Below are positions 1-64,000 of a stretch of 64,000 bases of DNA, piece by piece. The notes beneath the pieces were generated by a model that saw nothing but the letters and a program-made list of their open reading frames with translations, did no database searches and was not told the DNA's origin. How positions within the stretch are numbered: the first letter of the stretch is position 1; each line of letters starts with the position of its first letter. Origin of the DNA: Rhizobium sp. LC145 (GTDB lineage: Bacteria; Pseudomonadota; Alphaproteobacteria; Rhizobiales; Rhizobiaceae); assembly GCF_001005825.1 (NCBI RefSeq), contig NZ_LBHV01000004.1, positions 1-64,000 of the forward strand. The letters are read 5' to 3'. Position numbers and translations under genes: made by a program.

Positions 1-1
1 A

Positions 2-589
2 AGACCGCCCCCTCCTCCGCCGCTCGAAGAGGAGGACCCCGAAAAACTCAAGGCCTGCCTGGCGGAACTCACCGCGCTCGGCGCCAAATTCCGGACTGCT
101 GAGCCCATTGACGACGGCAAGGGCTGCGGTATCAGGCAGCCCATCGAGGTTTCCGAGGCGCTTCCCGGCATCGCGCTGGGCGGCGCGGCGATGCGCTGCA
201 AGACGGCGCTCGCTATGGCCCACTGGCTGAAAGATACCGTCCAGCCGGCCTTGAACATCGCCATGCCGGGTCGCAGGATCGCCGGCATCGTGCCGGGCTC
301 GACCTATGACTGCCGGCTGCGCAACGGGGCCTCCACGGGCAAGATCTCCGAGCACGCACGCGGCAACGCCATCGATGTCGCCGCCTTCAAGCTCGACAAT
401 GGCGAGACGCTGGAGATGAAGCCGCGCGCGGAGGATTCCACCATGGAAGGCGCCTTCCAGCGCACCGCCACGGCCGGCGCCTGCCTGCATTTCACCACCG
501 TGCTTTCTCCCGGCAGCGACGCCGCTCACCAGGACCACCTGCATCTCGACGTGCTGGAGCGGAAGAACGGGTATCGTTATTGCCGGTGA
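2..589 (+). CDS. Extensin-family protein, 3' part
   Basis: The reading frame is open from the window edge, so the start lies upstream and about 195 codons are visible. The visible part begins with a Pro-rich, Glu-rich linker (RPPPPPPLEEEDPEKL) and continues into the conserved extensin-like C-terminal domain: a CLAELTALGAKF segment, CGI, AAMRCKTALAMAHWL, a GSTYDCR segment, SEHARGNAIDV and the final YRYC. The SEHARGNAIDV / HxDHLHLDV residues resemble the zinc-peptidase-like core of this family, which in rhizobia is usually an exported envelope protein of unknown substrate. The repeat just downstream starts 11 bp after the stop. Family assignment is firm; biological role is not known. Confidence 0.85.
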   Translation, partial: RPPPPPPLEEEDPEKLKACLAELTALGAKFRTAEPIDDGKGCGIRQPIEVSEALPGIALGGAAMRCKTALAMAHWLKDTVQPALNIAMPGRRIAGIVPGSTYDCRLRNGASTGKISEHARGNAIDVAAFKLDNGETLEMKPRAEDSTMEGAFQRTATAGACLHFTTVLSPGSDAAHQDHLHLDVLERKNGYRYCR

Positions 590-599
590 GGTTTACTTA

Positions 600-650
600 C
601 CTTCTCCCCGCCGGGGAGAAGGTGGTCCGAAGGACCGGATGAGGGGGGCG
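600..650. repeat. Single arm of rhizobial palindromic intergenic repeat
   Basis: An 11-bp perfect hairpin (600-610 with 612-622) is followed by a second small hairpin GGTCC-gaa-GGACC (624-636) and the sequence GGATGAGGGG. The same order of motifs occurs at 48643-48693, so this is one arm of a dispersed mosaic element of the RIME/REP kind, lying between convergent genes. Confidence 0.7.
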
Positions 651-670
651 GAGCCGGTAAGTGTCCAACC

Positions 671-2350
671 TCAAAACAGCCCTTCCACATACCCATCGCC
701 GTTCAGGAAAATCCGTTCGGCGGAAGGAACGCGCGGCAGGCCGGGCATGGTCATGATCCCGCCGGTGATGCCCCCCACGAAGCCGGCGCCCGCCGAAAGC
801 CGAACCTCGCGCACCGGCACGATATGCCCCTCCGGCGCGCCGCGCAGGTTGGGATCGGTGGAGAAGGAATACTGCGTCTTGGCCATGCAGACCGGCAGAT
901 GGCCGTAGCCCTGCTCCTCCCATGTCGCGAGCTGGTCGCGCACCGCCTTGTCGGCCGTTACCTCGCCCGCATGGTAGATTTTCGTGGCGATCGTCTCGAT
1001 CTTCTCCATCAGCGAAAGACTGTCGGGATAGAGCGGCTGGAATTTCGCCTGCCCGCCCTCGGCAAGCTCCACCACCTTCCAGGCGAGTTCCTCGATACCG
1101 GCCGAGCCCTCCGCCCAATGGCGGCAGAGGATCGCCTCCGCGCCATGTCGCGCGACATAGTCCATCACCGCATCCACCTCGGCCTGCGTGTCGGAGGTGA
1201 AATGGTTGATCGCGACGACCACCGGAACGCCGAACTTTCGCACGTTCGCGATATGCCGGCCGAGATTGGATGAACCCCGGACAAGCGCCTCGACATTCTC
1301 CTGGCCCAAATCCTCCTTCTTCACGCCGCCATTCATCTTCAGCGCGCGGACGGTCGCGACGATCACCGCCGCATCCGGCTTCAGGCCGGCCTTGCGGCAC
1401 TTGATGTCGAAGAATTTTTCCGCGCCGAGATCGGCGCCGAAGCCCGCCTCCGTTACCACGTATTCGCCGAGCTTCAACGCCGTCTTGGTGGCGATCACCG
1501 AATTGCAGCCATGCGCGATATTGGCGAAAGGCCCGCCATGCACGAAGGCGGGGTTGTTCTCCAACGTCTGCACGAGGTTCGGCTGCATGGCGTCCTTGAG
1601 CAGCACGGTCATCGCGCCATCCGCCTTGAGGTCGCGCGCGAAGACCGGCGTGCGGTCGCGTCGGTAGCCGATGATGATGTCGCCGAGCCGGCGTTCCAGA
1701 TCGCGAAGGTCGGAAGCGAGGCAGAGGATCGCCATCACCTCCGAGGCGACGGTGATGTCGAAGCCGCCCTCCCGCGGAAAGCCGTTGGCGACGCCGCCGA
1801 GCGAGGCGACCACTTCGCGAAGCGCCCGGTCGTTCATGTCCATCACCCGCCGCCAGGGAATGCGGCGCACGTCGATATCGAGCGCATTGCCCCAGTAGAT
1901 ATGGTTGTCGATCATCGCCGCCAGCAGATTGTGGGCGGCGGTGATCGCATGGAAATCGCCGGTGAAGTGGAGATTGATGTCCTCCATCGGCACCACCTGC
2001 GCATAACCGCCGCCGGCCGCCCCGCCCTTCACCCCGAAACAGGGCCCGAGCGAAGGTTCGCGCACGCAGACGATGGCGCGCTTGCCGATGCGGTTGAGGC
2101 CATCGCCGAGCCCCACCGTCGTCGTGGTCTTGCCCTCGCCGGCCGGCGTCGGATTGATGGCGGTGACGAGGATCAGCTTGCCGTCCGGCTTATCGGCAAG
2201 CGAGGCGATGAACCCGGCGCCGACCTTCGCCTTGTCGTGCCCGTAAGGCGCCAGTTCGCTCGCGGGAATGCCGAGCTTCGCGCCGATCTCCACGATCGGC
2301 CGCTTCTGCGCCGCCCGCGCGATCTCGATGTCCGACTTCACCTCCGCCAT
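671..2350 (-). CDS. fhs: Formate--tetrahydrofolate ligase
   Basis: Cytosolic one-carbon enzyme that makes 10-formyl-THF from formate, THF and ATP. The start is set at the ATG at 2350 ([15 protein letters not shown]), which has GGAGGG about 8 bp upstream; the frame stays open 126 bp further but that extension is not family-like. The product is 559 aa, the usual length. The ATP-binding loop [11 protein letters not shown] is at residues 67-76, followed by the [10 protein letters not shown] and [19 protein letters not shown] signatures and a complete C-terminus. It is transcribed divergently from the heme receptor gene. It probably links formate oxidation products to purine and serine metabolism. 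Confidence 0.95.
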
Positions 2351-2454
2351 GCTGCTGCGCCCTCCGCTGATCGCTTCTGAATATCGGAGGAGTTCCGGAG
2401 TGTGAATAGCTTCCGCTCGATTGAAGTGTTGCATTTCAACCACATTCATTAACT

Positions 2455-2469
2455 TGACTAATTTTGTCA
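2455..2469. promoter_or_regulatory. Candidate RirA (IRO) box before heme receptor
   Basis: TGA at 2455-2457, nine bases, then TCA at 2467-2469 match the TGA-N9-TCA iron-responsive operator described for RirA in rhizobia. It lies 135 bp before the receptor start in the divergent promoter region. The 10-mer AACTTGACTA occurs at 2451-2460 and again at 2476-2485, so the site is embedded in a direct repeat. The motif is short and may occur by chance; context raises its value. Confidence 0.45.
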
Positions 2470-2603
2470 GATTCAAACTTGACTAGAATACCCAAGATTA
2501 ATTAACTCCCGAAGCTGCCTCCGCTTCCGCGGAGAGACAATCGAAACTGTCGTGCCACGCCGCACCTCCGCGAAGCTGGCACAATCCAATTTTTGAGGGA
2601 CTT

Positions 2604-4895
2604 ATGGGCTGGGGATTATCGTCGCACGCGCGCCTGCTGAACGGAACGGCCATTGCCGTCTTGCTATCCGTCTCAGGTCCGGCCATCGCGCAACAGGCAA
2701 CCACGAACGAGGCGCCCGCTGCTCAGGGTACCGTTCTCGAAACGATCAATGTCCAGGCGACGAAGCAGGGCCGCGTCGGGGCCGCGCCGCAGACCCAGAC
2801 GACCGAGCGTCCCAAACTCGAGCAGCGCATGGTCACGGACTTCAAGGATTTCGCCCGGCGCGTCGATGCAGGCGTGAATTTCAACAGCAACACCAACAGC
2901 ATCAACATGCGCGGCCTGCAGGATAACCGGGTTTTGACCACCATCGACGGAATCCGTCTTCCGTGGCTGACCGACCCGCGGGATAGCGCCAGGGGCGGTG
3001 TAAACTCGTTCGATTTCGATAGCCTCTCGGCGGTGGATATCACCAAGGGCGCCGATTCCAGCCGCTTCGGCTCCGGCGCACTCGGCGGGGTCGTCGAACT
3101 GCGCACGCTCAATCCGGAAGACCTGATCGAGGACGGCAAGTCCTACGGCGCGCTGGCCAAGACGACCTATGACAGCGCCGATCAGAGCGTCGGCGGCAAT
3201 GCCGCGGTGGCCGGGCACTTCAATGATAGCTGGCTCCTCGTCCAAGGCGGCTACAAGAAGGGCCATGAGATGGACAATAAGGGCGAGATCGGTGGTTACG
3301 GCACGACCCGTACGGAAGCCAACCCCGCCGACTTCGTGCAGAAGAACCTGCTCGTCAAATTTCACCAATACCTCGAAGGCGGCCACCGCTTCGGCCTCAC
3401 CGGCGAAATCTACGACCGCGATGAAGACATCGACAACATGCGCGGCTCGACGAGCAGCTATCGGGCAGGCTCGCTCAAAAGCGGCGAAGACGTCAACCGC
3501 AAGCGCATTTCCGGCTCCTATGACTTCATCTCGCCGGATGGCACCGATTGGGTCGATCAGGCAAGCATCACCGCCTATTGGCAGAAGGAGCGCCTGAACA
3601 ACACGACCGATGGTTTCCGCATTCCCAGCGCACTTGGCAGAATTATCCCAGGCGACCCCTTCTTCTACGGCCGTCCATTCGGTGTTTACAAGCGCGACAA
3701 CATGCTGGAGCAGACCTCCTATGGCATCACCGGCAACGCCTCGAAGGAGGTCGAGCTTGGCGGCGTAGCGCACGAATTCCGCTTCGGTGGCGAACTTTAC
3801 TGGCAGGATACTCATCAATATTCTTGGGGCCAGGATAATTGCCCGGATGCCGACTGGTCGACTATCCCGATGCCTTTCGGCCCGCAGTCTTGCCGCATGC
3901 TGCATTCGAACGCATCCGACATGCCGGATGTCGATAGTGTTGCCTTCGGCTTCTATGTGGAAGACGACATCAAGTTCATGGATGATCGCCTGACGATCAC
4001 CCCCGGCGTCCGCTTCGACTGGTACAGGCACGATCCGAAATCCACGGCCGCCTACGAGGACAGCCCGAACTTCGATACCGCTTACCTGCAGTCGACGGAC
4101 GATTTCGGCGTCTCGCCGAAACTCCGCGCCTCGTGGAAGGCAACCCCTGAGCTGGAGCTTTACGCCCAGTACGCACGGGGCTTCCGCGCGCCGACAGTGC
4201 TGGAACTCTATCAGAATTACGGCGCACCAGGCTCCTACGCACGGGTCGGCAATCCGGAGCTTGAGACTGAAACCAGCAACGGATTTGAGATCGGCGCGCG
4301 CTATGCGGCGACCGACTATGCCGTATCCGCGACCGTCTTCAACAATTACTACCGTAACTTCATCGACACGGTGATGCTCGCCCCTCCTGGCGGCGAATAT
4401 CCGATCGGCGGCGTGACCAGCTATGACAACCTCGATCGGGTGCAGATCTACGGCATCGAGCTCAGCGGCGAGTGGCGTTTCCAGGAGAATTGGCGCACCT
4501 GGGGTTCGCTCGCCTGGACCCATGGCAAGAACACCGATACGGACGAATACCTGAATTCCGTGGCTCCGCTGCGCGCCATCGTTGGGCTCGGCTATTTCAC
4601 CGAGACCTGGGGAACCGACGTCTCGCTGACCATGGCGGGCGCCCGAAACAAGGTGAGCGGCACCGGCTTCAAGGCCCCCGGCTACGGCATCGTAGACGCC
4701 ACCATCTGGTGGGCCCCCGAGCGGATCGGCGATATCGACGTCTCCGGCCTCAAGGTACAGGCCGGCGTCTTCAACATCTTCGACAAGAAGTATTGGGACG
4801 CTGTCAGCGTGCCGGACAGCACCTCGCTTGCAAGCCGCGATTTCTACAGCGAAGCCGGACGTTCCTTCCGCGTATCCATCACCAAGAAGTTCTAA
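2604..4895 (+). CDS. TonB-dependent heme/hemoglobin receptor
   Basis: Outer-membrane receptor of 763 aa for heme or hemoproteins, related to HmuR/ShmR/BhuA. A signal peptide ends near residue 29 (LSVSGPAIAQQ). A TonB-box and plug region follow, including NINVQATK and NMRGLQDNRVLTTIDGIR. The barrel carries the FRAP motif (residues 527-530) and NPEL (550-553), the FRAP/NPNL pair typical of heme receptors, and ends with a C-terminal aromatic residue (ITKKF). GAGG at 2595-2598 precedes the ATG. The candidate IRO box upstream suggests induction under iron limitation through RirA. No TonB or heme ABC genes are adjacent, so transport partners must be elsewhere. The exact ligand cannot be told from sequence. 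Confidence 0.92.
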   Translation: MGWGLSSHARLLNGTAIAVLLSVSGPAIAQQATTNEAPAAQGTVLETINVQATKQGRVGAAPQTQTTERPKLEQRMVTDFKDFARRVDAGVNFNSNTNSINMRGLQDNRVLTTIDGIRLPWLTDPRDSARGGVNSFDFDSLSAVDITKGADSSRFGSGALGGVVELRTLNPEDLIEDGKSYGALAKTTYDSADQSVGGNAAVAGHFNDSWLLVQGGYKKGHEMDNKGEIGGYGTTRTEANPADFVQKNLLVKFHQYLEGGHRFGLTGEIYDRDEDIDNMRGSTSSYRAGSLKSGEDVNRKRISGSYDFISPDGTDWVDQASITAYWQKERLNNTTDGFRIPSALGRIIPGDPFFYGRPFGVYKRDNMLEQTSYGITGNASKEVELGGVAHEFRFGGELYWQDTHQYSWGQDNCPDADWSTIPMPFGPQSCRMLHSNASDMPDVDSVAFGFYVEDDIKFMDDRLTITPGVRFDWYRHDPKSTAAYEDSPNFDTAYLQSTDDFGVSPKLRASWKATPELELYAQYARGFRAPTVLELYQNYGAPGSYARVGNPELETETSNGFEIGARYAATDYAVSATVFNNYYRNFIDTVMLAPPGGEYPIGGVTSYDNLDRVQIYGIELSGEWRFQENWRTWGSLAWTHGKNTDTDEYLNSVAPLRAIVGLGYFTETWGTDVSLTMAGARNKVSGTGFKAPGYGIVDATIWWAPERIGDIDVSGLKVQAGVFNIFDKKYWDAVSVPDSTSLASRDFYSEAGRSFRVSITKKF

Positions 4896-4917
4896 GCAGC
4901 TTCTTCATGCAAAGCCG

Positions 4918-4945
4918 AACGCTGCATCTCCTCCGATGCGGCGTT
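4918..4945 (+). terminator. Hairpin after heme receptor gene
   Basis: An 11-bp stem (4918-4928 with 4935-4945, one G-U pair) with a six-base loop begins 23 bp after the receptor stop. Only a short T run follows, so termination may be weak. Confidence 0.5.
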
Positions 4946-5043
4946 TTGCGTTGCCGGCCATGTCTTGCCCCCGTCACGATCGCCGATTAAGAGGCTGCGG
5001 CCCCGAAAACGAGGGCTTGCATGACATCAACAAGGGAAAATCG

Positions 5044-5565
5044 ATGAAATCGCTGGAACTGCTGGTCGAGAAGATCATTCTTTCAAGCCGCTGGATTCTT
5101 GTCGCCTTCTATCTCGGCCTCGTGGCGGCGCTGGCTGTCTATGCGCTGTCCTTCGCACTGAAATTCGTGAAGGTGGCGCAGAACGTGTTCTCGGCCGACG
5201 AGGCCGATATGATCCTCGCCATGCTCGGCCTCATCGATGCCGCACTCGTCGCAAGCCTCATCGTGATGGTGATGATCTCGGGATACGAGAACTTCGTCAG
5301 CCGCTTCGACGAGACGGAAGCCGACGTTTCCTTCCTCGGCAAGCTCGATGCCGGCAGCCTGAAGATCAAGGTCGCCTCCTCGATCGTGGCGATCTCTTCG
5401 ATCCACCTGCTGCAGATCTTCCTCAATGCCAACCAGTACAGCGATGCGAAGCTGATGTGGTACACCATCATACACCTCGCCTTCGTGGTTTCCGCCGTCA
5501 TGCTCGGCTGGCTGGAACAAATCATGGCGAAGGCCAAGGGCAGCAAGGACGCCGACAAAATCTAG
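5044..5565 (+). CDS. UPF0114 family inner-membrane protein
   Basis: A 173-aa protein with four predicted membrane helices, of the UPF0114 / YqhA family; the molecular role is unknown. The ATG at 5044 (MKSLELLVEKIILSSRWILV) has AAGGGA upstream and gives the normal family length; the longer open frame to 4828 crosses the hairpin after the receptor gene and was not used. Family landmarks visible are the N-terminal SRWILVAFYLGL, the GLIDAALVASLIVMVMISGYENFVSR helix and the LDAGSLKIKVASSIVAISSIHLLQ stretch. The C-terminus is Lys-rich. A strong terminator follows, so it is probably a single-gene unit. Confidence 0.85.
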   Translation: MKSLELLVEKIILSSRWILVAFYLGLVAALAVYALSFALKFVKVAQNVFSADEADMILAMLGLIDAALVASLIVMVMISGYENFVSRFDETEADVSFLGKLDAGSLKIKVASSIVAISSIHLLQIFLNANQYSDAKLMWYTIIHLAFVVSAVMLGWLEQIMAKAKGSKDADKI

Positions 5566-5590
5566 CTCTTCCGATATTCTTTAAAGCTGT

Positions 5591-5617
5591 AAAGCCCTGC
5601 CATGCCGGGCTTTTTTT
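5591..5617 (+). terminator. Rho-independent terminator after UPF0114 gene
   Basis: Stem AAAGCCC (5591-5597) pairs with GGGCTTT (5607-5613) and runs into a seven-T tract. Confidence 0.85.
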
Positions 5618-5694
5618 CTGACTGCTTCGCCAGAAGATGGATCAAACGGAAAATGACCAGGACGATCCCGAAGCTGTTGGCGGCAAAATCAAAG

Positions 5695-5709
5695 GTGATT
5701 ATTTATCAC
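5695..5709. promoter_or_regulatory. Small inverted repeat upstream of luxR-type gene
   Basis: GTGAT-TATTT-ATCAC lies about 100 bp before the LuxR-type start in the only AT-rich stretch of this neighbourhood. It could be an operator. Arms are only five bases, and no consensus lux box was found. Confidence 0.25.
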
Positions 5710-5811
5710 AATTTCGTGGAGCCTGCAGTTCTAAGGTAAATTCCGCTGGCTATCGGGGACAAATAATATATTTGTTAAGGATAACATAAATGCATATCAG
5801 TTTTAGGCTAG

Positions 5812-6531
5812 ATGATATCCCTCGAACGGCAGACGATCCTCAGCAGCGAGATTTCCGCTGCCGACTCCCGGGTCGGCATACTTGCTGCTTGGAAGCGGAT
5901 AGCTTTTGAATTCTCGTTCGATCACGTAACGGTATTCAAGGCGCCGCGCCGTGATGAGATGCTGTTGTCTCCGCTGCTCATCGAGACGAACCTCCCGGAA
6001 GATTATCTGAAGGAATTCGACCGTCAGCGCTTGCTGCGCAGGTCGCCGGCCGTCCGCAGGCTCACAGAATCCGGCGTCCCCTTCTGCTGGTCGATCGACG
6101 AGAAGAATGACGATCTCGCCATTCCGGAGCCGATAGTCGAACTGCAGCACCGCTTCGGCATGCCCACGCATCTCGCAATGGGGCTGACCTCGGTGGACGG
6201 CGAGCGTTTCGCGCTGCATTTCGCCGGGTCTCGCCGGCTTCCGAGGCAGGTGGAAATCAACGAGCTCACCATGCTCTCCCTGCAGGCCTTCGATGTTTTC
6301 GATCGGATTCGCCGCAGCAGCCGCGCGAATGTTTCGGGCCTGTTGAGCAGCCGCGAACTCGAAGTCGTCCGCTGGACCGCGCAAGGGAAGACTTCCGTTG
6401 AGATCGGCCGTATCCTGTCGCTCTCCGATCATACGGTGAATGCCTATATGACCAATGCGATCAAGAAGATGGATTGCGTGAATCGCACGCAATTGGTAGC
6501 AAAGGCGATCAGGTTGAAACTGATCGTATAA
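5812..6531 (+). CDS. LuxR-family regulator with autoinducer-binding-type domain
   Basis: A 239-aa cytoplasmic DNA-binding regulator. Residues about 15-165 look like the autoinducer-binding fold (AWKRIAFEFSFDHVTVF, a VPFCWS Trp). The C-terminal LuxR helix-turn-helix spans about 177-236 (LLSSRELEVVRWTAQGK, HTVNAYMTNAIKKM). In canonical AHL receptors an Asp-Pro pair contacts the signal; the aligned region here reads RRSPAV, so the Asp appears replaced by Ser. No luxI homologue is present in the window. It is therefore an orphan (solo) LuxR whose ligand, if any, may not be an AHL. The start has only a weak ribosome site. The PAS-protein gene begins 25 bp downstream and may be cotranscribed. Confidence 0.8.
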   Translation: MISLERQTILSSEISAADSRVGILAAWKRIAFEFSFDHVTVFKAPRRDEMLLSPLLIETNLPEDYLKEFDRQRLLRRSPAVRRLTESGVPFCWSIDEKNDDLAIPEPIVELQHRFGMPTHLAMGLTSVDGERFALHFAGSRRLPRQVEINELTMLSLQAFDVFDRIRRSSRANVSGLLSSRELEVVRWTAQGKTSVEIGRILSLSDHTVNAYMTNAIKKMDCVNRTQLVAKAIRLKLIV

Positions 6532-6556
6532 GGATCGGGGAAGTATACCCCGGCCG

Positions 6557-7039
6557 ATGGGGAGATATCGATTGCCATTATGGCTTGAGTTCACCCGGGG
6601 AACAAAGAACAGACAGAATGAAGCTGTCGGTTTGAGCGATGCGGAGGTTGTGGAACTTGCCACGGCGTTCCGGCCGTTCGGCTTCTGGCGCTTCGATATC
6701 GATAGCGGCCACCTCTTCGGCACCGAGGACATCAGTCACATCTTCGGTCTCGATCCGCATGACGGCCCGATGAATCTCGTGGCCGTCGGCGCGCGCATCC
6801 ATCCCGACGACATGCCGCTCCTGATGGAAACCTTCGAGCGGGCAAGCGCCGGCCGGCTGACCTACCACAATATCTACCGGGTCAGGAACAATGCAGACGG
6901 TTACAAATACGTCCGCACGGTCGGCAAGTACCGGGAAAGGCCCGGCACCGCCGGAGAGGTCGTCGGCATCACCTACGAATTCTTCGAGCGGCGGCCGGGC
7001 GTCAGCTTCTTCCTGGATGACGCGCCGATGGATGATTGA
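6557..7039 (+). CDS. PAS-domain protein
   Basis: A 160-aa protein that is essentially one PAS fold (about residues 33-140): FGFWRFDIDSGHLFGTEDISHIFGL at the front and a PAC-like YKYVRTVGKYRER...GEVVGITYEF at the end. There is no attached kinase, HTH or cyclase domain, so it is a stand-alone sensor or adaptor. It follows the LuxR-type gene by 25 bp, which suggests a functional link, possibly modulation of that regulator. The ATG at 6557 has a distant GGGGAAG as its only ribosome site; no better in-frame ATG exists before the domain, so the first 25 residues are uncertain. Ligand unknown. Confidence 0.7.
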   Translation: MGRYRLPLWLEFTRGTKNRQNEAVGLSDAEVVELATAFRPFGFWRFDIDSGHLFGTEDISHIFGLDPHDGPMNLVAVGARIHPDDMPLLMETFERASAGRLTYHNIYRVRNNADGYKYVRTVGKYRERPGTAGEVVGITYEFFERRPGVSFFLDDAPMDD

Positions 7040-7045
7040 GCGAGC

Positions 7046-7081
7046 GCCGGGGCCGGATGCAGCACGCACCCGGCTCCCGGC
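7046..7081. terminator. GC-rich hairpin between convergent genes
   Basis: GCCGGGGCCGG (7046-7056) pairs imperfectly with CCGGCTCCCGGC (7070-7081). It separates the PAS gene from the convergent DUF2333 gene and could serve both strands. There is no T tract. Confidence 0.4.
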
Positions 7082-7090
7082 TCCGTCAAC

Positions 7091-8242
7091 CTATCGATCC
7101 AGCACGGAGCGCACTTCCACCAGGTTTGACCGGGCGCGCAGGATGTAGAAGCCCATGGTCGCAAGATGCGTCGGCATGATCCAGCCGTCCTCCCGGCCGT
7201 TCGAGATGATCGCCGGCTGGATGCGCAGCGCCGCCTGGAACTGCGCCAGCGTCTCGGTCCAGAGCGGGCCAAGATTGCGCTCGCGAATGACCTGGCTGAA
7301 ATCGGCGCCTGCCGCCGAAAGCACCGCGTAATACCCGTAGAGCTGGCCGTAAGCGAACCAGAAGCGGTCGTCGGCGCGGGTATCGAACCAACCGCCATTG
7401 TAATGCTCGGAGCGCTCCCGCAGGATGGCCGAGGTTCCGCCGAGATCGTTGGCGATCCGGTCGATGAACTGGATGAGGTTGTCGGCGCGGCTGTCGAAGG
7501 TGGCGTTGCAGGTGGCGAGATCGCGGTTGAACTTGCGAAGCTGCTCTATGGCGCTGCGGTAGTAGCTCGGCGTCGGCGTCTTCGGCCCGAACGGATCAAG
7601 CCCGAAATACCAGGAATATTCGTCGAACTGCAGGTTGCCGCGCGCATCCTGCAGGTCCTTGTTGACCCCCGACGTACCCCGCACGCGGCCGAGCGTATCG
7701 ACAAGCTCCACGGCGGTGCGGCGCACCACCTGGTTTACGCCGCGCTGGAAGGAGGCCTTGTTGTCGAGGAAGGGCGTATTATCCCAGTCGATGCCGAAGA
7801 AGCCCAGCCGGTAGAGTACCATCGAGGATATCCAGGCATTCTGGTTGACGTTGACGTCGGTTAGGTCCGCCACCACGTCGACGATCCCGGAGGATTGGCA
7901 CTGCTTGGCCGCGGGCGTTGCGGCGGCCGGTGCGTCCGGGCTTGCCGGAGCCGGTGTCGTCAGCTCCAGCCCGGCGGGCACCGTTCGTTCCGAAAAGCGG
8001 TAGTTCTCGACGAAGTTCGGGTTGAAGCCCGTCCAGATCTGGGTCTGGACGAAGAAATAGCCGTAAAGGCCGACGAGCAGCACGAGCGCCGCCAGGATCG
8101 GCCCCTTCACCATCCAGTGCCGCCGGGCATACCACCCGCGCGCCGCCAGGAAAGGCCAGCCGAGCCATGCGAACAGCAGCCCGAACCCTCGTCCGATCGC
8201 CTCGAAAACCCGTCCGAAAAACTGCTTTATCGAATCCAGCAT
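7091..8242 (-). CDS. DUF2333 family membrane-anchored protein
   Basis: A 383-aa protein of the DUF2333 family, function unknown. The N-terminus is amphipathic and hydrophobic (residues 8-35) and is followed by a clear membrane helix at about 46-65 (VKGPILAALVLLVGLYGYFF). The remaining 300 residues would be periplasmic, with a Pro/Ala-rich linker at about 95-110 and the conserved body with NQNAWISSMVLYRLGFFGIDWDNTPFLDNKA and DGWIMPTHLATMGFYILRARSNL. The gene lies 27 bp after the unknown gene at 8270-9169, so the two are very likely cotranscribed. Envelope-associated role is an inference from topology. Confidence 0.8.
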   Translation of the reverse strand: MLDSIKQFFGRVFEAIGRGFGLLFAWLGWPFLAARGWYARRHWMVKGPILAALVLLVGLYGYFFVQTQIWTGFNPNFVENYRFSERTVPAGLELTTPAPASPDAPAAATPAAKQCQSSGIVDVVADLTDVNVNQNAWISSMVLYRLGFFGIDWDNTPFLDNKASFQRGVNQVVRRTAVELVDTLGRVRGTSGVNKDLQDARGNLQFDEYSWYFGLDPFGPKTPTPSYYRSAIEQLRKFNRDLATCNATFDSRADNLIQFIDRIANDLGGTSAILRERSEHYNGGWFDTRADDRFWFAYGQLYGYYAVLSAAGADFSQVIRERNLGPLWTETLAQFQAALRIQPAIISNGREDGWIMPTHLATMGFYILRARSNLVEVRSVLDR

Positions 8243-8269
8243 GGATTGCCCCTGGTTGGTCCTGCACCT

Positions 8270-9169
8270 TCAGGTAATGGGCCGCGACGCCCTTGTCGAG
8301 GTAAGCTTGTCGAGGCAGGCGTCGAAACGGCTGTGAAAAGCCTGATCGATCAGGTTTCGTCGGCGCTCGATCTCGCCGATCGAAAGCATGCCTTTTTCCG
8401 AAAGCGCCACGAGCGGCACGATATGCGGCCACGAGCCGGCGGCCCCTGTCGAAGATGGCAAGGTCTGATTCGCGGCCGGCCGCAGAGCGTCCCGAAGCAC
8501 CAGGGCGCGCTCCGTTTCGATCGTAAGCTTGTTGATGAGCACATTGGCCGCGCCCATGCTTTCATTCACGGCGTCGAGAAAGCTCTGGAACAGCCCGGCG
8601 AACCGGGCGAAGACGGCGGCTGCCTGCGGCCTTGAGCCGGCATCCTCATCCGCCTGCAGCAGGGCTTCCAGCGCTTCGCCGCGGCGGTCGATGAAGCGGG
8701 TCAAGTCCGCTTCGGAAGCGTTCCGGCGTTCGATGAGGAATTGTCGATGCTCCTCAACCAGCCCGAAGAGCATGTCCAGCTCGGCAAGACATGTCTCGAT
8801 CCCGTGCTCCAGCGAAAGCTGCCGCCAGCGCCTCTCCCGCGCGCGGTGCGCGGCGTTCGGGGAAAGGATTGCGAGATACCGTTCGTAGCGGTTCGGCGTA
8901 TCGCGGTTTTCGTAAGCGGCAAGGCTCCGGTCCAGAATATGGGAAAGCCGGGCGGTCAGCCGGGCAAGCCGCGCTTCGGCCTCCCGTTCATGCTTCAGGA
9001 TTTCGGCAATGCGCCCCTCCTCGGCGGCAAGCATCGCCTCGTCCGCCACGCGGAACTTGTCGGCGGCCTTGGCAAACGCCGACGCGGATTGGCCCACAGC
9101 CTCGCGCACTCCGGCGAGAAGCTCGCCGATAGCCTCGATCTCGCTGTCGCCCGCCGATTGCCCTGCCAT
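8270..9169 (-). CDS. Unknown helical protein linked to DUF2333 gene
   Basis: A 299-aa product that I do not recognise. It has no signal peptide or membrane helix and is rich in Ala, Arg, Glu and Leu. Long heptad-like stretches at about 40-110 (KFRVADEAMLAAEEGRIAEI, REAEARLARLTARLSHILDR) suggest an alpha-helical, coiled-coil-prone fold. The ATG at 9169 (MAGQSAGDSEIE) is preceded by GAGGACGAGGGG and is preferred over an upstream TTG at 9190. The gene sits between tdk and the DUF2333 gene on the same strand, with gaps of 72 and 27 bp, so it may be a cytoplasmic partner of the DUF2333 membrane protein. Confidence 0.6.
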   Translation of the reverse strand: MAGQSAGDSEIEAIGELLAGVREAVGQSASAFAKAADKFRVADEAMLAAEEGRIAEILKHEREAEARLARLTARLSHILDRSLAAYENRDTPNRYERYLAILSPNAAHRARERRWRQLSLEHGIETCLAELDMLFGLVEEHRQFLIERRNASEADLTRFIDRRGEALEALLQADEDAGSRPQAAAVFARFAGLFQSFLDAVNESMGAANVLINKLTIETERALVLRDALRPAANQTLPSSTGAAGSWPHIVPLVALSEKGMLSIGEIERRRNLIDQAFHSRFDACLDKLTSTRASRPIT

Positions 9170-9241
9170 GCCCCTCGTCCTCTCGGCCAATAGATAAAGC
9201 CGTTTCGGGAATTTGCCACGGCGATTTTTCCGCCGAGCCGC

Positions 9242-9823
9242 TCAGTCGCAGCGCATCTTCTCTTCCCAATGGCGCCGGCAGAGCGAGACATATTTCTCGT
9301 TGCCGCCCACCTCCACCTGGGCGCCTTCGCGCACCACCTCGCCCGCTTCGTCGACCCGCACCACCATGGTGGCCTTGCGCCCGCAAAAGCAAATGGTGCG
9401 CACCTCGCGCAGCTCGTCGGCGATCGCCAACAGTTCCAGCGAGCCCGGAAAGAGTTTCCCCTGGAAATCCGTCCGCAGCCCGTAGGCCATCACCGGTATG
9501 CCGATCCGGTCGGTGATTCGCGCAAGCTGCCATACCTGTTCGGGAGAAAGGAACTGCGCCTCGTCCACGAAAACGCAGGCGATCGGCTCCTCATTGTGCA
9601 TGCCGGCGATGATCTCGAACAGGTTGTCGGCCGCCTTGAAGGGAGTGGCGTCGGAGGAAAGCCCGATCCGCGAGGCGACACGGCCGGCGCCTGCCCGGTC
9701 GTCAACAGCCGCGATGAAGATCGCGGTGCGCATCCCGCGCTCCTGGTAATTGTAGGATGCCTGCAGGAGCATGGTGGACTTGCCTGCATTCATCGTCGCG
9801 TAATGGAAATAGAGCTTGGCCAT
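9242..9823 (-). CDS. tdk: Thymidine kinase
   Basis: A 193-aa cytosolic salvage enzyme, ATP + thymidine to dTMP. The P-loop MNAGKST is at residues 11-17, the DEAQF magnesium-binding motif is present (ACVFVDEAQFL), and the C-terminal zinc-ribbon residues are seen in TICFCGRK and SLCRRHWEEKMRCD. The length is that of type II bacterial thymidine kinases. It is the first gene of a same-strand run leading into the unknown and DUF2333 genes. Confidence 0.95.
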   Translation of the reverse strand: MAKLYFHYATMNAGKSTMLLQASYNYQERGMRTAIFIAAVDDRAGAGRVASRIGLSSDATPFKAADNLFEIIAGMHNEEPIACVFVDEAQFLSPEQVWQLARITDRIGIPVMAYGLRTDFQGKLFPGSLELLAIADELREVRTICFCGRKATMVVRVDEAGEVVREGAQVEVGGNEKYVSLCRRHWEEKMRCD

Positions 9824-10024
9824 GTCCGTCTTCTGAAACGCGCTGGGCAGGGAGAAAAGAAGCTTGTGGCGATAACCACAGATTTCCGCTCGACCTCATC
9901 CCCCAATAGGCCGATCATCGAAAATGTCGCAAATCGCAGTGATCGCACGCCGCGAATGCGCGCGCTTGCCTGATTTCAGCATATATTGATAATGGCCAGG
10001 GAACATAAAAAAGGGAGCCGCATC

Positions 10025-10978
10025 ATGCGCATGACGAAAACGTTGAAGATCACGCTCGCAGCCGCCGTCTCCGCCCTGGTCCTGGGCGGCGCCGCGTCTG
10101 CAGCGGAACCGGAAGCTTGCGGCTCCGTCCGGTTCTCGGATGTCGGCTGGACCGATATCACGGCGACGACGGCCACGGCGACGGCGCTTCTGAAGGCTCT
10201 CGGCTACGAGACCGACGTGAAGGTTCTTTCCGTGCCGGTCACCTACAGCTCCCTGAAAAACAAGGATATCGACGTCTTCCTCGGCAACTGGATGCCGACG
10301 CAGGAAGCGGATGTGCGCCCCTATCTCAACGACAAGTCTGTCGAGTCCTACGGCCCCAATCTGGTCGGCGCGAAATATACGCTCGCCACCAATGCCAAGG
10401 GTGCCGAACTCGGCATCAAGGACTTCAAGGATATCGCCGCCCATAAGGAAGAGCTCGGCGGCAAGATCTACGGCATCGAGCCGGGCAATGACGGCAACCG
10501 GCTGATTCTCGACATGGTGGAAAAGGGCACTTTCAATCTCGGCGATTTCGAAGTGGTGGAATCCTCCGAGCAGGGCATGCTGGCTCAGGTGGCGCGCGCC
10601 GACAAGAGCGGCGAGCCGGTGGTCTTCCTCGGCTGGGAGCCCCATCCGATGAACGCCAATTTCAAGCTCACCTATCTTTCCGGCGGCGATGAGGTCTTCG
10701 GACCGAATTTCGGCGGCGCCGAGGTCTATACCAATGTCCGCGCCGGCTACACCGAAGAGTGTCCGAATGTCGGCACGTTCATCAAGAACCTGAAGTTCTC
10801 GCTCCCCATGGAAAACGAAATCATGGGCGGCATATTGAACGACGGCAAGGAGCCGGAAGCGGCCGCCACCGAATGGCTGAAGGCCAACGGCTCGGCCGTC
10901 GAGCCCTGGCTTGCCGGCGTCACCACCCGCGATGGCCAGGACGGCCTTGCCGCCGTCAAGTCCAAACTCGGCCTCTGA
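10025..10978 (+). CDS. choX: Choline ABC transporter, periplasmic binding protein
   Basis: A 317-aa exported protein of the OpuAC/ProX type, the high-affinity choline receptor of the ChoXWV importer. The ATG at 10025 has AAGGGAG upstream and gives a clean signal peptide (MRMTKTLKITLAAAVSALVL...ASA, then AEPE); the longer frame from 9986 would spoil it. The mature sequence begins with CGSVRFSDVGWTDITATT and contains FLGNWMPTQEAD and VVFLGWEPHPMN, which carry aromatic residues of the choline cage in this family. It is first in choX-choW-choV. In Sinorhizobium this system feeds choline to glycine betaine synthesis and catabolism. Confidence 0.93.
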   Translation: MRMTKTLKITLAAAVSALVLGGAASAAEPEACGSVRFSDVGWTDITATTATATALLKALGYETDVKVLSVPVTYSSLKNKDIDVFLGNWMPTQEADVRPYLNDKSVESYGPNLVGAKYTLATNAKGAELGIKDFKDIAAHKEELGGKIYGIEPGNDGNRLILDMVEKGTFNLGDFEVVESSEQGMLAQVARADKSGEPVVFLGWEPHPMNANFKLTYLSGGDEVFGPNFGGAEVYTNVRAGYTEECPNVGTFIKNLKFSLPMENEIMGGILNDGKEPEAAATEWLKANGSAVEPWLAGVTTRDGQDGLAAVKSKLGL

Positions 10979-10992
10979 CGGCCGATCGAATG

Positions 10993-11013
10993 CCGGGGCG
11001 GCCACCGCCCCGG
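10993..11013 (+). terminator. Hairpin between choX and choW
   Basis: A perfect nine-base-pair stem CCGGGGCGG / CCGCCCCGG with a three-base loop lies in the 67-bp choX-choW gap. It has no T tract, so it more likely attenuates or stabilises the choX message, giving more binding protein than permease. Confidence 0.5.
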
Positions 11014-11045
11014 ACCCTCGCCCTATCTTCCTTTCTTGAGCGGAC

Positions 11046-11897
11046 GTGTCTTCAGTGAATTGGCTGACCGAATACCGCATTCCCATCGGGCCCTGGGCCA
11101 AGTCCTTCGTGGATTGGCTGACGGCGAACGGCGACTGGTTCTTCGACTGGCTGTCGTCGGTCCTGTCCGCCGTCATCAATGGCCTGCTCTTCATCCTGCA
11201 GTTTCCGCATCCGCTGATCGTCGTGGTGCTGATGACAGGCCTCTCCTGGCTGCTGCGCCGCTCCGTGGGCGCAGCGCTCTTCACCTTCTTCGGCCTGCTC
11301 GTCATCATCAACCAGGGTTACTGGAAGGAGACGACGGAGACACTGGCGCTGGTGCTCGCCTCGACCGCCGTCTGCATGGCGGTCGGCGTGCCCCTCGGCA
11401 TCGCGGCCGCTCGCCGCGAATGGATCTACGGGATCATGAGGCCGATCCTCGATCTCATGCAGACGATCCCGACCTTCGTCTACCTGATCCCCGCCCTCAT
11501 CCTCTTCGGCCTCGGCATGGTGCCGGGCCTGATCGCCCCCGCGATCTTCGCCATCGCCGCGCCGATCCGCCTCACCCGCCTCGGCATCGTCTCCACACCG
11601 GAGGCACTTACTGAGGCGGCGGTTGCCTTCGGCGCCACGCCCGGCCAGGTGCTGCGGAAGGTGGAACTGCCCTTTGCCATGCCGCAGATCATGGCGGGTC
11701 TCACGCAGACCATCATGCTCTCCTTGTCTATGGTGGTCATCGCCGCGCTCGTCGGCGCCAACGGTCTCGGCGTGCCCGTGGTACGCGCGCTCAACACCGT
11801 CAACATCGCCCGCGGCTTCGAGGCGGGGCTGTGCATCGTCATCCTGGCGATCATCCTCGACCGGATGTTCCGCACATCGAAGGGAGAAGGCGCATGA
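11046..11897 (+). CDS. choW: Choline ABC transporter, permease
   Basis: A 283-aa inner-membrane permease of the ProW/OpuAB class with a soluble N-terminal part (NWLTEYRIPIGPWAKSFVDW) and about six membrane helices. The permease loop for the ATPase is seen as EAAVAFGATPGQVLRKVELPFAMPQIMAGL. The start is a GTG at 11046. The stop overlaps the choV ATG by four bases, so translation is coupled. Confidence 0.92.
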   Translation: MSSVNWLTEYRIPIGPWAKSFVDWLTANGDWFFDWLSSVLSAVINGLLFILQFPHPLIVVVLMTGLSWLLRRSVGAALFTFFGLLVIINQGYWKETTETLALVLASTAVCMAVGVPLGIAAARREWIYGIMRPILDLMQTIPTFVYLIPALILFGLGMVPGLIAPAIFAIAAPIRLTRLGIVSTPEALTEAAVAFGATPGQVLRKVELPFAMPQIMAGLTQTIMLSLSMVVIAALVGANGLGVPVVRALNTVNIARGFEAGLCIVILAIILDRMFRTSKGEGA

Positions 11898-12940
11898 GCG
11901 ACGCGGTGACCTTCGGCAATGTCGATATCGTCTTCGGCAACAATCCGGAACAGGCGCTCCCGCTGGTGGACCAGGGCAAGACCCGCGACGAGATCAGCGC
12001 CGCCACCGGCATCGTGCTCGGCGTCGCAAATGCCTCGCTCTCCATCCGGGAAGGCGAAATCCTGGTGCTGATGGGCCTTTCCGGTTCCGGCAAATCGACC
12101 CTGCTGCGCGCCGTCAACGGGCTCGCCCCGGTCGTTCGCGGCAGCGTCAGCGTTTCAACGCCCTCCGGCCCGGTCGATCCCTACAAGGCAAGCGCCAAGG
12201 CGCTGCGCCACCTGCGCATGCATACCGTATCCATGGTGTTCCAGCAGTTCGGGCTCCTGCCCTGGCGCACGGTCGCGGAAAACGTCGGCTTCGGCCTTGA
12301 ACTGGCGGGCGTCTCCGACGCGGAACGAAAGACGCGTGTCGGCGAACAGCTCGAACTGGTCAACCTAACGCAATGGTCCGGCCGCAAGGTGGGCGAGCTT
12401 TCAGGCGGCATGCAGCAGCGCGTCGGCCTTGCCCGCGCCTTCGCCACCGGCGCGCCCATCCTGCTCATGGACGAGCCTTTCTCCGCGCTCGATCCCCTCA
12501 TTCGCACCCGCCTTCAGGATGAACTCCTTGAATTCCAGCGGCGTCTGAAGAAGACCATCCTCTTCGTCAGTCACGATCTCGACGAAGCCTTCCGGATCGG
12601 CAACCGCATCGCCATCATGGAGAGCGGGCGCATCATCCAGTGCGGCACGCCGCAGGAAATCGTCCGGGCGCCCGCCGACCAGTATGTCGCCGATTTCGTG
12701 CAACACATGAACCCGATCAGCATGCTGACCGCCGGAGACGTCATGCGCGCCGGCGTCACCAGTGCCTCCGGCGCCGCCGGCGTCACGGCAACCGCGCGGC
12801 GCGACACACCGCTCGTCGATATCCTGGATGCGCTTTCGCGCCAGCCGGGCGCCGTCGGCGTGGTCGATAACGGTTCGGTCGTGGGCACCATTTCCGCCGA
12901 GGAGATCATCGCGGGCCTCACGCGCCACCGACGGCGCTGA
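11894..12940 (+). CDS. choV: Choline ABC transporter, ATP-binding protein
   Basis: A 348-aa ATPase of the ProV/OpuAA class. Walker A GLSGSGKST is at residues 61-69, the signature LSGGMQQRVGLARA and Walker B ILLMDEP follow, and the C-terminal part (from about residue 275) resembles a CBS-type regulatory segment. The ATG at 11894 overlaps the choW stop (ATGA). It completes choXWV; no bet genes follow here. Confidence 0.93.
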   Translation: MSDAVTFGNVDIVFGNNPEQALPLVDQGKTRDEISAATGIVLGVANASLSIREGEILVLMGLSGSGKSTLLRAVNGLAPVVRGSVSVSTPSGPVDPYKASAKALRHLRMHTVSMVFQQFGLLPWRTVAENVGFGLELAGVSDAERKTRVGEQLELVNLTQWSGRKVGELSGGMQQRVGLARAFATGAPILLMDEPFSALDPLIRTRLQDELLEFQRRLKKTILFVSHDLDEAFRIGNRIAIMESGRIIQCGTPQEIVRAPADQYVADFVQHMNPISMLTAGDVMRAGVTSASGAAGVTATARRDTPLVDILDALSRQPGAVGVVDNGSVVGTISAEEIIAGLTRHRRR

Positions 12941-13040
12941 GATCGAAGGAGGTTCGGCTTCCCCCCTGCCCCGGCCGGTGCTATCCACGCCGCTTGAGAG
13001 GCGCCGAGCGATCGGCCCTGTTACATTCAGGGAGCGACTG

Positions 13041-13790
13041 ATGGCAGACAAACCGCAGGTCCTGCGCGAAACCGACGACGAGGCTCGCCGTCTGGCGCGC
13101 CTGCTGGTGCGCGGCGCGCGCTTCATGGCGCTTGGCGTCATCGATCCCGAAACCGGCTTTCCCTCCGTCAGCCGCGCGCTCACGGCCACGGATTTCGACG
13201 GCGTGCCGGTGATCCTGGTTTCCGCGCTTTCCGGCCATACCAAGGGGCTCGCCGCCGATCCGCGCTGCTCGCTGCTGGCCGGGGAGCCCGGCAAGGGCGA
13301 TCCGCTGGCGCACCCGAGAATCACCCTCCAATGCCGTGCCGACACCGTCGAGCGCGACACGGAGGATCATGCCCGCATCCGCCACCGCTTCCTGGGCCGG
13401 CACCCGAAAGCCTCCCTCTATGTGGATTTTCCGGATTTCCGCTTCTTCCGCCTGCTCCCGCAAACCGCTTCCTTGAACGGCGGCTTCGGGCGCGCCTACG
13501 TTCTGGCAGGCTCCGATCTGCTGATCGAGGAGCCGGGAAACGGCCGGGAATGGCTGGAATTGCAGGACCGCTTGAAGGAGATGGCGGAAGCCGCCGCCCT
13601 GTGTGCCGAACAATGGGGAGCTGAAAAGGGAAGGCCCTGGCGCTTCGCGGGTGTCGACCGGTCCGGCGTCGATCTCGTCGGCGGCGATCTGCACTTCAGG
13701 CACGAGTTCGCAACCCCCGCCGCTTCACCAGGAATTGTCTTTGATTGTATTTCAAATGTCGCTAAAGTAATACCATTACCCGAAAATTAG
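13041..13790 (+). CDS. HugZ-like heme/FMN-binding-fold protein
   Basis: A 249-aa protein with an N-terminal split-barrel of the pyridoxamine-phosphate oxidase type (ARFMALGVIDPETGFPSVSRAL, VPVILVSALSGHTKGLAADPR, CSLLAGEPGKGDPLAHPRITLQ) and a C-terminal HugZ-like part (SGVDLVGGDLHFRHEF). Family members bind heme or flavin and some degrade heme. The ATG at 13041 has CAGGGAG upstream; the open frame runs further up but has no ribosome site. It is 100 bp after choV. A link to the heme receptor at 2.6 kb is possible but they are 8 kb apart, and no IRO motif was seen before this gene. Confidence 0.78.
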   Translation: MADKPQVLRETDDEARRLARLLVRGARFMALGVIDPETGFPSVSRALTATDFDGVPVILVSALSGHTKGLAADPRCSLLAGEPGKGDPLAHPRITLQCRADTVERDTEDHARIRHRFLGRHPKASLYVDFPDFRFFRLLPQTASLNGGFGRAYVLAGSDLLIEEPGNGREWLELQDRLKEMAEAAALCAEQWGAEKGRPWRFAGVDRSGVDLVGGDLHFRHEFATPAASPGIVFDCISNVAKVIPLPEN

Positions 13791-13851
13791 GGATGTACAA
13801 CCCAAGCCGCCTCCTGTTAACTTTTTGCCCGTTCAGGCTGGGGCGATTTTT

Positions 13852-13869
13852 GAAGCGGGTGCCCGCTTC
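13852..13869. promoter_or_regulatory. Palindrome before nolR-like gene
   Basis: GAAGCGGG-tg-CCCGCTTC is a perfect 18-base palindrome, 18 bp upstream of the ArsR-type start codon. Its position over the 5' leader fits an autoregulatory operator or a translation-blocking hairpin. It does not match the published NolR consensus closely. Confidence 0.5.
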
Positions 13870-13887
13870 TAGGGGAAGAACAAACAT

Positions 13888-14208
13888 ATGGACACCATGA
13901 CACTATCCGAGCATTCGACGGCCGCTGCTGGCCTGTTGTCTGCTATGGCGAATCCGAAAAGGCTGATGATTCTCTGCTGCCTGGTACAGGGCGAGGTTGC
14001 AGTCGGCGCTCTGGCAACCCGGGTCGGCCTGAGCCAGTCCGCGCTGTCGCAGCACCTTTCCAAGCTGCGCGCGCAGAAGCTGGTGAAGACCCGGCGTGAC
14101 GCCCAGACGATCTATTACTCCAGCTCATCGGAACCGGTGTTGAAGATACTTCGGACGCTCGAAGAGATTTATTGCGCGCCTGAGCAGAAGAAATCCGAGG
14201 CGGCCTGA
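13888..14208 (+). CDS. nolR: NolR-like ArsR-family repressor
   Basis: A 106-aa winged-helix regulator. From LLSAMANPKRLMIL to YYSSSSEPVLKIL it closely follows Sinorhizobium NolR, with recognition helix SQSALSQHLSKLRAQKLV and the stretch TRRDAQTIYYSSSS. It has no Cys pair of the ArsR metal-binding motif; the two adjacent Cys (MILCCLV) are in helix 2 and not the classic CxC site. NolR represses nod genes and controls growth, motility and quorum-sensing functions in rhizobia. The palindrome 18 bp upstream and the strong terminator downstream make it an isolated, probably self-controlled unit. Confidence 0.85.
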   Translation: MDTMTLSEHSTAAAGLLSAMANPKRLMILCCLVQGEVAVGALATRVGLSQSALSQHLSKLRAQKLVKTRRDAQTIYYSSSSEPVLKILRTLEEIYCAPEQKKSEAA

Positions 14209-14242
14209 CCGCCGCTTGGTAAGGCAAGCGCCCATCCTGTAG

Positions 14243-14275
14243 AACGGCCTCCGGCACGCGTTGCCGGAGGCCGTT
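14243..14275 (+). terminator. Strong terminator after nolR-like gene
   Basis: A perfect 14-bp stem (14243-14256 with 14262-14275) and five-base loop are followed by GTCTTTTGTCT. Confidence 0.8.
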
Positions 14276-14388
14276 GTCTTTTGTCTCCCCGTTCGGTCTT
14301 ATCCCACGGGTTTGCCCGCGGCGCATGCCGCTTTTTCTCCCGGAAACTTCGCAATTTGTCCGGTTGACGGCCCGAAAGCCGCTGATAA

Positions 14389-14406
14389 TTTGACCGTATA
14401 GTCAAA
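14389..14406. promoter_or_regulatory. RutR-like palindrome before transaminase gene
   Basis: TTTGAC-CGTATA-GTCAAA is a perfect inverted repeat 58 bp before the transaminase ATG. Its 16-base core TTGACCGTATAGTCAA matches the RutR consensus TTGACCANNTGGTCAA at 12 of 14 fixed positions and has the same length. RutR responds to uracil, which fits a beta-alanine transaminase in pyrimidine degradation. Confidence 0.5.
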
Positions 14407-14464
14407 ACCGCGCGCAGCGGCTGATGGGGGAAATGCCCTCCCCGGAAGGGCTACGGAGAACAGC

Positions 14465-15793
14465 ATGTCCAACCGCCTCAACACCACGCCCAATGATCTC
14501 AGGGCGTTCTGGATGCCGTTTACGGCAAACCGCCAGTTCAAGAAGGAACCGCGCCTCTTCGTGAGCGCCAAGGACATGCACTATACCACCCATGACGGCC
14601 GCCAGGTACTCGATGCGACGGCGGGCCTCTGGTGCGTGAATGCCGGGCACTGCCGCCCGAAGATCACCGAGGCGATCCGCGAACAGGCGGGCGAACTCGA
14701 CTATGCGCCCGCCTTCCAGCTCGGCCATCCGAAGGCCTTCGAGCTTGCCAATCGCCTGGTCGATATCGCGCCGGAAGGCCTTAACCACGTGCTCTACACC
14801 AATTCCGGCTCGGAATCGGTGGATACGGCGCTCAAGGTGGCGCTTGCCTATCACCGCGCCAAGGGCAACGGTTCCCGCTTCCGTCTGATCGGCCGCGAGC
14901 GCGGCTATCACGGCGTCAATTTCGGCGGCATTTCCGTCGGCGGCATCGTCGCCAACCGCAAGATGTTCGGCACGCTGCTGACCGGCGTCGATCACCTGCC
15001 GCACACGCATCTTCCCGGCAAGAACGCCTTCACCCGCGGCGAGCCGGAACATGGCGCCGATCTCGCCTCCGAACTGGAGCGGATCGTCACGCTCCACGAC
15101 GCTTCGACCGTCGCCGCCGTCATCGTCGAGCCCGTCGCCGGCTCCACCGGCGTGCTGATCCCGCCAAAGGGCTATCTCCAGAAACTGCGCGATATCTGCA
15201 CCAAGCACGGCATCCTGCTGATCTTCGACGAGGTCATCACCGGCTTCGGCCGTCTGGGCGAACCCTTCGCCGCGCAGTATTTCGGCGTGACGCCCGATAT
15301 CATGACCACCGCCAAGGGCCTCACCAACGGTGTGATCCCCATGGGCGCGGTCCTCGTCACCTCCGAAATCCACGACGCCTTCATGAACGGCCCGGAACAT
15401 CTCATCGAGTTCTTCCACGGCTATACCTATTCGGGCAATCCGATCGCTTCTGCGGCCGGGCTCGCGACGCTCGAGACCTACAAGGAAGAAGGGCTGTTCG
15501 AGCGCGCCAAGGAGATCGCCCCCTATTGGGAAGAAGGCCTGCATTCGCTGAAGGACGTGCCGAACGTCATCGACGTTCGCAACATCGGCCTGATCGGCGC
15601 GATCGAGCTGGACCCGATCGCCGGCGAGCCGACCAAGCGCGCCTTCTCCGCTTTCCTGAAGGCCTATGAGGACGGATTGCTGATCCGCACGACGGGCGAC
15701 ACCATCGCCATGTCGCCGCCGCTGATCGTCGAGAAGCACCACATCGACGAAATCTTCGGGAAACTGCGCGAAATTCTTACGAACGGCATTTGA
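14465..15793 (+). CDS. Beta-alanine (omega-amino acid):pyruvate transaminase
   Basis: A 442-aa class III PLP transaminase. The N-terminus (LRAFWMPFTANRQFKKEPRL), GLWCVNAGHCRPKI, YTNSGSESVDTALKVALAYHR and the catalytic Lys at residue 284 (TTAKGLTNG) are as in beta-alanine:pyruvate and related omega-amino acid transaminases. The likely reaction is beta-alanine + pyruvate to malonate semialdehyde + alanine, the last amino-transfer step of reductive uracil breakdown. GGAGAAC precedes the ATG. The RutR-like box upstream supports the pyrimidine connection. Other omega-amines (taurine, GABA, putrescine) remain possible substrates, since this subfamily is promiscuous. Confidence 0.85.
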   Translation: MSNRLNTTPNDLRAFWMPFTANRQFKKEPRLFVSAKDMHYTTHDGRQVLDATAGLWCVNAGHCRPKITEAIREQAGELDYAPAFQLGHPKAFELANRLVDIAPEGLNHVLYTNSGSESVDTALKVALAYHRAKGNGSRFRLIGRERGYHGVNFGGISVGGIVANRKMFGTLLTGVDHLPHTHLPGKNAFTRGEPEHGADLASELERIVTLHDASTVAAVIVEPVAGSTGVLIPPKGYLQKLRDICTKHGILLIFDEVITGFGRLGEPFAAQYFGVTPDIMTTAKGLTNGVIPMGAVLVTSEIHDAFMNGPEHLIEFFHGYTYSGNPIASAAGLATLETYKEEGLFERAKEIAPYWEEGLHSLKDVPNVIDVRNIGLIGAIELDPIAGEPTKRAFSAFLKAYEDGLLIRTTGDTIAMSPPLIVEKHHIDEIFGKLREILTNGI

Positions 15794-15808
15794 ATCGCGT
15801 TTTCGAGG

Positions 15809-15839
15809 CCCGTTCTTTGCAAAATTTAGCAAAAACGGG
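15809..15839 (+). terminator. Hairpin after transaminase gene
   Basis: CCCGTT pairs with AACGGG and, inside, TTTGC with GCAAA around an eight-base loop; one base is bulged. No T tract follows, so its strength is uncertain. Confidence 0.45.
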
Positions 15840-16055
15840 TCCCGTTCTGCGAACTTCTTGCGGAATCGCAGCTAAGTTCCTAAGAATGTTTCGTTCCGCT
15901 CGAAGTCAAACTTGACCGGACGGATATGTGTCATGGAAAGCGCAAGCCGTTTTCCGAGCAGGGCATGTACAAAAACAAGAACTTAGGGCGCATCGCCTGA
16001 ACTTTTTTCAGAGCGGCGCGCCCGGCGGGTCAAGGACCCATCCAAGGAGGACGAA

Positions 16056-17162
16056 ATGAATCTCAAGACGCTTCTGGCGGCCACCACCCTCGCTTCTCTT
16101 GCATTCGCGCCGCTCGCTCATGCGGAAATCGTCATCGGCCTCGTCGCGCCGCTGACCGGACCGGTCGCCGCCTATGGCGACCAGGTCAAGAACGGCGCCG
16201 AAACCGCGGTTGCGGAAATCAACAAGAACGGCGGCATTCTGGGCGAGCAGGTCGTGCTCAAGATCGCCGATGACGCCGGCGAGCCCAAGCAGGGCGTTTC
16301 GGCCGCCAACCAGCTCGTCGGCGAAGGCATTCGCTTCGTCGTCGGTCCGGTTACCTCGGGCGTCGCCATGCCGGCTTCCGATGTCTTCGCTGAAAACGGC
16401 GTGCTGATGGTGACGCCGACGGCGACCACGCCCGCGCTCACCACCCGCGGCCTCGCCAATGTGCTGCGCACCTGCGGCCGCGATGACCAGCAGGCAGAAG
16501 TCGCCGCCAAATACGTGCTGGAAAATCTCAAGGACAAGCGCGTCGCGATCATCAACGACAAGGGCGCCTACGGCAAAGGCCTGGCCGATGCCTTCAAGGC
16601 CGTCCTGAATGCCGGCGGCGTGACCGAGGTCATCAACGATTCCGTGACCGTGGGCGACAAGGATTACAGCGCACTCACCACCCGCCTGAAATCCGAAAAC
16701 ATCGAAGTCGTCTACTTCGGCGGCTATCACCCCGAAGGTGGCCTGCTCGCCCGCCAGCTCTCCGATCTCGGCGTGAAGGCGACGATCATCGGCGGCGAAG
16801 GCCTCTCCAATACCGAGTTCTGGAATATCGGCACCAGCGCGGCCGCCGGAACCATCTTCACCAATGCCTCGGACGCCACCAAGAACCCGGCTTCCAAGGG
16901 TGCTGTCGATGCGCTCACCGCCCGCAACATTCCGGCGGAAGCTTTCACGCTCAACGCCTATGCGGCCGTTGAAGTGCTCAAGGCCGGCATCGAGAAGGCC
17001 GGCAAGGCGGATGACTCGGAAGCCGTCGCAACGGCTCTGAAGTCGGGCGAACCGATCAAGACGTCGATCGGCGATCTCACCTACGGCGAGACCGGCGATC
17101 TTTCCTCACCCGCCTTCTCGCTCTTCAAGTGGGAAGACGGCAAGATCGTCTCCCTCGAATAG
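16056..17162 (+). CDS. Branched-chain amino acid ABC transporter, binding protein
   Basis: A 368-aa periplasmic protein of the LivK/BraC family. The signal peptide is [23 protein letters not shown] with mature [20 protein letters not shown]. Further landmarks are [38 protein letters not shown] and [33 protein letters not shown] lies just before the ATG and predicts strong translation. No permease or ATPase genes are adjacent: a terminator follows at once, so this is a solitary binding protein that must work with a Liv/Bra membrane complex encoded elsewhere. The 262-bp gap upstream holds the transaminase hairpin and no other gene that I can see. Confidence 0.92.
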
Positions 17163-17173
17163 TCAAAGCATCG

Positions 17174-17195
17174 ACGGGCGCCCTCGGGCGCCCGT
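17174..17195 (+). terminator. Terminator after binding-protein gene
   Basis: A perfect ten-base-pair stem ACGGGCGCCC / GGGCGCCCGT with a two-base turn starts 11 bp after the stop; a short T-rich stretch follows. Confidence 0.7.
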
Positions 17196-17224
17196 TCTGC
17201 CTTCCGGATGCGATCACGTAACGT

Positions 17225-17494
17225 TCATTGCCAATACGGCGCGGGCGGCAGTTCGACCTTTGCAGGCACTCGGTAACTCCCGTTCTTCTTCGGCTCGGGA
17301 ACCTGCCGCCGGAATTGTTTTATCGCGGCTCTTTTTACGAGGTCGTCGGCCGTCTTGTCGCCCGTCGATCTCACCACGACGACCCGGCTCAATTTTCCCT
17401 GAGCGTCCGTATGGAGCGCCACCATAGCGTCCTTTTTTGTATTGCAGCCGGCCAAGACAAACACCGCCAAGGCAAATGCGGCCAGATTTTTCAT
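17225..17494 (-). CDS. Small lipoprotein with TonB-C-like domain
   Basis: An 89-aa lipoprotein. The ATG at 17494 (MKNLAAFALAVFVLAGCNTKK) has GGGGAAA upstream; the signal peptide ends in the lipobox LAGC with Cys17. The rest (ALHTDAQGKLSRVVVVRSTGDKTADDLVKRAAIKQF) resembles the C-terminal fold of TonB/TolA energy transducers: a variable GxLxxVxVxxSTG strand followed by a helix ending in a Phe/Arg. Without a transmembrane or Pro-rich domain it is not a complete TonB. It is convergent with the binding-protein gene and divergent from ade. Confidence 0.65.
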   Translation of the reverse strand: MKNLAAFALAVFVLAGCNTKKDAMVALHTDAQGKLSRVVVVRSTGDKTADDLVKRAAIKQFRRQVPEPKKNGSYRVPAKVELPPAPYWQ

Positions 17495-17682
17495 AAAGTT
17501 TCCCCCTGCGCCCAATTTCGAAAAGCCATAGCGAAGAGCCGCAGCGCGGAGAAGATGCGCCGATGCAACTTCTGATTTTTCTTCGGCCTGCCGCTGCCAA
17601 GTCGGAAATCAGCGATCGCTGATCTTCAACTCAGGTCTTTTCCTTCCTAGACTGGGGAGAATCGAAAAACAGGAAAGACGCC

Positions 17683-19377
17683 ATGAACACCCGACTTGAA
17701 ACCCTCATCGACCAGGGCACCGGCCGCGAACCGGCGGATATCGTCCTGAAGGGTGGCAAGTTCTTCGATCTCGTCACCGGCGAACTGGTCGCCTCCGACA
17801 TTGCCATCTCCGGCGACCGCATCGTCGGCACCTGCGGCAGCTATTCCGGCAAGACCGAAATCGACATTTCCGGCAGGATCGTCGTGCCTGGCTTCATCGA
17901 CACGCATCTGCATATCGAAAGCTCGCTGGTCACCCCGCATGAATTCGACCGCTGCGTGCTCCCCTATGGCGTGACGACTGCGATCTGCGATCCGCATGAG
18001 ATTGCCAATGTCATCGGTACCGAGGGCATCGAATTTTTCCTCGATTCCGCGCTCGAAACTATCATGGACATCCGCGTTCAGCTTTCCTCCTGCGTGCCGG
18101 CCACGCATCTGGAGACGGCGGGCGCCGATCTGCCCATCGAAAAGCTCCTGCCCTACCGCGATCATCCGAAGGTCATCGGCCTTGCCGAGTTCATGAATTT
18201 CCCCGGCGTCATCCATAAGGACCCGGTCTGCCTCGCCAAGCTCGAAGCCTTCTACGGCGACCATATCGACGGTCACGCCCCACTCCTCTCCGGCAAGGAC
18301 CTCAACGGCTATCTCGCCGCCGGCATCCGCACCGAGCACGAATGCACGACGGCTGAAGAGGCGCTCGAAAAGATCCGCAAGGGCATGCACATCCTCGTCC
18401 GCGAGGGCTCCGTCTCCAAGGACCTTCACGCGCTGATGCCAATCATCACGGAGCGGCTGTCGCCCTTCATCGCGCTCTGCACCGACGACCGCAATCCGCT
18501 CGACATCGCCGAGCAGGGTCACCTCGATTACATGATCCGCACGGCGATCGCGGACGGCGTCGAACCGCTCGCGGTCTATCGCGCCGCCTCGATTTCGGCT
18601 GCCCGCGCCTTCGGTCTGCGCGACCGCGGCCTCGTCGCGCCGGGCTGGCGTGCCGATCTTGTCGTCATCGACAGCCTTGAAAACTGCAAGGCGGAGATCG
18701 TCTTCTCCGCCGGCCGCAAGGTGACGGACGAACTCTTCGCGACGCGTGGGGCCGTCAGCCCCGTCGGCCTCGACAGCGTCAAGGCGCGGCCGGTCCAGGC
18801 CATGCATTTCGGCGTGCCGGCGACCGAGGGCGAAACGCCGGTGATCGGCGTGATGCCCGGAAAGATCATCACCGAGCATCGCCGCTACCGGCTACCCTCC
18901 TCCGGCAACCAGACCGTGGTCGATCTTTCCCGTGACATCATCAAGGTCGCCGTCATCGAGCGCCACGGAAAGAACGGCAATCACGCCAATGGTTTCGTGC
19001 AGGGCTTCGGGCTGAAGAAGGGCGCGATCGCCTCCACCGTCGGACATGACAGCCACAATATCTGCGTCGTCGGCGTCAACGAGGACGACATGGCGCTCGC
19101 CGCCAATCGGCTTTCCGAAATCCATGGCGGCTTCGTGGTGGTGGAGGACGGCAGGGTGACCGGCGAGATCGCCCTACCCGTCGCCGGCCTCATGAGCCTC
19201 GAACCCTACGAGACCGTGCGCGACACGCTGCATCACTTGAGAAAAGCCGCCTATGCCCTTGGAACGACTCTGGAAGAGCCCTTCCTGCAGGTCGCCTTCC
19301 TGCCGCTCCCCGTTATCCCGCACCTGAAGATTTCAGACCGGGGCATGGTGGATGTGGATCGGTTCGAGCTGATTTGA
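17683..19377 (+). CDS. ade: Adenine deaminase
   Basis: A 564-aa metal-dependent amidohydrolase that converts adenine to hypoxanthine and ammonia. Metal-binding His residues are in DTHLHIESS (73-81); further family motifs are [43 protein letters not shown] and the C-terminal [24 protein letters not shown] split into the second domain. Length and layout match bacterial Ade. Hypoxanthine from it could enter the xanthine dehydrogenase pathway encoded at 54-58 kb. The stop overlaps the TTG start of the next small gene. Confidence 0.93.
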
Positions 19378-19658
19378 GTTTCACCGCAAGCCTGGAGGGG
19401 GGCAAGATTCGAAATGCCTGTGTCTTCCGCTCGGGGAATCTAAATTTCTTTTTCTATTCCAACGAAGGCGATCCCCGAGAGCCTATTCACATCCATGTTC
19501 GCGGCAGCGGAGCCAATGCAAAAATCTGGTTGGAGCCGACCATCGGAGTGGCCGATAGCCAAGGCTTCAATAGCAAGGAGCTCTCTGCTATCATCCGGTT
19601 AGTGATCGACAATCGCGTACTTATTCGGCAGGCATGGCATGAACATTTCGGCGACTGA
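19374..19658 (+). CDS. DUF4160 domain protein
   Basis: A 94-aa protein with the DUF4160 core: [27 protein letters not shown] and KIWLEP, followed by [30 protein letters not shown]. No ATG is available; the TTG at 19374 overlaps the ade stop and is a tentative start. DUF4160 genes are commonly paired with DUF2442 genes, as here, where the reading frames overlap by 20 bp. The pair has been suggested to be toxin-antitoxin-like; that is an inference from gene pairing and has no support in this sequence alone. Confidence 0.7.
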
Positions 19659-19884
19659 CGTGAAATTCGACGAAGATACGATGTGGGTGTCGCTCACCGA
19701 CGGCCGCACCCTCGGGGTGCCTCTCGCTTGGTTCCCCCGCCTGCTTCTCGCCAAGCCCAGCGACCGCGAAAAATTCGAACTCAGCCCCGGCGGCATTCAC
19801 TGGGATGAGCTTGATGAAGACATTTCCATAGCCGGCCTTCTGAAAGGCCGCGGCGACAGGACCGTAAAGCGGCCCGCAGCATAA
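19639..19884 (+). CDS. DUF2442 domain protein
   Basis: An 81-aa protein of the DUF2442 family: VKFDEDTMWVSLTDGRTLGVPLAWFPRLLLAKPSDREKF and the conserved GGIHWDELDEDISIAGLL. The ATG lies inside the end of the DUF4160 gene, so the two are translationally coupled. The C-terminus (KGRGDRTVKRPAA) is basic. It is likely the partner, perhaps the antitoxin, of the DUF4160 protein. Confidence 0.75.
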   Translation: MNISATDVKFDEDTMWVSLTDGRTLGVPLAWFPRLLLAKPSDREKFELSPGGIHWDELDEDISIAGLLKGRGDRTVKRPAA

Positions 19885-20002
19885 ACCGCTCAGCGTTCTC
19901 ATCCGACATTCTTGCCCTCTCGGGTCTTGAAGATGACGGCCGGGTGGGGCAATACCCCCGCATCCTATCGAAACCCGCACCTAAGACGTGAAGGCCGACG
20001 AG

Positions 20003-21100
20003 ATGCTGCAAACGCCCTATTACCTGATCGATAAGACGAAGCTCCTCCGCAACATGGAGAAGATCGCCTATGTCCGCGAGAAATCGGGCGCCAAGGCGCT
20101 GCTGGCCCTGAAATGTTTCGCCACCTGGTCGGTCTTCGATTTCATGCGAGACTTCATGGACGGCACCACCTCGTCCTCGCTGAATGAAGTGCGCCTCGGC
20201 CATGAGCGCTTCGGCAAGGAGACGCATGCCTATAGCGTCGCCTATGCGGATTACGAGATCGACGAGGTCATCAGCCACGCCGACAAGATCATCTTCAATT
20301 CGATCGCCCAGCTCGAGCGCTTTGCGGTCAAGGCCTCCGGCATCGTTCGCGGACTGCGCCTCAACCCGCAGGTGAGCTCATCGAGCTTCGACCTTGCCGA
20401 TCCCGCCCGGCCCTTCTCCCGGCTCGGCGAATGGGATGTCGCCAAGGTCGAGAAGGTCATGGACAAGATCAGCGGCTTCATGATCCACAACAACTGCGAG
20501 AACAGCGATTTCGCCCTGTTCGACCGCATGCTCGGCCAGATCGAGGAGAAGTTCGGGCCGCTTCTCAAGAAAGCCGAATGGGTGAGCCTCGGCGGCGGTA
20601 TCCATTTCACCGGCGAAGGCTATCCGATCGATGCCTTCTGCGACCGGCTGAAAGCCTTTTCGGAAAAATACGGCGTGCAGGTCTATCTCGAGCCCGGCGA
20701 GGCCTCGATCACCAAGTCGACCACGCTGGAAGTCACCGTGCTCGACAAGCTCTATAACGGCAAGGACCTTGTCGTGGTGGATTCGTCCATCGAAGCGCAC
20801 ATGCTGGATCTTCTGATCTATCGTGAGAACGCAAAGGTCTCCCCCAACCAGGGACCACATCGTTACATGGTCTGCGGCAAGTCCTGTCTTGCCGGGGACA
20901 TCTTCGGGGAGTTCGACTTCCCCGAAGAACTGAAGGTCGGCGACCGCATCTCGATCCAGGATGCCGCCGGTTACACGATGGTCAAGAAAAACTGGTTTAA
21001 CGGCGTGAAAATGCCGGCAATCGCCATCCGGGAACTGGATGGCAGCCTCAGAACGGTCCGTGAATTCGATTACGCGGACTACGAACAAAGCCTCTCGTGA
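20003..21100 (+). CDS. nspC: Carboxynorspermidine/carboxyspermidine decarboxylase
   Basis: A 365-aa PLP enzyme of fold type III. It decarboxylates carboxyspermidine (or carboxynorspermidine) to the polyamine. The PLP Lys is at residue 37 (LLALKCFATWSVF), with SSLNEVRLGHERFG, HNNCENSDF, SLGGGIHFTGEGYP and KSCLAGDIFGEFDF as family signatures. The ATG at 20003 (MLQTPYYLID) has AAGG eight bases upstream and is preferred over an upstream GTG at 19988. With the next gene it forms the alternative spermidine route from aspartate semialdehyde and putrescine that replaces SpeE/SpeD in many alphaproteobacteria. Confidence 0.92.
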   Translation: MLQTPYYLIDKTKLLRNMEKIAYVREKSGAKALLALKCFATWSVFDFMRDFMDGTTSSSLNEVRLGHERFGKETHAYSVAYADYEIDEVISHADKIIFNSIAQLERFAVKASGIVRGLRLNPQVSSSSFDLADPARPFSRLGEWDVAKVEKVMDKISGFMIHNNCENSDFALFDRMLGQIEEKFGPLLKKAEWVSLGGGIHFTGEGYPIDAFCDRLKAFSEKYGVQVYLEPGEASITKSTTLEVTVLDKLYNGKDLVVVDSSIEAHMLDLLIYRENAKVSPNQGPHRYMVCGKSCLAGDIFGEFDFPEELKVGDRISIQDAAGYTMVKKNWFNGVKMPAIAIRELDGSLRTVREFDYADYEQSLS

Positions 21101-21141
21101 AGAGGCTTCTGACGATTGGACATAAGGAGTTGGTCCCCATC

Positions 21142-22383
21142 ATGAAGAAGAACGTGCTCATCATCGGCGCCGGCGGCGTCGCCCAGGTGGTTGCGCATAA
21201 ATGCGCCCAGAACAACGATGTCCTCGGCGACATCCATATCGCCTCGCGCACCAGGACGAAATGCGATGCCATCGTCGCCTCCGTGCACGAGAAGAAGGCG
21301 ATGAAACAACCGGGCGTGCTGGAAGCCCATGCGCTCGACGCGCTCAACATCGAGGCCACCAAAGCGCTCATCAAGTCGACCAGGTCCGAGATCGTCATCA
21401 ATGTCGGCACCGCCTTCTTGAACATGTCGGTCTTGCGCGCCTGCATGGACACCGGCGTCGCCTATATCGACACGGCGATCCACGAAGAACCGAACAAGAT
21501 CTGCGAGACCCCGCCGTGGTACGGTAACTACGAGTGGAAGCGCGCCGCCGAATGCGAGGAAAAGAGCATCACCGCCATCCTCGGCGCCGGCTTCGATCCG
21601 GGCGTCGTCAACGCCTATGCGCGTCTGGCCAAGGACGACTATCTCGACAAGGTGACCGACGTCGATATCGTCGATATCAACGCCGGCAGCCACGGCAAGT
21701 ATTTCGCCACCAACTTCGATCCGGAAATCAACTTCCGCGAGTTCACCGGTGTCGTCTATTCCTGGCAGAAGGGCCAGTGGCAGGTGAACAAGATGTTCGA
21801 GATCGGCAAGGATTACGATCTGCCGGTCGTCGGCACCCGCCGCGCCTATCTCTGCGGCCACGACGAAGTGCATTCGCTCGCCAAGAACATGGATGGCGCC
21901 GACGTGCGCTTCTGGATGGGCTTCGGCGATCACTACATCAACGTCTTCACAGTCTTGAAGAACATCGGCCTCCTCTCCGAGCAGCCGGTCAGGCTGGCGG
22001 ATGGCTCGGAAGTCGTGCCGCTCAAGGTCGTCAAGGCCTGCCTGCCCGATCCCGCATCGCTCGCGCCCGAATACGAGGGCAAGACCTGCATCGGTGATTT
22101 CGTGAAGGGCATCAAGGACGGCAAGGAGCGCGAAGTCTTCATCTATAACGTCGCGGACCACAAGGAAGCCTATAACGAAGTGGGCTCCCAGGGCATCTCC
22201 TACACCGCCGGCGTTCCGCCGGTTGCCGCCGCCATGCTGGTCGCGACCGGTGAGTGGGACGTGAAGAAGATGGCGAATGTCGAGGAACTGCCCCCCAAGC
22301 CCTTCCTCAACATCCTCAACCGCATCGGCCTGCAGACCTATATCCGCGACGAACAGGGCGAGCGGGAGCTGAACTTCTCGTAG
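21142..22383 (+). CDS. Carboxyspermidine dehydrogenase (saccharopine dehydrogenase family)
   Basis: A 413-aa oxidoreductase with an N-terminal Rossmann fold (KNVLIIGAGGVAQVVAHKCAQ) and a saccharopine-dehydrogenase-like body (GFDPGVVNAYARLAKDDYLD, NFREFTGVVYSWQKGQW, VGSQGISYTAGVPPVAAAM). Next to nspC it is the enzyme that condenses aspartate semialdehyde with putrescine reductively to carboxyspermidine. The ATG at 21142 is 41 bp after the nspC stop; AAGGAG at 21124-21129 is slightly far. A strong bidirectional terminator follows, so nspC and this gene form a two-gene operon. Confidence 0.9.
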   Translation: MKKNVLIIGAGGVAQVVAHKCAQNNDVLGDIHIASRTRTKCDAIVASVHEKKAMKQPGVLEAHALDALNIEATKALIKSTRSEIVINVGTAFLNMSVLRACMDTGVAYIDTAIHEEPNKICETPPWYGNYEWKRAAECEEKSITAILGAGFDPGVVNAYARLAKDDYLDKVTDVDIVDINAGSHGKYFATNFDPEINFREFTGVVYSWQKGQWQVNKMFEIGKDYDLPVVGTRRAYLCGHDEVHSLAKNMDGADVRFWMGFGDHYINVFTVLKNIGLLSEQPVRLADGSEVVPLKVVKACLPDPASLAPEYEGKTCIGDFVKGIKDGKEREVFIYNVADHKEAYNEVGSQGISYTAGVPPVAAAMLVATGEWDVKKMANVEELPPKPFLNILNRIGLQTYIRDEQGERELNFS

Positions 22384-22406
22384 GCCCTTACTGCCTGGAA
22401 CAAGCG

Positions 22407-22432
22407 AAGCCCGCGAGCATCCTCGCGGGCTT
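22407..22432. terminator. Bidirectional terminator
   Basis: Perfect stem AAGCCCGCGAG / CTCGCGGGCTT with a four-base loop and T run, placed between the dehydrogenase gene and the convergent MocR gene. Confidence 0.85.
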
Positions 22433-22439
22433 TTTCGTT

Positions 22440-23849
22440 TCAGCCCCTTCCCCGCGGAAGCGCCAGGCGCAGCACCTCGAAGATGCGCGGATCGAGCGTC
22501 TGCGAAACGTTGAAGCGCATGAAGTTTCCGGCCGATTGCGACAGGCTGAAAGCGTTTCCGGGCGCCAGCACGATGTTCCTTTCCAGTGCGGCACGCGCCA
22601 CATCCGCCGCGTCGGCATCGTCCGGCAGCCGGCACCAGAGGAACATGCCTGCCTGAGGCTCCAGCCAGGGAACTATCCCCAGGCTCCTCAATCTTGCCGA
22701 AACCTCGAACATCGCCTGGGAAAGGCGGCTCCGAAGAGCCTCCACGTGTTTGCGATAGCTGCCGTCGCTCAAGACGTTCAGCACCAGCTCCGCATTCAGC
22801 CTTCCCCCGCCGAAGGTCGTCGCGATCTTGAGGTCTGTCAGGCCTTCGATCCATTCCGGCCTGGCTGCCACGAACCCGCATCGCGCCGAAGCGGAAAGGG
22901 TCTTGGAAAAGCTGCCGATATGGATGACGCGCTCCAAGCCGTCGAAGGCCGCCAGCCGCGGCGCGGCCGTGTGCTCGAAATCGGCGAAGATGTCGTCCTC
23001 GATGATGGTGAGGCCGAACTGGTCGGCAAGCTTGAGAACCCGGTGCGCCGTCACCGGGGAAAGCACCGCCCCCGTCGGGTTGTGAATGGCGGAATTCGTG
23101 ATGTAGAGGCGGGGCCGGTGTTCGCTCACCGTCCGGCTGAAAGCCTCGATATTCGGCCCCGAGGGCGTGTAGGGAACGCCGACGATCTTGGCCCGGTGGG
23201 CCCTGAGCAGGGCATGGAAATTGAAATAGCACGGGTCGTCCACCAGCACCGTATCGCCGGGTTCGAGGAAGAACCGGCAGAGAAGGTCGATCGCCTGGGT
23301 TCCGGATTCGGTCAGCATGATCTGATCCGGAGACGCCTCTATCCCCCGCTCCGCCATGCGCCGGGCAATGAGCTGGCGAAGCGGCGGCAATCCGAGCGGC
23401 GTGCCGTAATCGGCCAGCACCGGACTTTTCGCGCGCGAAAGGGTTCTGAGCCCCCGGCGAATGCTCTCCTCCGGAAACCACGAGGACGGCAGCCACCCGC
23501 AGCCCGGTTTGAGACCGCCGTCACCCGCCTCCAGCGACTGCCGGGATACCCAGAAAGGATCGACGGCGCGGTCGAGCTTCGGCCCCGCCTCGGCAAGCGA
23601 AAACGGCGCCGCCTGGTTGGCCACGTAGAAGCCGGAGCCGGGCCTGGAAACGATCGCCCCTTCGGCCACCAGGCGCTCATAGGCCTCCACCACGGTCGAG
23701 GTCGAGACCTTCAGCGTGACGGCCAGCTGCCGAAGCGACGGCAGCTTGGCGCCGGGCGTCAGATTGCGCCCCGAAATCCGCTGCCCGATCGTCGCCATGA
23801 CCATTGCGACCCGCGTGCCTTCGCTCATCTGTATTGCCACCTTCACCAT
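22440..23849 (-). CDS. MocR-type regulator (GntR HTH + aminotransferase domain)
   Basis: A 469-aa fusion regulator. Residues 1-75 form a GntR winged helix (GAKLPSLRQLAVTLKVSTSTVVEAYERL), and about 110-460 a fold-type I aminotransferase domain with the PLP Lys at 316 (GSFSKTLSASARCGF), NPTG at 257-260 and the D-DD residues near 205 and 285. Such proteins use PLP or an aminated ligand as effector. It is divergent from an EamA exporter, a very common MocR target, with direct repeats in the short gap between them. An ATG eight codons further in (23828) has a better ribosome site (GAAGG), so the start may be there. Confidence 0.9.
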   Translation of the reverse strand: MVKVAIQMSEGTRVAMVMATIGQRISGRNLTPGAKLPSLRQLAVTLKVSTSTVVEAYERLVAEGAIVSRPGSGFYVANQAAPFSLAEAGPKLDRAVDPFWVSRQSLEAGDGGLKPGCGWLPSSWFPEESIRRGLRTLSRAKSPVLADYGTPLGLPPLRQLIARRMAERGIEASPDQIMLTESGTQAIDLLCRFFLEPGDTVLVDDPCYFNFHALLRAHRAKIVGVPYTPSGPNIEAFSRTVSEHRPRLYITNSAIHNPTGAVLSPVTAHRVLKLADQFGLTIIEDDIFADFEHTAAPRLAAFDGLERVIHIGSFSKTLSASARCGFVAARPEWIEGLTDLKIATTFGGGRLNAELVLNVLSDGSYRKHVEALRSRLSQAMFEVSARLRSLGIVPWLEPQAGMFLWCRLPDDADAADVARAALERNIVLAPGNAFSLSQSAGNFMRFNVSQTLDPRIFEVLRLALPRGRG

Positions 23850-23859
23850 AACAGTTCGC

Positions 23860-23891
23860 CGAAACCGTATCAGACTGTGGCTGGCGAAACC
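23860..23891. promoter_or_regulatory. Direct repeats in MocR/EamA divergent promoter
   Basis: CGAAACC occurs at 23860-23866 and again at 23885-23891 (25 bp apart) in the 86-bp gap between the two starts. MocR-type regulators typically bind spaced direct repeats on their divergent target promoters. Confidence 0.4.
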
Positions 23892-23935
23892 ATCCGTCCC
23901 TGCCGATAAGGACGGCTGTAATGATGGAGTGCCCT

Positions 23936-24799
23936 ATGGACCGTGCAGCAGCCGGATGGATCAATGGTTTTATCGGCGTGGTGATCTTCAGCGGATCGCT
24001 TCCCGCCACCCGCGTGGCGGTCATGCAGTTCGATCCGGTGTTCCTCACGGTCGCGCGGGCGGCGATCGCCGGGCTCCTGGCCCTTGCGCTGGTCCTGATC
24101 TTCAGGGAGAAACGCCCCGCCCCGCGCGATATCGCCTCACTGGTGGTGGTGGCATTGGGCGTCGTGGTCGGCTTTCCGCTGTTGACCGCACTGGCGCTGC
24201 AGCACGTGACCACCGCCCATTCCATCGTCTTCGTCGGCCTGTTACCCCTGGCCACGGCCATTTTCGGCGTCATTCGCGGCGGTGAGCGGCCTAAGCCGGC
24301 TTTCTGGCTGTTTTCCATATTGGGAAGCACACTGGTCGTCGGTTTCGCACTCGCGCAGGGCGTCACCGCCGCGCCGCTCGGCGATGCGCTGATGCTGGCG
24401 GCGATCATCGTCTGCGGCCTCGGCTATGCCGAAGGCGCGAAGCTCTCGCGCACACTCGGCGGCTGGCAGGTCATTTCCTGGGCTCTCGTGCTCTCTCTGC
24501 CGCTGATGGTCCTCATAACCATCTTCACCATGCCCGCGACCTTTGCCGGCATCCAGGCTCCCGCCCTGCTGGGCCTTGCCTATGTCTCGCTCTTCAGCAT
24601 GCTGATCGGCTTCGTGTTCTGGTATCGCGGGCTGGCCCAGGGCGGCATCGCCACCGTCGGCCAATTGCAGCTATTGCAGCCGTTCTTCGGGCTGGCGCTC
24701 GCGGCAACCTTGCTGAACGAGACCGTCACTCCGCTGATGTTCGCCGTCACCGTGGCGGTCATTCTCTGCGTGGCGGGTGCCCGCAAATACGGGAGATAG
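23936..24799 (+). CDS. EamA/DMT-family exporter
   Basis: A 287-aa inner-membrane protein with about ten helices arranged as two EamA repeats (INGFIGVVIFSGSLPATRVAV and ISWALVLSLPLMVLITIFTM). The ATG at 23936 (MDRAAAGWING) has GGAG eight bases upstream; an ATG at 23921 has none. It is divergent from the MocR regulator, which probably controls it. The substrate is likely an amino acid or metabolite; it cannot be named from sequence. Confidence 0.88.
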   Translation: MDRAAAGWINGFIGVVIFSGSLPATRVAVMQFDPVFLTVARAAIAGLLALALVLIFREKRPAPRDIASLVVVALGVVVGFPLLTALALQHVTTAHSIVFVGLLPLATAIFGVIRGGERPKPAFWLFSILGSTLVVGFALAQGVTAAPLGDALMLAAIIVCGLGYAEGAKLSRTLGGWQVISWALVLSLPLMVLITIFTMPATFAGIQAPALLGLAYVSLFSMLIGFVFWYRGLAQGGIATVGQLQLLQPFFGLALAATLLNETVTPLMFAVTVAVILCVAGARKYGR

Positions 24800-24805
24800 T
24801 CCAGA

Positions 24806-25207
24806 TCAGGATTTATCCGCCATGTCGGCGTGGCGGTGAACGAGCTGCCACTGGCCATCGGCGCGGCGGAAGATCTCGGTCACGCGCAGCCGCATCGGCA
24901 CCGGTTCGGGCTGTCCCTTCAGCCGCGCCGTGGCGTTCTGATAGCCCACCCAGTAGCCGATCTTGCCGTCATGGCCCATGTGGATGATCTCCAGGTCGCT
25001 TTCGCTGCCCGTGCTGAAGCTTGCCGCATCCTCGACATAGCGCGCCAGCACCTGCTCGGCGCCCTCGACCACGGCGCCGCGCGGATGGAAGAAGCTCGCC
25101 TGGAAATCCCTGGCGGCGATCTCTTCCAGCGGCCCGGCATCGCCGTTGACATAGGCGCGCGCCGCTTCCTTGCGTTTCTGAATGAAGACGTGGAAATCGT
25201 CGGTCAT
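24806..25207 (-). CDS. NTF2-like (SnoaL/DUF4440-type) protein
   Basis: A 133-aa single-domain protein of the NTF2-like fold: FIQKRKEAARAYVNGDAGPLEEIAARDFQASFFHPRG, GAEQVLARYVEDAASF and the final RVTEIFRRADGQWQLVHRHAD. GGAGGG precedes the ATG at 25207. These domains act as ketosteroid-isomerase-like enzymes or dimerisation modules; role here unknown. It converges with the exporter gene, seven bases apart. Confidence 0.78.
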   Translation of the reverse strand: MTDDFHVFIQKRKEAARAYVNGDAGPLEEIAARDFQASFFHPRGAVVEGAEQVLARYVEDAASFSTGSESDLEIIHMGHDGKIGYWVGYQNATARLKGQPEPVPMRLRVTEIFRRADGQWQLVHRHADMADKS

Positions 25208-25312
25208 CGTGGCCCTCCCGTTCGCCGATCCTCACCGCTTCGACGGGAACGCCGCCTGGCGGCGCTCCCGTGCCCCGTGGAACGGATAGGTAGGGCGATC
25301 GTTCCGCCGCCG

Positions 25313-26503
25313 CTACTCCGTCTGCCCGGCAAGCTGCTCCAGTATGGCGTGCGCGGCCTTGATGCGCGCCGGTATCGGAAGGTTCCGGTTCGCCAGCATG
25401 ACGATGCCGATCTTCTCTTCCGGCACGAAGGCGACGTAAGCGCCGAAGCCGCCCGTCGAACCGGTCTTGTTGTAGAGTGTTGCGGGCACCGGCTGCTGCG
25501 GGGGCGTCAATGCCTTTGCCGCATGGGCGTCCATGGCCATGGTCTGGGCATTGCCGGCAAGCAGGCGCTCCAATGTCACCGGGTAGGGATATTGCTCCCA
25601 GCCGAGCCCCTGCACCATCTCACCGACCCGGAAATAGCCGACATGCGTTCCTTCCACGGCTTGGGCGACGGCACCGTCGAGCTTGCCCGGCTCGATATTC
25701 GCCTCCACGAAGCGTACCATGTCGGAGGTCGAGGATTTCACGCCGTAGGCCTCCGCCGCGAACATGCCGGGATTGACCCGCACCGGCTTGCCGGCCTTGT
25801 TGTGACCCCAGGCATAATCCTTCATCGCCGCGCTCGGCACCGTGATATAGCTGTGGCTGAGCCCAAGCTTGGGGAAGAGTTCCCCTTCCATCGCCTCCCG
25901 GAAATCCCGCCCCATGGCAATCCCGGTAATATGCCCGAAAAATCCGATGCTCGGGTTGGAATAGCGGCGCTGCTCGCCCGGCGCAGCGGCCGGCTTCCAC
26001 CGCTTGAAATAGGCGCGCATCTGCTTGTCGGTCCCCACCTCGTCGGGAAACTGCAGCGGCAGCCCGCCGGCCGTATAGGTGGCGAGGTGAAGCAGCGTCG
26101 CCTTGTCGATCGCGCTTCCTTCGAGCTCCGGAATGTATTTGCCCGCATGATCCTCCAGCGACAGCTTTCCGGTCACCTGCGCATAGGCGCCGAGCGTCGC
26201 GGTAAAGGTCTTGCTGACAGAGCCGAGTTCGAAGAGCGTATCTTCCGTGACCGGCATGTTCCCTTCCTTCGAAGCGAGGCCGTAATTCCTGAAATAGCGC
26301 CTGCCATCGATGGTGACGGCGACCGCCATGCCGGGAACGCCGTGCTCCTTCATCGCCGGCTCGATGGCCTTGTCCACGATGGCGGCAATCCGGTCCGCCT
26401 CGCTCGCTGCAAGAGCATGACCGGAACTGCCGAACGCCGCGACGGTGAAGGACAGCAGGGCCGCCGTCACAGCCCCAGATTCGACTTTTATCTCTCTTTT
26501 CAT
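25313..26503 (-). CDS. Class C beta-lactamase (AmpC type)
   Basis: A 396-aa periplasmic serine hydrolase. The signal peptide runs to about ALA at residue 32. The three class C motifs are present in order: S95-V-S-K98 with the catalytic Ser, Y181-S-N183, and K346-T-G348 (NKTGSTGGFGAYVAF). Size and spacing fit AmpC. No divergent ampR lies next to it, so inducible control as in enterobacteria is not evident. A DD-peptidase or esterase of the same fold is less likely because all three motifs and their spacing match true class C enzymes. Confidence 0.9.
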   Translation of the reverse strand: MKREIKVESGAVTAALLSFTVAAFGSSGHALAASEADRIAAIVDKAIEPAMKEHGVPGMAVAVTIDGRRYFRNYGLASKEGNMPVTEDTLFELGSVSKTFTATLGAYAQVTGKLSLEDHAGKYIPELEGSAIDKATLLHLATYTAGGLPLQFPDEVGTDKQMRAYFKRWKPAAAPGEQRRYSNPSIGFFGHITGIAMGRDFREAMEGELFPKLGLSHSYITVPSAAMKDYAWGHNKAGKPVRVNPGMFAAEAYGVKSSTSDMVRFVEANIEPGKLDGAVAQAVEGTHVGYFRVGEMVQGLGWEQYPYPVTLERLLAGNAQTMAMDAHAAKALTPPQQPVPATLYNKTGSTGGFGAYVAFVPEEKIGIVMLANRNLPIPARIKAAHAILEQLAGQTE

Positions 26504-26716
26504 CCTGTCTTCTTCCTTGTCTGTTCGCGGTGTCGCCGAGGTGAGAGCCCCGCCCCATGCGCCTTCGTCTACGTTGCCATTTCCACGCTCACAAACGACG
26601 ATATCTCGAAGGAGCCATTAGAAAAATTTGGAACACCATATCCCAACCTCCTCTTTGACTTGGAACAGTTTCTGGCGTTGGATAATGGCCGATCACACGG
26701 CGCGGAGCACCAATTC

Positions 26717-27097
26717 ATGGCGAAGTCGTTCCATTCCCTCCTGTTGGCAATGGTCTTGGGGCTGCCGGCCGGCAGCCTGCATGCCGCCGAAAACCGATGC
26801 GGCTGGTACCAGATGCCGACGCCCGGCAATCTCTGGCTGACCGACAAGGACGCCACCTGGACCATCACCTCGCAGGCCGAAGCTGCCGGCCCGGATGCGG
26901 TCGGTGCGGAAAAGACGCCGGATTTCGACAGCAAGCAATTCGTCGAAACCAACGTGCCCGGCACCGGCTATGGCTACGGCTGCGCCTGCCTGGTCGTGGA
27001 TACGAATGCCAAACAGGAGCGGATCACCAGGGTCTATTCGGGAAAGATAAAACCGCTTTCGGCCTGCAGGAACGACAAGACCTTGCCCAAGCCGTAG
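26717..27097 (+). CDS. DUF4087 secreted protein
   Basis: A 126-aa exported protein. MAKSFHSLLLAMVLGLPAG..LHA is a signal peptide, and the mature part begins AENRCGWYQMPTPGNLWLTDKDATWTI and has GYGCACL and a final Cys before DKTLP, the DUF4087 pattern. Four Cys probably form disulfides. GGAG precedes the ATG at 26717; the frame is open much further upstream but only as the antisense of the beta-lactamase gene. The 213-bp gap upstream of it (26504-26716) shows no other gene. Function unknown. Confidence 0.75.
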   Translation: MAKSFHSLLLAMVLGLPAGSLHAAENRCGWYQMPTPGNLWLTDKDATWTITSQAEAAGPDAVGAEKTPDFDSKQFVETNVPGTGYGYGCACLVVDTNAKQERITRVYSGKIKPLSACRNDKTLPKP

Positions 27098-27110
27098 TGA
27101 CCCCAGGGCC

Positions 27111-27845
27111 ATGCTTGGAATCGACTGGCTGAAAACCGATTATCGCACGCTTTTCCGATTGACGGGTGACGGGCGCATCGAGCGCGAGAACGATCCGGAC
27201 AATTCGCCCGGTCCTCGGCTCTGGCTCTCCGGATGCGAGGAAGGAAATGTCTTCGGCCTGCACGCCGATCTGCCCGACGATATCGTCACCGAACTGGAAA
27301 GCCTGGCGGCCGACGAGCCCCCATTTCTCCATCCGGCAAACCCGAAGCATCTCGAACGCTATCTGTCCCTATTGGGGAGCCACACTCCGGTCGCCCACAA
27401 TTTCGGCCTCATCTACGAACTGCCGAATGGACTGTCCTACGCGACGGGCGCTCGGCTGATCGGCAGCGATTCCGAGGAGGGCCGCGAACTTGCTCGATCC
27501 CTGTCTCAGACCGGGATGCCCGAGAGCCTGCGTGAGCTTGGCTTCCACGGCGTGGATGATTTCTGGCAACCCTGGTGCGTCGCCATCGCCGGCGGTGAAA
27601 TCGCATCCATCGCGTTCGCCGCCCGGCTGTCGGATGTCGGGGCGGAACTCGGTCTGGTAACGGCCAAGGCCTTCAGGGGGCAAGGCCACGCCGCGGCGGC
27701 GACCGCCGGCTGGTCACGCCTGCCTTCGCTTCGATCCCGCACTCTTTTCTACAGCACGGACCGCGGCAACATCTCCTCGCAGCGCGTCGCCGCCCGCCTC
27801 GGACTTCGGCTTCGTGGCGCAAGCCTGCGGATAACCGCTCAGTAA
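27111..27845 (+). CDS. GNAT-family N-acetyltransferase
   Basis: A 244-aa protein with a C-terminal acetyltransferase domain; the acetyl-CoA loop is seen as LVTAKAFRGQGHAAAATAGW and is followed by FYSTDRGNISSQRVAARLGLRLRG, the classic end of the fold. The N-terminal 100 residues are a separate, less conserved segment. It starts 13 bp after the DUF4087 stop, so the two may be cotranscribed. Its stop overlaps the convergent kinase gene by seven bases. Substrate unknown. Confidence 0.82.
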   Translation: MLGIDWLKTDYRTLFRLTGDGRIERENDPDNSPGPRLWLSGCEEGNVFGLHADLPDDIVTELESLAADEPPFLHPANPKHLERYLSLLGSHTPVAHNFGLIYELPNGLSYATGARLIGSDSEEGRELARSLSQTGMPESLRELGFHGVDDFWQPWCVAIAGGEIASIAFAARLSDVGAELGLVTAKAFRGQGHAAAATAGWSRLPSLRSRTLFYSTDRGNISSQRVAARLGLRLRGASLRITAQ

Positions 27846-28681
27846 TCGGCGCTTCGCACCTGCCGGATGACGGCTGCGATCGCCAGGTCGCGGCGCTCCT
27901 CGTCAGTGCCGCCGCCGTCGCCCGCGTTCCAGGCCGCCGAGAGGCAGCCATAGGCATAGGCCTGATCGAGCAGGCGGCGCGGGTCCAGAGACAATGCGCG
28001 CGAAAAGGCATCCGCCATTTGCGCCACCCTTTGAGGGTCGAGGCAAAGGTCATCCCGGCTCGCCGGATCATAGAACATGTTCGCGACGCCGAAGCCGACC
28101 TCCCCCACGAGCCCGACGGGATCGATCACCACCCAGCCGCGCTCGGAGAGCAGGATGTTCTCGTGGTGCAGGTCGCCGTGCAGCCCCGTGATGTCGCGCG
28201 CATCGGAAAAGAGCCGGTCGGCGATCGCGGCCGCCTGCACATAGTCGGTCTTCAGACCCGCCGCCTGATCCTGCCGCGCCCGCTCGAACAGTGCCTCGAA
28301 GCGATCCCTGACGGGAAGCAAGGCGGACGGCAGGGGCTCACCCGACGGCGCGTGGAGCTCGACAGCAAGCTCAGCCGCTATCTCCGTCGCCTGGTTGTCC
28401 CCTTCGTCCGCGACCACATGGGAAAGCATGCGCTCGCCGGCATATTCGAGAAGCATGCTGTTCTTCTCCCGGCCGAGCAGCCGAGCGGCTCCCTTGCCGT
28501 TGCGCCACGCGAGGTAATCGGCGCCGCGCAGCTCGTCGGCAATGTCCTCGATGGGTTTCAGATCCTTGATGATCGCCGGCGAGCCGTCCGCCAGTCGGAC
28601 TTTCCAGATGCGGCTCGAAAAAGTGTCGGCGATCAGGGAGGGATCGGTGATGTTCCAATGGGACGGGAAAACAGGCGTCAT
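27839..28681 (-). CDS. APH(6)-type aminoglycoside/hydroxyurea kinase
   Basis: A 280-aa kinase of the APH(6)/Hur family, which phosphorylates streptomycin-type aminoglycosides or hydroxyurea. The Brenner motif H168-G-D170-LHHEN and the D187-P-x-G190 metal motif are present, as well as WKVRLADGSPAIIKDL near the N-terminus with the ATP-binding Lys. It is chromosomal, with base composition like its neighbours and no mobile element nearby, so it is more likely an intrinsic housekeeping or cryptic resistance gene than a recently acquired one. Confidence 0.82.
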   Translation of the reverse strand: MTPVFPSHWNITDPSLIADTFSSRIWKVRLADGSPAIIKDLKPIEDIADELRGADYLAWRNGKGAARLLGREKNSMLLEYAGERMLSHVVADEGDNQATEIAAELAVELHAPSGEPLPSALLPVRDRFEALFERARQDQAAGLKTDYVQAAAIADRLFSDARDITGLHGDLHHENILLSERGWVVIDPVGLVGEVGFGVANMFYDPASRDDLCLDPQRVAQMADAFSRALSLDPRRLLDQAYAYGCLSAAWNAGDGGGTDEERRDLAIAAVIRQVRSADY

Positions 28682-28769
28682 GATCTGCTCGGAATACGCT
28701 TTATCTTGGATGGCAACCGCTCACAGCTAGTGAGCGCCTGGGCGCTCCGCAATGGCGGCTCGTCGCTCC

Positions 28770-30422
28770 TCACACCCTTGCGCAGAACACGTCGAGCGCA
28801 TCGAGCTTCACCACGCCCTTTTCGAGCACCGACGGGAAATCCGGCATCGACACCGGCAGGCAATCCGCCACCCGTTCCGGCAGGCGGAATTCCTGCGGCT
28901 CGCGGGTCAGATTGAAGACGAAGAGCAGCTTCTCGCCGCCCTTTTCGCGTACGAAGGCGAGCAGGTCCTGGCCATGGGTGTCGAGGAAGGTCATGTCGCC
29001 GTCGATCAGCGGCGGATGCCCCTTCCGGAAAGCGAGCGCCCGTCGATAATGGTGGAGAACGGATTCGTCTCTCTCCTCCTGGGTGTCCACGGCGCGGGCC
29101 GCATGGTCCTGCGGCACCGGAAGCCAGGTCTTCGAGCCCGCCGTGAAGCCGGCATGCGGCTCGCCGCTTTCCCAGGGCATCGGCGTGCGGCATCCGTCGC
29201 GCCCCTTGAAGGCCGGCCAGAAGCGGATGCCGTAGGGGTCGCGCAGGTCCTCGAAGGCGAGTTCCGCCTCGGCCAGCCCCAGTTCTTCGCCCTGGTAGAG
29301 GCAGATCGAGCCGCGCAGCACCGTCAGCAGCGTGATGGAGAGCTTGGCGACGCGGTCGCGCTCCTCCGCCGACTTGGCAAAGCGGGTCACGTGGCGCACC
29401 ACGTCATGGTTGGAAAAGGCCCAGCACACCCAGCCATTGGTGACGATATCGTGCACCGTCGACATCACCCGCCGGATATAGGCCGCCGAAAAGGCCGGGC
29501 CCAAGAGGTCGAAGGTGTAACACATGTGCAGCTTGTCGTTGCCGCTGGTATAGATGGCGGGCGTCGTCAGCGAACGCGGTCCGTCGCCCCCCTCGCCCCC
29601 CGTCGCGCGCCCGCCATAGCTGTCGAGCAGCGCCCGCAGCCGCTTCAGGAACTCGATGTTCTCCGGCTGACTCTTGTCGTAGAGGTGGTTCTGCATCGAA
29701 TAGGGATTGGTGTCGGATTCCAGCCCCGCCGTCGCCGCGTCGTAGACCATCGGCGGATTGTTCCTAAGCTGCTTGTCGTGGAAATAGTAGTTCACGGTGT
29801 CGAGCCGGAACCCGTCCACCCCCCGGTCCAGCCAGAACCTCACCGTGTCCAGCAGCGCGTCCTGTACCTCCGGATTGTGGAAGTTGAGATCGGGCTGCGA
29901 GATCAGGAAATTGTGCATGTAATATTGCCGGCGCACGCCGTCCCATTCCCAGCCCGGCCCGCCGAAGATCGAAAGCCAGTTGTTCGGCACCGTCCCATCC
30001 GGCTTCGGATCGGCCCAGACATACCAGTCCGCCTTCGGATTGGTGCGGCTCGAGCGGCTTTCGATGAACCAGGGATGGCGGTCGGAAGTGTGGGAGATCA
30101 CCTGGTCGATGATGACCTTGAGACCGTGCCGGTGGGCCTCCTCCATCATCTCGTCGAAATCGGCGAGCGTCCCGAACATCGGATCGACATTGCAATAGTC
30201 GGAAACATCGTAGCCCATGTCGGCCATGGGCGAGGTGAAGAAGGGCGAAAGCCAGATCGCGTCGACGCCGAGCGAGGCGATATGGGGAAGCCTGGCGGTA
30301 ATGCCCTTGATGTCGCCAATCCCGTCGCCGGTCGTATCCTGGAAGGAACGTGGATAGACCTGATAGATGACCGCGCCGCGCCACCAATCCGCATCGACCT
30401 GCCTGCCTGCTTCCGTCGCCAT
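28770..30422 (-). CDS. GH13 alpha-glucosidase (AglA-like)
   Basis: A 550-aa alpha-amylase-family enzyme of the oligo-1,6-glucosidase/alpha-glucosidase subfamily. Catalytic residues are visible: nucleophile D208 (DGFRLD), acid E277 in GGEGGD, and the stabilising D340 in FSNHD. The N-terminus WWRGAVIYQVYPRSFQDTTGDGIGDIKG is diagnostic. There is no signal peptide, so it acts in the cytosol on imported disaccharides or oligosaccharides, as AglA does in Sinorhizobium. No ABC sugar transporter (aglEFGK) is adjacent in this window. Confidence 0.92.
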   Translation of the reverse strand: MATEAGRQVDADWWRGAVIYQVYPRSFQDTTGDGIGDIKGITARLPHIASLGVDAIWLSPFFTSPMADMGYDVSDYCNVDPMFGTLADFDEMMEEAHRHGLKVIIDQVISHTSDRHPWFIESRSSRTNPKADWYVWADPKPDGTVPNNWLSIFGGPGWEWDGVRRQYYMHNFLISQPDLNFHNPEVQDALLDTVRFWLDRGVDGFRLDTVNYYFHDKQLRNNPPMVYDAATAGLESDTNPYSMQNHLYDKSQPENIEFLKRLRALLDSYGGRATGGEGGDGPRSLTTPAIYTSGNDKLHMCYTFDLLGPAFSAAYIRRVMSTVHDIVTNGWVCWAFSNHDVVRHVTRFAKSAEERDRVAKLSITLLTVLRGSICLYQGEELGLAEAELAFEDLRDPYGIRFWPAFKGRDGCRTPMPWESGEPHAGFTAGSKTWLPVPQDHAARAVDTQEERDESVLHHYRRALAFRKGHPPLIDGDMTFLDTHGQDLLAFVREKGGEKLLFVFNLTREPQEFRLPERVADCLPVSMPDFPSVLEKGVVKLDALDVFCARV

Positions 30423-30567
30423 TCTCGATGTCTCCTTTCCTGCTCCGCCTGTTCCAACCTAGAGTTCTGGGCGCGAAAGACAATTCAAAAGCAACTCGCC
30501 CTTCCTCCCTTGCCTTGGCACAAAGTTCGGCCTATTGCGGCTGGAAGGCGTGAGTGGAGGAACGGAA

Positions 30568-31479
30568 TTGGGCGGGCGTTTTCTATCGATCGGCGAATGC
30601 ATGGTGGAGCTGTCTCAGGCGGGCGAAGGCCTGCTGCGCAAGGGCTTTGCCGGCGATACCTTCAACACCGCGTGGTATGCCCGCGCCTGCCTGCCCGCCG
30701 AATGGTCGGTCGATTATTTCACCGTGCTCGGCGATGATCCCCTCTCCTCCGAAATGCTCACCTTCATGAAGGCGGGCGGCATCGGCACGGAAGCGATCCG
30801 CAGGATCGAGGGCAGGACGCCGGGCCTCTATCTCATCACGCTCAGGAACGGCGAGCGCACCTTCAGCTACTGGCGCGATACGGCGGCGGCGAAGAAACTC
30901 GCCGATGATGCTGATCATCTGCGCCGCTCGCTGGAGGCGGCTGATATTCTCTATTTCTCGGGCATCACGCTCGGCATCCTGGCGCCGGAAGCGGTCGAAA
31001 CCCTGCTGGCGGAGCTGCGCCGCGCCCGCGCCGCGGGAAAACGTGTCGTCTTCGATCCGAACATCCGCCCGCGCCTCTGGCCGGGCAAGGATTACATGCT
31101 GAGGACGATCGAGGCCGGCGCCCGCGCCGCCAATCTCGTCCTGCCGAGCTTCGATGACGAGACCGCCCATTTCGGCGATGCCACGATTGCCGAAACGATC
31201 GCCCGCTATCACGCGCTGGGCGTCGAGAACGTGGTGGTGAAGAACGGCGCCGAGGGCGCGACGCTGAGCTTCGGCGGCGGCACGAGCCATGTGCCGGCGG
31301 TCGGCGTCCAGAATGTCGTGGATACCACCAGCGCCGGCGACAGCTTCAACGGCGGCTTCCTGTCGCGGCTGGTGCGCGGCGCTTCCCCGGAAGACGCCGC
31401 GGCTTACGGAGCGGCGGTGGCGGCCGTCGTCGTCGGCCACCACGGCGCGCTCATCAACCCGGCATTGCTGCCAAGCTGA
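30568..31479 (+). CDS. kdgK: PfkB-family sugar kinase, likely 2-keto-3-deoxygluconate kinase
   Basis: A 303-aa kinase. The start is taken as TTG at 30568 because GGAGG (30556-30560) sits six to seven bases before it; the frame stays open to 30535 without a better signal. PfkB landmarks: FLSIGECMVEL, GFAGDTFNTAWYAR, the KDG-kinase-like TPGLYLITLRNGERTFSYWRDTAAA, and the anion-hole/catalytic DTTSAGDSFNGGFL with Asp258. The likely step is KDG to KDPG in the Entner-Doudoroff branch for hexuronates. No kdgA or uxu genes are adjacent. Confidence 0.88.
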   Translation: MGGRFLSIGECMVELSQAGEGLLRKGFAGDTFNTAWYARACLPAEWSVDYFTVLGDDPLSSEMLTFMKAGGIGTEAIRRIEGRTPGLYLITLRNGERTFSYWRDTAAAKKLADDADHLRRSLEAADILYFSGITLGILAPEAVETLLAELRRARAAGKRVVFDPNIRPRLWPGKDYMLRTIEAGARAANLVLPSFDDETAHFGDATIAETIARYHALGVENVVVKNGAEGATLSFGGGTSHVPAVGVQNVVDTTSAGDSFNGGFLSRLVRGASPEDAAAYGAAVAAVVVGHHGALINPALLPS

Positions 31480-31495
31480 TCCATGCCGCCTGCGG

Positions 31496-31909
31496 CTACT
31501 CGCTGGCCCCGGCTGCGCTCATATCCATCCACGCCGCCTCGAAGACATGGCCATCCGGGTCCTCGAAACTGCGCAGATACATGAAGCCCATGTCCTGCGG
31601 CTCGCGGATATCGCCCTTGCCTCCGGCAGCCGCCGCGGCTTCGATGATGGCATCCACCTCCTCGCGGCTGTCGCGCGACAGTGCGATCAGCATGCCCACC
31701 GTCTCGCGTGAGTTTGCAAGCGGCTTGGTCGTAAAGGTCTTGAAATAATCGACCGCCAGCAGCTGGAACGTGATCGTCTCGGACCACACCATCGATGCGG
31801 AATTCTCGTCGCTGAACTCCTCGTTCTTTCGGCAACCGATCGCCTCGTAGAAGCGGGTGGAAGCGGCGATGTCCTTCACCGGCAGGTTCAGAAAGATCAT
31901 TTTCGGCAT
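31496..31909 (-). CDS. VOC-family (glyoxalase/bleomycin-resistance-like) protein
   Basis: A 137-aa vicinal-oxygen-chelate fold protein: MIFLNLPVKDIAASTRFYEAIG at the start and FMYLRSFEDPDGHVFEAAW with the metal-binding Glu at the end. This subgroup, with LAVDYFKTF and SRDSREEVDAII, is often annotated as lactoylglutathione lyase-like but lacks demonstrated activity. AGGAG precedes the ATG. It lies 42 bp after the cupin gene on the same strand; both probably form the operon controlled by the MarR regulator. Confidence 0.8.
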   Translation of the reverse strand: MPKMIFLNLPVKDIAASTRFYEAIGCRKNEEFSDENSASMVWSETITFQLLAVDYFKTFTTKPLANSRETVGMLIALSRDSREEVDAIIEAAAAAGGKGDIREPQDMGFMYLRSFEDPDGHVFEAAWMDMSAAGASE

Positions 31910-31951
31910 TTCGATTCTCCTCTCAATAACTTGCGCTAGTTAGTTTTCGTA

Positions 31952-32287
31952 TCACACGAGTTCCTGCACGATCCTGTCGCAGGGGTGGATGCAGACGAGT
32001 TCGAGCCGGTCCGCCCCGACGTTCTCGAAGCGATGGGGGATATTGGCCGCCGCGACGACGATATCGCCCGGATAGCCCCGCATCCTGTCATCGCCGATGG
32101 TGAACTCGGCTTCGCCTTTCCTGACGACCCAGGTCTCCGAATAGGGATGCACATGTAGCGCCGCCCCCCGGCCGGGTTCCGCATCCACCAGGAAAAACGA
32201 CACCTGAGCGCCGAAATCATGTCCTTCGAAACGAACCGTGCGGCTCTGGCCGGGCTGCGGTTCCTTGTGTCGTAGCACCTTGAACAT
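31952..32287 (-). CDS. Cupin-domain protein
   Basis: A 111-aa single-cupin protein. The ATG at 32287 (MFKVLRHKEPQ) has GGAGG eight bases upstream; the longer frame to 32326 reaches into the operator region. Metal-site residues are in ALHVHPYSETWVVRKGEAEFTIG (two His and Glu) and NIPHRFENVG (His). Single cupins like this often bind or modify small molecules. It is divergent from the MarR gene across three palindromes, so it is a strong candidate target of that regulator. Confidence 0.82.
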   Translation of the reverse strand: MFKVLRHKEPQPGQSRTVRFEGHDFGAQVSFFLVDAEPGRGAALHVHPYSETWVVRKGEAEFTIGDDRMRGYPGDIVVAAANIPHRFENVGADRLELVCIHPCDRIVQELV

Positions 32288-32317
32288 CGGCTTGCCTCCC
32301 TCTCTCGAACGGTGATT

Positions 32318-32385
32318 TATCTTCACGAGAAGATATATGCCATCGAACTATCTTCACGTCAGATATTTATCTTCCTATCAAGATA
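32318..32385. promoter_or_regulatory. Three MarR-type operator palindromes
   Basis: Three related inverted repeats lie in the 158-bp divergent region: TATCTTC-ACGA-GAAGATA (32318-32335), TATCT-N7-AGATA (32349-32365) and TATCTT-CCTATC-AAGATA (32368-32385). Their shared half-site TATCTT/AAGATA and spacing (19-31 bp between starts) fit cooperative binding of the MarR protein encoded next to them, controlling both its own gene and the cupin-VOC operon. Confidence 0.75.
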
Positions 32386-32445
32386 TATTGGCCCCGAATG
32401 AATCAGCGTGTATGTTTCACCCCAATGAATATCTGTGAGGCAGGC

Positions 32446-33018
32446 ATGATGGAGCGAAAAGAGGATCGGGCGGGGCTGGACCATGTCGACCGTCGGCGCC
32501 GGCAATGGGCGCGGGAACTGCCCGATCTCGACACCGAGCCGATGGCAATCCTGGGACGCGCGTTCCGGCTGGGAAACATGGTGCGGCCAAGCATCGAGGC
32601 GACATTCGCCGGTTTCGACCTCGACCGGGGAGAATTCGATGTGATCGCGACGCTCCGCCGCTCCGGCCCGCCCTATCGGCTGACCCCGACGGAGATATAT
32701 TCCTCGCTGATGATCTCGTCCGGCGGCCTCACCCACAGGCTCGACCGGCTGGAAAAGGCCGGCCTGATCCGACGCGAGAAATCGCCGCGCGACGGCCGTA
32801 GCCTGCTGGTGGCGCTGACGGAAGCCGGCGCGGCCCGCGCCGAGGAGGCTTTCCGCGCGGACATGGCGAGCGAGGCCGGGTTCCTTCGGTCCCTGGACGC
32901 CATGGAGCGAGAGCAGCTCGCGAGCCTGCTGCGAAAGCTCATCCTGGGCATAGAGAGCGATATGGCCGAAAAAGAAAAAGCAGAAGAAGACGGGCGGCCT
33001 ACCCGGTCCGGAACGTAA
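32446..33018 (+). CDS. MarR-family regulator
   Basis: A 190-aa winged-helix regulator: ATFAGFDLDRGEFDVIATLRRSGPPYRLTPTEIYSSLMISSGGLTHRLDRLEKAGLIRRE covers the DNA-binding helices, and SPRDGRSLLVALTEAGAARAEE the wing. The ATG at 32446 (MMERKEDR) has GAGGCAGG upstream; the frame extends to an ATG at 32398, but that lies beside the operators. It is likely autoregulated through the three palindromes. The last 20 bp overlap the convergent OsmC gene. Confidence 0.87.
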   Translation: MMERKEDRAGLDHVDRRRRQWARELPDLDTEPMAILGRAFRLGNMVRPSIEATFAGFDLDRGEFDVIATLRRSGPPYRLTPTEIYSSLMISSGGLTHRLDRLEKAGLIRREKSPRDGRSLLVALTEAGAARAEEAFRADMASEAGFLRSLDAMEREQLASLLRKLILGIESDMAEKEKAEEDGRPTRSGT

Positions 33019-33403
33019 CCGGAAATCCCCTCATCACGGAATTCGCTACAGTGCAGACGCTCCGGGCCTGTTCGATCAGCGCTGCCGTATCGATGCCATC
33101 CGCAGCCTTGCAGTTCACCGCGAGATCGGCGCCCACCGCCACCAGCGGGAAGCCGTCGAGCTGCAGCGTCACCTCCACCGCGATCTCCTCGATCGCGATC
33201 CCCATTTCATGTCCGGCATATCTCAGATCGTTGCAGAAGCAGCCGCCGATAGCGAGCGCCAGCAATTGCGCTCCGTTGAAGCCGAGGCCCTGGCCGCCGG
33301 CCTTCCCCTCCGGCCTGTCGACGACCAGCGTGTGGCTTCCCGCCCAGCCCAGGGCCGCCTCGGTGCCGGCGACATTGCGAAGCTCGACCGTGGACGAGAT
33401 CAT
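32999..33403 (-). CDS. OsmC-family protein
   Basis: A 134-aa protein of the OsmC/Ohr fold: LGFNGAQLLALAIGGCFCNDLRYAGHEMG contains the conserved Cys (GGCFCND), and the second conserved Cys is in ARSVCTVANSV. These are the peroxidatic and resolving Cys of organic hydroperoxide reductases, so peroxide detoxification is likely. The ATG at 33403 has AGGAGG five bases upstream; a GTG two codons earlier overlaps that site. Its end overlaps the MarR gene. Whether that regulator also controls it is not clear. Confidence 0.8.
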   Translation of the reverse strand: MISSTVELRNVAGTEAALGWAGSHTLVVDRPEGKAGGQGLGFNGAQLLALAIGGCFCNDLRYAGHEMGIAIEEIAVEVTLQLDGFPLVAVGADLAVNCKAADGIDTAALIEQARSVCTVANSVMRGFPVTFRTG

Positions 33404-33570
33404 CGCCACCTCCTCTCCTCATGGCGCTCGATGATCCCACCATTCGGCAAGGCGCGCAATCCGAGGGCATCGAGCGCTGACATCACGTTGTAACAATCTT
33501 CTCCGATAGAGGCGCCAGAACCGCCGGAACCGAGTGAGTCGTGGCCGGCAAATCACGGGCTGGCCGTTCC

Positions 33571-34635
33571 ATGACGAAGATCACCATCGTGACGGATGCT
33601 TGGTATCCCCAGGTGAACGGCGTGGTGCGCTCGATCGAGAGCACCAATCGCGAGCTCGCCCGCATGGGCGTCGATGTCGCCATGGTGACGCCGCAGAAAT
33701 TCGCGAGCATCCCCTGCCCGACCTATCCCGAAATCCGGCTTTCACTCGCGACCTTCCGTCAGGTGGCGAACGCGATCGAGGAATCCCGGCCCACCGCCGT
33801 GCATATCGCGACGGAAGGCCCGCTCGGCCTGCTCGCCCGCCGCTGGTGCCTGAAGAACCAGGTGCCCTTCTCCACCAGCTACCACACCCGCTTCCCCGAA
33901 TACGTGGCAGCGCGCTTCCCGATCCCGCTCCGCTTCCTGCACGCCTTCGTCCGCTGGTTCCACAATGCCGGCAACGGCTGCATGGTGGCGACCGCGAGCC
34001 TTGAGCGCGAGCTTTCGAAATTGGGATTGAAGAACCTGCTGCGCTGGAGCCGCGGCATAGATCAGGCGCAGTTCCGCCCGATGGAGCGCGAGGAGCGGCC
34101 CTTCGGCCTGCCGCGTCCCGTCTTCATGACGGTCGGCCGCGTCGCGGTCGAGAAGAACCTGCCGGCATTTCTCGGTCTCGACCTCCCCGGCTCGAAAGTG
34201 GTGGTCGGCGACGGTCCTGCCCGCGCCGAGCTTCAAAACCGCTATCCGAACGTGCTCTTCACCGGCATGAAGACCGGCGAGGATCTCGCCCGCGCCTACG
34301 CCCAGGCCGACGTCTTCGTCTTCCCGTCGAAGACCGATACATTCGGCAACACCATCCTGGAAGCATTGGCGAGCGGCGTGCCCGTGGCAGCCTACCCCGT
34401 CACCGGGCCGATCGATATCATCGAGGACGATTCCGGCGCCGGCGCGCTCCACGACGACTTGGGCAAGGCCTGCCTCGCCGCGCTCGACTGTTCGCCGGAG
34501 GATGCCCGCAGGCTCGCCCACAAGTTCTCCTGGGAAGCAGCGTCACGGCAATTCCTCGCCAATATCATGATTGCGCGTGATCGCCGTCCCGCCCTGACGC
34601 CGCCGGCTCCGGGCGCGCGTCCCTCCGCGGCGTGA
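33571..34635 (+). CDS. GT4-family glycosyltransferase
   Basis: A 354-aa cytosolic or membrane-surface glycosyltransferase with GT-B fold. The N-terminus MTKITIVTDAWYPQVNGVVRSIESTNREL is that of the diacylglycerol/phosphatidylinositol-type mannosyl or glucosyltransferases, and the nucleotide-sugar site is seen in FVFPSKTDTFGNTILEALASGVPVAAY (E-x7-E type). Likely job: transfer of a sugar to a lipid or envelope acceptor. Start: the ATG at 33571 begins the domain; a GTG at 33541 would add ten residues, and neither has a clear ribosome site. No other glycan genes are adjacent. Confidence 0.85.
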   Translation: MTKITIVTDAWYPQVNGVVRSIESTNRELARMGVDVAMVTPQKFASIPCPTYPEIRLSLATFRQVANAIEESRPTAVHIATEGPLGLLARRWCLKNQVPFSTSYHTRFPEYVAARFPIPLRFLHAFVRWFHNAGNGCMVATASLERELSKLGLKNLLRWSRGIDQAQFRPMEREERPFGLPRPVFMTVGRVAVEKNLPAFLGLDLPGSKVVVGDGPARAELQNRYPNVLFTGMKTGEDLARAYAQADVFVFPSKTDTFGNTILEALASGVPVAAYPVTGPIDIIEDDSGAGALHDDLGKACLAALDCSPEDARRLAHKFSWEAASRQFLANIMIARDRRPALTPPAPGARPSAA

Positions 34636-34694
34636 AGCCCCGGCCTGATCAAGGCTGAACGGGAAGAACCACCGAATAGATCAGTCGCTGCGGC

Positions 34695-34781
34695 TCAACC
34701 GCTCCGGCTGTCGCGCCAGGCGAAAAATGCAATGCCGCCAGCGGCAAGACAGACGGATGCCAGAAGACCGACAGTGATCAT
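34695..34781 (-). CDS. 28-residue single-helix membrane peptide
   Basis: On the minus strand a perfect ribosome site GGGAGGA, six bases before an ATG at 34781, opens a 28-codon frame: a hydrophobic helix of about 20 residues starting MITVGLLASVCLAAGGIAFF, then a charged tail AWRDSRSG. The composition (hydrophobic core, Trp-Arg at the interface, basic and acidic tail) is typical of real small membrane proteins. It is too short for ordinary gene finders. The rest of the 452-bp gap 34636-35087 holds only the imperfect repeat described next. Function unknown. Confidence 0.55.
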   Translation of the reverse strand: MITVGLLASVCLAAGGIAFFAWRDSRSG

Positions 34782-34885
34782 GAATATTCCTCCCAAGGAT
34801 CAAGTCGTGGGACGCCCTCCTGCGACCCGCGAACTATTGTCGCACTCGATCATGAACGAGGGAGGAATGCAAGCCTTGGTGGCGA

Positions 34886-35065
34886 ACAACTCACCTTCCG
34901 CAACAAGCAATCATCGATTGCAAAATATTTGTTGAACATCCTAGAGCTTTGGACGAGGATACGGGCGCGGAGGCTCCAAACCCGCTGCCTGCGCTTCACG
35001 GCGAGGGCGCTGCGAACCGAATGGGCAACTTTACCTCCGGCAACAATCAGGCGTCGATGCATCCA
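34886..35065. repeat. Imperfect 36-bp repeat pair upstream of CBM-like gene
   Basis: Sequences at about 34886-34922 and 35027-35062 align over 36 positions at roughly three quarters identity with small gaps (shared blocks CAACT, ACCT, GCAACAA, TCGAT, GCA). The first copy contains the palindrome GCAATC-atc-GATTGC (34907-34921). They lie upstream of the gene at 35088 and may be duplicated regulatory sites. Confidence 0.35.
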
Positions 35066-35087
35066 AGTTTAATCGAGCGATCTGGAG

Positions 35088-35603
35088 ATGAATATCGTGG
35101 CTCAGGATTTGATTGGAAACGGTAATTTCGAAGATGGCAATTTTGGCTGGAATTTCACCAGCGGAGGATCGAGCGTCGTCGGTGAAGAGGAAGTTATAAT
35201 CAGGAACAAGTACTGCAAGATATACCAGACTGAAGCCATATATCAGCCCGTCCCGCTCTCATCCGGTAAAACCTATACCCTCAGCTTCAACACGCGCAGC
35301 TCGCTTGGCGGAACGCTATCGGTGATGAAGCAGAACACCAATGATACCTATTGGAGCATCAAAATCTATCCGGCGCCGGGCACGGAATGGCAGAGCGAAA
35401 CGCATCCGTTCAGGGTAGAGACCAACTGGGAAGGGCCGCTCGTCATTCATTTCAGGGCCGCGCCGGGCAGCCCTGACCGCTTCCTTGAAATCGACAACGT
35501 CTCTCTTTTGGAAGGCACCAATCCTCGTAGTATCGCGGCTGCTCCTCCCGCCACCACTACAACGACGACAATCACAACAACTGTTACGATCACGACGACT
35601 TAA
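35088..35603 (+). CDS. CBM-like jelly-roll protein with Thr-rich tail
   Basis: A 171-aa protein that I do not recognise at family level. Residues 7-145 look like one carbohydrate-binding-module (CBM4/9-like) beta-sandwich: LIGNGNFEDGNFGWNF at the start, YQPVPLSSGKTYTLSFNTRSS, TNDTYWSIKIYPAPGTEW and a closing FLEIDNVSLLEG. It ends with a linker (PRSIAAAPPA) and a 16-residue Thr-rich beta tail TTTTTTITTTVTITTT. There is no signal peptide. GGAG abuts the ATG, while a GTG at 35097 has it nine bases upstream, so the start may be there. Base composition is more AT-rich than neighbouring genes. A surface or secreted sugar-binding role is a guess. Confidence 0.6.
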   Translation: MNIVAQDLIGNGNFEDGNFGWNFTSGGSSVVGEEEVIIRNKYCKIYQTEAIYQPVPLSSGKTYTLSFNTRSSLGGTLSVMKQNTNDTYWSIKIYPAPGTEWQSETHPFRVETNWEGPLVIHFRAAPGSPDRFLEIDNVSLLEGTNPRSIAAAPPATTTTTTITTTVTITTT

Positions 35604-35646
35604 ATCGTCCGTCCCCTATCCCACTCGCCTTTGAGGGAGGAGGCAG

Positions 35647-37074
35647 CTACCGCCGCTTCTTCCGTCCCTCGAAGGGGTTCTCGCTTGCCTTGAAATGGAT
35701 GCGGATCGGCACGCCCGGCATCTGGAAATCGGCGCGAAGGCCGTTCGTCAGGTAGCGCACATAGGATTCCGGCAGCGCCTCGGGGCGCGTGCAGGAGATC
35801 ATGAAGGCCGGCGGCCGCGCCTTTACCTGGGTCATGTATTTCAGCCTCAGGCGGCGGCCGGAAACCGCCGGCGGCGGATGCTGCACCTGCACGCCCTCCA
35901 GCCAGCGGTTGAGCTTGGCGGTGGAGATGCGCTTGTTCCACACCCGGTCGGTCTCGATGATGTTCTGCATCAGCTTGTCGAGCCCGTAGCCGGTCTGGCC
36001 GGAGATCGGCACGGCGCGGATGCCGCGCGCCTGCGGCAACAGCCGCTCGGTCTTTTCGCGCAGGTCGGCGAGCACCGCCTGCGGGTCTTCCACCAGGTCC
36101 CACTTGTTGAAGGCGAGCACGGCGGCGCGGCCCTCGCGCAAGACCAGGTCGACGATCTGCAGATCCTGCTTCTCGAAGGGAATGGTCGCGTCGAAAATGA
36201 TCACCACGGTTTCCGCAAAGCGGATGGCGCGCAGCGCATCGGCGACCGAAAGCTTTTCGAGCTTCTCGACCACGCGCGCCTTGCGGCGCATGCCGGCCGT
36301 GTCGAACATCTTGATCGTGCGGCCGCGCCAGTCCCATTCCACCGAAATGCTGTCGCGCGTGATCCCCGCCTCCGGCCCGGTCAGCAGCCGGTCCTCGCCG
36401 AGGAAGCGGTTGATGAGGGTCGATTTGCCGGCATTCGGACGCCCGACGATGGCGACGCGCAACGGCTTCGTCTCATCATAGGCGGGTTCGGCTTCTTCCT
36501 CTTCCTCGCCGCTGATGTCGGAGGCCGGAACGTCCACGTTCGTCTCGGCCTCTTCCTCGGGCTCGGGAAACGCCTTCTCCTCGCCGATCGCTGCGACGAT
36601 CGCGTCGCGCAGGTCGATCATGCCTTCGCCATGCTCCGCCGAAATCGGCACCGGCTCGCCGAGGCCCAGCGTGAAAGCGTCGTAGAAGCCGGCGTCCGAG
36701 CCCCGCGCCTCGGACTTGTTGGCGACCAGCACCACCGGCTTGCCGCTGCGGCGCAAGAGTTCGCCGAATGTCTTGTCGAGCGGCGTCAGCCCCATCTTGG
36801 CGTCGACCACGAAAAGGGTGAGGTCGGCCTCGTCGATCGCGGCTTCCGTTTGAGCGCGCATGCGCCCTTCGAGCGTATCCGGCCCCGCCTCTTCGAGACC
36901 GGCCGTATCGACGATGCGGAAGCGCAGGTCGATGAGCTTGGCGTCGCCCGGCCGGCGGTCGCGGGTCACGCCCGGCGTGTCGTCCACCAGCGCCAGCTTC
37001 TTTCCGACCAGCCGGTTGAAGAGCGTGGACTTGCCGACATTCGGGCGTCCGACGATGGCGACGGTGAAGCTCAT
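35647..37074 (-). CDS. der: Ribosome-assembly GTPase Der (EngA)
   Basis: A 475-aa essential GTPase with two G domains in tandem and a C-terminal KH-like domain. P-loops are GRPNVGKST (residues 8-16) and GRPNAGKST in the second domain (about 211-219), with DTPG and DTAG switch II motifs and NKxD motifs (ANKSEA in the first domain, where Asp is replaced by Glu, and FNKWDLVED in the second). An acidic linker [25 protein letters not shown] separates the domains. Acts in 50S subunit maturation. The YfgM-like gene is 31 bp upstream on the same strand, a pairing seen in other rhizobia. Confidence 0.96.
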
Positions 37075-37105
37075 CCTGTTTTCCTTAAAGCCCTATCTGA
37101 AAGAG

Positions 37106-37777
37106 TTAGGGCGCCTTGCCGGAAGCGGCGATATTGTCGAGCATGATCTGCGCACGGCTCGCCACGTTGCGCGGTGCGGTAGCGTCGCTGCCGATCGCCT
37201 CGAACCACTGCTTGGCGCGGGCGAAATCGCCGGCCTTGAAGGCGGCAAGCCCGAGCGCCTCGCGGGCGGAGTTGCGCAGCGCGTTGGTCTCCCCGGTCAG
37301 CACCTCCACTTCGGCAGAAACCTGGTCATAGGTGCCGGTGTCGATCAGCAGCCAGCCGGCGCGCAGGCGAGCCAGATCGCGGATCGCGGCCGGCGCGCCG
37401 TTGTCCTTGCCGATTTCGGAGAAACTGGTGACGGCCGCCGCCGCATCGCCCTTGTCGGCCTGCACGGAAGCCGCGCGCAGCTTCGCTAGCACCGGATAGG
37501 AGCCCGTGCCGTCCTTGGCGATAGCATCGAGGGCGGAAAGCGCCTCGTCGTTCTTGCCTTCCGAGGCAAGCCTGAGAGCGGCGATGAATCGGTCGCCGGA
37601 TTGCGAGGAATTGTGCGTTTCCCAGTATTCGTAGCCGCGCATGCCCGCGGTTCCGAGGACGATGAGCGCCGCGACGCCGATCACGATCGTCCCGTAGCGC
37701 TTCCAGGCGTTCCTCACCTGGTCGGAACGAAGTTCCTCGTTCACCTCGCGGATAAAGCTGTCGTTGTCGTGCGCCAT
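37106..37777 (-). CDS. YfgM-like TPR membrane protein
   Basis: A 223-aa inner-membrane protein: N-terminal cytoplasmic FIREVNEELRSDQVRNAWKRYG, one membrane helix at about 28-46 (GTIVIGVAALIVLGTAG), and a periplasmic domain of TPR-like repeats (ALRLASEGKNDEALSALDAI, AFKAGDFARAKQWFEAIG). This is the TPR_21/YfgM family, which in E. coli acts with periplasmic chaperones and SecYEG. It is cotranscribed with der. Confidence 0.85.
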   Translation of the reverse strand: MAHDNDSFIREVNEELRSDQVRNAWKRYGTIVIGVAALIVLGTAGMRGYEYWETHNSSQSGDRFIAALRLASEGKNDEALSALDAIAKDGTGSYPVLAKLRAASVQADKGDAAAAVTSFSEIGKDNGAPAAIRDLARLRAGWLLIDTGTYDQVSAEVEVLTGETNALRNSAREALGLAAFKAGDFARAKQWFEAIGSDATAPRNVASRAQIMLDNIAASGKAP

Positions 37778-37996
37778 TCCTGTCTCCGGCCCGTCGGCCT
37801 ATAGAACCCACCCGTCACTGGGAAAAGCGCCTTCTAGCCTATTTTCCCGCACATGTAAGTCCCCCCTCTCCATCCGCTTCTGACATTTTGTTCAACGGCG
37901 GGTAGCAGAAAATACTGCTCCTGCGCAGCTTCTTCAAAGCTTCGCCGCATTCCAGCCCCATGAAACGCACCTTTGGAACAATCGATTCTGGTGATT

Positions 37997-38986
37997 ATGC
38001 GTTCTTTCCTCGCCGTTCTTCCGCTCGCCCTTTCCCTTGCCGCAACGTCAGCGGCGGAAGCCTCCGAAAAGCCGAAGCAGCTCGTGATGATCTCCTTCGA
38101 CGGCGCGGGCGACAATGCGCTGTGGCAGCGCAGCCGCGATTTCGCCAGGCGCGCGAACGCGCATTTCACCTATTTCCTCTCCTGCTCGCTGGTGATCGAG
38201 CGGGCGCGGGCGAAGAACTATCAGGGGCCGCACCAGAAGCCCGGCCGTTCCAATATCGGCTTCGCCAGGGATGCCGAGGAGGCACGCTTGCGGCTCGGCC
38301 ATGTCTGGCAGGCGCATCTGGAAGGCCATGACATCGCCAGCCACACCTGCGGCCATTTCGATGGCAAGGACTGGAGCGCCGCCGACTGGGCGCAGGAATT
38401 TTCCAGTTTCTCGAACACGCTTGCCAGCGCCTGGACGGATGTCGGCGCCGCCGGCGAGGAGCCGGAAGGCTGGCGGGATTTCATCCGAAACGGCGTTACC
38501 GGCTTTCGCGCGCCTTATCTTTCCGTAAGCCCGGCGCTCGCCGAGGCGGAGACGAAGGCGGGCTTCCGCTACGATGCGAGCCTCGTCACCAAGGGTCCGC
38601 TCATGCCGAGCGAGAAGAACGGCGTCATGCGCTTCGGCCTGCCCCTGATCCCGGAAGGCCCCTCCCAGCGGCCGATCATCGCGATGGATTACAACCTCTT
38701 CATCCGTCACTCCGGCGGCATCAACGACCCGAGCCGCTCGGCCGAATTCGAGGAGCGCGCCTATTCCGCCTTCCGCGCCGCCTTCGACAAGCAATACAAG
38801 GGCGAGCGCATTCCACTTCAGATCGGCCTCCATTTCGTGGAAATGAACGGCGGCGCCTATTGGCGCGCCATGGAACGGCTGGCGACGGAAGTCTGCGGCA
38901 TGGAGGATGTTTCCTGCGTCACCTATTCGCAGGCGATTGACGCCATCCGCGAGCGGAAGAGTACGGGAGAGACGTCGGGGCTATAG
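37997..38986 (+). CDS. Exported polysaccharide-deacetylase-family protein
   Basis: A 329-aa exported protein. The ATG at 37997 starts a signal peptide (MRSFLAVLPLALSLAATSA, then AEASEK); frames from 37973 would add a non-secretory extension. The NodB-homology landmarks are VMISFDGAGDN with the catalytic/metal Asp, GHDIASHTCGH with the two metal His, and FRAPYLSV (the usual RxPY motif). Substrate is probably a periplasmic or envelope polysaccharide. Some rhizobial relatives of this long form are only distantly related to known chitin/peptidoglycan deacetylases, so the substrate is open. The gap 38987-39618 downstream holds only repeats and a candidate small RNA. Confidence 0.85.
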   Translation: MRSFLAVLPLALSLAATSAAEASEKPKQLVMISFDGAGDNALWQRSRDFARRANAHFTYFLSCSLVIERARAKNYQGPHQKPGRSNIGFARDAEEARLRLGHVWQAHLEGHDIASHTCGHFDGKDWSAADWAQEFSSFSNTLASAWTDVGAAGEEPEGWRDFIRNGVTGFRAPYLSVSPALAEAETKAGFRYDASLVTKGPLMPSEKNGVMRFGLPLIPEGPSQRPIIAMDYNLFIRHSGGINDPSRSAEFEERAYSAFRAAFDKQYKGERIPLQIGLHFVEMNGGAYWRAMERLATEVCGMEDVSCVTYSQAIDAIRERKSTGETSGL

Positions 38987-39000
38987 ATCACCGTTGTCAC

Positions 39001-39199
39001 CCCTCCCGGCCTGCCGGCCACCCTCCCCACAAGGGGGAGGGAAACACGCGGAACCGGTTTCCTACCTTCCGCCCATTTCACGACTGGCCTTTGCAGAACT
39101 GCGGTGCTGTGGGGTGATGTCAGCGCGGCATATCTCCCTTCCCCTTGTGGGGAGGGAGGCCGGGAGGCCGGGAGGCCGGGAGGCCGGGAGGCCGGGAGG
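39001..39199. repeat. Mosaic palindromic element with GGGAGGCC tandem array
   Basis: Left arm at 39001-39041 and an inverted right arm starting at about 39136 share the repeat sequence also seen at 55.9 and 58.4 kb, with a 95-bp spacer. The spacer ends with GCGCGGCATATC (39123-39134), a 12-mer also found at 48633-48644. The right arm runs into five full and one partial copy of GGGAGGCC (39154-39199), an expansion by slippage of the end of the arm. Confidence 0.75.
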
Positions 39200-39333
39200 G
39201 GACTTAACGGGGAAGAACTTCACCGCTCCAAAAAATATTCTCTCCCGAATTCAAACACTTGAGCCTCCTCACCTTCCCCGTTCGTCCCCGCACTCTCCGT
39301 TTCGCCTAACCTGATCGGGTCATCGGATGGGAA

Positions 39334-39537
39334 CCGGGTTCGCGAACCGGCATCCTTCTGGGTTCAAGGGCTCGGTTTCCGGTGATGGTCGTGAAAGGCA
39401 GCGCCTTGGGGGCTCGGAAATCCTCAACCAGCGCCGCTGACCGCGATCGGGGCAGGCAAACCATTGACCTCCTCCCTACTCCCTGACTGCCTGCCCTTCC
39501 CACAAGCCTCGGCCCGAAAATCGGAATCGATTTTCGG
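39334..39537 (+). ncRNA. Candidate small RNA with CCTCCTCCC loop
   Basis: Three hairpins lie in a row: 39334-39350 (CCGGGTTCGCGAACCGG), 39450-39496 (GGGCAGGC / GCCTGCCC enclosing a loop with CCTCCTCCC at 39468-39476) and 39514-39537 (ten-base arms around GAAT). An exposed anti-Shine-Dalgarno CCUCCUCCC loop is the hallmark of alpha-r14-type sRNAs of rhizobia. The third hairpin lacks a U run. The alternative is that the minus strand carries a 52-codon frame (39464 down to 39306) whose ribosome site GGGAGGAGG is the reverse of the same motif. Confidence 0.35.
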
Positions 39538-39560
39538 AACGCACGATGCGTATTCAAAAG

Positions 39561-39592
39561 AAAAACCGCGCCGGACTGACAACCCGGCGCGG
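39561..39592 (-). terminator. Terminator of bacA
   Basis: CCGCGCCGG (39566-39574) pairs with CCGGCGCGG (39584-39592). On the minus strand the stem is followed by five T residues (39561-39565), 27 bp after the bacA stop. Confidence 0.75.
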
Positions 39593-39618
39593 CCAAAAGT
39601 GCTGTCTTGAATATCCGC

Positions 39619-40899
39619 TCAGTAGGGCCGGTCGGCCGCAAGCTCTCCGTCCGTCTCCTCGCGCTCCAGGTAGCGCTGGTCGATCTCCGGCAGCGGCTTG
39701 TCGTCGATAGCCGCCTCGAAGGCCACGAGACGCTTGTGGATGGAGAGCAGCTCGATGATCGTGGTCCAGGAATTGACGAGATACTGGAACGAGTTGCTGA
39801 CCTGGCCGAAGGCGGTCGCGATCTGCTGATAGATACCATAGGTGATCTTGCCCGCGACGATCGTCGGAACCAGCATGAACAACAGGAAGAGCGCATCGGC
39901 CTGGATGTAGAAATAGCGGGCGACGTTGAAATAGAGATAGTGGAAATACATCCGGAAATAATTCTTCCGCACGTTGGAGAACAGCTCGGTGACGAGCGGC
40001 GGCTGGGCCCGGTCTTCATGGTCCTCGCCGAAAACCAGTTCCTTTCGATAGGCCGCCTCGACGCGCTGGTTGCGGAAGTTGAGGCCCGGAAGCTTGATGC
40101 CGGCAAAGGCGAGCAGCAGCGTGCCGAAGGTGGACCAGCCGAGAGCAAGCCAGAAGAGCGCATGCGCGACTTCGCCGATCACCGGCAGCTCGGAAACATA
40201 GCTAGATAGAGAGAAAAGGATCGGCAGGAACACCACCAGCGTCATCACCGAGTTGATGAGCATGATGCCCAGGCCTTCAAGAATGGTGGCGAAGCGCATC
40301 GTATCTTCCTGGATACGCTGCGAGGCGCCTTCGATATGGCGGACCTTCTCCCACATCGACATGTAGTAATTGTTCATCGCCGTGCGCCAGCGGAACACGT
40401 AGTGGCTGACGAAGAAATCCGTGATGATCGAGACGAACATGCTGAGGAACGCGATCTGCGCAAAGATCAGCATGAGATCGTAGAAATTCCAGACCGTTAT
40501 GCCGGGTTGCTTGGTAAGCGCATTCTGCAGCAGGTCACCGAAAGGACGCCGCCAATTGTTGATCGCGACCGAAATCTGCACGCCGAAATAGGTGGAAAAG
40601 ATGATCAGCGCCGAGCCCCAGATGGACCAGATCTTCCAGGGATGGTTGCCCGCGCGGATATGCCAGAAGCCACAGAAAAGCAGCACGCAGATGAGGAAGT
40701 AGATGTAGAAGCCGAGATTGTCGGGAACCAGGAAGAAGCTCAGGTCGATCGGCGGTTCCTGCCCCTCCGCCAGCGGCGCGAAGCCGAGCGAGGGAACGAT
40801 GTCCCATCCTGCCCAATACCAGAACAGAATGCAGGCGACCGTCCAAACGCAAAGAGAAGTGAAGTAGGCCTTGGGCTGCGGGAAGAAGGAGTGGAACAC
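39619..40899 (-). CDS. bacA: Peptide transporter BacA/SbmA
   Basis: A 426-aa inner-membrane protein with about seven helices that imports Pro-rich and cysteine-rich peptides using the proton gradient. It begins FHSFFPQPKAYFTSLCVW and contains the conserved NNWRRPFGDLLQNAL, FRWRTAMNNYYMSMWEKVRHIEGASQRIQEDTMRFA (the SbmA_BacA signature) and VARYFYIQADALFLLFMLVPTIVAGKITYGIYQQI. The start is GTG at 40899. In Sinorhizobium BacA protects bacteroids against plant NCR peptides and is needed for symbiosis; in Brucella for chronic infection. Here it is a single-gene unit with its own terminator. Confidence 0.95.
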   Translation of the reverse strand: MFHSFFPQPKAYFTSLCVWTVACILFWYWAGWDIVPSLGFAPLAEGQEPPIDLSFFLVPDNLGFYIYFLICVLLFCGFWHIRAGNHPWKIWSIWGSALIIFSTYFGVQISVAINNWRRPFGDLLQNALTKQPGITVWNFYDLMLIFAQIAFLSMFVSIITDFFVSHYVFRWRTAMNNYYMSMWEKVRHIEGASQRIQEDTMRFATILEGLGIMLINSVMTLVVFLPILFSLSSYVSELPVIGEVAHALFWLALGWSTFGTLLLAFAGIKLPGLNFRNQRVEAAYRKELVFGEDHEDRAQPPLVTELFSNVRKNYFRMYFHYLYFNVARYFYIQADALFLLFMLVPTIVAGKITYGIYQQIATAFGQVSNSFQYLVNSWTTIIELLSIHKRLVAFEAAIDDKPLPEIDQRYLEREETDGELAADRPY

Positions 40900-41032
40900 G
40901 GAGCTTTTGCTTTCCTGAGTTCGAGGCGGAAATTGTGTCGAAACACTTTATGCGCCCGAAACTACGGCAGTTCCAAGATAGCGGCAATGGCCGCAAGCCT
41001 TTGTTACATGATTGTAATTGGAAGCCTGGGGC

Positions 41033-42205
41033 TCAGGCGCGCCGCGCGACCGGCATGGCCAGAACCGCCGAAACGGCGAGTGCCGCGGCGGCCAGCACCG
41101 TCGGCAGGGTGAAGCTGCCGCTCGCCTCGGCCGCCCAGCCCGCCACCAGGGGCCCGAGGATCTGCCCCGTGCCGAAACCGGCGGTGACGAGCGCGATCGC
41201 CCGGCGCGGGCTCTCCGGCGCGAGCTTCCGCGCGATCTGCAATCCATAGGCGGTGATCACCATGAAAGTGACGCCCAGCAGCAGCCCGCCGGTTAGCGCG
41301 CCCGCGACTGGCGGAAGGATCACCGAGCAGAAGACGCCGACCGCCTGAACGCAGATCGCCGCGACATAGGCGCTTGCAAGCCCGAAGCGTTCGGCCGCCG
41401 GGCGCCACAGCACGAGCGATACGGCGGCCGCGATGCCCGTCACGAACCAGGCGAGGAATTCCACGATCGGCCCGGCCGATCCCATGCGCACGATGGTGAC
41501 GAGAAAGGTCGCGGTGATGACGTAGCCGAAGCCGACCAGGCTGTAGGATGCGGTGAGCAGCACGAAGGGCGTTCGCCATTGGAGCGGCGGCTCGACACCG
41601 GAGGCCGCGCCGTCCACCGGCCTCGGCAGAAAGCGATAGACGAACGGAAAGGCGATGAGCACGATCACCGCTCCGGCGATCCAGCTCGCCTGCCAGCCAT
41701 GCGCACCGTCACCGGCGATCGTGTTGACGACGAGAACGAGCGCCGAGGAAAGCGCCATGCCAAGCCCTACCCCGCCGAAATGCAGCGCCCCCACGGCGTC
41801 GCGGCCGGCTGCATGGGGCATCACGATCGACGAGGTGAAAAGCATGGCAAACGCGCTCGCCACGCCCGCAAGAAAACGGATGACGATGAAGGCGAGGACG
41901 GAGCCCGTCGCCGCCATCGCCGCAAGCAGGATAGCCGTCGCCATGACGCTTAAGAGCGCCACCGCCCTCTCCCGCCCGGCCGCCCAGCCGTGCGCTGCCA
42001 GGATCGCGCCGGCGAGATAGCCCGCGAAATTACCGGCCGCGATCAGCCCCGCATCGGCGGCCGAAAGCGGCAGACCGGCCATCATCCCCGGCAGGATCGG
42101 CGTGTAGAAGAAGCGCCCGAAACCCATGGCCGCCGCCATGGCGATGGAGCCTGCAAGGCCGATCAGCAGCGGGCGGGCTGATTGGGCGATATTCGTCTGG
42201 AGCAT
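41033..42205 (-). CDS. YbfB/YjiJ-family MFS transporter
   Basis: A 390-aa, 12-helix major-facilitator protein of the YbfB/YjiJ family: MGFGRFFYTPILPGMMAGLPLSAADAGLIAAGNFAGYLAGAILAAHG at the start is diagnostic. Length is typical. It lies 245 bp from the divergent small gene at 42450, with a palindromic promoter region between. Substrate unknown; in many genomes such genes sit next to a LysR regulator, which is missing here. Confidence 0.88.
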   Translation of the reverse strand: MLQTNIAQSARPLLIGLAGSIAMAAAMGFGRFFYTPILPGMMAGLPLSAADAGLIAAGNFAGYLAGAILAAHGWAAGRERAVALLSVMATAILLAAMAATGSVLAFIVIRFLAGVASAFAMLFTSSIVMPHAAGRDAVGALHFGGVGLGMALSSALVLVVNTIAGDGAHGWQASWIAGAVIVLIAFPFVYRFLPRPVDGAASGVEPPLQWRTPFVLLTASYSLVGFGYVITATFLVTIVRMGSAGPIVEFLAWFVTGIAAAVSLVLWRPAAERFGLASAYVAAICVQAVGVFCSVILPPVAGALTGGLLLGVTFMVITAYGLQIARKLAPESPRRAIALVTAGFGTGQILGPLVAGWAAEASGSFTLPTVLAAAALAVSAVLAMPVARRA

Positions 42206-42230
42206 GCACGCGTTATCGCAGTCCCGCGCC

Positions 42231-42252
42231 TTGTCTACAATTCAGGAATTGT
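42231..42252. promoter_or_regulatory. Overlapping palindromes before MFS gene
   Basis: TTGT-CT-ACAA (42231-42240) overlaps ACAATTC-AG-GAATTGT (42237-42252), a perfect 16-base palindrome ending 47 bp before the MFS start codon. The first resembles GntR/FCD-type TTGTnnACAA sites. This is a likely operator for the transporter gene. Confidence 0.45.
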
Positions 42253-42449
42253 CATTGCTGCGATGAAAAGCACTGATGAGTGAGCGGTTCGTGAACATCC
42301 GGGCGAATACCCGCGGCAAACGCCGCGCATCGCCTTGGCGGTAAGGATTCGCAACGATTTGATGCACTGCAACCAGGAAATTGTCTTGCTGCCGTCACGA
42401 ATGGGGCTCACGATATCCTCATCGCTATGAGGGCGAGGAGGCGAAAGCC

Positions 42450-42689
42450 ATGAACCGTGACCTGACCCTTTCTGAAGTGCTGGTCGATCCGCTGATCGGG
42501 CAATTGCGGAAAGCCGATCACGTGGGCAATGCGGCCTTCGCGCAGTTGATGGAAAGCGCCGCGCGGGTGCAGACACGCAACCGCATCCAGCACCTCCATG
42601 CCGAACGCGCGGAAGCCTTCTACCGCCAGCTCGCAGCCGTCTCCGAAGAGCAGGCGGCAAGCCGCGTCAGTTCGCAAGCGTCAGGATGA
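42450..42689 (+). CDS. Small protein of unknown function (79 aa)
   Basis: A 79-aa protein beginning MNRDLTLSEVLVDPLIGQLR, soluble, mainly helical, with many Ala, Arg and Gln. GGAGG lies nine bases before the ATG at 42450, which supports the start; the open frame continues upstream without a signal. It overlaps the 3' end of the convergent map gene by 23 bp. I cannot assign a family. The charged pattern and size suit a small regulatory or adaptor protein. Confidence 0.6.
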   Translation: MNRDLTLSEVLVDPLIGQLRKADHVGNAAFAQLMESAARVQTRNRIQHLHAERAEAFYRQLAAVSEEQAASRVSSQASG

Positions 42690-43422
42690 GCGGGCCGTTG
42701 CGCGTCGCGACGATCGTATGCTCGTATTGCACGGTCGGCGCCCGCGGATCGCTGTAGAGCGTCCAGGGATCGCCATTGCCGCCGTCCTCGGCCCATTCCG
42801 CTCCAAGCGACAGGAACGGCTCCACGGTGAACACCAGCCCCTCCTCCATCACGCGCGTCTCATCGGGATCGTGCCAGGTCGCGACCTCTTTCGGCTCCTC
42901 GTGAAGCGAGCGGCCGATGCCGTGGCTCGAAAGATTGGTAATCAGCGTGTAGCGGTTTTTCTTGGCAAAGGCGCCGATCGAATTGCCGATGCCGGCAAGT
43001 GGCTTGCCGGCCTTCACCTGCTGCAGGCCGGTCCAGAGCGCGCGGCGCCCGTCGCGGCAAAGCTTCTCGATTTCCTTCTTGACCGGCGGCACCGCATAGG
43101 AAGCGCCCGTATCTGAGAAGAAGCCGTCCTTCACCGCCGAGACGTCGATATTGACGAGGTCGCCGGGCTTGATGACGCGATCCCCCGCAATGCCGTGCGC
43201 CACTTCCTCGTTGACGCTGATACAGGTGGCGGCGGGAAACTTATAGCAGGTCTCCGGCGCGGATTGGGCTCCGGCATCCTCCAGCGCCTTGCGGCCGATA
43301 GCGTCCAGCTCGCGCGTGGTGATGCCGGGCTCCAGCGCCTTCGCCATCAGTTCCATCGTCCGCGCGCAGATGCGACCGATCTCCTTGAGTTTCGCGAGTT
43401 CGTCTTCGCTGGAAATAACCAT
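42667..43422 (-). CDS. map: Type I methionine aminopeptidase
   Basis: A 251-aa cytosolic metalloenzyme that removes N-terminal Met. All five metal ligands are present: D93, D104, H167, E201 and E234, in the contexts NIDVSAVKDGFFSDTG, SSHGIG, FTVEP and YEHTIV. Length is that of the short type I form. Many rhizobia have two map genes; I cannot tell from the window whether this is the essential copy. Confidence 0.94.
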   Translation of the reverse strand: MVISSEDELAKLKEIGRICARTMELMAKALEPGITTRELDAIGRKALEDAGAQSAPETCYKFPAATCISVNEEVAHGIAGDRVIKPGDLVNIDVSAVKDGFFSDTGASYAVPPVKKEIEKLCRDGRRALWTGLQQVKAGKPLAGIGNSIGAFAKKNRYTLITNLSSHGIGRSLHEEPKEVATWHDPDETRVMEEGLVFTVEPFLSLGAEWAEDGGNGDPWTLYSDPRAPTVQYEHTIVATRNGPLILTLAN

Positions 43423-43449
43423 GTATGCGACCTGTCTTTCTTTCCTCGT

Positions 43450-44511
43450 TCAGGCAGCCGGTTTCGCGCCATCGCTCGATCCCGTCAATTCCTTTCTGAC
43501 GAGAGGCGCCACCCTGGTGCCGTAAAGCTCGATGCCGCGCATGATCTCTCCATGCGGCATCGGCCCGATCGCCATCTGCAAAAGGAAGCGGTCGTTGCCG
43601 AATACCTTGTGGGCCGCAACGATCTTTTCCGCGACCCGTTCCGGATCGCCGACGAAGAGATTGCCGGTCGGCCCGCGCGCCTGGTCGTAATGCGCGCGGC
43701 TCGTCGGTCCCCAGCCACGCTCGCGGCCGATGCGGTTCATCACCTCCGCCTGCGGCCCGTAGAACCGGTCGGCTGCCTCCTGCGTGGTATCGGCGATGAA
43801 GCCGTGCACATTGATGCTCGTCGCAAGCTTCGAAATATCCTGCCCGGCGCGGCGCGCCGCCTCGCGGTAGAGCTGGAAGAGGGATGCGAAGCGCGGATAT
43901 TCTCCGCCGATGATGGCCAGCGCCACCGGCAGGCCGAGCGCGCCCGCCCTTGCCACCGATTGCGGCGTGCCGCCCACCGCCACCCAGACCGGGAGCCGCT
44001 CCTGCAACGGACGGGGATAAACGCCTCGGCCATGGATCGGCGGGCGCATCTCACCCTCCCAAGTCACATGCTCGCCGTCGCGGATCGCCAGAAGCAGGTC
44101 GAGCTTTTCGGCGAAGAGCTGGTCGTAATCGCCGAGATCGTAGCCGAAGAGCGGGAAGGATTCGATGAAGGAACCCCGGCCCGCCATGATCTCCGCCCGC
44201 CCGCCGGAAAGCAGGTCCACGGTCGAAAACTGCTGGAAGACACGCACCGGATCGTCGGAGCTCAGCACCGAGACCGCGCTGGTGAGCCGGATGTTCTTCG
44301 TCCTGACGGCAGCGGCCGCCAGCACTGTCGAGGGTGAGGAGACCGCATAGTCCGGCCGGTGGTGTTCTCCGAGCCCGAAGACGTCGAGGCCGACTTGATC
44401 GGCAAGCTCGATTTCCTCCAGGAGGTTCTTCAGCCGCCGCGCCGCCTCCGGCCCCTTGCCGTCCTGCGGGTTGGGATCGACATCAGCAAAAGTGTAAAGG
44501 CCGAGTTCCAT
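43450..44511 (-). CDS. LLM-class flavin-dependent oxidoreductase
   Basis: A 353-aa (beta/alpha)8 flavin enzyme of the bacterial luciferase-like group: [15 protein letters not shown] at the start, [47 protein letters not shown] and [30 protein letters not shown]. Reduced FMN is usually supplied by a separate reductase, not found here. Starts 27 bp after map ends in reverse order (upstream on the same strand), so map may be cotranscribed with it. Substrate unknown. Confidence 0.85.
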
Positions 44512-44635
44512 GAAAGCGCATCCTTTGGTTTCTACTTCTTGAGATAGAGGCGGAACCCCTGTTCATCAAATGCGAAACTTTCGAACGAATTGTTCGACGG
44601 GATGGATCGCTCGCAGACCCCACGCTCCGGAAAAG

Positions 44636-44668
44636 CAAGGCCCCGTCGCCGCTGGTGACGGGGCCTTG
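44636..44668 (-). terminator. Terminator after AHSA1 gene
   Basis: A 12-bp stem (44636-44647 with 44657-44668) 50 bp after the AHSA1 stop; CTTTTCC follows on the minus strand. Confidence 0.7.
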
Positions 44669-44717
44669 AATCGGATTGGCAGGCTTTCCTCACAAACCCT
44701 TGCGATGACTCGATGTT

Positions 44718-45188
44718 TCAGAATGTCTTTGCAACTTCCTCCAGCTGGTCGGCGACGATGCCCCAGCCCTCGTGGAAACCCATTTCCTCGTGCGCCTTCT
44801 TGTCTTCTTCGGTCCAGTGCACGGCCGTCGCGGTATATTTCGTGCGGCCGTTGCCGAGATCCTCGAATTCGATGATGCCGGTCATGAACGGCTTTTCAGA
44901 AGGCACCCAGGCGCTGGTGAACGCATCGGTGAAGACGAGCTTCCTGTTCGGCACGATTTCCAGATAGATGCCGTGATTGGGAGCCTTCTCGCCATTCGGC
45001 CCTTCCATCAGGATATAGTTCGATCCGCCGGGGCGCAGGTCGAGCCTGGCTTCCGTCACTTTCCAGGGCTTGGGGCAGAACCATTCGCCCATGCGCTCCG
45101 GCGTCGTCCAGGCCTTGTAGAGCTTATCGGCGGGCGCGGTCCGTTTGCGGACGAGCTGCAGCGGATGGGGGGGGGGCTTGGGGGTCAT
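44718..45188 (-). CDS. SRPBCC/AHSA1-domain protein with C10 tract
   Basis: A 156-aa START-like (AHSA1) protein: LQLVRKRTAPADKLYKAWTTPERMGEWFCPKPW at the front, and GFHEGWGIVADQLEEVAKTF at the end, the usual GWxxxxxxLxxxL helix. Such proteins bind hydrophobic ligands or act like Aha1. Codons 5-7 plus the next base are a run of ten C (45167-45176 as G on the plus strand), very near the start; slippage of one base would end translation early. No signal peptide. Confidence 0.82.
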   Translation of the reverse strand: MTPKPPPHPLQLVRKRTAPADKLYKAWTTPERMGEWFCPKPWKVTEARLDLRPGGSNYILMEGPNGEKAPNHGIYLEIVPNRKLVFTDAFTSAWVPSEKPFMTGIIEFEDLGNGRTKYTATAVHWTEEDKKAHEEMGFHEGWGIVADQLEEVAKTF

Positions 45189-45425
45189 TGTCCTCTCCTC
45201 GTTTTCTCAAAAACATCTCTCAGATGCTGAACCTAGGACGTGTGGCAATATCCCGATCCGACAGTGGCTCGAATTTTTTCCGATTCACTCCGATCCTCCG
45301 GGAAGCTCACGCACCCATCGACCTTGACTTGGACTCCTGATGCTTTAAGGCCTTTTCCCGCGGGGACGACCCGCGTCTTCGATGACCATTTCCGGGACGG
45401 CCCGGCCCATGACAGGAGGGCCGGA

Positions 45426-46175
45426 ATGGCGGGTCCCGTTGAGCAATTCGAAATCAAGCCGATCGTCACCTTCGGAGAGATCGGCGGCCAGGCAATCGCC
45501 TTCACCAATTCCGCGGCTTATATGGCGCTGACCGTATGCCTTGCGAGCGCCTTCCTGCTGATCGGAACCGCACGCCGTCAGCTCGTGCCGGGACGCTTCC
45601 AGTCGGCGGTCGAGACGCTCTTCGAATTCACCGCGAAGACCTTGCGCGACAATGCCGGCGAGCAGGGAATGCGGTTCTTCCCGCTGGTGTTCTCGCTCTT
45701 CATGTTCGTGCTGGTCGCGAACCTGGTCGGGCTTTTCCCCTACGCCTTCACCGTCACGAGCCATCTCATCGTCACCTTCGCGCTCGCCATGCTCGTCTTC
45801 CTGACGGTGACGATCTACGGCGTCGTGCGGCACGGTTTCGGCTTCTTCCGCCTCTTCATGCCCTCGGGCGTCCCGTGGGTGCTCGCGCCCATCATCGTTC
45901 CGATCGAGATTCTCTCCTACATCTCGCGGCCGTTCAGCCACTCGATCCGACTTTTCGCGGTCATGCTGGCGGGCCACATCACGCTGAAGGTCTTCGCCGG
46001 CTTCGTCGCCAGCCTGTCCGGTCTCGGTGCGCTCGGCCTCTTCGGAGCGGCACTCCCGCTTCTCATGACGGTGGCGATAACCGCGCTGGAGGCGTTGATG
46101 GCGGTCGTCCAGGCCTATATCTTCACCATGCTGACCTGCATGTACCTCAACGACGCCATCCATCCCGGACACTGA
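45426..46175 (+). CDS. atpB: Isolated ATP synthase F0 subunit a
   Basis: A 249-aa membrane protein homologous to subunit a of F1F0-ATPase. AGGAGG lies before the ATG at 45426. The essential Arg of the proton path is R175 ([14 protein letters not shown]), with E222 and Q229 in the last helix and the conserved C-terminus [12 protein letters not shown]. The Asn conserved beside the Arg (E. coli N214) is V179 here. Normally atpB lies in atpI-atpB-atpE-atpF; here it stands alone between AHSA1 and sugE, with no other atp gene in reach. It may be a second, diverged copy or the only a-subunit after gene movement. Confidence 0.88.
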
Positions 46176-46215
46176 CGCGAGCTTGATCCCGGAACATGAC
46201 GTGCTTATATTTAGG

Positions 46216-46290
46216 CGGAAAGAGGACGGCCTCTTTTCCGAAATCCCTGATGACCAGGACGGCCTGGCGCTCCAAACAAAGGAGGCCTGG
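46216..46290 (+). promoter_or_regulatory. Guanidine-II (mini-ykkC) riboswitch
   Basis: Two hairpins with the invariant ACGG loop stand in tandem: CGGAAAGAGG-ACGG-CCTCTTTTCCG (46216-46240, one bulge) and CCAGG-ACGG-CCTGG (46254-46267), joined by 13 bases. This is the architecture of the guanidine-II riboswitch. A second CCTGG (46286-46290) next to the ribosome site AAAGGAGG can compete for CCAGG, and CTCC (46270-46273) can pair with GGAG (46281-46284), so guanidine binding should free the ribosome site of the exporter gene just downstream. Confidence 0.85.
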
Positions 46291-46292
46291 CT

Positions 46293-46613
46293 ATGGCTTG
46301 GCTTTATCTCTTCATTGCGGGTCTGCTTGAAATAGGCTGGGCCTATTCCATGAAACGTTCGGAAGGTTTCACCCTTCTGACCCCCACCGTCATCACCATC
46401 ATTGCGATGATCGCGAGCTTTGCCCTTCTGTCGGTCTCGATGAAGACCCTGCCGCTCGGCACCGCCTATACCGTCTGGACCGGCATCGGCGCGGTCGGCG
46501 CCTTCGTGGTCGGCATCACCGTGCTTGGCGAAGCCGCCACGCCCATGCGCCTTCTGGCCGGCGGGCTCATCGTCTCCGGCATCCTGTTGATGAAACTCTC
46601 GAGCACGAGCTGA
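46293..46613 (+). CDS. sugE: SugE/Gdx guanidinium exporter (SMR family)
   Basis: A 106-aa, four-helix small-multidrug-resistance protein: [27 protein letters not shown] has the essential Glu13, and [46 protein letters not shown] is the SugE/Gdx signature. Gdx proteins export guanidinium by proton antiport as dual-topology dimers. The guanidine-II riboswitch directly upstream gives strong independent support for guanidinium as the substrate. AAAGGAGG precedes the ATG by seven bases. Confidence 0.93.
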
Positions 46614-46641
46614 CGAGCGAAGGGGCTTCGGCCCCTTCCAT

Positions 46642-47892
46642 TCACGCTGGCGCGACGGCGGCGCCGAGCTTGTCGATCTGCTGGCGGATATGGGCGCATT
46701 CGGCGGGCGAATTGGCGAGCGCGATCGCCCGGTCGAAGGCCTCGCGAGCCTGCCGGTTGCGGCCGAGCTGCATCAGCAGCCCTCCCTTGACGCCGTGGAA
46801 ATAGAAGTAGCCGTCGAGCTTTTCGGCGAGCGGCTCTATGAGCTCCAGTGCCGTTTCCGGTCCCTTGAGCTTGGAAACGGCAACGGCCCGATTGAGCGCG
46901 ACGACCGGCGAAGGCTGGATGCGTTCCAGCACTCCGTAAAGCAGGGTGATCTCCTCCCAGTCCGTATCCTCCGCCCTTGCGGCGCGGGCATGAAGAGCGG
47001 AGATGGCCGCCTGCAACTGGTATGGTCCCGGCTGGCGGTGGCGGATCGCCTTGTCCAGCAGCGCCAGCGCCTCGTCGATGAGTTTCCGGCTCCACAGGTT
47101 CCGATCCTGATCTTCGAGAAGCACGATCTGGCCCTGTTTGTCGAAGCGCGCCGGAGCCCGCGAATGCTGCAGCAGCATGAGCGCCAGAAGCCCCATGATC
47201 TCCGGCTCGCCCGGAAAGATGCGCAAGAGCAGCCGCGCCAGCCTGATCGCCTCCTCGCAGAAGGCGGCGCTGTCCGGATTGGTGATGCCCGTGGAATACC
47301 CCTCGTTGAAGACGAGATAGATCATCGCGCCGACAGTCGAGAGCCTTGTCGCCCGCTCCGCCGCATCCGGCGTTTCGAAGGGCACGCCTGCCTTGGCGAC
47401 GCGGCCCTTGGCGCGGGTGATGCGCTGTTCCATCGCCGCCTCGCTGACGAGGAAGGCGCGGGCGATCTGCGGCACCGTGAGACCCGAGACAATCCTGAGC
47501 GCCAGCGCGATCTGCTGGGTGTTCGGCAGGTCCGGATGGCAGCAGATGAACATCAGCCGCAAGATGTCGTCCCGGTAGTTGGAATTGTCGAGCCTGTCGG
47601 CCATGTCGACTTCCGCGTCCGAGAGATCGGAAAGCACCTCCTCCTCCGGCAGCGGATCGTTCCTGGACCGCTTTCTCACCGCATCGATGCCGCTATTGCG
47701 CCCGACGAAGATCAGCCAGGCGGCGGGATCGCGCGGCGGTCCCTTTTCCGGCCAGGTCCGGATTGCCCGCAGACAAGCCTCCTGAAAGGCCTCCTCTGCG
47801 GTGTCGAGGTCACGGAAGTAGCGCAAGAGCGCGCCGAGCGCCTGCGGCCGTGCGGCGGTGAGTGCGAGGTCGATCCAGGCGATGTCCGTCAT
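46642..47892 (-). CDS. ECF sigma factor with DUF6596 domain (ECF42-type)
   Basis: A 416-aa extracytoplasmic-function sigma factor. The sigma-2 region includes LLRYFRDLDTAEEAFQEACLRAIRTWPEKG PPRDPAAWL; sigma-4 follows (LTVPQIARAFLVSEAAMEQRITRAKGR). Residues from about 180 form the long C-terminal DUF6596/TPR-like extension (LSTVGAMIYLVFNEGYSTG, ALNRAVAVSKLKGPETALELIEPL), which replaces an anti-sigma factor in this group. The partner DGPF gene lies directly upstream with a four-base overlap, the standard arrangement, so the two are coexpressed. Confidence 0.9.
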   Translation of the reverse strand: MTDIAWIDLALTAARPQALGALLRYFRDLDTAEEAFQEACLRAIRTWPEKGPPRDPAAWLIFVGRNSGIDAVRKRSRNDPLPEEEVLSDLSDAEVDMADRLDNSNYRDDILRLMFICCHPDLPNTQQIALALRIVSGLTVPQIARAFLVSEAAMEQRITRAKGRVAKAGVPFETPDAAERATRLSTVGAMIYLVFNEGYSTGITNPDSAAFCEEAIRLARLLLRIFPGEPEIMGLLALMLLQHSRAPARFDKQGQIVLLEDQDRNLWSRKLIDEALALLDKAIRHRQPGPYQLQAAISALHARAARAEDTDWEEITLLYGVLERIQPSPVVALNRAVAVSKLKGPETALELIEPLAEKLDGYFYFHGVKGGLLMQLGRNRQAREAFDRAIALANSPAECAHIRQQIDKLGAAVAPA

Positions 47893-48263
47893 GTCTTAAC
47901 TGCTCCGGGATGGAAGACGTAGAAGGGCCGGATCTCGTAGGAAGTCGAGCCCGGATTGACCTTTGAGAGTTCCTTGGAAAAGGCGACGGCTTCGTCGAGG
48001 TTTTCGACATCGACCGTATAGAAGCCAAGCAGCACTTCCTTGGTTTCGGCGAAGGGGCCGTCGAGCACCAGCGGCTCGTCCTTGCCCTTGCGCACGGTGG
48101 TCGCGGCCGTCGTCGGCATCAGCCGGCCGGTCGGGCCGAGTTTTCCGGCCTTCGCGAGCGGCTCCTGCACGGCATAGAGTTTTCCCATGACCGCCTCTTC
48201 CTCCTCCTTGGACCATGCAAAGACGGTTTCCTCGTTGGCGTAGCAAAGGATGGCGTAAAGCAT
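47889..48263 (-). CDS. DGPF (YCII-related) domain protein
   Basis: A 124-aa protein named after its DGPFAETKE motif, seen here as LDGPFAETKEVLLGFY. It is the usual cotranscribed partner of ECF42 sigma factors and may supply an unknown sensing or enzyme step. The ATG at 48263 (MLYAILCYANEETVF) has GGAGAAGGAGAG upstream; the longer open frame runs into other DNA. Its stop overlaps the sigma factor ATG. Confidence 0.88.
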   Translation of the reverse strand: MLYAILCYANEETVFAWSKEEEEAVMGKLYAVQEPLAKAGKLGPTGRLMPTTAATTVRKGKDEPLVLDGPFAETKEVLLGFYTVDVENLDEAVAFSKELSKVNPGSTSYEIRPFYVFHPGAVKT

Positions 48264-48390
48264 GCTTTCTCTCCTTCTCCTGTGGAAGACGAAGGAGTAT
48301 CGCGCCCGCCGACAATGCGCATCAAAAAATCTTGGCGTGGCAATGATTGTCACTATGTGCCACGCTTTCGCGATGAAGGAGCGAACACCC

Positions 48391-48558
48391 ATGGTTTCGG
48401 AACGTATCCATGCAAATGGCGACGATAGGCATGTGAAGGATTCGGAATGGCTGAAACACCAGCTTGAACCGGCTCTGCGTGCCGACGAAAGCGAATTTAT
48501 TGAAGTCTCGGCCGAGGACGTCATCCGTCGCAATAAAAGTCAGCGACCACCGGCCTGA
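48391..48558 (+). CDS. 55-residue hydrophilic protein, unknown
   Basis: A short frame with AAGGAG nine bases before the ATG at 48391. The product starts MVSERIHANGDDRHVKDSEW and ends AEDVIRRNKSQRPPA; it is acidic in the middle and basic at the end. The C-terminal part resembles the tail of some type II antitoxins, but no toxin gene follows, only a palindromic repeat. An inverted repeat CGTGGCA-N15-TGCCACG (48336-48364) lies upstream and could be its operator. Divergent from the DGPF gene. Confidence 0.4.
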   Translation: MVSERIHANGDDRHVKDSEWLKHQLEPALRADESEFIEVSAEDVIRRNKSQRPPA

Positions 48559-48559
48559 A

Positions 48560-48693
48560 TGCCCCTCACCCCGCCTCCACTTCGCTCGGCGATCCTCTCC
48601 CCGCAAAACGGGGAAAGGGGGGAGCAGAAACGGCGCGGCATATCCCTTCTCCCCGTCAGAACGGGGAGAAGGTGGCGGCAGCCGGATGAGGGG
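48560..48693. repeat. Mosaic palindromic repeat element
   Basis: Two outward GC-rich arms: a left part (48560-48620) with CCCCGCAAAACGGGG and a right part at 48643-48693 with a ten-base-pair hairpin around TCAGAA followed by GCCGGATGAGGGGG. The 12-mer GCGCGGCATATC (48633-48644) precedes the right arm, as in the element at 39 kb. The right arm matches the single arm at 600-650. No coding signal in 48694-48824. Confidence 0.7.
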
Positions 48694-48824
48694 GCAATCT
48701 TCATCCACGAACGCATGGATTTGCCCGTGCGTCTGGCGGAGGATTTGCTACATATCGCACGCCGGAATGCGGATGATTCCTGATCCGCCGCATCGGCGCA
48801 AGCTTTCGACAAGGAGCCTCCCCT

Positions 48825-49529
48825 ATGGCCGATCTCTCCGCCTTCCTGATCACCGCCCGCTGGCCCGCGAAGAACCCGGATATCCTGCAGCTCTATTCGC
48901 TGCCGACGCCGAACGGCGTGAAGGTCTCCATCATGCTGGAGGAAATCGAGATCCCTTACGAGCCGCACGCCGTTAATATCGGCGCCGACGAGACCTGGAC
49001 GCCGGAATTCCTCTCCCTCAATCCGAACGGCAAGATCCCAGCGATCATCGATCCCGATGGCCCCGGCGGCAAGCCGCTCGGCCTCTTCGAATCCGGCGCG
49101 ATCCTGATCTATCTTGCGGAAAAGACCGGCAAGCTGCTGCCCGCCGATCCGGCGAAGCGCTACGAGGCGATCCAGTGGGTGATGTTCCAGATGGGCGGCA
49201 TCGGCCCGATGTTCGGTCAGCTCGGCTTCTTCCACAAGTTCGCCGGCAGGGACATCGAGGACAAGCGGCCGCGCGACCGCTATGCGAAGGAATCGGCACG
49301 TTTGATCCGCGTGCTCGAAACCCGGCTGGAAGGCCGCGACTGGATCATGGGCGACGAATACACCATTGCCGATATCTCCATGCTCGGCTGGGTGCGCAAT
49401 CTGATCGGCTTCTACGGCGCCGGCGAGCTCATTCAATACGATGAGCTGAAGCGCGTGCCGGAATGGCTGGAGCGCGGCCTTGCCCGCCCGGCGGTCCAGC
49501 GCGGCCTGGAAATACCCGTCCGCCCCTGA
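48825..49529 (+). CDS. Glutathione S-transferase (Nu class, YfcG/YghU-like)
   Basis: A 234-aa GST. The N-terminal thioredoxin domain contains ILQLYSLPTPNGVKVSIMLEEIEIPYEPHAV with the Thr-x-Asn active-site pattern of YfcG/YghU, the cis-Pro segment GKIPAIIDPDG and the glutathione-binding FESGAILIYLAEKTG. The C-terminal helical domain follows (VMFQMGGIGPMFGQLGFFHKFAG). Members act as disulfide-bond reductases or peroxidases with glutathione. Soluble, cytoplasmic. Confidence 0.9.
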   Translation: MADLSAFLITARWPAKNPDILQLYSLPTPNGVKVSIMLEEIEIPYEPHAVNIGADETWTPEFLSLNPNGKIPAIIDPDGPGGKPLGLFESGAILIYLAEKTGKLLPADPAKRYEAIQWVMFQMGGIGPMFGQLGFFHKFAGRDIEDKRPRDRYAKESARLIRVLETRLEGRDWIMGDEYTIADISMLGWVRNLIGFYGAGELIQYDELKRVPEWLERGLARPAVQRGLEIPVRP

Positions 49530-49567
49530 TTGCCCGCAGCGACTCGGCCCCGAATGGAGGATTTCAA

Positions 49568-50022
49568 ATGCCGAAACCCACTCTCCCGATGGAAGGCGGA
49601 TGCCGCTGCGGACAGATCCGGCTGAGGATCAGCGCTCCGCCGATCCTCACGATGGCCTGCCACTGTACCGGCTGTCAGAAGATGAGCGCCAGCGCCTTCT
49701 CATGCTCCGCGGCCATTCCCTCCGATGGTTTCGAAGTCATCCAGGGCGAACCCGTCATCGGCGGGCTGCATGGCGACGATATCCATCACTACCATGCCCC
49801 CATTGCAAGAGCTGGCTCTTTACCAGACCGCAAGGCATGGACTGGTTCGTGAACCTCAGGCCCACCACGCTGGACGACGCGGGCTGGTTCTCACCCTTCA
49901 TCGAGACCTATACCTCGGAGAAGCTCTCCTGGGCGACGACGCCCGCGGTCCATGCCTACGAGAAATTCCCGCCCTTCGAGGACTATGAGGCTCTGGTCAA
50001 GGAATTCGCCGGCCGCTCTTAA
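49568..50022 (+). pseudogene. GFA-family (glutathione-dependent formaldehyde-activating-like) gene with frameshift
   Basis: The ATG at 49568 opens a GFA protein (MEGGCRCGQIRLRI, MACHCTGCQKMSASAFSCSAAIP). At about 49795 the frame breaks: the first frame reads on to a stop near 49852, while the conserved second zinc motif CPHCKSWLF and the rest (DWFVNLRPTTLDDAGWF) are in the -1 frame to 50022. One missing T at 49795 would restore an intact 151-aa protein. Zinc ligands CxC, CxxC and CPHC are all encoded. Either the gene is newly inactivated or there is a base-call error. Confidence 0.75.
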
Positions 50023-50121
50023 AAAAATCTCTCGTCATTGTCGGCATTCCCTTCCCTCCTACGTCCTTGGAAAAGTCCGGCCCCTTTCGGGCAAGACTTA
50101 GCCAATCAAGGAGGGAATTCC

Positions 50122-50556
50122 ATGGAAACGACCGCCCCCAAAAACGAAACCGTTGAGCCCAAGCCCGTCAAGGGCGGGCTCGTAGCCTATCTGCAGGTGG
50201 ACGGCGCCCTGAAGGCCGCCGAGTTCTACAAGCAAGCCTTCGGAGCCGAGATGGCGGGCTACCATCCGCCGGATGAGCAGGGCCGGACTATGCATGTCCA
50301 CGTTTATATCAATGGCAGTTCGCTGATGCTGAGCGACGCCTATCCCGATCACGGCTATCCGCACGAGAAGCCGCAGGCCTTCACGGTGCTCCTGCCGTTG
50401 ACGAGCGGCGATATCGACGCCTGGTGGAAGCGCGCCGTCGATGCCGGAATGGAAGTCACTCTCGACCTGCAGGTGATGTTCTGGGGCGATCGCTACGGCC
50501 AGCTTCGCGATCCGTTCGGCGTGGCCTGGGCCATGAATGCGCCGGTGAACGGCTGA
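50122..50556 (+). CDS. VOC-family protein (PhnB/glyoxalase-like)
   Basis: A 144-aa VOC protein of the PhnB-like subgroup: GGLVAYLQVDGALKAAEFYKQAFGAEMAG, GRTMHVHVYINGSSLMLSDAYPDHGY and DRYGQLRDPFGVAWAMNAP. These are small dimeric proteins, often of unknown substrate. AAGGAGGG precedes the ATG at 50122; the 84 bp upstream in frame were excluded. Confidence 0.85.
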   Translation: METTAPKNETVEPKPVKGGLVAYLQVDGALKAAEFYKQAFGAEMAGYHPPDEQGRTMHVHVYINGSSLMLSDAYPDHGYPHEKPQAFTVLLPLTSGDIDAWWKRAVDAGMEVTLDLQVMFWGDRYGQLRDPFGVAWAMNAPVNG

Positions 50557-50594
50557 ACCTGACGGAACATCACACGCTCGTGACGGAAGCTTGT

Positions 50595-50632
50595 CGGGGT
50601 TGCCGGAGGAAATTAACCCTTCGGTAACCCCG
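50595..50632 (+). terminator. Long hairpin after VOC gene
   Basis: CGGGGTT (50595-50601) pairs with AACCCCG (50626-50632), and GCCG with CGGT inside. No T tract; terminator or attenuator before the SH3 gene. Confidence 0.4.
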
Positions 50633-50679
50633 CCGGACTTTGGATGGCGTCCTCATCCTTTCGACGACATCGGTTCCGA

Positions 50680-51231
50680 ATGAAATTCAAGACGACCTTC
50701 ACGACGGCGCTTGCGGCGCTCGCCTTTCTCTTTCCTGTTGCCAACGGCCTGCCGCTGCAGGCCAAGCCGGCTTTCGATGAAGGCTGGAGAAAAGGCCGGG
50801 AAACCGGTTTTCCCGTTCCACGCTTCGTTTCCCTCAAGGCTCAGACGGCCCGGATGCGCATCGGCCCCTCGACGGATTATGCCACCTCCTGGGTCTATTC
50901 GGTGCGTGGCCTGCCGCTGGAGATCACCGAGGAATACGGAAACTGGCGGCGCGTGCGCGATCAGGACGGGGTCACCGGCTGGATGTATGCGCCGCTTCTC
51001 TCCGGCCGGCGGACGGCCGTGGTCGGCCCCTGGTTCGACGAACCGGTGGCGCTTCGAAGGGCGCCCTCAGCCAAGGCTAGGATCGTGGCGCGGCTGAGTG
51101 CAAGGGTCCTTCTCGACATCGACCATTGCGACGGCAACTGGTGCCGCGTCTCGCTGGAAACACGGCACATCAGCGGCTTCCTGGAACAGGACAATCTCTG
51201 GGGTGTCTACCCGCGGGAAGTGATCGAATAG
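50680..51231 (+). CDS. Exported SH3-domain protein
   Basis: A 183-aa exported protein. MKFKTTFTTALAALAFLFPVANGLPLQA is a signal peptide. Two bacterial SH3 domains follow: FVSLKAQTARMRIGPSTDYATSWVYSVRGLPLEITEEYGNWRRVRDQDGVTGWMY and EPVALRRAPSAKARIVARLSARVLLDIDHCDGNWCRVSLE, each with the conserved R-x-GPS/AP and G-x-W features. The frame is also open from an ATG at 50644, which would extend the signal peptide by 12 basic residues. Role: probably binding of cell-wall ligand or a partner in the periplasm. Confidence 0.83.
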   Translation: MKFKTTFTTALAALAFLFPVANGLPLQAKPAFDEGWRKGRETGFPVPRFVSLKAQTARMRIGPSTDYATSWVYSVRGLPLEITEEYGNWRRVRDQDGVTGWMYAPLLSGRRTAVVGPWFDEPVALRRAPSAKARIVARLSARVLLDIDHCDGNWCRVSLETRHISGFLEQDNLWGVYPREVIE

Positions 51232-51244
51232 ATTTCGGGAGCCT

Positions 51245-52738
<1,494 letters not shown>

Positions 52739-52818
52739 GCATATCCCTCCCCTACGCCGTTCGTCTTCCTCGGGTCACGGTTTGAGCAGGAGGCATGGGA
52801 GGCTGTCAACGGGAAAGC

Positions 52819-53205
52819 TCAGCCACCCATCTGGGCAATCCTTCGCGTCATCCAGGCAACGTAGGACGTGCGCGTCATGGAACGGCGCCGGGCCTCCTGA
52901 TCGATGAAGGCAAGCACATCCTCGTCCAGCATCATGTTGGCCCTTACCGCGCGGCCCCGCAGCCTGATGAGCGGTACGCTGATCAGCGTGCAGCCTTCCG
53001 GAACCTCGACATTTTCAGGAGCCGAAGGTTCGGTGATCTGCAACCCGTCTTTTTCGGCTTCGATGGCATAATCCCGAAGCGCCTCTTCGGCATTCAGCAT
53101 TACTTCGTCGAGATTTTCCCCCATGGCCACGATACCGTCGATATCGGGAAAGGTGACGCCGTACGCGCCGGCTTCCCCGTCAACCAAAGCAGGATATCGG
53201 TCCAT
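52819..53205 (-). CDS. hicB: HicB-type antitoxin
   Basis: A 128-aa protein with an N-terminal HicB fold (YPALVDGEAGAYGVTFPDIDGIVAMGENLDEVMLNAEEAL) and a C-terminal ribbon-helix-helix-like DNA-binding part (RANMMLDEDVLAFIDQEARRRSMTRTSYVAWMTRRI). The ATG at 53205 has GAGGAAGGA upstream; an ATG at 53226 overlaps hicA. It neutralises HicA and represses the operon. Downstream of hicA by 17 bp on the same strand. Confidence 0.9.
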   Translation of the reverse strand: MDRYPALVDGEAGAYGVTFPDIDGIVAMGENLDEVMLNAEEALRDYAIEAEKDGLQITEPSAPENVEVPEGCTLISVPLIRLRGRAVRANMMLDEDVLAFIDQEARRRSMTRTSYVAWMTRRIAQMGG

Positions 53206-53222
53206 TTCAATTCCTTCCTCGT

Positions 53223-53411
53223 TCAATCGGTCCAGCCCGCTTTTCGGGCGATCGAGCGTGCGACCAACGGCGATACTTGCGTGTGTCGCGGCAATGTCAC
53301 GATGCCTTCGATCTCGGGATGCCTGTAGATGTCGTGACCCGCACCGTGCCTGTCCAAATACCAGCCATCTTTCTCAAGGCGTCGCCTGATCTTGGCTGTG
53401 CTTGTTTCCAT
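53223..53411 (-). CDS. hicA: HicA-type toxin
   Basis: A 62-aa dsRNA-binding-fold toxin (mRNA interferase): METSTAKIRRRLEKDGWYLD, then RHGAGHDIYRHP with the catalytic His26, and the end PLVARSIARKAGW. The ATG at 53411 is closest to family length; an earlier ATG would only add residues over the operator. Together with hicB it makes a complete type II module. Confidence 0.9.
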   Translation of the reverse strand: METSTAKIRRRLEKDGWYLDRHGAGHDIYRHPEIEGIVTLPRHTQVSPLVARSIARKAGWTD

Positions 53412-53426
53412 GCCCCGCCCCATTGC

Positions 53427-53442
53427 GTGCAAATATATGCAC
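53427..53442. promoter_or_regulatory. Operator palindrome of hicAB
   Basis: GTGCA-AATATA-TGCAC, a perfect inverted repeat ending 16 bp before the hicA start. The position over the promoter is that expected for HicB/HicAB autoregulation. Confidence 0.6.
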
Positions 53443-53549
53443 AATCCTTAACTGATGCAACAAGGAGCCGATTGCCAGCCTCGGCGATTTGCGCATAACC
53501 TGCGCTGGATTGCGGCGCACAAGAACGCAACGGCCGGGGAGATTCGCCA

Positions 53550-54326
53550 ATGTCCAGAACTGTCGTCGTCACGGGCTCCACCAGCGGGATAGGGCTCGGC
53601 ATCGCGCGCGCCTTCGCGGCCGAAGGTGCGAATGTCGTCATCAACGGCTTCGGTCCCACAGATGCGATCGAGGCGACCCGCAGGGAGCTCGAGGCGTCGG
53701 CCGGCGGCAAGGTGCTCTACCATGCAGCCGACATGGCAAAGCCGGACGAGATCACTGACCTCATCGCAACGGCCGCACGCACCTTCGGCACCGTGGACGT
53801 GCTGATCAACAATGCCGGCATCCAGCACATCGCCAAGATCGAGGAATTCCCGGTCGAGAAATGGGACCTGCTGATCGCCGTCCTGCTGTCCTCCGCCTTC
53901 CACACGATGCGCAACGCCATCCCGTTGATGAAAGAGGCTGGAAAGGGCCGCATCATCAACGTCGCATCCGCCCATGCGCTCATCGCCTCGCCCTATAAAT
54001 CCGCCTATGTGGCGGCCAAGCATGGTATACTCGGGCTTACCAAAACGGCGGCCTTGGAACTTGCCGAATTCGGGATTACCGTGAATGCGATTTGTCCGGG
54101 CTACGTGCTGACGCCGCTGGTCGAGAAGCAGATTCCCGACACCGCCCGCGAGCGCGGCATTTCGGAAGAACAGGTGAAATCCGAGGTCATGCTGCGGCTG
54201 CAGGCGACGAAGGAATTCGTCTCGATCGACGAGGTGGCGCAGACGGCGATCTTCCTCGCCAGCGATGCGGCCCGCAGCATTACAGGCACCCATATCTCGA
54301 TCGACGGCGGCTGGACCGCCCAATAA
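53550..54326 (+). CDS. bdhA: D-3-hydroxybutyrate dehydrogenase
   Basis: A 258-aa short-chain dehydrogenase: cofactor loop TGSTSGIG (8-15), NNAGIQH, catalytic S140, Y153 and K157 (VASAHALIASPYKSAYVAAK), and C-terminal GTHISIDGGWTAQ. It oxidises 3-hydroxybutyrate to acetoacetate in PHB degradation. In Sinorhizobium bdhA is the first gene of bdhA-xdhA-xdhB, and the same order exists here (30-bp gap to xdhA). Confidence 0.92.
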   Translation: MSRTVVVTGSTSGIGLGIARAFAAEGANVVINGFGPTDAIEATRRELEASAGGKVLYHAADMAKPDEITDLIATAARTFGTVDVLINNAGIQHIAKIEEFPVEKWDLLIAVLLSSAFHTMRNAIPLMKEAGKGRIINVASAHALIASPYKSAYVAAKHGILGLTKTAALELAEFGITVNAICPGYVLTPLVEKQIPDTARERGISEEQVKSEVMLRLQATKEFVSIDEVAQTAIFLASDAARSITGTHISIDGGWTAQ

Positions 54327-54356
54327 GAAGCCGGCAACGGCGGACGAAGGAGAGAA

Positions 54357-55868
54357 ATGACGACTGCCATCCGCTTCATCCTGAACGGAACCGCCATACG
54401 CTTCATTCTCAACGGAGAAGAGATCACGCTCGGAGATTTCGGCCCGACGGAAACGCTTCTCGATTACCTGCGATTGAGGCGGCGGCTGACGGGAACGAAA
54501 GAGGGATGCGCCGAGGGCGATTGCGGTGCCTGCACCGTGCTCGTCGGCCGGCTGATCGATGGCCGGCTCGTTTATGAAAGCGTCAACGCCTGCATCCGCT
54601 TCCTCGGCTCGCTGCACGGCACCCATGTGGTGACTGTCGAGCATCTGGCCGCAAAGGACGGCACGCTTCACCCCGTCCAGCAGGCGATGGTGGACTGTCA
54701 CGGCTCGCAATGCGGCTTCTGCACGCCGGGTTTCGTGATGTCGCTCTACGGGCTCTGGCTTTCCAACGAAGCGCCGTCGCGCGCCGAAATCGAAACCGCA
54801 CTCCAGGGAAATCTCTGTCGCTGCACCGGCTACGAGCCGATCGTCAAGGCGGCGGAGCAGGTCTCCCAAAGCCGCCCGAGCAGCCTCTTCGACCCGCTGG
54901 AGCGCGACCGCATCGAGATCGCCGCAAAGCTCTGGTCGATCCAGTCGGAGAATGGCACGATCGTGGTGGAAAAGGCCAATGAGAGCGGGACTGCGCGTTC
55001 CATCGTGCCGAGTTCGATCGCCGAGTTCGCGGATATCCTTGCCGCCGAACCGAAAGCGACGATCGTGGCGGGGGCCACCGATGTCGGGCTCTGGGGGACG
55101 AAGCAGATGCGCCTGCTCAATCCGGTGATATTCATCAATCACCTGCCCGAGCTGCAATCGATCGCCTCGGACGAGAAAGGCATTACGATCGGCGCGGGCG
55201 TCACCTACACCCAGGCCTTCGACATTCTCTTGGCCGAAATCCCGGCCTTCGGGCGGCTGATCGACCGGATCGGCGGGAGCCAGGTGCGCAACATGGGTAC
55301 GATCGGCGGCAATATCGCCAATGGCTCGCCGATCGGCGACACGCCGCCGCCGCTGATCGCGCTGGGAGCTCACCTGACGCTGCGCTCCCATTCCGGCCGC
55401 CGCACCATGCCGCTGGAGGATTATTTCCTCGCCTATGGCCGGCAGGACCGCCTGCCCGGCGAGTTCGTGGAAAAGATCTTCGTGCCGCGCCCTGCGGAGG
55501 GGGCTCAATTCGCCGTCTACAAGATCTCCAAGCGGCGCGACGAGGATATTTCCGCCCTCTGCGGCGCGTTCAACCTGACGCTCGACAGCGGCGGCAAGGT
55601 GGAGGCGATCCGCATCGCCTTCGGCGGCATGGCCGCGACCCCCAAGCGCGCCGCGCATGTGGAAGAGGCGCTCACCGGCCAGCCCTGGAGCTGGAGCACG
55701 ATCTCCGCCGTGCGCGACGCCTTCGACCAGGATTACACGCCGCTCACCGACTGGCGGGCGAGCGCCGAATATCGCAGCCTTGCGGCCAAGAACCTGCTTA
55801 CCCGTTTCTTCCTGGAGACGGCCGGGGCACCGACCGAGCTGCGGCGGTTCGAGCCGGAGGAGGCGTGA
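54357..55868 (+). CDS. xdhA: Xanthine dehydrogenase, iron-sulfur/FAD subunit
   Basis: A 503-aa subunit with two [2Fe-2S] clusters (CAEGDCGACT and CGFCTPGF...GNLCRCTGY) in the first 160 residues and an FAD domain (about 190-490: TIVAGATDVGLWGTKQMR, GGSQVRNMGTIGGNIANGSPIGDTPP). It passes electrons from the XdhB molybdenum centre to NAD. The N-terminus carries a 9-residue tandem duplication (TAIRFILNG twice, 54363-54416). Second gene of bdhA-xdhA-xdhB; a 181-bp gap containing a repeat element separates it from xdhB. Confidence 0.93.
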   Translation: MTTAIRFILNGTAIRFILNGEEITLGDFGPTETLLDYLRLRRRLTGTKEGCAEGDCGACTVLVGRLIDGRLVYESVNACIRFLGSLHGTHVVTVEHLAAKDGTLHPVQQAMVDCHGSQCGFCTPGFVMSLYGLWLSNEAPSRAEIETALQGNLCRCTGYEPIVKAAEQVSQSRPSSLFDPLERDRIEIAAKLWSIQSENGTIVVEKANESGTARSIVPSSIAEFADILAAEPKATIVAGATDVGLWGTKQMRLLNPVIFINHLPELQSIASDEKGITIGAGVTYTQAFDILLAEIPAFGRLIDRIGGSQVRNMGTIGGNIANGSPIGDTPPPLIALGAHLTLRSHSGRRTMPLEDYFLAYGRQDRLPGEFVEKIFVPRPAEGAQFAVYKISKRRDEDISALCGAFNLTLDSGGKVEAIRIAFGGMAATPKRAAHVEEALTGQPWSWSTISAVRDAFDQDYTPLTDWRASAEYRSLAAKNLLTRFFLETAGAPTELRRFEPEEA

Positions 55869-55889
55869 TGATGGGTATATCAAAAAAGT

Positions 55890-56018
55890 CCCCCTCTGGC
55901 CTGCCGGCCATCTCCCCCACAAGGGGGGAGAAAACCCGTTGCACGACCTTCCTGCAAAAGCTGCGGGTGGGCATGGCGGTTAAACCCCTCCCCCTTGTGG
56001 GGAGGGGTTGGGGAGGGG
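55890..56018. repeat. Palindromic repeat between xdhA and xdhB
   Basis: The first arm (55890-55931) is identical over all 42 bases to the left arm at 58426-58467. A second, different inverted arm (55985-56018) has CCCCTTGTGGGG. The element lies inside an operon and would fold into strong hairpins in the mRNA, perhaps setting the ratio of the two subunits. The short frame crossing it (55865-56050) is made of repeat sequence and was not called. Confidence 0.8.
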
Positions 56019-56049
56019 TTTTGACCCGCAACGTCGGAGATTCCCTCTG

Positions 56050-58389
56050 ATGGACAAGACCACCTTCGAAACGAAAAACACCATCAACGGCCCCATGCAT
56101 GCGGCGCTGAAACATGATTCAGCGCATAAGCATGTGACCGGAAGTGCCGAATATATCGACGATATTCCAGAACCCGCAGGCACGCTGCATGGCGGGCTCG
56201 GCCTTTCCGACCGGGCGCATGCGGAAATCCTGTCGATTGATCTCGACGCGGTGAGAACCGCGCCCGGCGTCGTCGCCGTCATCACCGCCGACGACATTCC
56301 AGGCTTCAACGATGTCGCCTCGACCGGCCAGCATGACGAGCCTCTGCTTGCCACCCGCGAGGTGCAGTTCCATGGTCAGCCGGTATTCGCGGTAATCGCC
56401 GAGACCCGCGATCAGGCGCGCCGTGCCGCCCGGCTGGCGAAGATCGAGTATCGCGACCTACCGCACTGGGCCGATATCGACGGCGCGCTCGAAAACGATG
56501 GACCGCTGGTGGTGCAGCCGATGACGCTGAGGCGCGGCGAGCCGCAGACCGAGATCGAAAAGGCGCCTCTGCGGCTCCAGGGCCATATGTATATCGGCGG
56601 CCAGGAGCACTTCTATCTCGAAGGCCATGTGGCGCTCGCCATCCCCGGCGAGGACGAGGATATTGCCGTCTGGTCCTCCACCCAGCATCCGAGCGAGGTG
56701 CAGCACATGGTGGCGCATGTGCTTGGCATCGCCAACCATGCCGTCACGGTCAGGACCCGCCGCATGGGTGGCGGCTTCGGCGGCAAGGAGACCCAGGGCA
56801 ACCAGTTCGCCTGCCTTGCGGCGATCGCCGCCAAGAAGCTCGGCCGCGCGGTGAAATTCCGCCCCGACCGCGACGAGGACATGGGCGTGACCGGCAAACG
56901 GCACGATTTTCGGGTCGATTACGACGTGGGCTTCGACGAGGACGGCCGCATCCATGCGGTCGACGCAACTTACGCGGCGCGCTGCGGCTTTTCCGCCGAT
57001 CTTTCAGGGCCGGTGACCGACCGCGCCCTCTTCCACGCAGATTCCAGCTATTTCTATCCGCATGTGCATCTGACCTCGAAGCCGTTGAAGACGCATACGG
57101 TTTCCAACACCGCCTTCCGCGGCTTCGGTGGACCGCAGGGCATGGTCGGGGCCGAGCGGATCATCGAGGAGATCGCCTATGCCACGGGCAAGGACCCGCT
57201 CGAAATCCGCAGGCTGAACTTCTACGGCGAGCCCGGCTCGGGCCGCACCACGACGCCCTATCACCAGGAGGTGGAGGACAATATCGTCGCGCGGATCGTC
57301 GATGAGCTGGAGGCTTCCAGCGATTATCAGGCGCGGCGTCAGGCGATCCTCGAGTTCAACGAGCAGAGCCCGGTGATCCGCAAGGGCATCGCGCTGACCC
57401 CGGTGAAGTTCGGCATCTCCTTCACCATGACCGCCTACAACCAGGCGGGCGCGCTGGTGCATGTCTATCAGGACGGCTCGATCCACCTGAACCACGGCGG
57501 CACCGAAATGGGCCAAGGGCTTTACGTGAAGGTGGCGCAGGTGGTGGCCGATACCTTCAATGTCGATATCGAGCGGGTGAAGATCACCGCCACGACCACC
57601 GGCAAGGTGCCGAACACGTCTGCCACCGCAGCCTCCTCCGGCTCGGATTTGAACGGCATGGCGGGCTATGACGCGGCCCGGCAGATCAAGGAACGGCTGA
57701 TCGATTTCACCATGCGCCAGTGGAACGTGGAGCGGCAAGAGGTCGAGTTCCTGCCCAACCGCGTGCGCATTGGCGCCGAGGTCGTACCCTTCGATACGCT
57801 GGTGCGCGCCGCCTATTACGACCGCGTGCAGCTTTCGGCCGCCGGCTTCTACAAGACCCCCAAAATCCACTGGGACCGCAAGGAAGGACGCGGTCATCCC
57901 TTCTATTATTTCGCCTATGGCGCGGCGGTTTCGGAGGTTTCGATCGACACGCTGACCGGCGAATACCAGGTGGAGCGAACCGATATCCTCCACGATGTCG
58001 GCAAGTCGCTGAACCCGGCGATCGATATCGGCCAGGTGGAAGGCGGCTTCGTGCAGGGCATGGGCTGGCTGACCACCGAGGAGCTCTGGTGGGACGACAA
58101 GGGCAGGCTTCGCACGCACGCGCCCTCCACCTACAAGATACCGCTCGCCTCCGACCGGCCGAAGATCTTCAACGTGAAGCTGGCGGAATGGGCGGAAAAC
58201 GCCGAGCCGACGATCGGCCGCTCGAAGGCCGTCGGCGAACCGCCCTTCATGCTGGCGATCTCGGTGCTGGAAGCGCTTTCGATGGCGGTGGCGAGCGTGG
58301 CGGACTATCGCGAATGCCCACGCCTCGACACCCCGGCCACGCCCGAGCGGGTGCTGATGGCGGTCGAGCGGCTGAAGGGAATGGGGTGA
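56050..58389 (+). CDS. xdhB: Xanthine dehydrogenase, molybdopterin subunit
   Basis: A 779-aa molybdenum-cofactor subunit: YIDDIPEP, GHMYIGGQEHFYLE, RRMGGGFGGKETQ, AFRGFGGPQGM and the C-terminal SKAVGEPPFMLAISVLEAL with the catalytic Glu. It oxidises hypoxanthine to xanthine and xanthine to urate. The ATG at 56050 has GGAG ten bases upstream. xdhC, the cofactor-insertion factor often next in line, is absent from the window, which ends before the region where it may lie. Confidence 0.94.
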   Translation: MDKTTFETKNTINGPMHAALKHDSAHKHVTGSAEYIDDIPEPAGTLHGGLGLSDRAHAEILSIDLDAVRTAPGVVAVITADDIPGFNDVASTGQHDEPLLATREVQFHGQPVFAVIAETRDQARRAARLAKIEYRDLPHWADIDGALENDGPLVVQPMTLRRGEPQTEIEKAPLRLQGHMYIGGQEHFYLEGHVALAIPGEDEDIAVWSSTQHPSEVQHMVAHVLGIANHAVTVRTRRMGGGFGGKETQGNQFACLAAIAAKKLGRAVKFRPDRDEDMGVTGKRHDFRVDYDVGFDEDGRIHAVDATYAARCGFSADLSGPVTDRALFHADSSYFYPHVHLTSKPLKTHTVSNTAFRGFGGPQGMVGAERIIEEIAYATGKDPLEIRRLNFYGEPGSGRTTTPYHQEVEDNIVARIVDELEASSDYQARRQAILEFNEQSPVIRKGIALTPVKFGISFTMTAYNQAGALVHVYQDGSIHLNHGGTEMGQGLYVKVAQVVADTFNVDIERVKITATTTGKVPNTSATAASSGSDLNGMAGYDAARQIKERLIDFTMRQWNVERQEVEFLPNRVRIGAEVVPFDTLVRAAYYDRVQLSAAGFYKTPKIHWDRKEGRGHPFYYFAYGAAVSEVSIDTLTGEYQVERTDILHDVGKSLNPAIDIGQVEGGFVQGMGWLTTEELWWDDKGRLRTHAPSTYKIPLASDRPKIFNVKLAEWAENAEPTIGRSKAVGEPPFMLAISVLEALSMAVASVADYRECPRLDTPATPERVLMAVERLKGMG

Positions 58390-58425
58390 CGTTTACTGCG
58401 CACATGTTGGCATTTGGAGAAAATG

Positions 58426-58595
58426 CCCCCTCTGGCCTGCCGGCCATCTCCCCCACAAGGGGGGAGAGACCCAGGAGCTATGCCCTGCCCTCAAAGAAAT
58501 GACAGGATATTGCCGCCATCGCGTTGGGAAGCGGAAAACGGTGCGGCATGTTTTCTCCCCCCTTGTGGGGGAGATGGCCGGCAGGCCAGAGGGGG
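58426..58595. repeat. Perfect 42-bp inverted repeat element
   Basis: The left arm 58426-58467 and the right arm 58554-58595 are exact reverse complements over 42 bases, separated by 86 bases that end with TGCGGCATG. The left arm is identical to that at 55890-55931. It looks like a miniature non-coding element of the RIME/REP type and not an insertion sequence, since no transposase or target duplication is seen. Confidence 0.85.
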
Positions 58596-58621
58596 AAGCC
58601 TTCGACCGACAAGACCCGCTG

Positions 58622-58855
58622 TCAAAGCGGCACGTCCCGAGCAATCGAGCCGCGCTTCTTCTCCCAGAATGCCGCCTCTCGGCTCTCGGGCATGGCTTCT
58701 GACAGTCCGAGATCCTCGCGCAGATCGTCCGGCAGCGTCGGCACCCTCAGCCTTTCGGGACTGAGGAGACGGTGGAAGAACCGGCGAAAATGTCGCCAGA
58801 CCAGCCCCAAGCGTGGGGATTTCAAGGGCATAGAGTGAGCGTTTGCGGACAGCAT
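58622..58855 (-). CDS. DUF1127-like small protein A
   Basis: A 77-aa basic protein. MLSANAHSMPLKSPRLGLVWRHFRRFFHRLLSPERLRVPTLPDDLREDLGLSE has the DUF1127-type Arg-rich helix and L-x-DLGL motif near the C-terminus. GGAG lies before the ATG at 58855. Divergent from LysR gene A (110-bp gap). Other DUF1127 proteins in rhizobia and Brucella are activated by LysR-type VtlR/LsrB and affect phosphate, RNA or sugar metabolism. Confidence 0.65.
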   Translation of the reverse strand: MLSANAHSMPLKSPRLGLVWRHFRRFFHRLLSPERLRVPTLPDDLREDLGLSEAMPESREAAFWEKKRGSIARDVPL

Positions 58856-58965
58856 GGTTGCTCCACATCGACGGAAGAGATTGAGTTGGACGTGGCTATG
58901 GATGCGCCCGATTGCCGCGAAATTCCAATTCAAATACAATCGGCCGCGATCAAGAGAGCTTATCG

Positions 58966-59895
58966 ATGAAATTATCGCGCCGGTTTCCGCTGAATGCGCT
59001 TCGGGTTTTCGAAACGGTCGCCCGGCTGGAGAACTTTACGCGTGCCGCCGAAGAGCTCGGCATGACCCAGACGGCGGTGAGCTATCAGATCAAGCTTCTG
59101 GAAGATTTTCTCGGCGACACGGTCTTCCTCCGCAAGCCGCGAGCGCTGCAACTGACCGAAACGGGCAAGCACCTGTTGCCGAAAGTGAGTGAGGCGTTCG
59201 ACCTGCTCGGAGAGGCCGTGCAAACCACCCGCCACAGCGTGGAGGAAACGCTGGAAATCCACTCGCCGCCCACATTCGCGGCCCAATGGCTCTCGCCGCA
59301 TCTCCACATTTTCAAGGCCCTGCACCCGCAAATCGAGGTCCGCCTGCTGCGCCAGCTGGATAATAACGACCACCATAGCTCGGCCGATATCACGATCTGT
59401 ATCAGCGCCGGGCCATCCGACGGGTTGATCAGCCATCCTCTCTTTCGGCTCAACTATGCGCCCATGCTGTCTCCGCAACTGGCGGAAAGCGTGGGTGGCA
59501 TACGGCAGCCTTCCGATTTTTTGAAACTGCCCTGGATTACCGACACCCGTGACTGGTGGCACGAATGGTTTGAGACTACTCAAATCGACTCCAAGCAGAT
59601 CAGGCACACGAGCCTGAACGCTCTTGGCGCGCTCGACCTGGAGGCAAGGGCCGCCATGTCCGGTCATGGCGTGGCAATGCTGAGCCCGTTCCTATTCCGG
59701 GAAGATCTGGCATCCGGCCGTCTCCTTCAGCCTTTCGACCTCTGCGTCGGCGATGGCAAGACCTATTGGCTCGTCTATCAGCCGGCGCGCCGCAACGCGC
59801 CGAAGATCAAGGCCTTTCACGCCTGGATTCAGCAGGCCCTTGCGCGGGATCTGGAAATGCAAGGCAAGACTGTCGAGACCCCGCCCGCGGCTTAG
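58966..59895 (+). CDS. LysR-family regulator A (GcvA-like)
   Basis: A 309-aa LysR protein. The HTH is FPLNALRVFETVARLENFTRAAEELGMTQTAVSYQIKLLEDFLG, and the effector domain is GcvA-type (LEIHSPPTFAAQWLSPHLHIFKALHPQIEVRLL, GHGVAMLSPFLFREDLASGRLLQPFDL). The ATG at 58966 (MKLSRRFPLNALRVF) starts the domain. Closely similar to LysR B, and likewise flanked by a divergent DUF1127 gene, so it probably controls that gene. Confidence 0.9.
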   Translation: MKLSRRFPLNALRVFETVARLENFTRAAEELGMTQTAVSYQIKLLEDFLGDTVFLRKPRALQLTETGKHLLPKVSEAFDLLGEAVQTTRHSVEETLEIHSPPTFAAQWLSPHLHIFKALHPQIEVRLLRQLDNNDHHSSADITICISAGPSDGLISHPLFRLNYAPMLSPQLAESVGGIRQPSDFLKLPWITDTRDWWHEWFETTQIDSKQIRHTSLNALGALDLEARAAMSGHGVAMLSPFLFREDLASGRLLQPFDLCVGDGKTYWLVYQPARRNAPKIKAFHAWIQQALARDLEMQGKTVETPPAA

Positions 59896-60119
59896 AGATT
59901 CCGCCTCGTATGGATAAAGTCCGCGGCGCGGAAGTGATCACTCTTGGCCGGTCCGCGCGGATCGCGCCCGTCCATGAACCCGAGATCGCGCTTCCAGGAA
60001 TCGGGCATTTCCTCGAGATCAAGGCGATTGGCGGCGGCGGGACGCCTATTGCCGAAGAGCGCCATCAGGTCGAGCCTCGGCCAAAGCCGTTGCAGGGGCA
60101 GAAAACCAATCGAAAACAT
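59892..60119 (-). CDS. DUF1127-like small protein B
   Basis: A 75-aa protein (MFSIGFLPLQRLWPRLDLMALFGNRR, LEEMPDSWKRDLGFMDGRD) with the DUF1127-type xxMPDxWKRDLGxxDG end. GGAGG lies six bases before the ATG at 60119. The stop overlaps the end of LysR A by four bases, and it is divergent from LysR B (119-bp gap). Second half of a duplicated regulator/DUF1127 module. Confidence 0.65.
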   Translation of the reverse strand: MFSIGFLPLQRLWPRLDLMALFGNRRPAAANRLDLEEMPDSWKRDLGFMDGRDPRGPAKSDHFRAADFIHTRRNL

Positions 60120-60238
60120 CGTAGCCTCCAGGCGGGGCATAACCCCGTTTCAATTTGATCCTTGTAGGCTTAAGGTGCTCCCGAAAACGACGGATATCCA
60201 ATCGAATAACCGTCTGCATGCATAAAGAGGATTCATGC

Positions 60239-61135
60239 ATGAAGATGTCGAAACAGTTCCCGCTGAATGCGCTTCGCGTGTTCGAATCCGCGGCCCGCTA
60301 CAGGAGCTTCACCAAGGCGGGCGACGAGCTCGGCCTCACCCAGACGGCCGTGAGCTATCAGATCAAGCTTCTGGAGGAGAATGTCGGCGAGCCGCTCTTC
60401 CTGCGTCGGCCAAGGCAGGTGAGCCTCACGGAAGCGGGCGAGCGGCTGGCGCCGAGGGTGACGGAAGCCTTCGAGATGCTGCGCGACGCGCTCGGCAATC
60501 TGCGGGAGGCATCCGAAGGGACGCTCCTCATCCATTCGACCGCGACCTTCGCCTCCCGCTGGCTGGCCCGCCATATCGGCTCGTTCCAGCTTGAAAACCC
60601 GACGATCGCGGTAAGGCTGGAGACATCCGAAACGCTCATCGATTTTTCAAAGACGGAAGCGGATGTGGCGATCCGCACCGGCAAGGGAGAATGGCCGGGC
60701 CTCAAGGCGCATTTCCTGATGAAGAGCCATTTCACCCCGATGCTGAGTCCGGAGCTTGCGGCGAGCATAGGCGGCATCAACACCCCCGCCGACCTCTTGA
60801 AACTGCGGATCATCGATCCCGGCGATCCCTGGTGGCCGATGTGGTTTTCCGCAGCCGGCATGCCCGATGTCGATCTCGGCGGGCGTCCGAGCAGCCGCAT
60901 GGGCGCGCAGGCGATCGAAGCGGCAGCGGCAATCGCGGGCCACGGCGTGGCGATTCTCAAACCGGAATTCTACGCCGATGACGTGGCGCTCGGGCGGCTG
61001 ATCCAGCCGTTCGATATCCTCAGCGACGAGGGAAGCCATTATTGGCTCGTCTATCCCGAAAGCCGCCGAAACTCCCCGAAGATCCGCGCCTTTCGCGAAT
61101 TCATCCGGAAAACCTTGCCGACCTTCGGAGATTGA
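60239..61135 (+). CDS. LysR-family regulator B (GcvA-like)
   Basis: A 298-aa LysR protein: FPLNALRVFESAARYRSFTKAGDELGLTQTAVSYQIKLLEENVGEPLFLRRPRQVSLTEAGERL. The effector domain is GcvA-type (HSTATFASRWLARHIGSF, GHGVAILKPEFYADDVALGRLIQPFDIL). The ATG at 60239 (MKMSKQFPLN) is used; an upstream frame to 60155 is not family-like. It is a close paralogue of LysR A, and likely arose by tandem duplication along with its DUF1127 neighbour. Confidence 0.9.
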   Translation: MKMSKQFPLNALRVFESAARYRSFTKAGDELGLTQTAVSYQIKLLEENVGEPLFLRRPRQVSLTEAGERLAPRVTEAFEMLRDALGNLREASEGTLLIHSTATFASRWLARHIGSFQLENPTIAVRLETSETLIDFSKTEADVAIRTGKGEWPGLKAHFLMKSHFTPMLSPELAASIGGINTPADLLKLRIIDPGDPWWPMWFSAAGMPDVDLGGRPSSRMGAQAIEAAAAIAGHGVAILKPEFYADDVALGRLIQPFDILSDEGSHYWLVYPESRRNSPKIRAFREFIRKTLPTFGD

Positions 61136-61138
61136 AAC

Positions 61139-61480
61139 TCAAAATCCCATGTCCGGCGCATAGAAACAGCGCAGCGTATCCTCCGTGGGGTAGAGGCAGA
61201 GGTGGTAGTCCTCGTCCTTGGAACGGCGGGCTTCGCTCTGCGGAAGGCTGAAGTTGTGATGTCGCGTCACGAGCCGGTGGTCGCCCGGTCCGAGCGATAT
61301 TTCATAGCCGCCTTTGGTAACCTTGACGTTCTTCGTCGGTATCATCTGGCAATCGCCAGTATGATTGTTGCCATTACAGCAGAAACCATCGTATTTCCAA
61401 CCGGACTTAGCGTCGTGGGCTTGGGAGGAACCCACACATGACGCATACGCAATCATCGTAATCATCGTAATATTGCGCAT
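61139..61480 (-). CDS. Exported Cys-rich protein, unknown
   Basis: A 113-aa exported protein: MRNITMITMIAYASCVGSSQAHDAK is a signal peptide, the mature part holds KYDGFCCNGNNHTGDCQMIPTKNVKVTKGGYEISLGPGDHRLV and ends with YHLCLYPTEDTLRCFYAPDMGF. Five or six Cys in the mature part suggest disulfides. GGAG precedes the ATG at 61480. It converges with LysR B, three bases apart. Relatives occur as hypothetical proteins in Rhizobiales; function unknown. Confidence 0.7.
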   Translation of the reverse strand: MRNITMITMIAYASCVGSSQAHDAKSGWKYDGFCCNGNNHTGDCQMIPTKNVKVTKGGYEISLGPGDHRLVTRHHNFSLPQSEARRSKDEDYHLCLYPTEDTLRCFYAPDMGF

Positions 61481-61567
61481 TAACTCATTCTCCGTTGATG
61501 AATACACCACCGGTGAACCTGCAATACTCGCCGGGCACCGGCTGCTTGCATTGCCATCATAGCCTGA

Positions 61568-61584
61568 GTCGGCTTAGCCGACTA
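61568..61584. promoter_or_regulatory. Palindrome upstream of the secreted-protein gene
   Basis: AGTCGGCT-T-AGCCGACT is a perfect 17-base palindrome with an eight-base arm, 88 bp before the minus-strand start at 61480 and 165 bp before puuD. Operator or small hairpin. Nothing else is visible in 61481-61748. Confidence 0.35.
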
Positions 61585-61748
61585 ATTCCGAATGCCGCGA
61601 TGCACAAGGAAGCATATTCAGCCAAGATAACTTGATCGAAGCTCTCCGGGTTCCATGGCCGCGGGAACAAACTTGCCGCGCACGGTTGTCCCTTCCCTCA
61701 CAACGGATTTTTTCGCAAAGTGGCCGGGGGAAGAAAAAGGGGACCTGA

Positions 61749-62978
61749 ATGTATGAATATGCCGTGGCCTGGGAATGGCTGTCCTTTGCGGCGCGCTGGA
61801 TGCACGTCATCACCGCGATCGCCTGGATCGGCTCGTCCTTCTATTTCATCGCTCTGGACCTCGGGCTGGTGAAGCGGCCGCATCTGCCGCCGGGCGCCTA
61901 TGGCGAGGAATGGCAGGTCCACGGCGGCGGTTTCTACCACATCCAGAAATACCTGGTGGCGCCGGCCCAGATGCCCGAGCATCTCACCTGGTTCAAATGG
62001 GAAAGCTACATGACCTGGCTTTCCGGCTTCCTGATGCTGGCCATCGTCTATTACGGCGGCGCCGACCTCTTCCTGATCGACAGGACGGTGATGGACCTGA
62101 CCCAATGGCAGGCGATCGCCATCTCCATCGGCTCCCTGGCGATCGGCTGGGTCTTCTACGACCAGCTTTGCAAATCCCCGATCGGGAGAAATACCTGGGG
62201 CCTGATGGCCGTTCTCTATGTGGCGCTAGTCGCCATGGCCTGGGGCTATACGCAGGTGTTTTCCGGCCGCGCCGCCTTCCTGCACCTCGGCGCCTTCACC
62301 GCCACGATCATGTCGGCCAACGTCTTCTTCATCATCATCCCGAACCAGAAGGTGGTGGTTGCGGACCTGATCGCCGGCCGCACGCCGGACCCGAAATATG
62401 GCGTCATCGCCAAGCAGCGCTCGCTCCACAACAACTACCTGACGCTGCCCGTCATCTTCTTCATGCTGTCGAACCATTATCCGCTGGCCTTCGCGACCCA
62501 TTTCAACTGGGTGATCGCCGCCCTCGTCTTCCTGATGGGCGTGACGATCCGGCACTGGTTCAACACCACCCATGCGCGGAAAGGCAGGCCCACCTGGACC
62601 TGGCTCGCGACGCTGCTGATCTTCATCGTCATCATGTGGCTTTCGACCGTTCCGAAGGTGCTGACCGGCGAAGCCGAAACCTCCTCCCTGACCCCGCTCC
62701 AGCAGCAATTCGCCTCCAATGCGCATTTCGGCGCGGCGAAGGACGTGGTGCTTTCCCGTTGTTCCATGTGCCATTCGGCCGAGCCGGTCTATGAAGGCAT
62801 CACCTTCACCCCGAAATCCGTGAAGCTGGAAACCGACCAGGAGATTGCCGCGCACGCCCGGGAAATCTATATCCAGGCGGGTCTGAGCCATGCGATGCCT
62901 CCCGGCAACGTCACCGGCATTTCGCCGGAGGAACGCAGGCTCCTCACTGCCTGGTATGAAAGCGCGATATCCGAATGA
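61749..62978 (+). CDS. puuD: Urate hydroxylase PuuD (membrane, cytochrome c domain)
   Basis: A 409-aa membrane protein with eight or so helices (RWMHVITAIAWIGSSFYFIALDLGL, DWESYMTWLSGFLMLAIVYY-like region) and a C-terminal cytochrome c domain whose heme motif C338-S-M-C341-H342 is followed by the Met ligand region SHAMPPGNVTG. PuuD oxidises urate to 5-hydroxyisourate in purine degradation, the step after xanthine dehydrogenase. Its stop overlaps the guaD start (ATGA), so the two are coupled. Confidence 0.92.
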   Translation: MYEYAVAWEWLSFAARWMHVITAIAWIGSSFYFIALDLGLVKRPHLPPGAYGEEWQVHGGGFYHIQKYLVAPAQMPEHLTWFKWESYMTWLSGFLMLAIVYYGGADLFLIDRTVMDLTQWQAIAISIGSLAIGWVFYDQLCKSPIGRNTWGLMAVLYVALVAMAWGYTQVFSGRAAFLHLGAFTATIMSANVFFIIIPNQKVVVADLIAGRTPDPKYGVIAKQRSLHNNYLTLPVIFFMLSNHYPLAFATHFNWVIAALVFLMGVTIRHWFNTTHARKGRPTWTWLATLLIFIVIMWLSTVPKVLTGEAETSSLTPLQQQFASNAHFGAAKDVVLSRCSMCHSAEPVYEGITFTPKSVKLETDQEIAAHAREIYIQAGLSHAMPPGNVTGISPEERRLLTAWYESAISE

Positions 62979-64000
62979 CCCAACTTCTCCTCCGCGGCCG
63001 CCTGCTCTCCTTCAAGCGCGCTCCCCTCTCCCTCACCGATAGCGAGAGCTATCTCTACGAGAGCGACGGCGCGCTGCTGATCGAGGACGGCAGAATCATC
63101 GCCGCGGGAGATTACGCGAGCGTCAAGGAGAAGGCCCCGGAGGAGATCGAGGAGATCGACCACCGGCCGCACCTGATACTGCCTGGCCTCATCGACATGC
63201 ACCTGCATTTTCCACAGATGCAGGTGATCGCCTCCTATGCCGGCAGCCTGCTCGAATGGCTGAACACCTACACCTTCCATGAAGAGTGCCGCTTCGTGGA
63301 AAGCGCGCATGCCGCCCGCATTGCCAGCCATTTCTATGACGAGCTCATCCGGCACGGCACGACCACTGCGGCCGCCTATTGCACCGTCCACAAGAGCTCG
63401 GCCGACGCCTTCTTCGCAGAGGCGCTGAGGCGCGGCATGTGCATGGTGGGCGGCAAGGTGATGATGGACCGCAATGCGCCGCAGGGCCTGCTCGATACGC
63501 CGGAAATGGGCTATGACGAAACCCGCGCGGTGATCGCCGAATGGCACGGCAAGGGCCGCAACCACGTCGCCATCACGCCGCGTTTCGCCATCACCTCCAC
63601 GCCGGCGCAGATGAAGGCCGCCCAGGCGCTGGCGGAGGAATTTCCGGACCTCTTCATCCAGACCCATCTGTCCGAGAACCACGAGGAGATCCGCTATACC
63701 TGCGAGCTTTATCCGCAGGCGCGGGACTATACGGACATCTACGCCCATTACGGCCTGTTGGGGCCGAAGACGCTGCTCGGCCACGCGATCCATCTCTCCG
63801 ACCGTGAGGCGGATGCGCTTTCGGAGGCAGGCAGCGTTGCCGTCCACTGCCCCACCTCCAACCTCTTCCTCGGCTCCGGCCTCTTCCCGATGAAGGCGCT
63901 GATGCGGCGCGAGAAACCGGTCAGAGTGGCGGTCGCAACCGATATCGGCGGCGGATCGAGCTATTCGATGCTGAAGACAATGGACGAAGCCTACAAGATA
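62975..64000 (+). CDS. guaD: Guanine deaminase, 5' part
   Basis: The frame from the ATG at 62975 is open to the window edge, giving 342 codons of an enzyme of about 435 aa. It starts MTQLLLRGRLLSFKRAPLSL and has LPGLIDMHLHFPQMQVIASYAGSLLEWLNTYTFHEECRF, the metal-binding His motif and substrate loop of GuaD, with TTAAAYCTVHKSSADAFFAEALRRGM further on. It turns guanine into xanthine for XdhAB. Overlap with puuD marks a purine-degradation operon that continues beyond the window. Confidence 0.92.
   Translation, partial: MTQLLLRGRLLSFKRAPLSLTDSESYLYESDGALLIEDGRIIAAGDYASVKEKAPEEIEEIDHRPHLILPGLIDMHLHFPQMQVIASYAGSLLEWLNTYTFHEECRFVESAHAARIASHFYDELIRHGTTTAAAYCTVHKSSADAFFAEALRRGMCMVGGKVMMDRNAPQGLLDTPEMGYDETRAVIAEWHGKGRNHVAITPRFAITSTPAQMKAAQALAEEFPDLFIQTHLSENHEEIRYTCELYPQARDYTDIYAHYGLLGPKTLLGHAIHLSDREADALSEAGSVAVHCPTSNLFLGSGLFPMKALMRREKPVRVAVATDIGGGSSYSMLKTMDEAYKI

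Follow-up and report, generated by a model that had tools for sequence, protein, structure and literature searches.

The lone atpB gene and the ATP synthase genes of the genome

Why should a full-length gene for the F-type ATP synthase subunit a stand outside of any atp operon? The question is raised by the 64,000-nucleotide stretch of DNA analysed here (the window), which belongs to contig C30 of the Rhizobium sp. LC145 genome (5.88 Mb, 35 contigs, 99.9 % complete). The first-pass annotation had proposed either a second a subunit with different ion handling or regulation, or an atpB that had moved out of its operon. The working name AtpB2 is used for the lone second a subunit and AtpB1 for the ordinary operon copy. 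The features referred to are:

45358–45405, plus strand: guanidine-II (mini-ykkC) riboswitch (cmscan RF01068, 31.6 bits, E 4.8e-4), 20 bases before atpB2
45414–45419, plus strand: Shine-Dalgarno motif AGGAGG of atpB2, read from the sequence
45426–46175, plus strand: atpB2, lone second gene for F-type ATP synthase subunit a, intact open reading frame, 249 aa
46218–46267, plus strand: second guanidine-II riboswitch (cmscan RF01068, 35.2 bits), between atpB2 and sugE
46293–46613, plus strand: sugE/gdx-like gene for an SMR transporter, 106 aa
Locus L003, 9080–9829, minus strand: ordinary atpB (AtpB1), in the operon atpI-B-E-F'-F

The description of atpB2 as full-length is borne out by its open reading frame and by profile searches, in which the product matched PF00119 with 217 bits (cut-off 33.9) and NF004482 ('F0F1 ATP synthase subunit A') with 363.7 bits (cut-off 225). 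In the AlphaFold model (mean pLDDT 74.4), H172, R175 and V179 are located on one helix (151–198). The neighbours had been named as an AHSA1 gene and sugE, and both matched the corresponding profiles (PF08327 and PF00893, respectively). Inspection of the window by eye also revealed an ORF resembling SbmA/BacA-type peptide transporters (39619–40899, minus strand) and an ECF sigma factor-like gene adjoining a short YCII/DGPF-like gene (46642–48230, minus strand).

Two genes of the genome match PF00119, i.e., atpB2 and the ordinary atpB on contig C33 (C33:389103–389738), the latter clustered with subunit c, an ORF resembling AtpI and two b-type subunits. Since the only PF00137 match (subunit c) and both PF00430 matches are likewise on C33, the reported absence of adjoining atpI/E/F genes at atpB2 is correct. 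PF00006 has five matches in the genome, including a pair on C34, 2.4 kb apart, that resembles alpha plus beta. With the ordinary copy still inside its operon, displacement of atpB is ruled out, and the finding that the annotation had named as fatal to its own proposal (a single atpB, located beside the atp operon in relatives) is contradicted by the presence of two genes. The alternative of a second a subunit thus stands, its product sharing 62 % identity with AtpB1.

Assignment to an N-ATPase was considered, since the altF1 subunit a (TIGR03306) is likewise a second a subunit in organisms already possessing FoF1, and N-ATPase comes as a whole operon. It is ruled out for AtpB2, which is encoded alone and scores 71.3 bits against a TIGR03306 cut-off of 302.1, together with the presence of a single subunit c. 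Because the genome encodes only one subunit c and one b/b' pair, AtpB2 would have to share these. Separately, a same-genus genome encodes a second a subunit that is distantly related (32 % identical; G011:C82:79773–80318, plus strand, locus L047), which is perhaps that of an N-ATPase.

AtpB2 as a distinct subfamily of subunit a

AtpB2 has in common with the ordinary Rhizobiaceae subunit a its length, fold family, conserved ends and the channel residues Arg, Glu and Gln. As the annotation had stated, R175, E222 and Q229 are retained; they are invariant in a 40-row alignment and are taken by us to occupy the positions of E. coli R210, H245 and Q252. All four proton-path residues under discussion are kept except Asn214 (E. 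coli numbering). The valine noted at this position proved to be a property of the subfamily: residue 179 is Val in 53 of 53 aligned AtpB2 proteins and Asn in 43 of 43 operon-type copies, and all 92 distinct AtpB2 proteins compiled here carry Val179 together with His172 (91 of 91 in which the motif could be read directly, and L103 via the 53-gene alignment). Asn also occupies the equivalent position in the five solved a subunits compared, a residue common in subunit a rather than a stated criterion of the family. Further differences from the 43 operon copies are Pro159, Phe125, Met225 and Met235, each fixed in 53 of 53 AtpB2 proteins, as well as Ala107 (52 of 53; Phe in 42 of 43 operon copies). 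His172, three residues before the essential Arg, replaces a Leu found in 43 of 43 operon copies; it was rejected as a hallmark, since His is also present in Paracoccus denitrificans (5dn6) and in the Asn-type protein L249.

Phylogenetic analysis separates the 92 atpB2 genes from 43 operon copies by a single branch (support 100/98) in a tree whose bootstrap was flagged by the program as not fully settled. The atpB2 genes are under purifying selection, with dN/dS values of 0.01–0.08 in nine close pairs (0–0.05 in four operon pairs), and these values, together with the intact reading frame, contradict a recent pseudogene. A copy displaced from the operon or left over from duplication, and devoid of a role of its own, could account for the 62 % identity to the operon copy and the shared family; however, the operon copy is in place, and the 92 atpB2 genes group in a clade of their own, set apart by fixed residues and by a riboswitch that has been conserved, rendering this explanation barely credible.

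Distribution of atpB2

Of 35 further genomes belonging to this genus, four (G004, G013, G019 and G024) contain a close second copy (71–97 % identical). At the family level, 49 of 394 genomes (own genome included) contain a match of at least 373.9 bits, the next one listed scoring 334.8 bits. At the order level, 12 of 297 genomes pass a threshold of E 1e-98, which would miss weaker Val-type genes; four of them are of the Val type (own genome, G624, G706 and G619) and eight of the Asn type. After merging of identical genes, at least 92 distinct atpB2 genes were obtained, the starting lists consisting of best matches. Named genomes among the best 80 of 531 loci include those of Rhizobium, Ensifer, Shinella, Phyllobacterium, Aminobacter, Mesorhizobium, former Ochrobactrum, Pseudochrobactrum, Afipia, Bosea and Kaistia, in addition to metagenome-assembled genomes labelled Tardiphaga and Reyranella; the nearest atpB2 in this set is that of Rhizobium sp. 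LCM 4573 (97 % identical). One copy is located on a Phyllobacterium plasmid. The record JAHREI010000002.1 (L189), titled Bacillus subtilis SK6B4, is probably mislabelled or contaminated, its atpB2 grouping with Pseudochrobactrum in the tree.

According to our own rough gene caller, which called no gene near atpB2 in eight loci, synteny beyond sugE was seen only at the genus level. In an Ensifer-type genus (g95; L083, L086, L087, L089, L090, L092 and L096), inspection by eye revealed atpB2 about 6–9 kb downstream of F1 gamma/beta/epsilon-like genes; these F1-like families (F14, F18 and F17) are each present in six of the seven loci, and genes resembling those for zinc uptake flank atpB2 on its opposite side.

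The patchy occurrence (four of 35 other same-genus genomes) and the location of atpB2 apart from all other atp genes would suit a protein that, instead of serving as a working stator subunit, regulates FoF1, acts as a decoy in its assembly or exerts a dominant braking effect on it under guanidine stress. Such a role is nevertheless improbable in view of the invariant channel residues Arg, Glu and Gln, the narrow length range (248 or 249 aa in 53 of 53 proteins) and the low dN/dS.

Guanidine-II riboswitches upstream of atpB2

The annotation's suggestion of different regulation is strengthened by the leader of atpB2. At E values up to 1, comparison of window positions 45000–46700 with all of Rfam (cmscan) yielded two matches; both are guanidine-II elements, and neither had been noted in the annotation. 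In relation to the RF01068 gathering score of 32 bits, the element of the atpB2 leader is just under and that of the sugE leader over; the counterpart of the former in G019, the nearest relative, reaches 43.2 bits. The element at 45358–45405 comprises a bulged stem P1 with the loop ACGA (45366–45369) and a stem P2 (CCGGG-ACGG-CCCGG, 45392–45405).

Across 52 atpB2 genomes, RF01068 has 115 matches up to E 0.1; the positional count used 96 of these, the other 19 (21.3–26.6 bits) lying nowhere near atpB2. A match on the same strand within 400 bp upstream of atpB2 is present in 49 of the 52 genomes, including a weak one in G129 (25.0 bits, E 0.018); 47 of the matches have E values of at most 0.001 and 46 reach the gathering score. 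The distance from riboswitch end to atpB2 start amounts to 16–23 bp in 17 genomes and 96–226 bp in 32. The three genomes with no RF01068 match in this 400-bp region (G340, G380 and G417) all belong to one genus, in which the guanidine-II element of the genome precedes a ChaA-like gene instead. At the level of genes, twin GGACGRCC cores 22–36 bp apart are found within 400 bp upstream of 85 of the 92 atpB2, as compared to none of 51 operon-type atpB; the seven misses are made up of three genes with a single or altered core and four with no core upstream (three from Pseudochrobactrum and that of Shinella daejeonensis). An independent check with 11 further order-level matches detected the cores in all three Val-type and none of the eight Asn-type genes. 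By spacing, the 92 genes fall into a close class (32), a far class (56) and a class with no element (4). In far-class leaders (e.g., L089, L143 and L186), short ORFs are located between riboswitch and atpB2, some of which terminate just ahead of the start, at a distance of a few bases; they could represent leader peptides that couple translation, and conservation of any such protein across genera was not seen in the part of the leaders viewed.

The atpB2 leaders resemble RF01068 in covariance-model score, spacing and the two hairpins with ACGR loops, which are present in the window leader (as aligned to the model) and in 86 of 92 leaders. In these 86 leaders, the five outer pairs of P1 show standard pairing in 412 of 430 cells, as compared to a mean of 349 and a maximum of 366 upon re-dealing the 3' arms, a shuffle that does not keep the relatedness among leaders.

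Guanidine-II is a small motif (48 positions), the copy ahead of atpB2 in the window falls short of the gathering score and, according to the available part of PMC9788692, variants with changed ligand are known for a related class; the hairpins could therefore be due to chance or represent another RNA of similar shape, with atpB2 answering to something else. This is quite improbable, however, given that 46 of 52 elements reach the curated score, that paired changes occur in P1, that the ACGR loops are conserved and that a further copy, scoring above the cut-off, precedes the neighbouring sugE. These comparisons provide good support for a second a subunit that is conserved and placed under a guanidine-II riboswitch, and regulation of atpB2 by guanidine is strongly indicated.

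Leader folding and direction of the switch

Folding of ligand-free close-class leaders predicted P2 below 0.5 in 27 of 30 cases, with its 3' strand paired in the direction of the Shine-Dalgarno motif; in the window leader, AGGAGG is predicted to be folded against the 3' strand of P2. P2 is less formed in atpB2 leaders than with shuffled spacers (mean 0.12 versus 0.29) and falls below the 10th percentile of the leader's own shuffles in 14 of 30 cases. In 20 sugE leaders, P2 is formed more (mean 0.59). Release of the Shine-Dalgarno motif was not clear across 32 leaders (unpaired 0.41 in the free versus 0.42 in the bound state, with a rise above 0.2 in three), nor did 30 leaders cut at P1 show a clear opening (accessibility of the region 0.43 versus 0.49, with a rise above 0.1 in seven). 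Since the ribosome-binding site does not clearly open in these folds, the direction of the switch rests on analogy: published guanidine-II switches are described as translational ON switches (available part of PMC12186494), and the atpB2 leader presumably acts likewise.

sugE and other genes linked to guanidine-II

The product of sugE matches PF00893 with 95.4 bits (cut-off 23.7), while its best NCBIfam model, SugE NF008512, scores 121.2 bits and thus just under the cut-off of 126. The gene has its own guanidine-II element directly upstream, and its product is a putative member of the Gdx/SugE-type SMR exporters of guanidinium. In 31 of the 92 loci, atpB2 is directly followed by a homologue of this sugE (61–100 % identical) in the same orientation, and in 22 of these 31 twin cores lie between the two genes. 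The linkage to sugE is found in 25 of 32 close-class loci, six of 56 far-class loci and none of the four with no riboswitch. Resistance to organotin by means of sugE and an altered a subunit had been considered but was abandoned once the riboswitch was found; no open-access paper joining the two was found.

With the exception of L240, the twenty other guanidine-II sites examined in these genomes precede SMR genes, genes for PACE transporters or ChaA-like antiporters, and a DUF1989 gene. The third site of the genome studied here (C5:43859–43906, 38.2 bits) precedes a gene for a PACE transporter (NF033664, 133 bits; PF05232) at 3860–4347, plus strand, of L221 (G000:C5:40000–54000), and the same pairing was seen by eye in relatives (e.g., L223, L228–L230, L233, L238 and L239). 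ChaA-like cation/proton antiporters follow guanidine-II in L231 (624–1814, plus strand), L235, L236 and L237. In L045, L084, L085 and L120 (genomes G004, G248, G291 and G418), a ChaA-like gene preceded by the Rfam matches is located just upstream of atpB2. A DUF1989 gene follows guanidine-II in L232 (G207:C22:299000–304000); since DUF1989 is presumably the domain of carboxyguanidine deaminases, this atpB2-containing genome may also degrade guanidine.

Guanidine-II riboswitches occur in 185 of the 394 family genomes, as compared to atpB2 in 49. Most genomes with the riboswitch therefore manage without atpB2, which is dispensable for coping with guanidine in general.

Proposed function of AtpB2

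We consider it probable, with some reservation, that a guanidine-inducible AtpB2 replaces subunit a and thereby keeps FoF1 working under guanidinium. Accumulating guanidinium would bind the riboswitch in the atpB2 leader, P2 would form, the ribosome-binding site would be freed and AtpB2 would be made, usually alongside exporters under sister riboswitches (SugE/Gdx, PACE, ChaA-like). Since one c-ring must be shared, AtpB2 would most simply take the place of AtpB1 in the single FoF1, operating with the existing c-ring, b/b' stalk and F1; such an exchange is likely. In the inlet half-channel, Val would stand at the site of Asn214, which follows the essential Arg by four residues, and this channel may allow the enzyme to continue making ATP, or to stay tight, despite guanidinium. 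Guanidinium, which is similar to the side chain of this Arg, may itself block, or leak through, the channel of the ordinary a subunit. That the exchange confers tolerance is our best guess. The more specific proposal that the a/c interface of ordinary ATP synthase is the place at which guanidinium poisons the enzyme, and that many Hyphomicrobiales swap in a Val-type a subunit to obtain a tolerant FoF1, is put forward tentatively, at slightly short of an even chance. Counting against replacement under guanidinium are the score of the window riboswitch (31.6, i.e., below 32) with its bulged P1, the four of 92 atpB2 genes with no element, the 56 of 92 in which it is far upstream, the failure of folding to show a clear release of the Shine-Dalgarno motif and the many riboswitch-bearing genomes that lack atpB2.

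The main rival to tolerance is a sparing of protons: guanidine-induced AtpB2 in FoF1 would lower proton flow or ATP-driven pumping, saving proton-motive force for the exporters. Guanidinium need not act on subunit a in this case, and Gdx takes in two protons per guanidinium. In E. coli, ATP-coupled proton conductance falls when Asn214 is exchanged for Val, Leu, Gln or Glu, to a much lower level for N214V, while growth on succinate persists (PMC11121307, available part). The sister genes of the regulon, moreover, encode transporters, at least one class being a proton antiporter (PMC12186494, available part). One regulated inhibitor would suffice for this purpose, however, whereas a whole a subunit with intact channel residues under purifying selection suggests a working channel; the E. 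coli mutants, too, may not predict the behaviour of a protein that evolved around Val. Proton sparing is accordingly regarded as rather unlikely, and replacement of subunit a for tolerance of guanidinium is retained as the preferred reading.

Comparison with known systems and implications

From AtpB1, AtpB2 is set apart by its lone gene behind a guanidine-II riboswitch, its patchy occurrence among species and its Val for Asn at the 214 position along with the other fixed residues. The targets of RF01068 named in the available part of a 2025 review (PMC12186494) are exporters or guanidine-degrading enzymes, as opposed to the ATP synthase subunit described here. A parallel is provided by Na+-I riboswitches before genes of Na+-driven ATP synthases (PMC9971707, available part), likewise a cation riboswitch ahead of ATP synthase genes; the ligand differs, however, and Na+-I controls whole complexes, whereas the atpB2 switch would control one exchanged subunit. 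No link between a guanidine riboswitch and subunit a was found in the open-access PMC literature; an earlier mention in the original guanidine-I/-II papers or in supplementary tables is possible. In their available parts, PMC9971707 and PMC12342949 mention guanidine riboswitches and ATP synthase with no link between them, and ATP synthase genes are absent from those of PMC7736828 and PMC7266159.

Many soil and root bacteria thus carry a spare a subunit behind a riboswitch of the guanidine-sensing kind, suggesting that their ATP synthase is refitted as guanidine builds up. As a natural variant of a highly conserved proton-path position that is kept by selection, AtpB2 offers a tool for studying the inlet half-channel and stator exchange. 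Guanidine riboswitches are widespread, and why bacteria react to guanidine is still debated. A riboswitch before an ATP synthase subunit points to the proton channel of FoF1 as a site of guanidinium harm, which can be tested. If true, this would reveal a molecular target through which guanidine is toxic and would represent, to our knowledge, the first ligand-induced exchange of a single motor subunit of ATP synthase.
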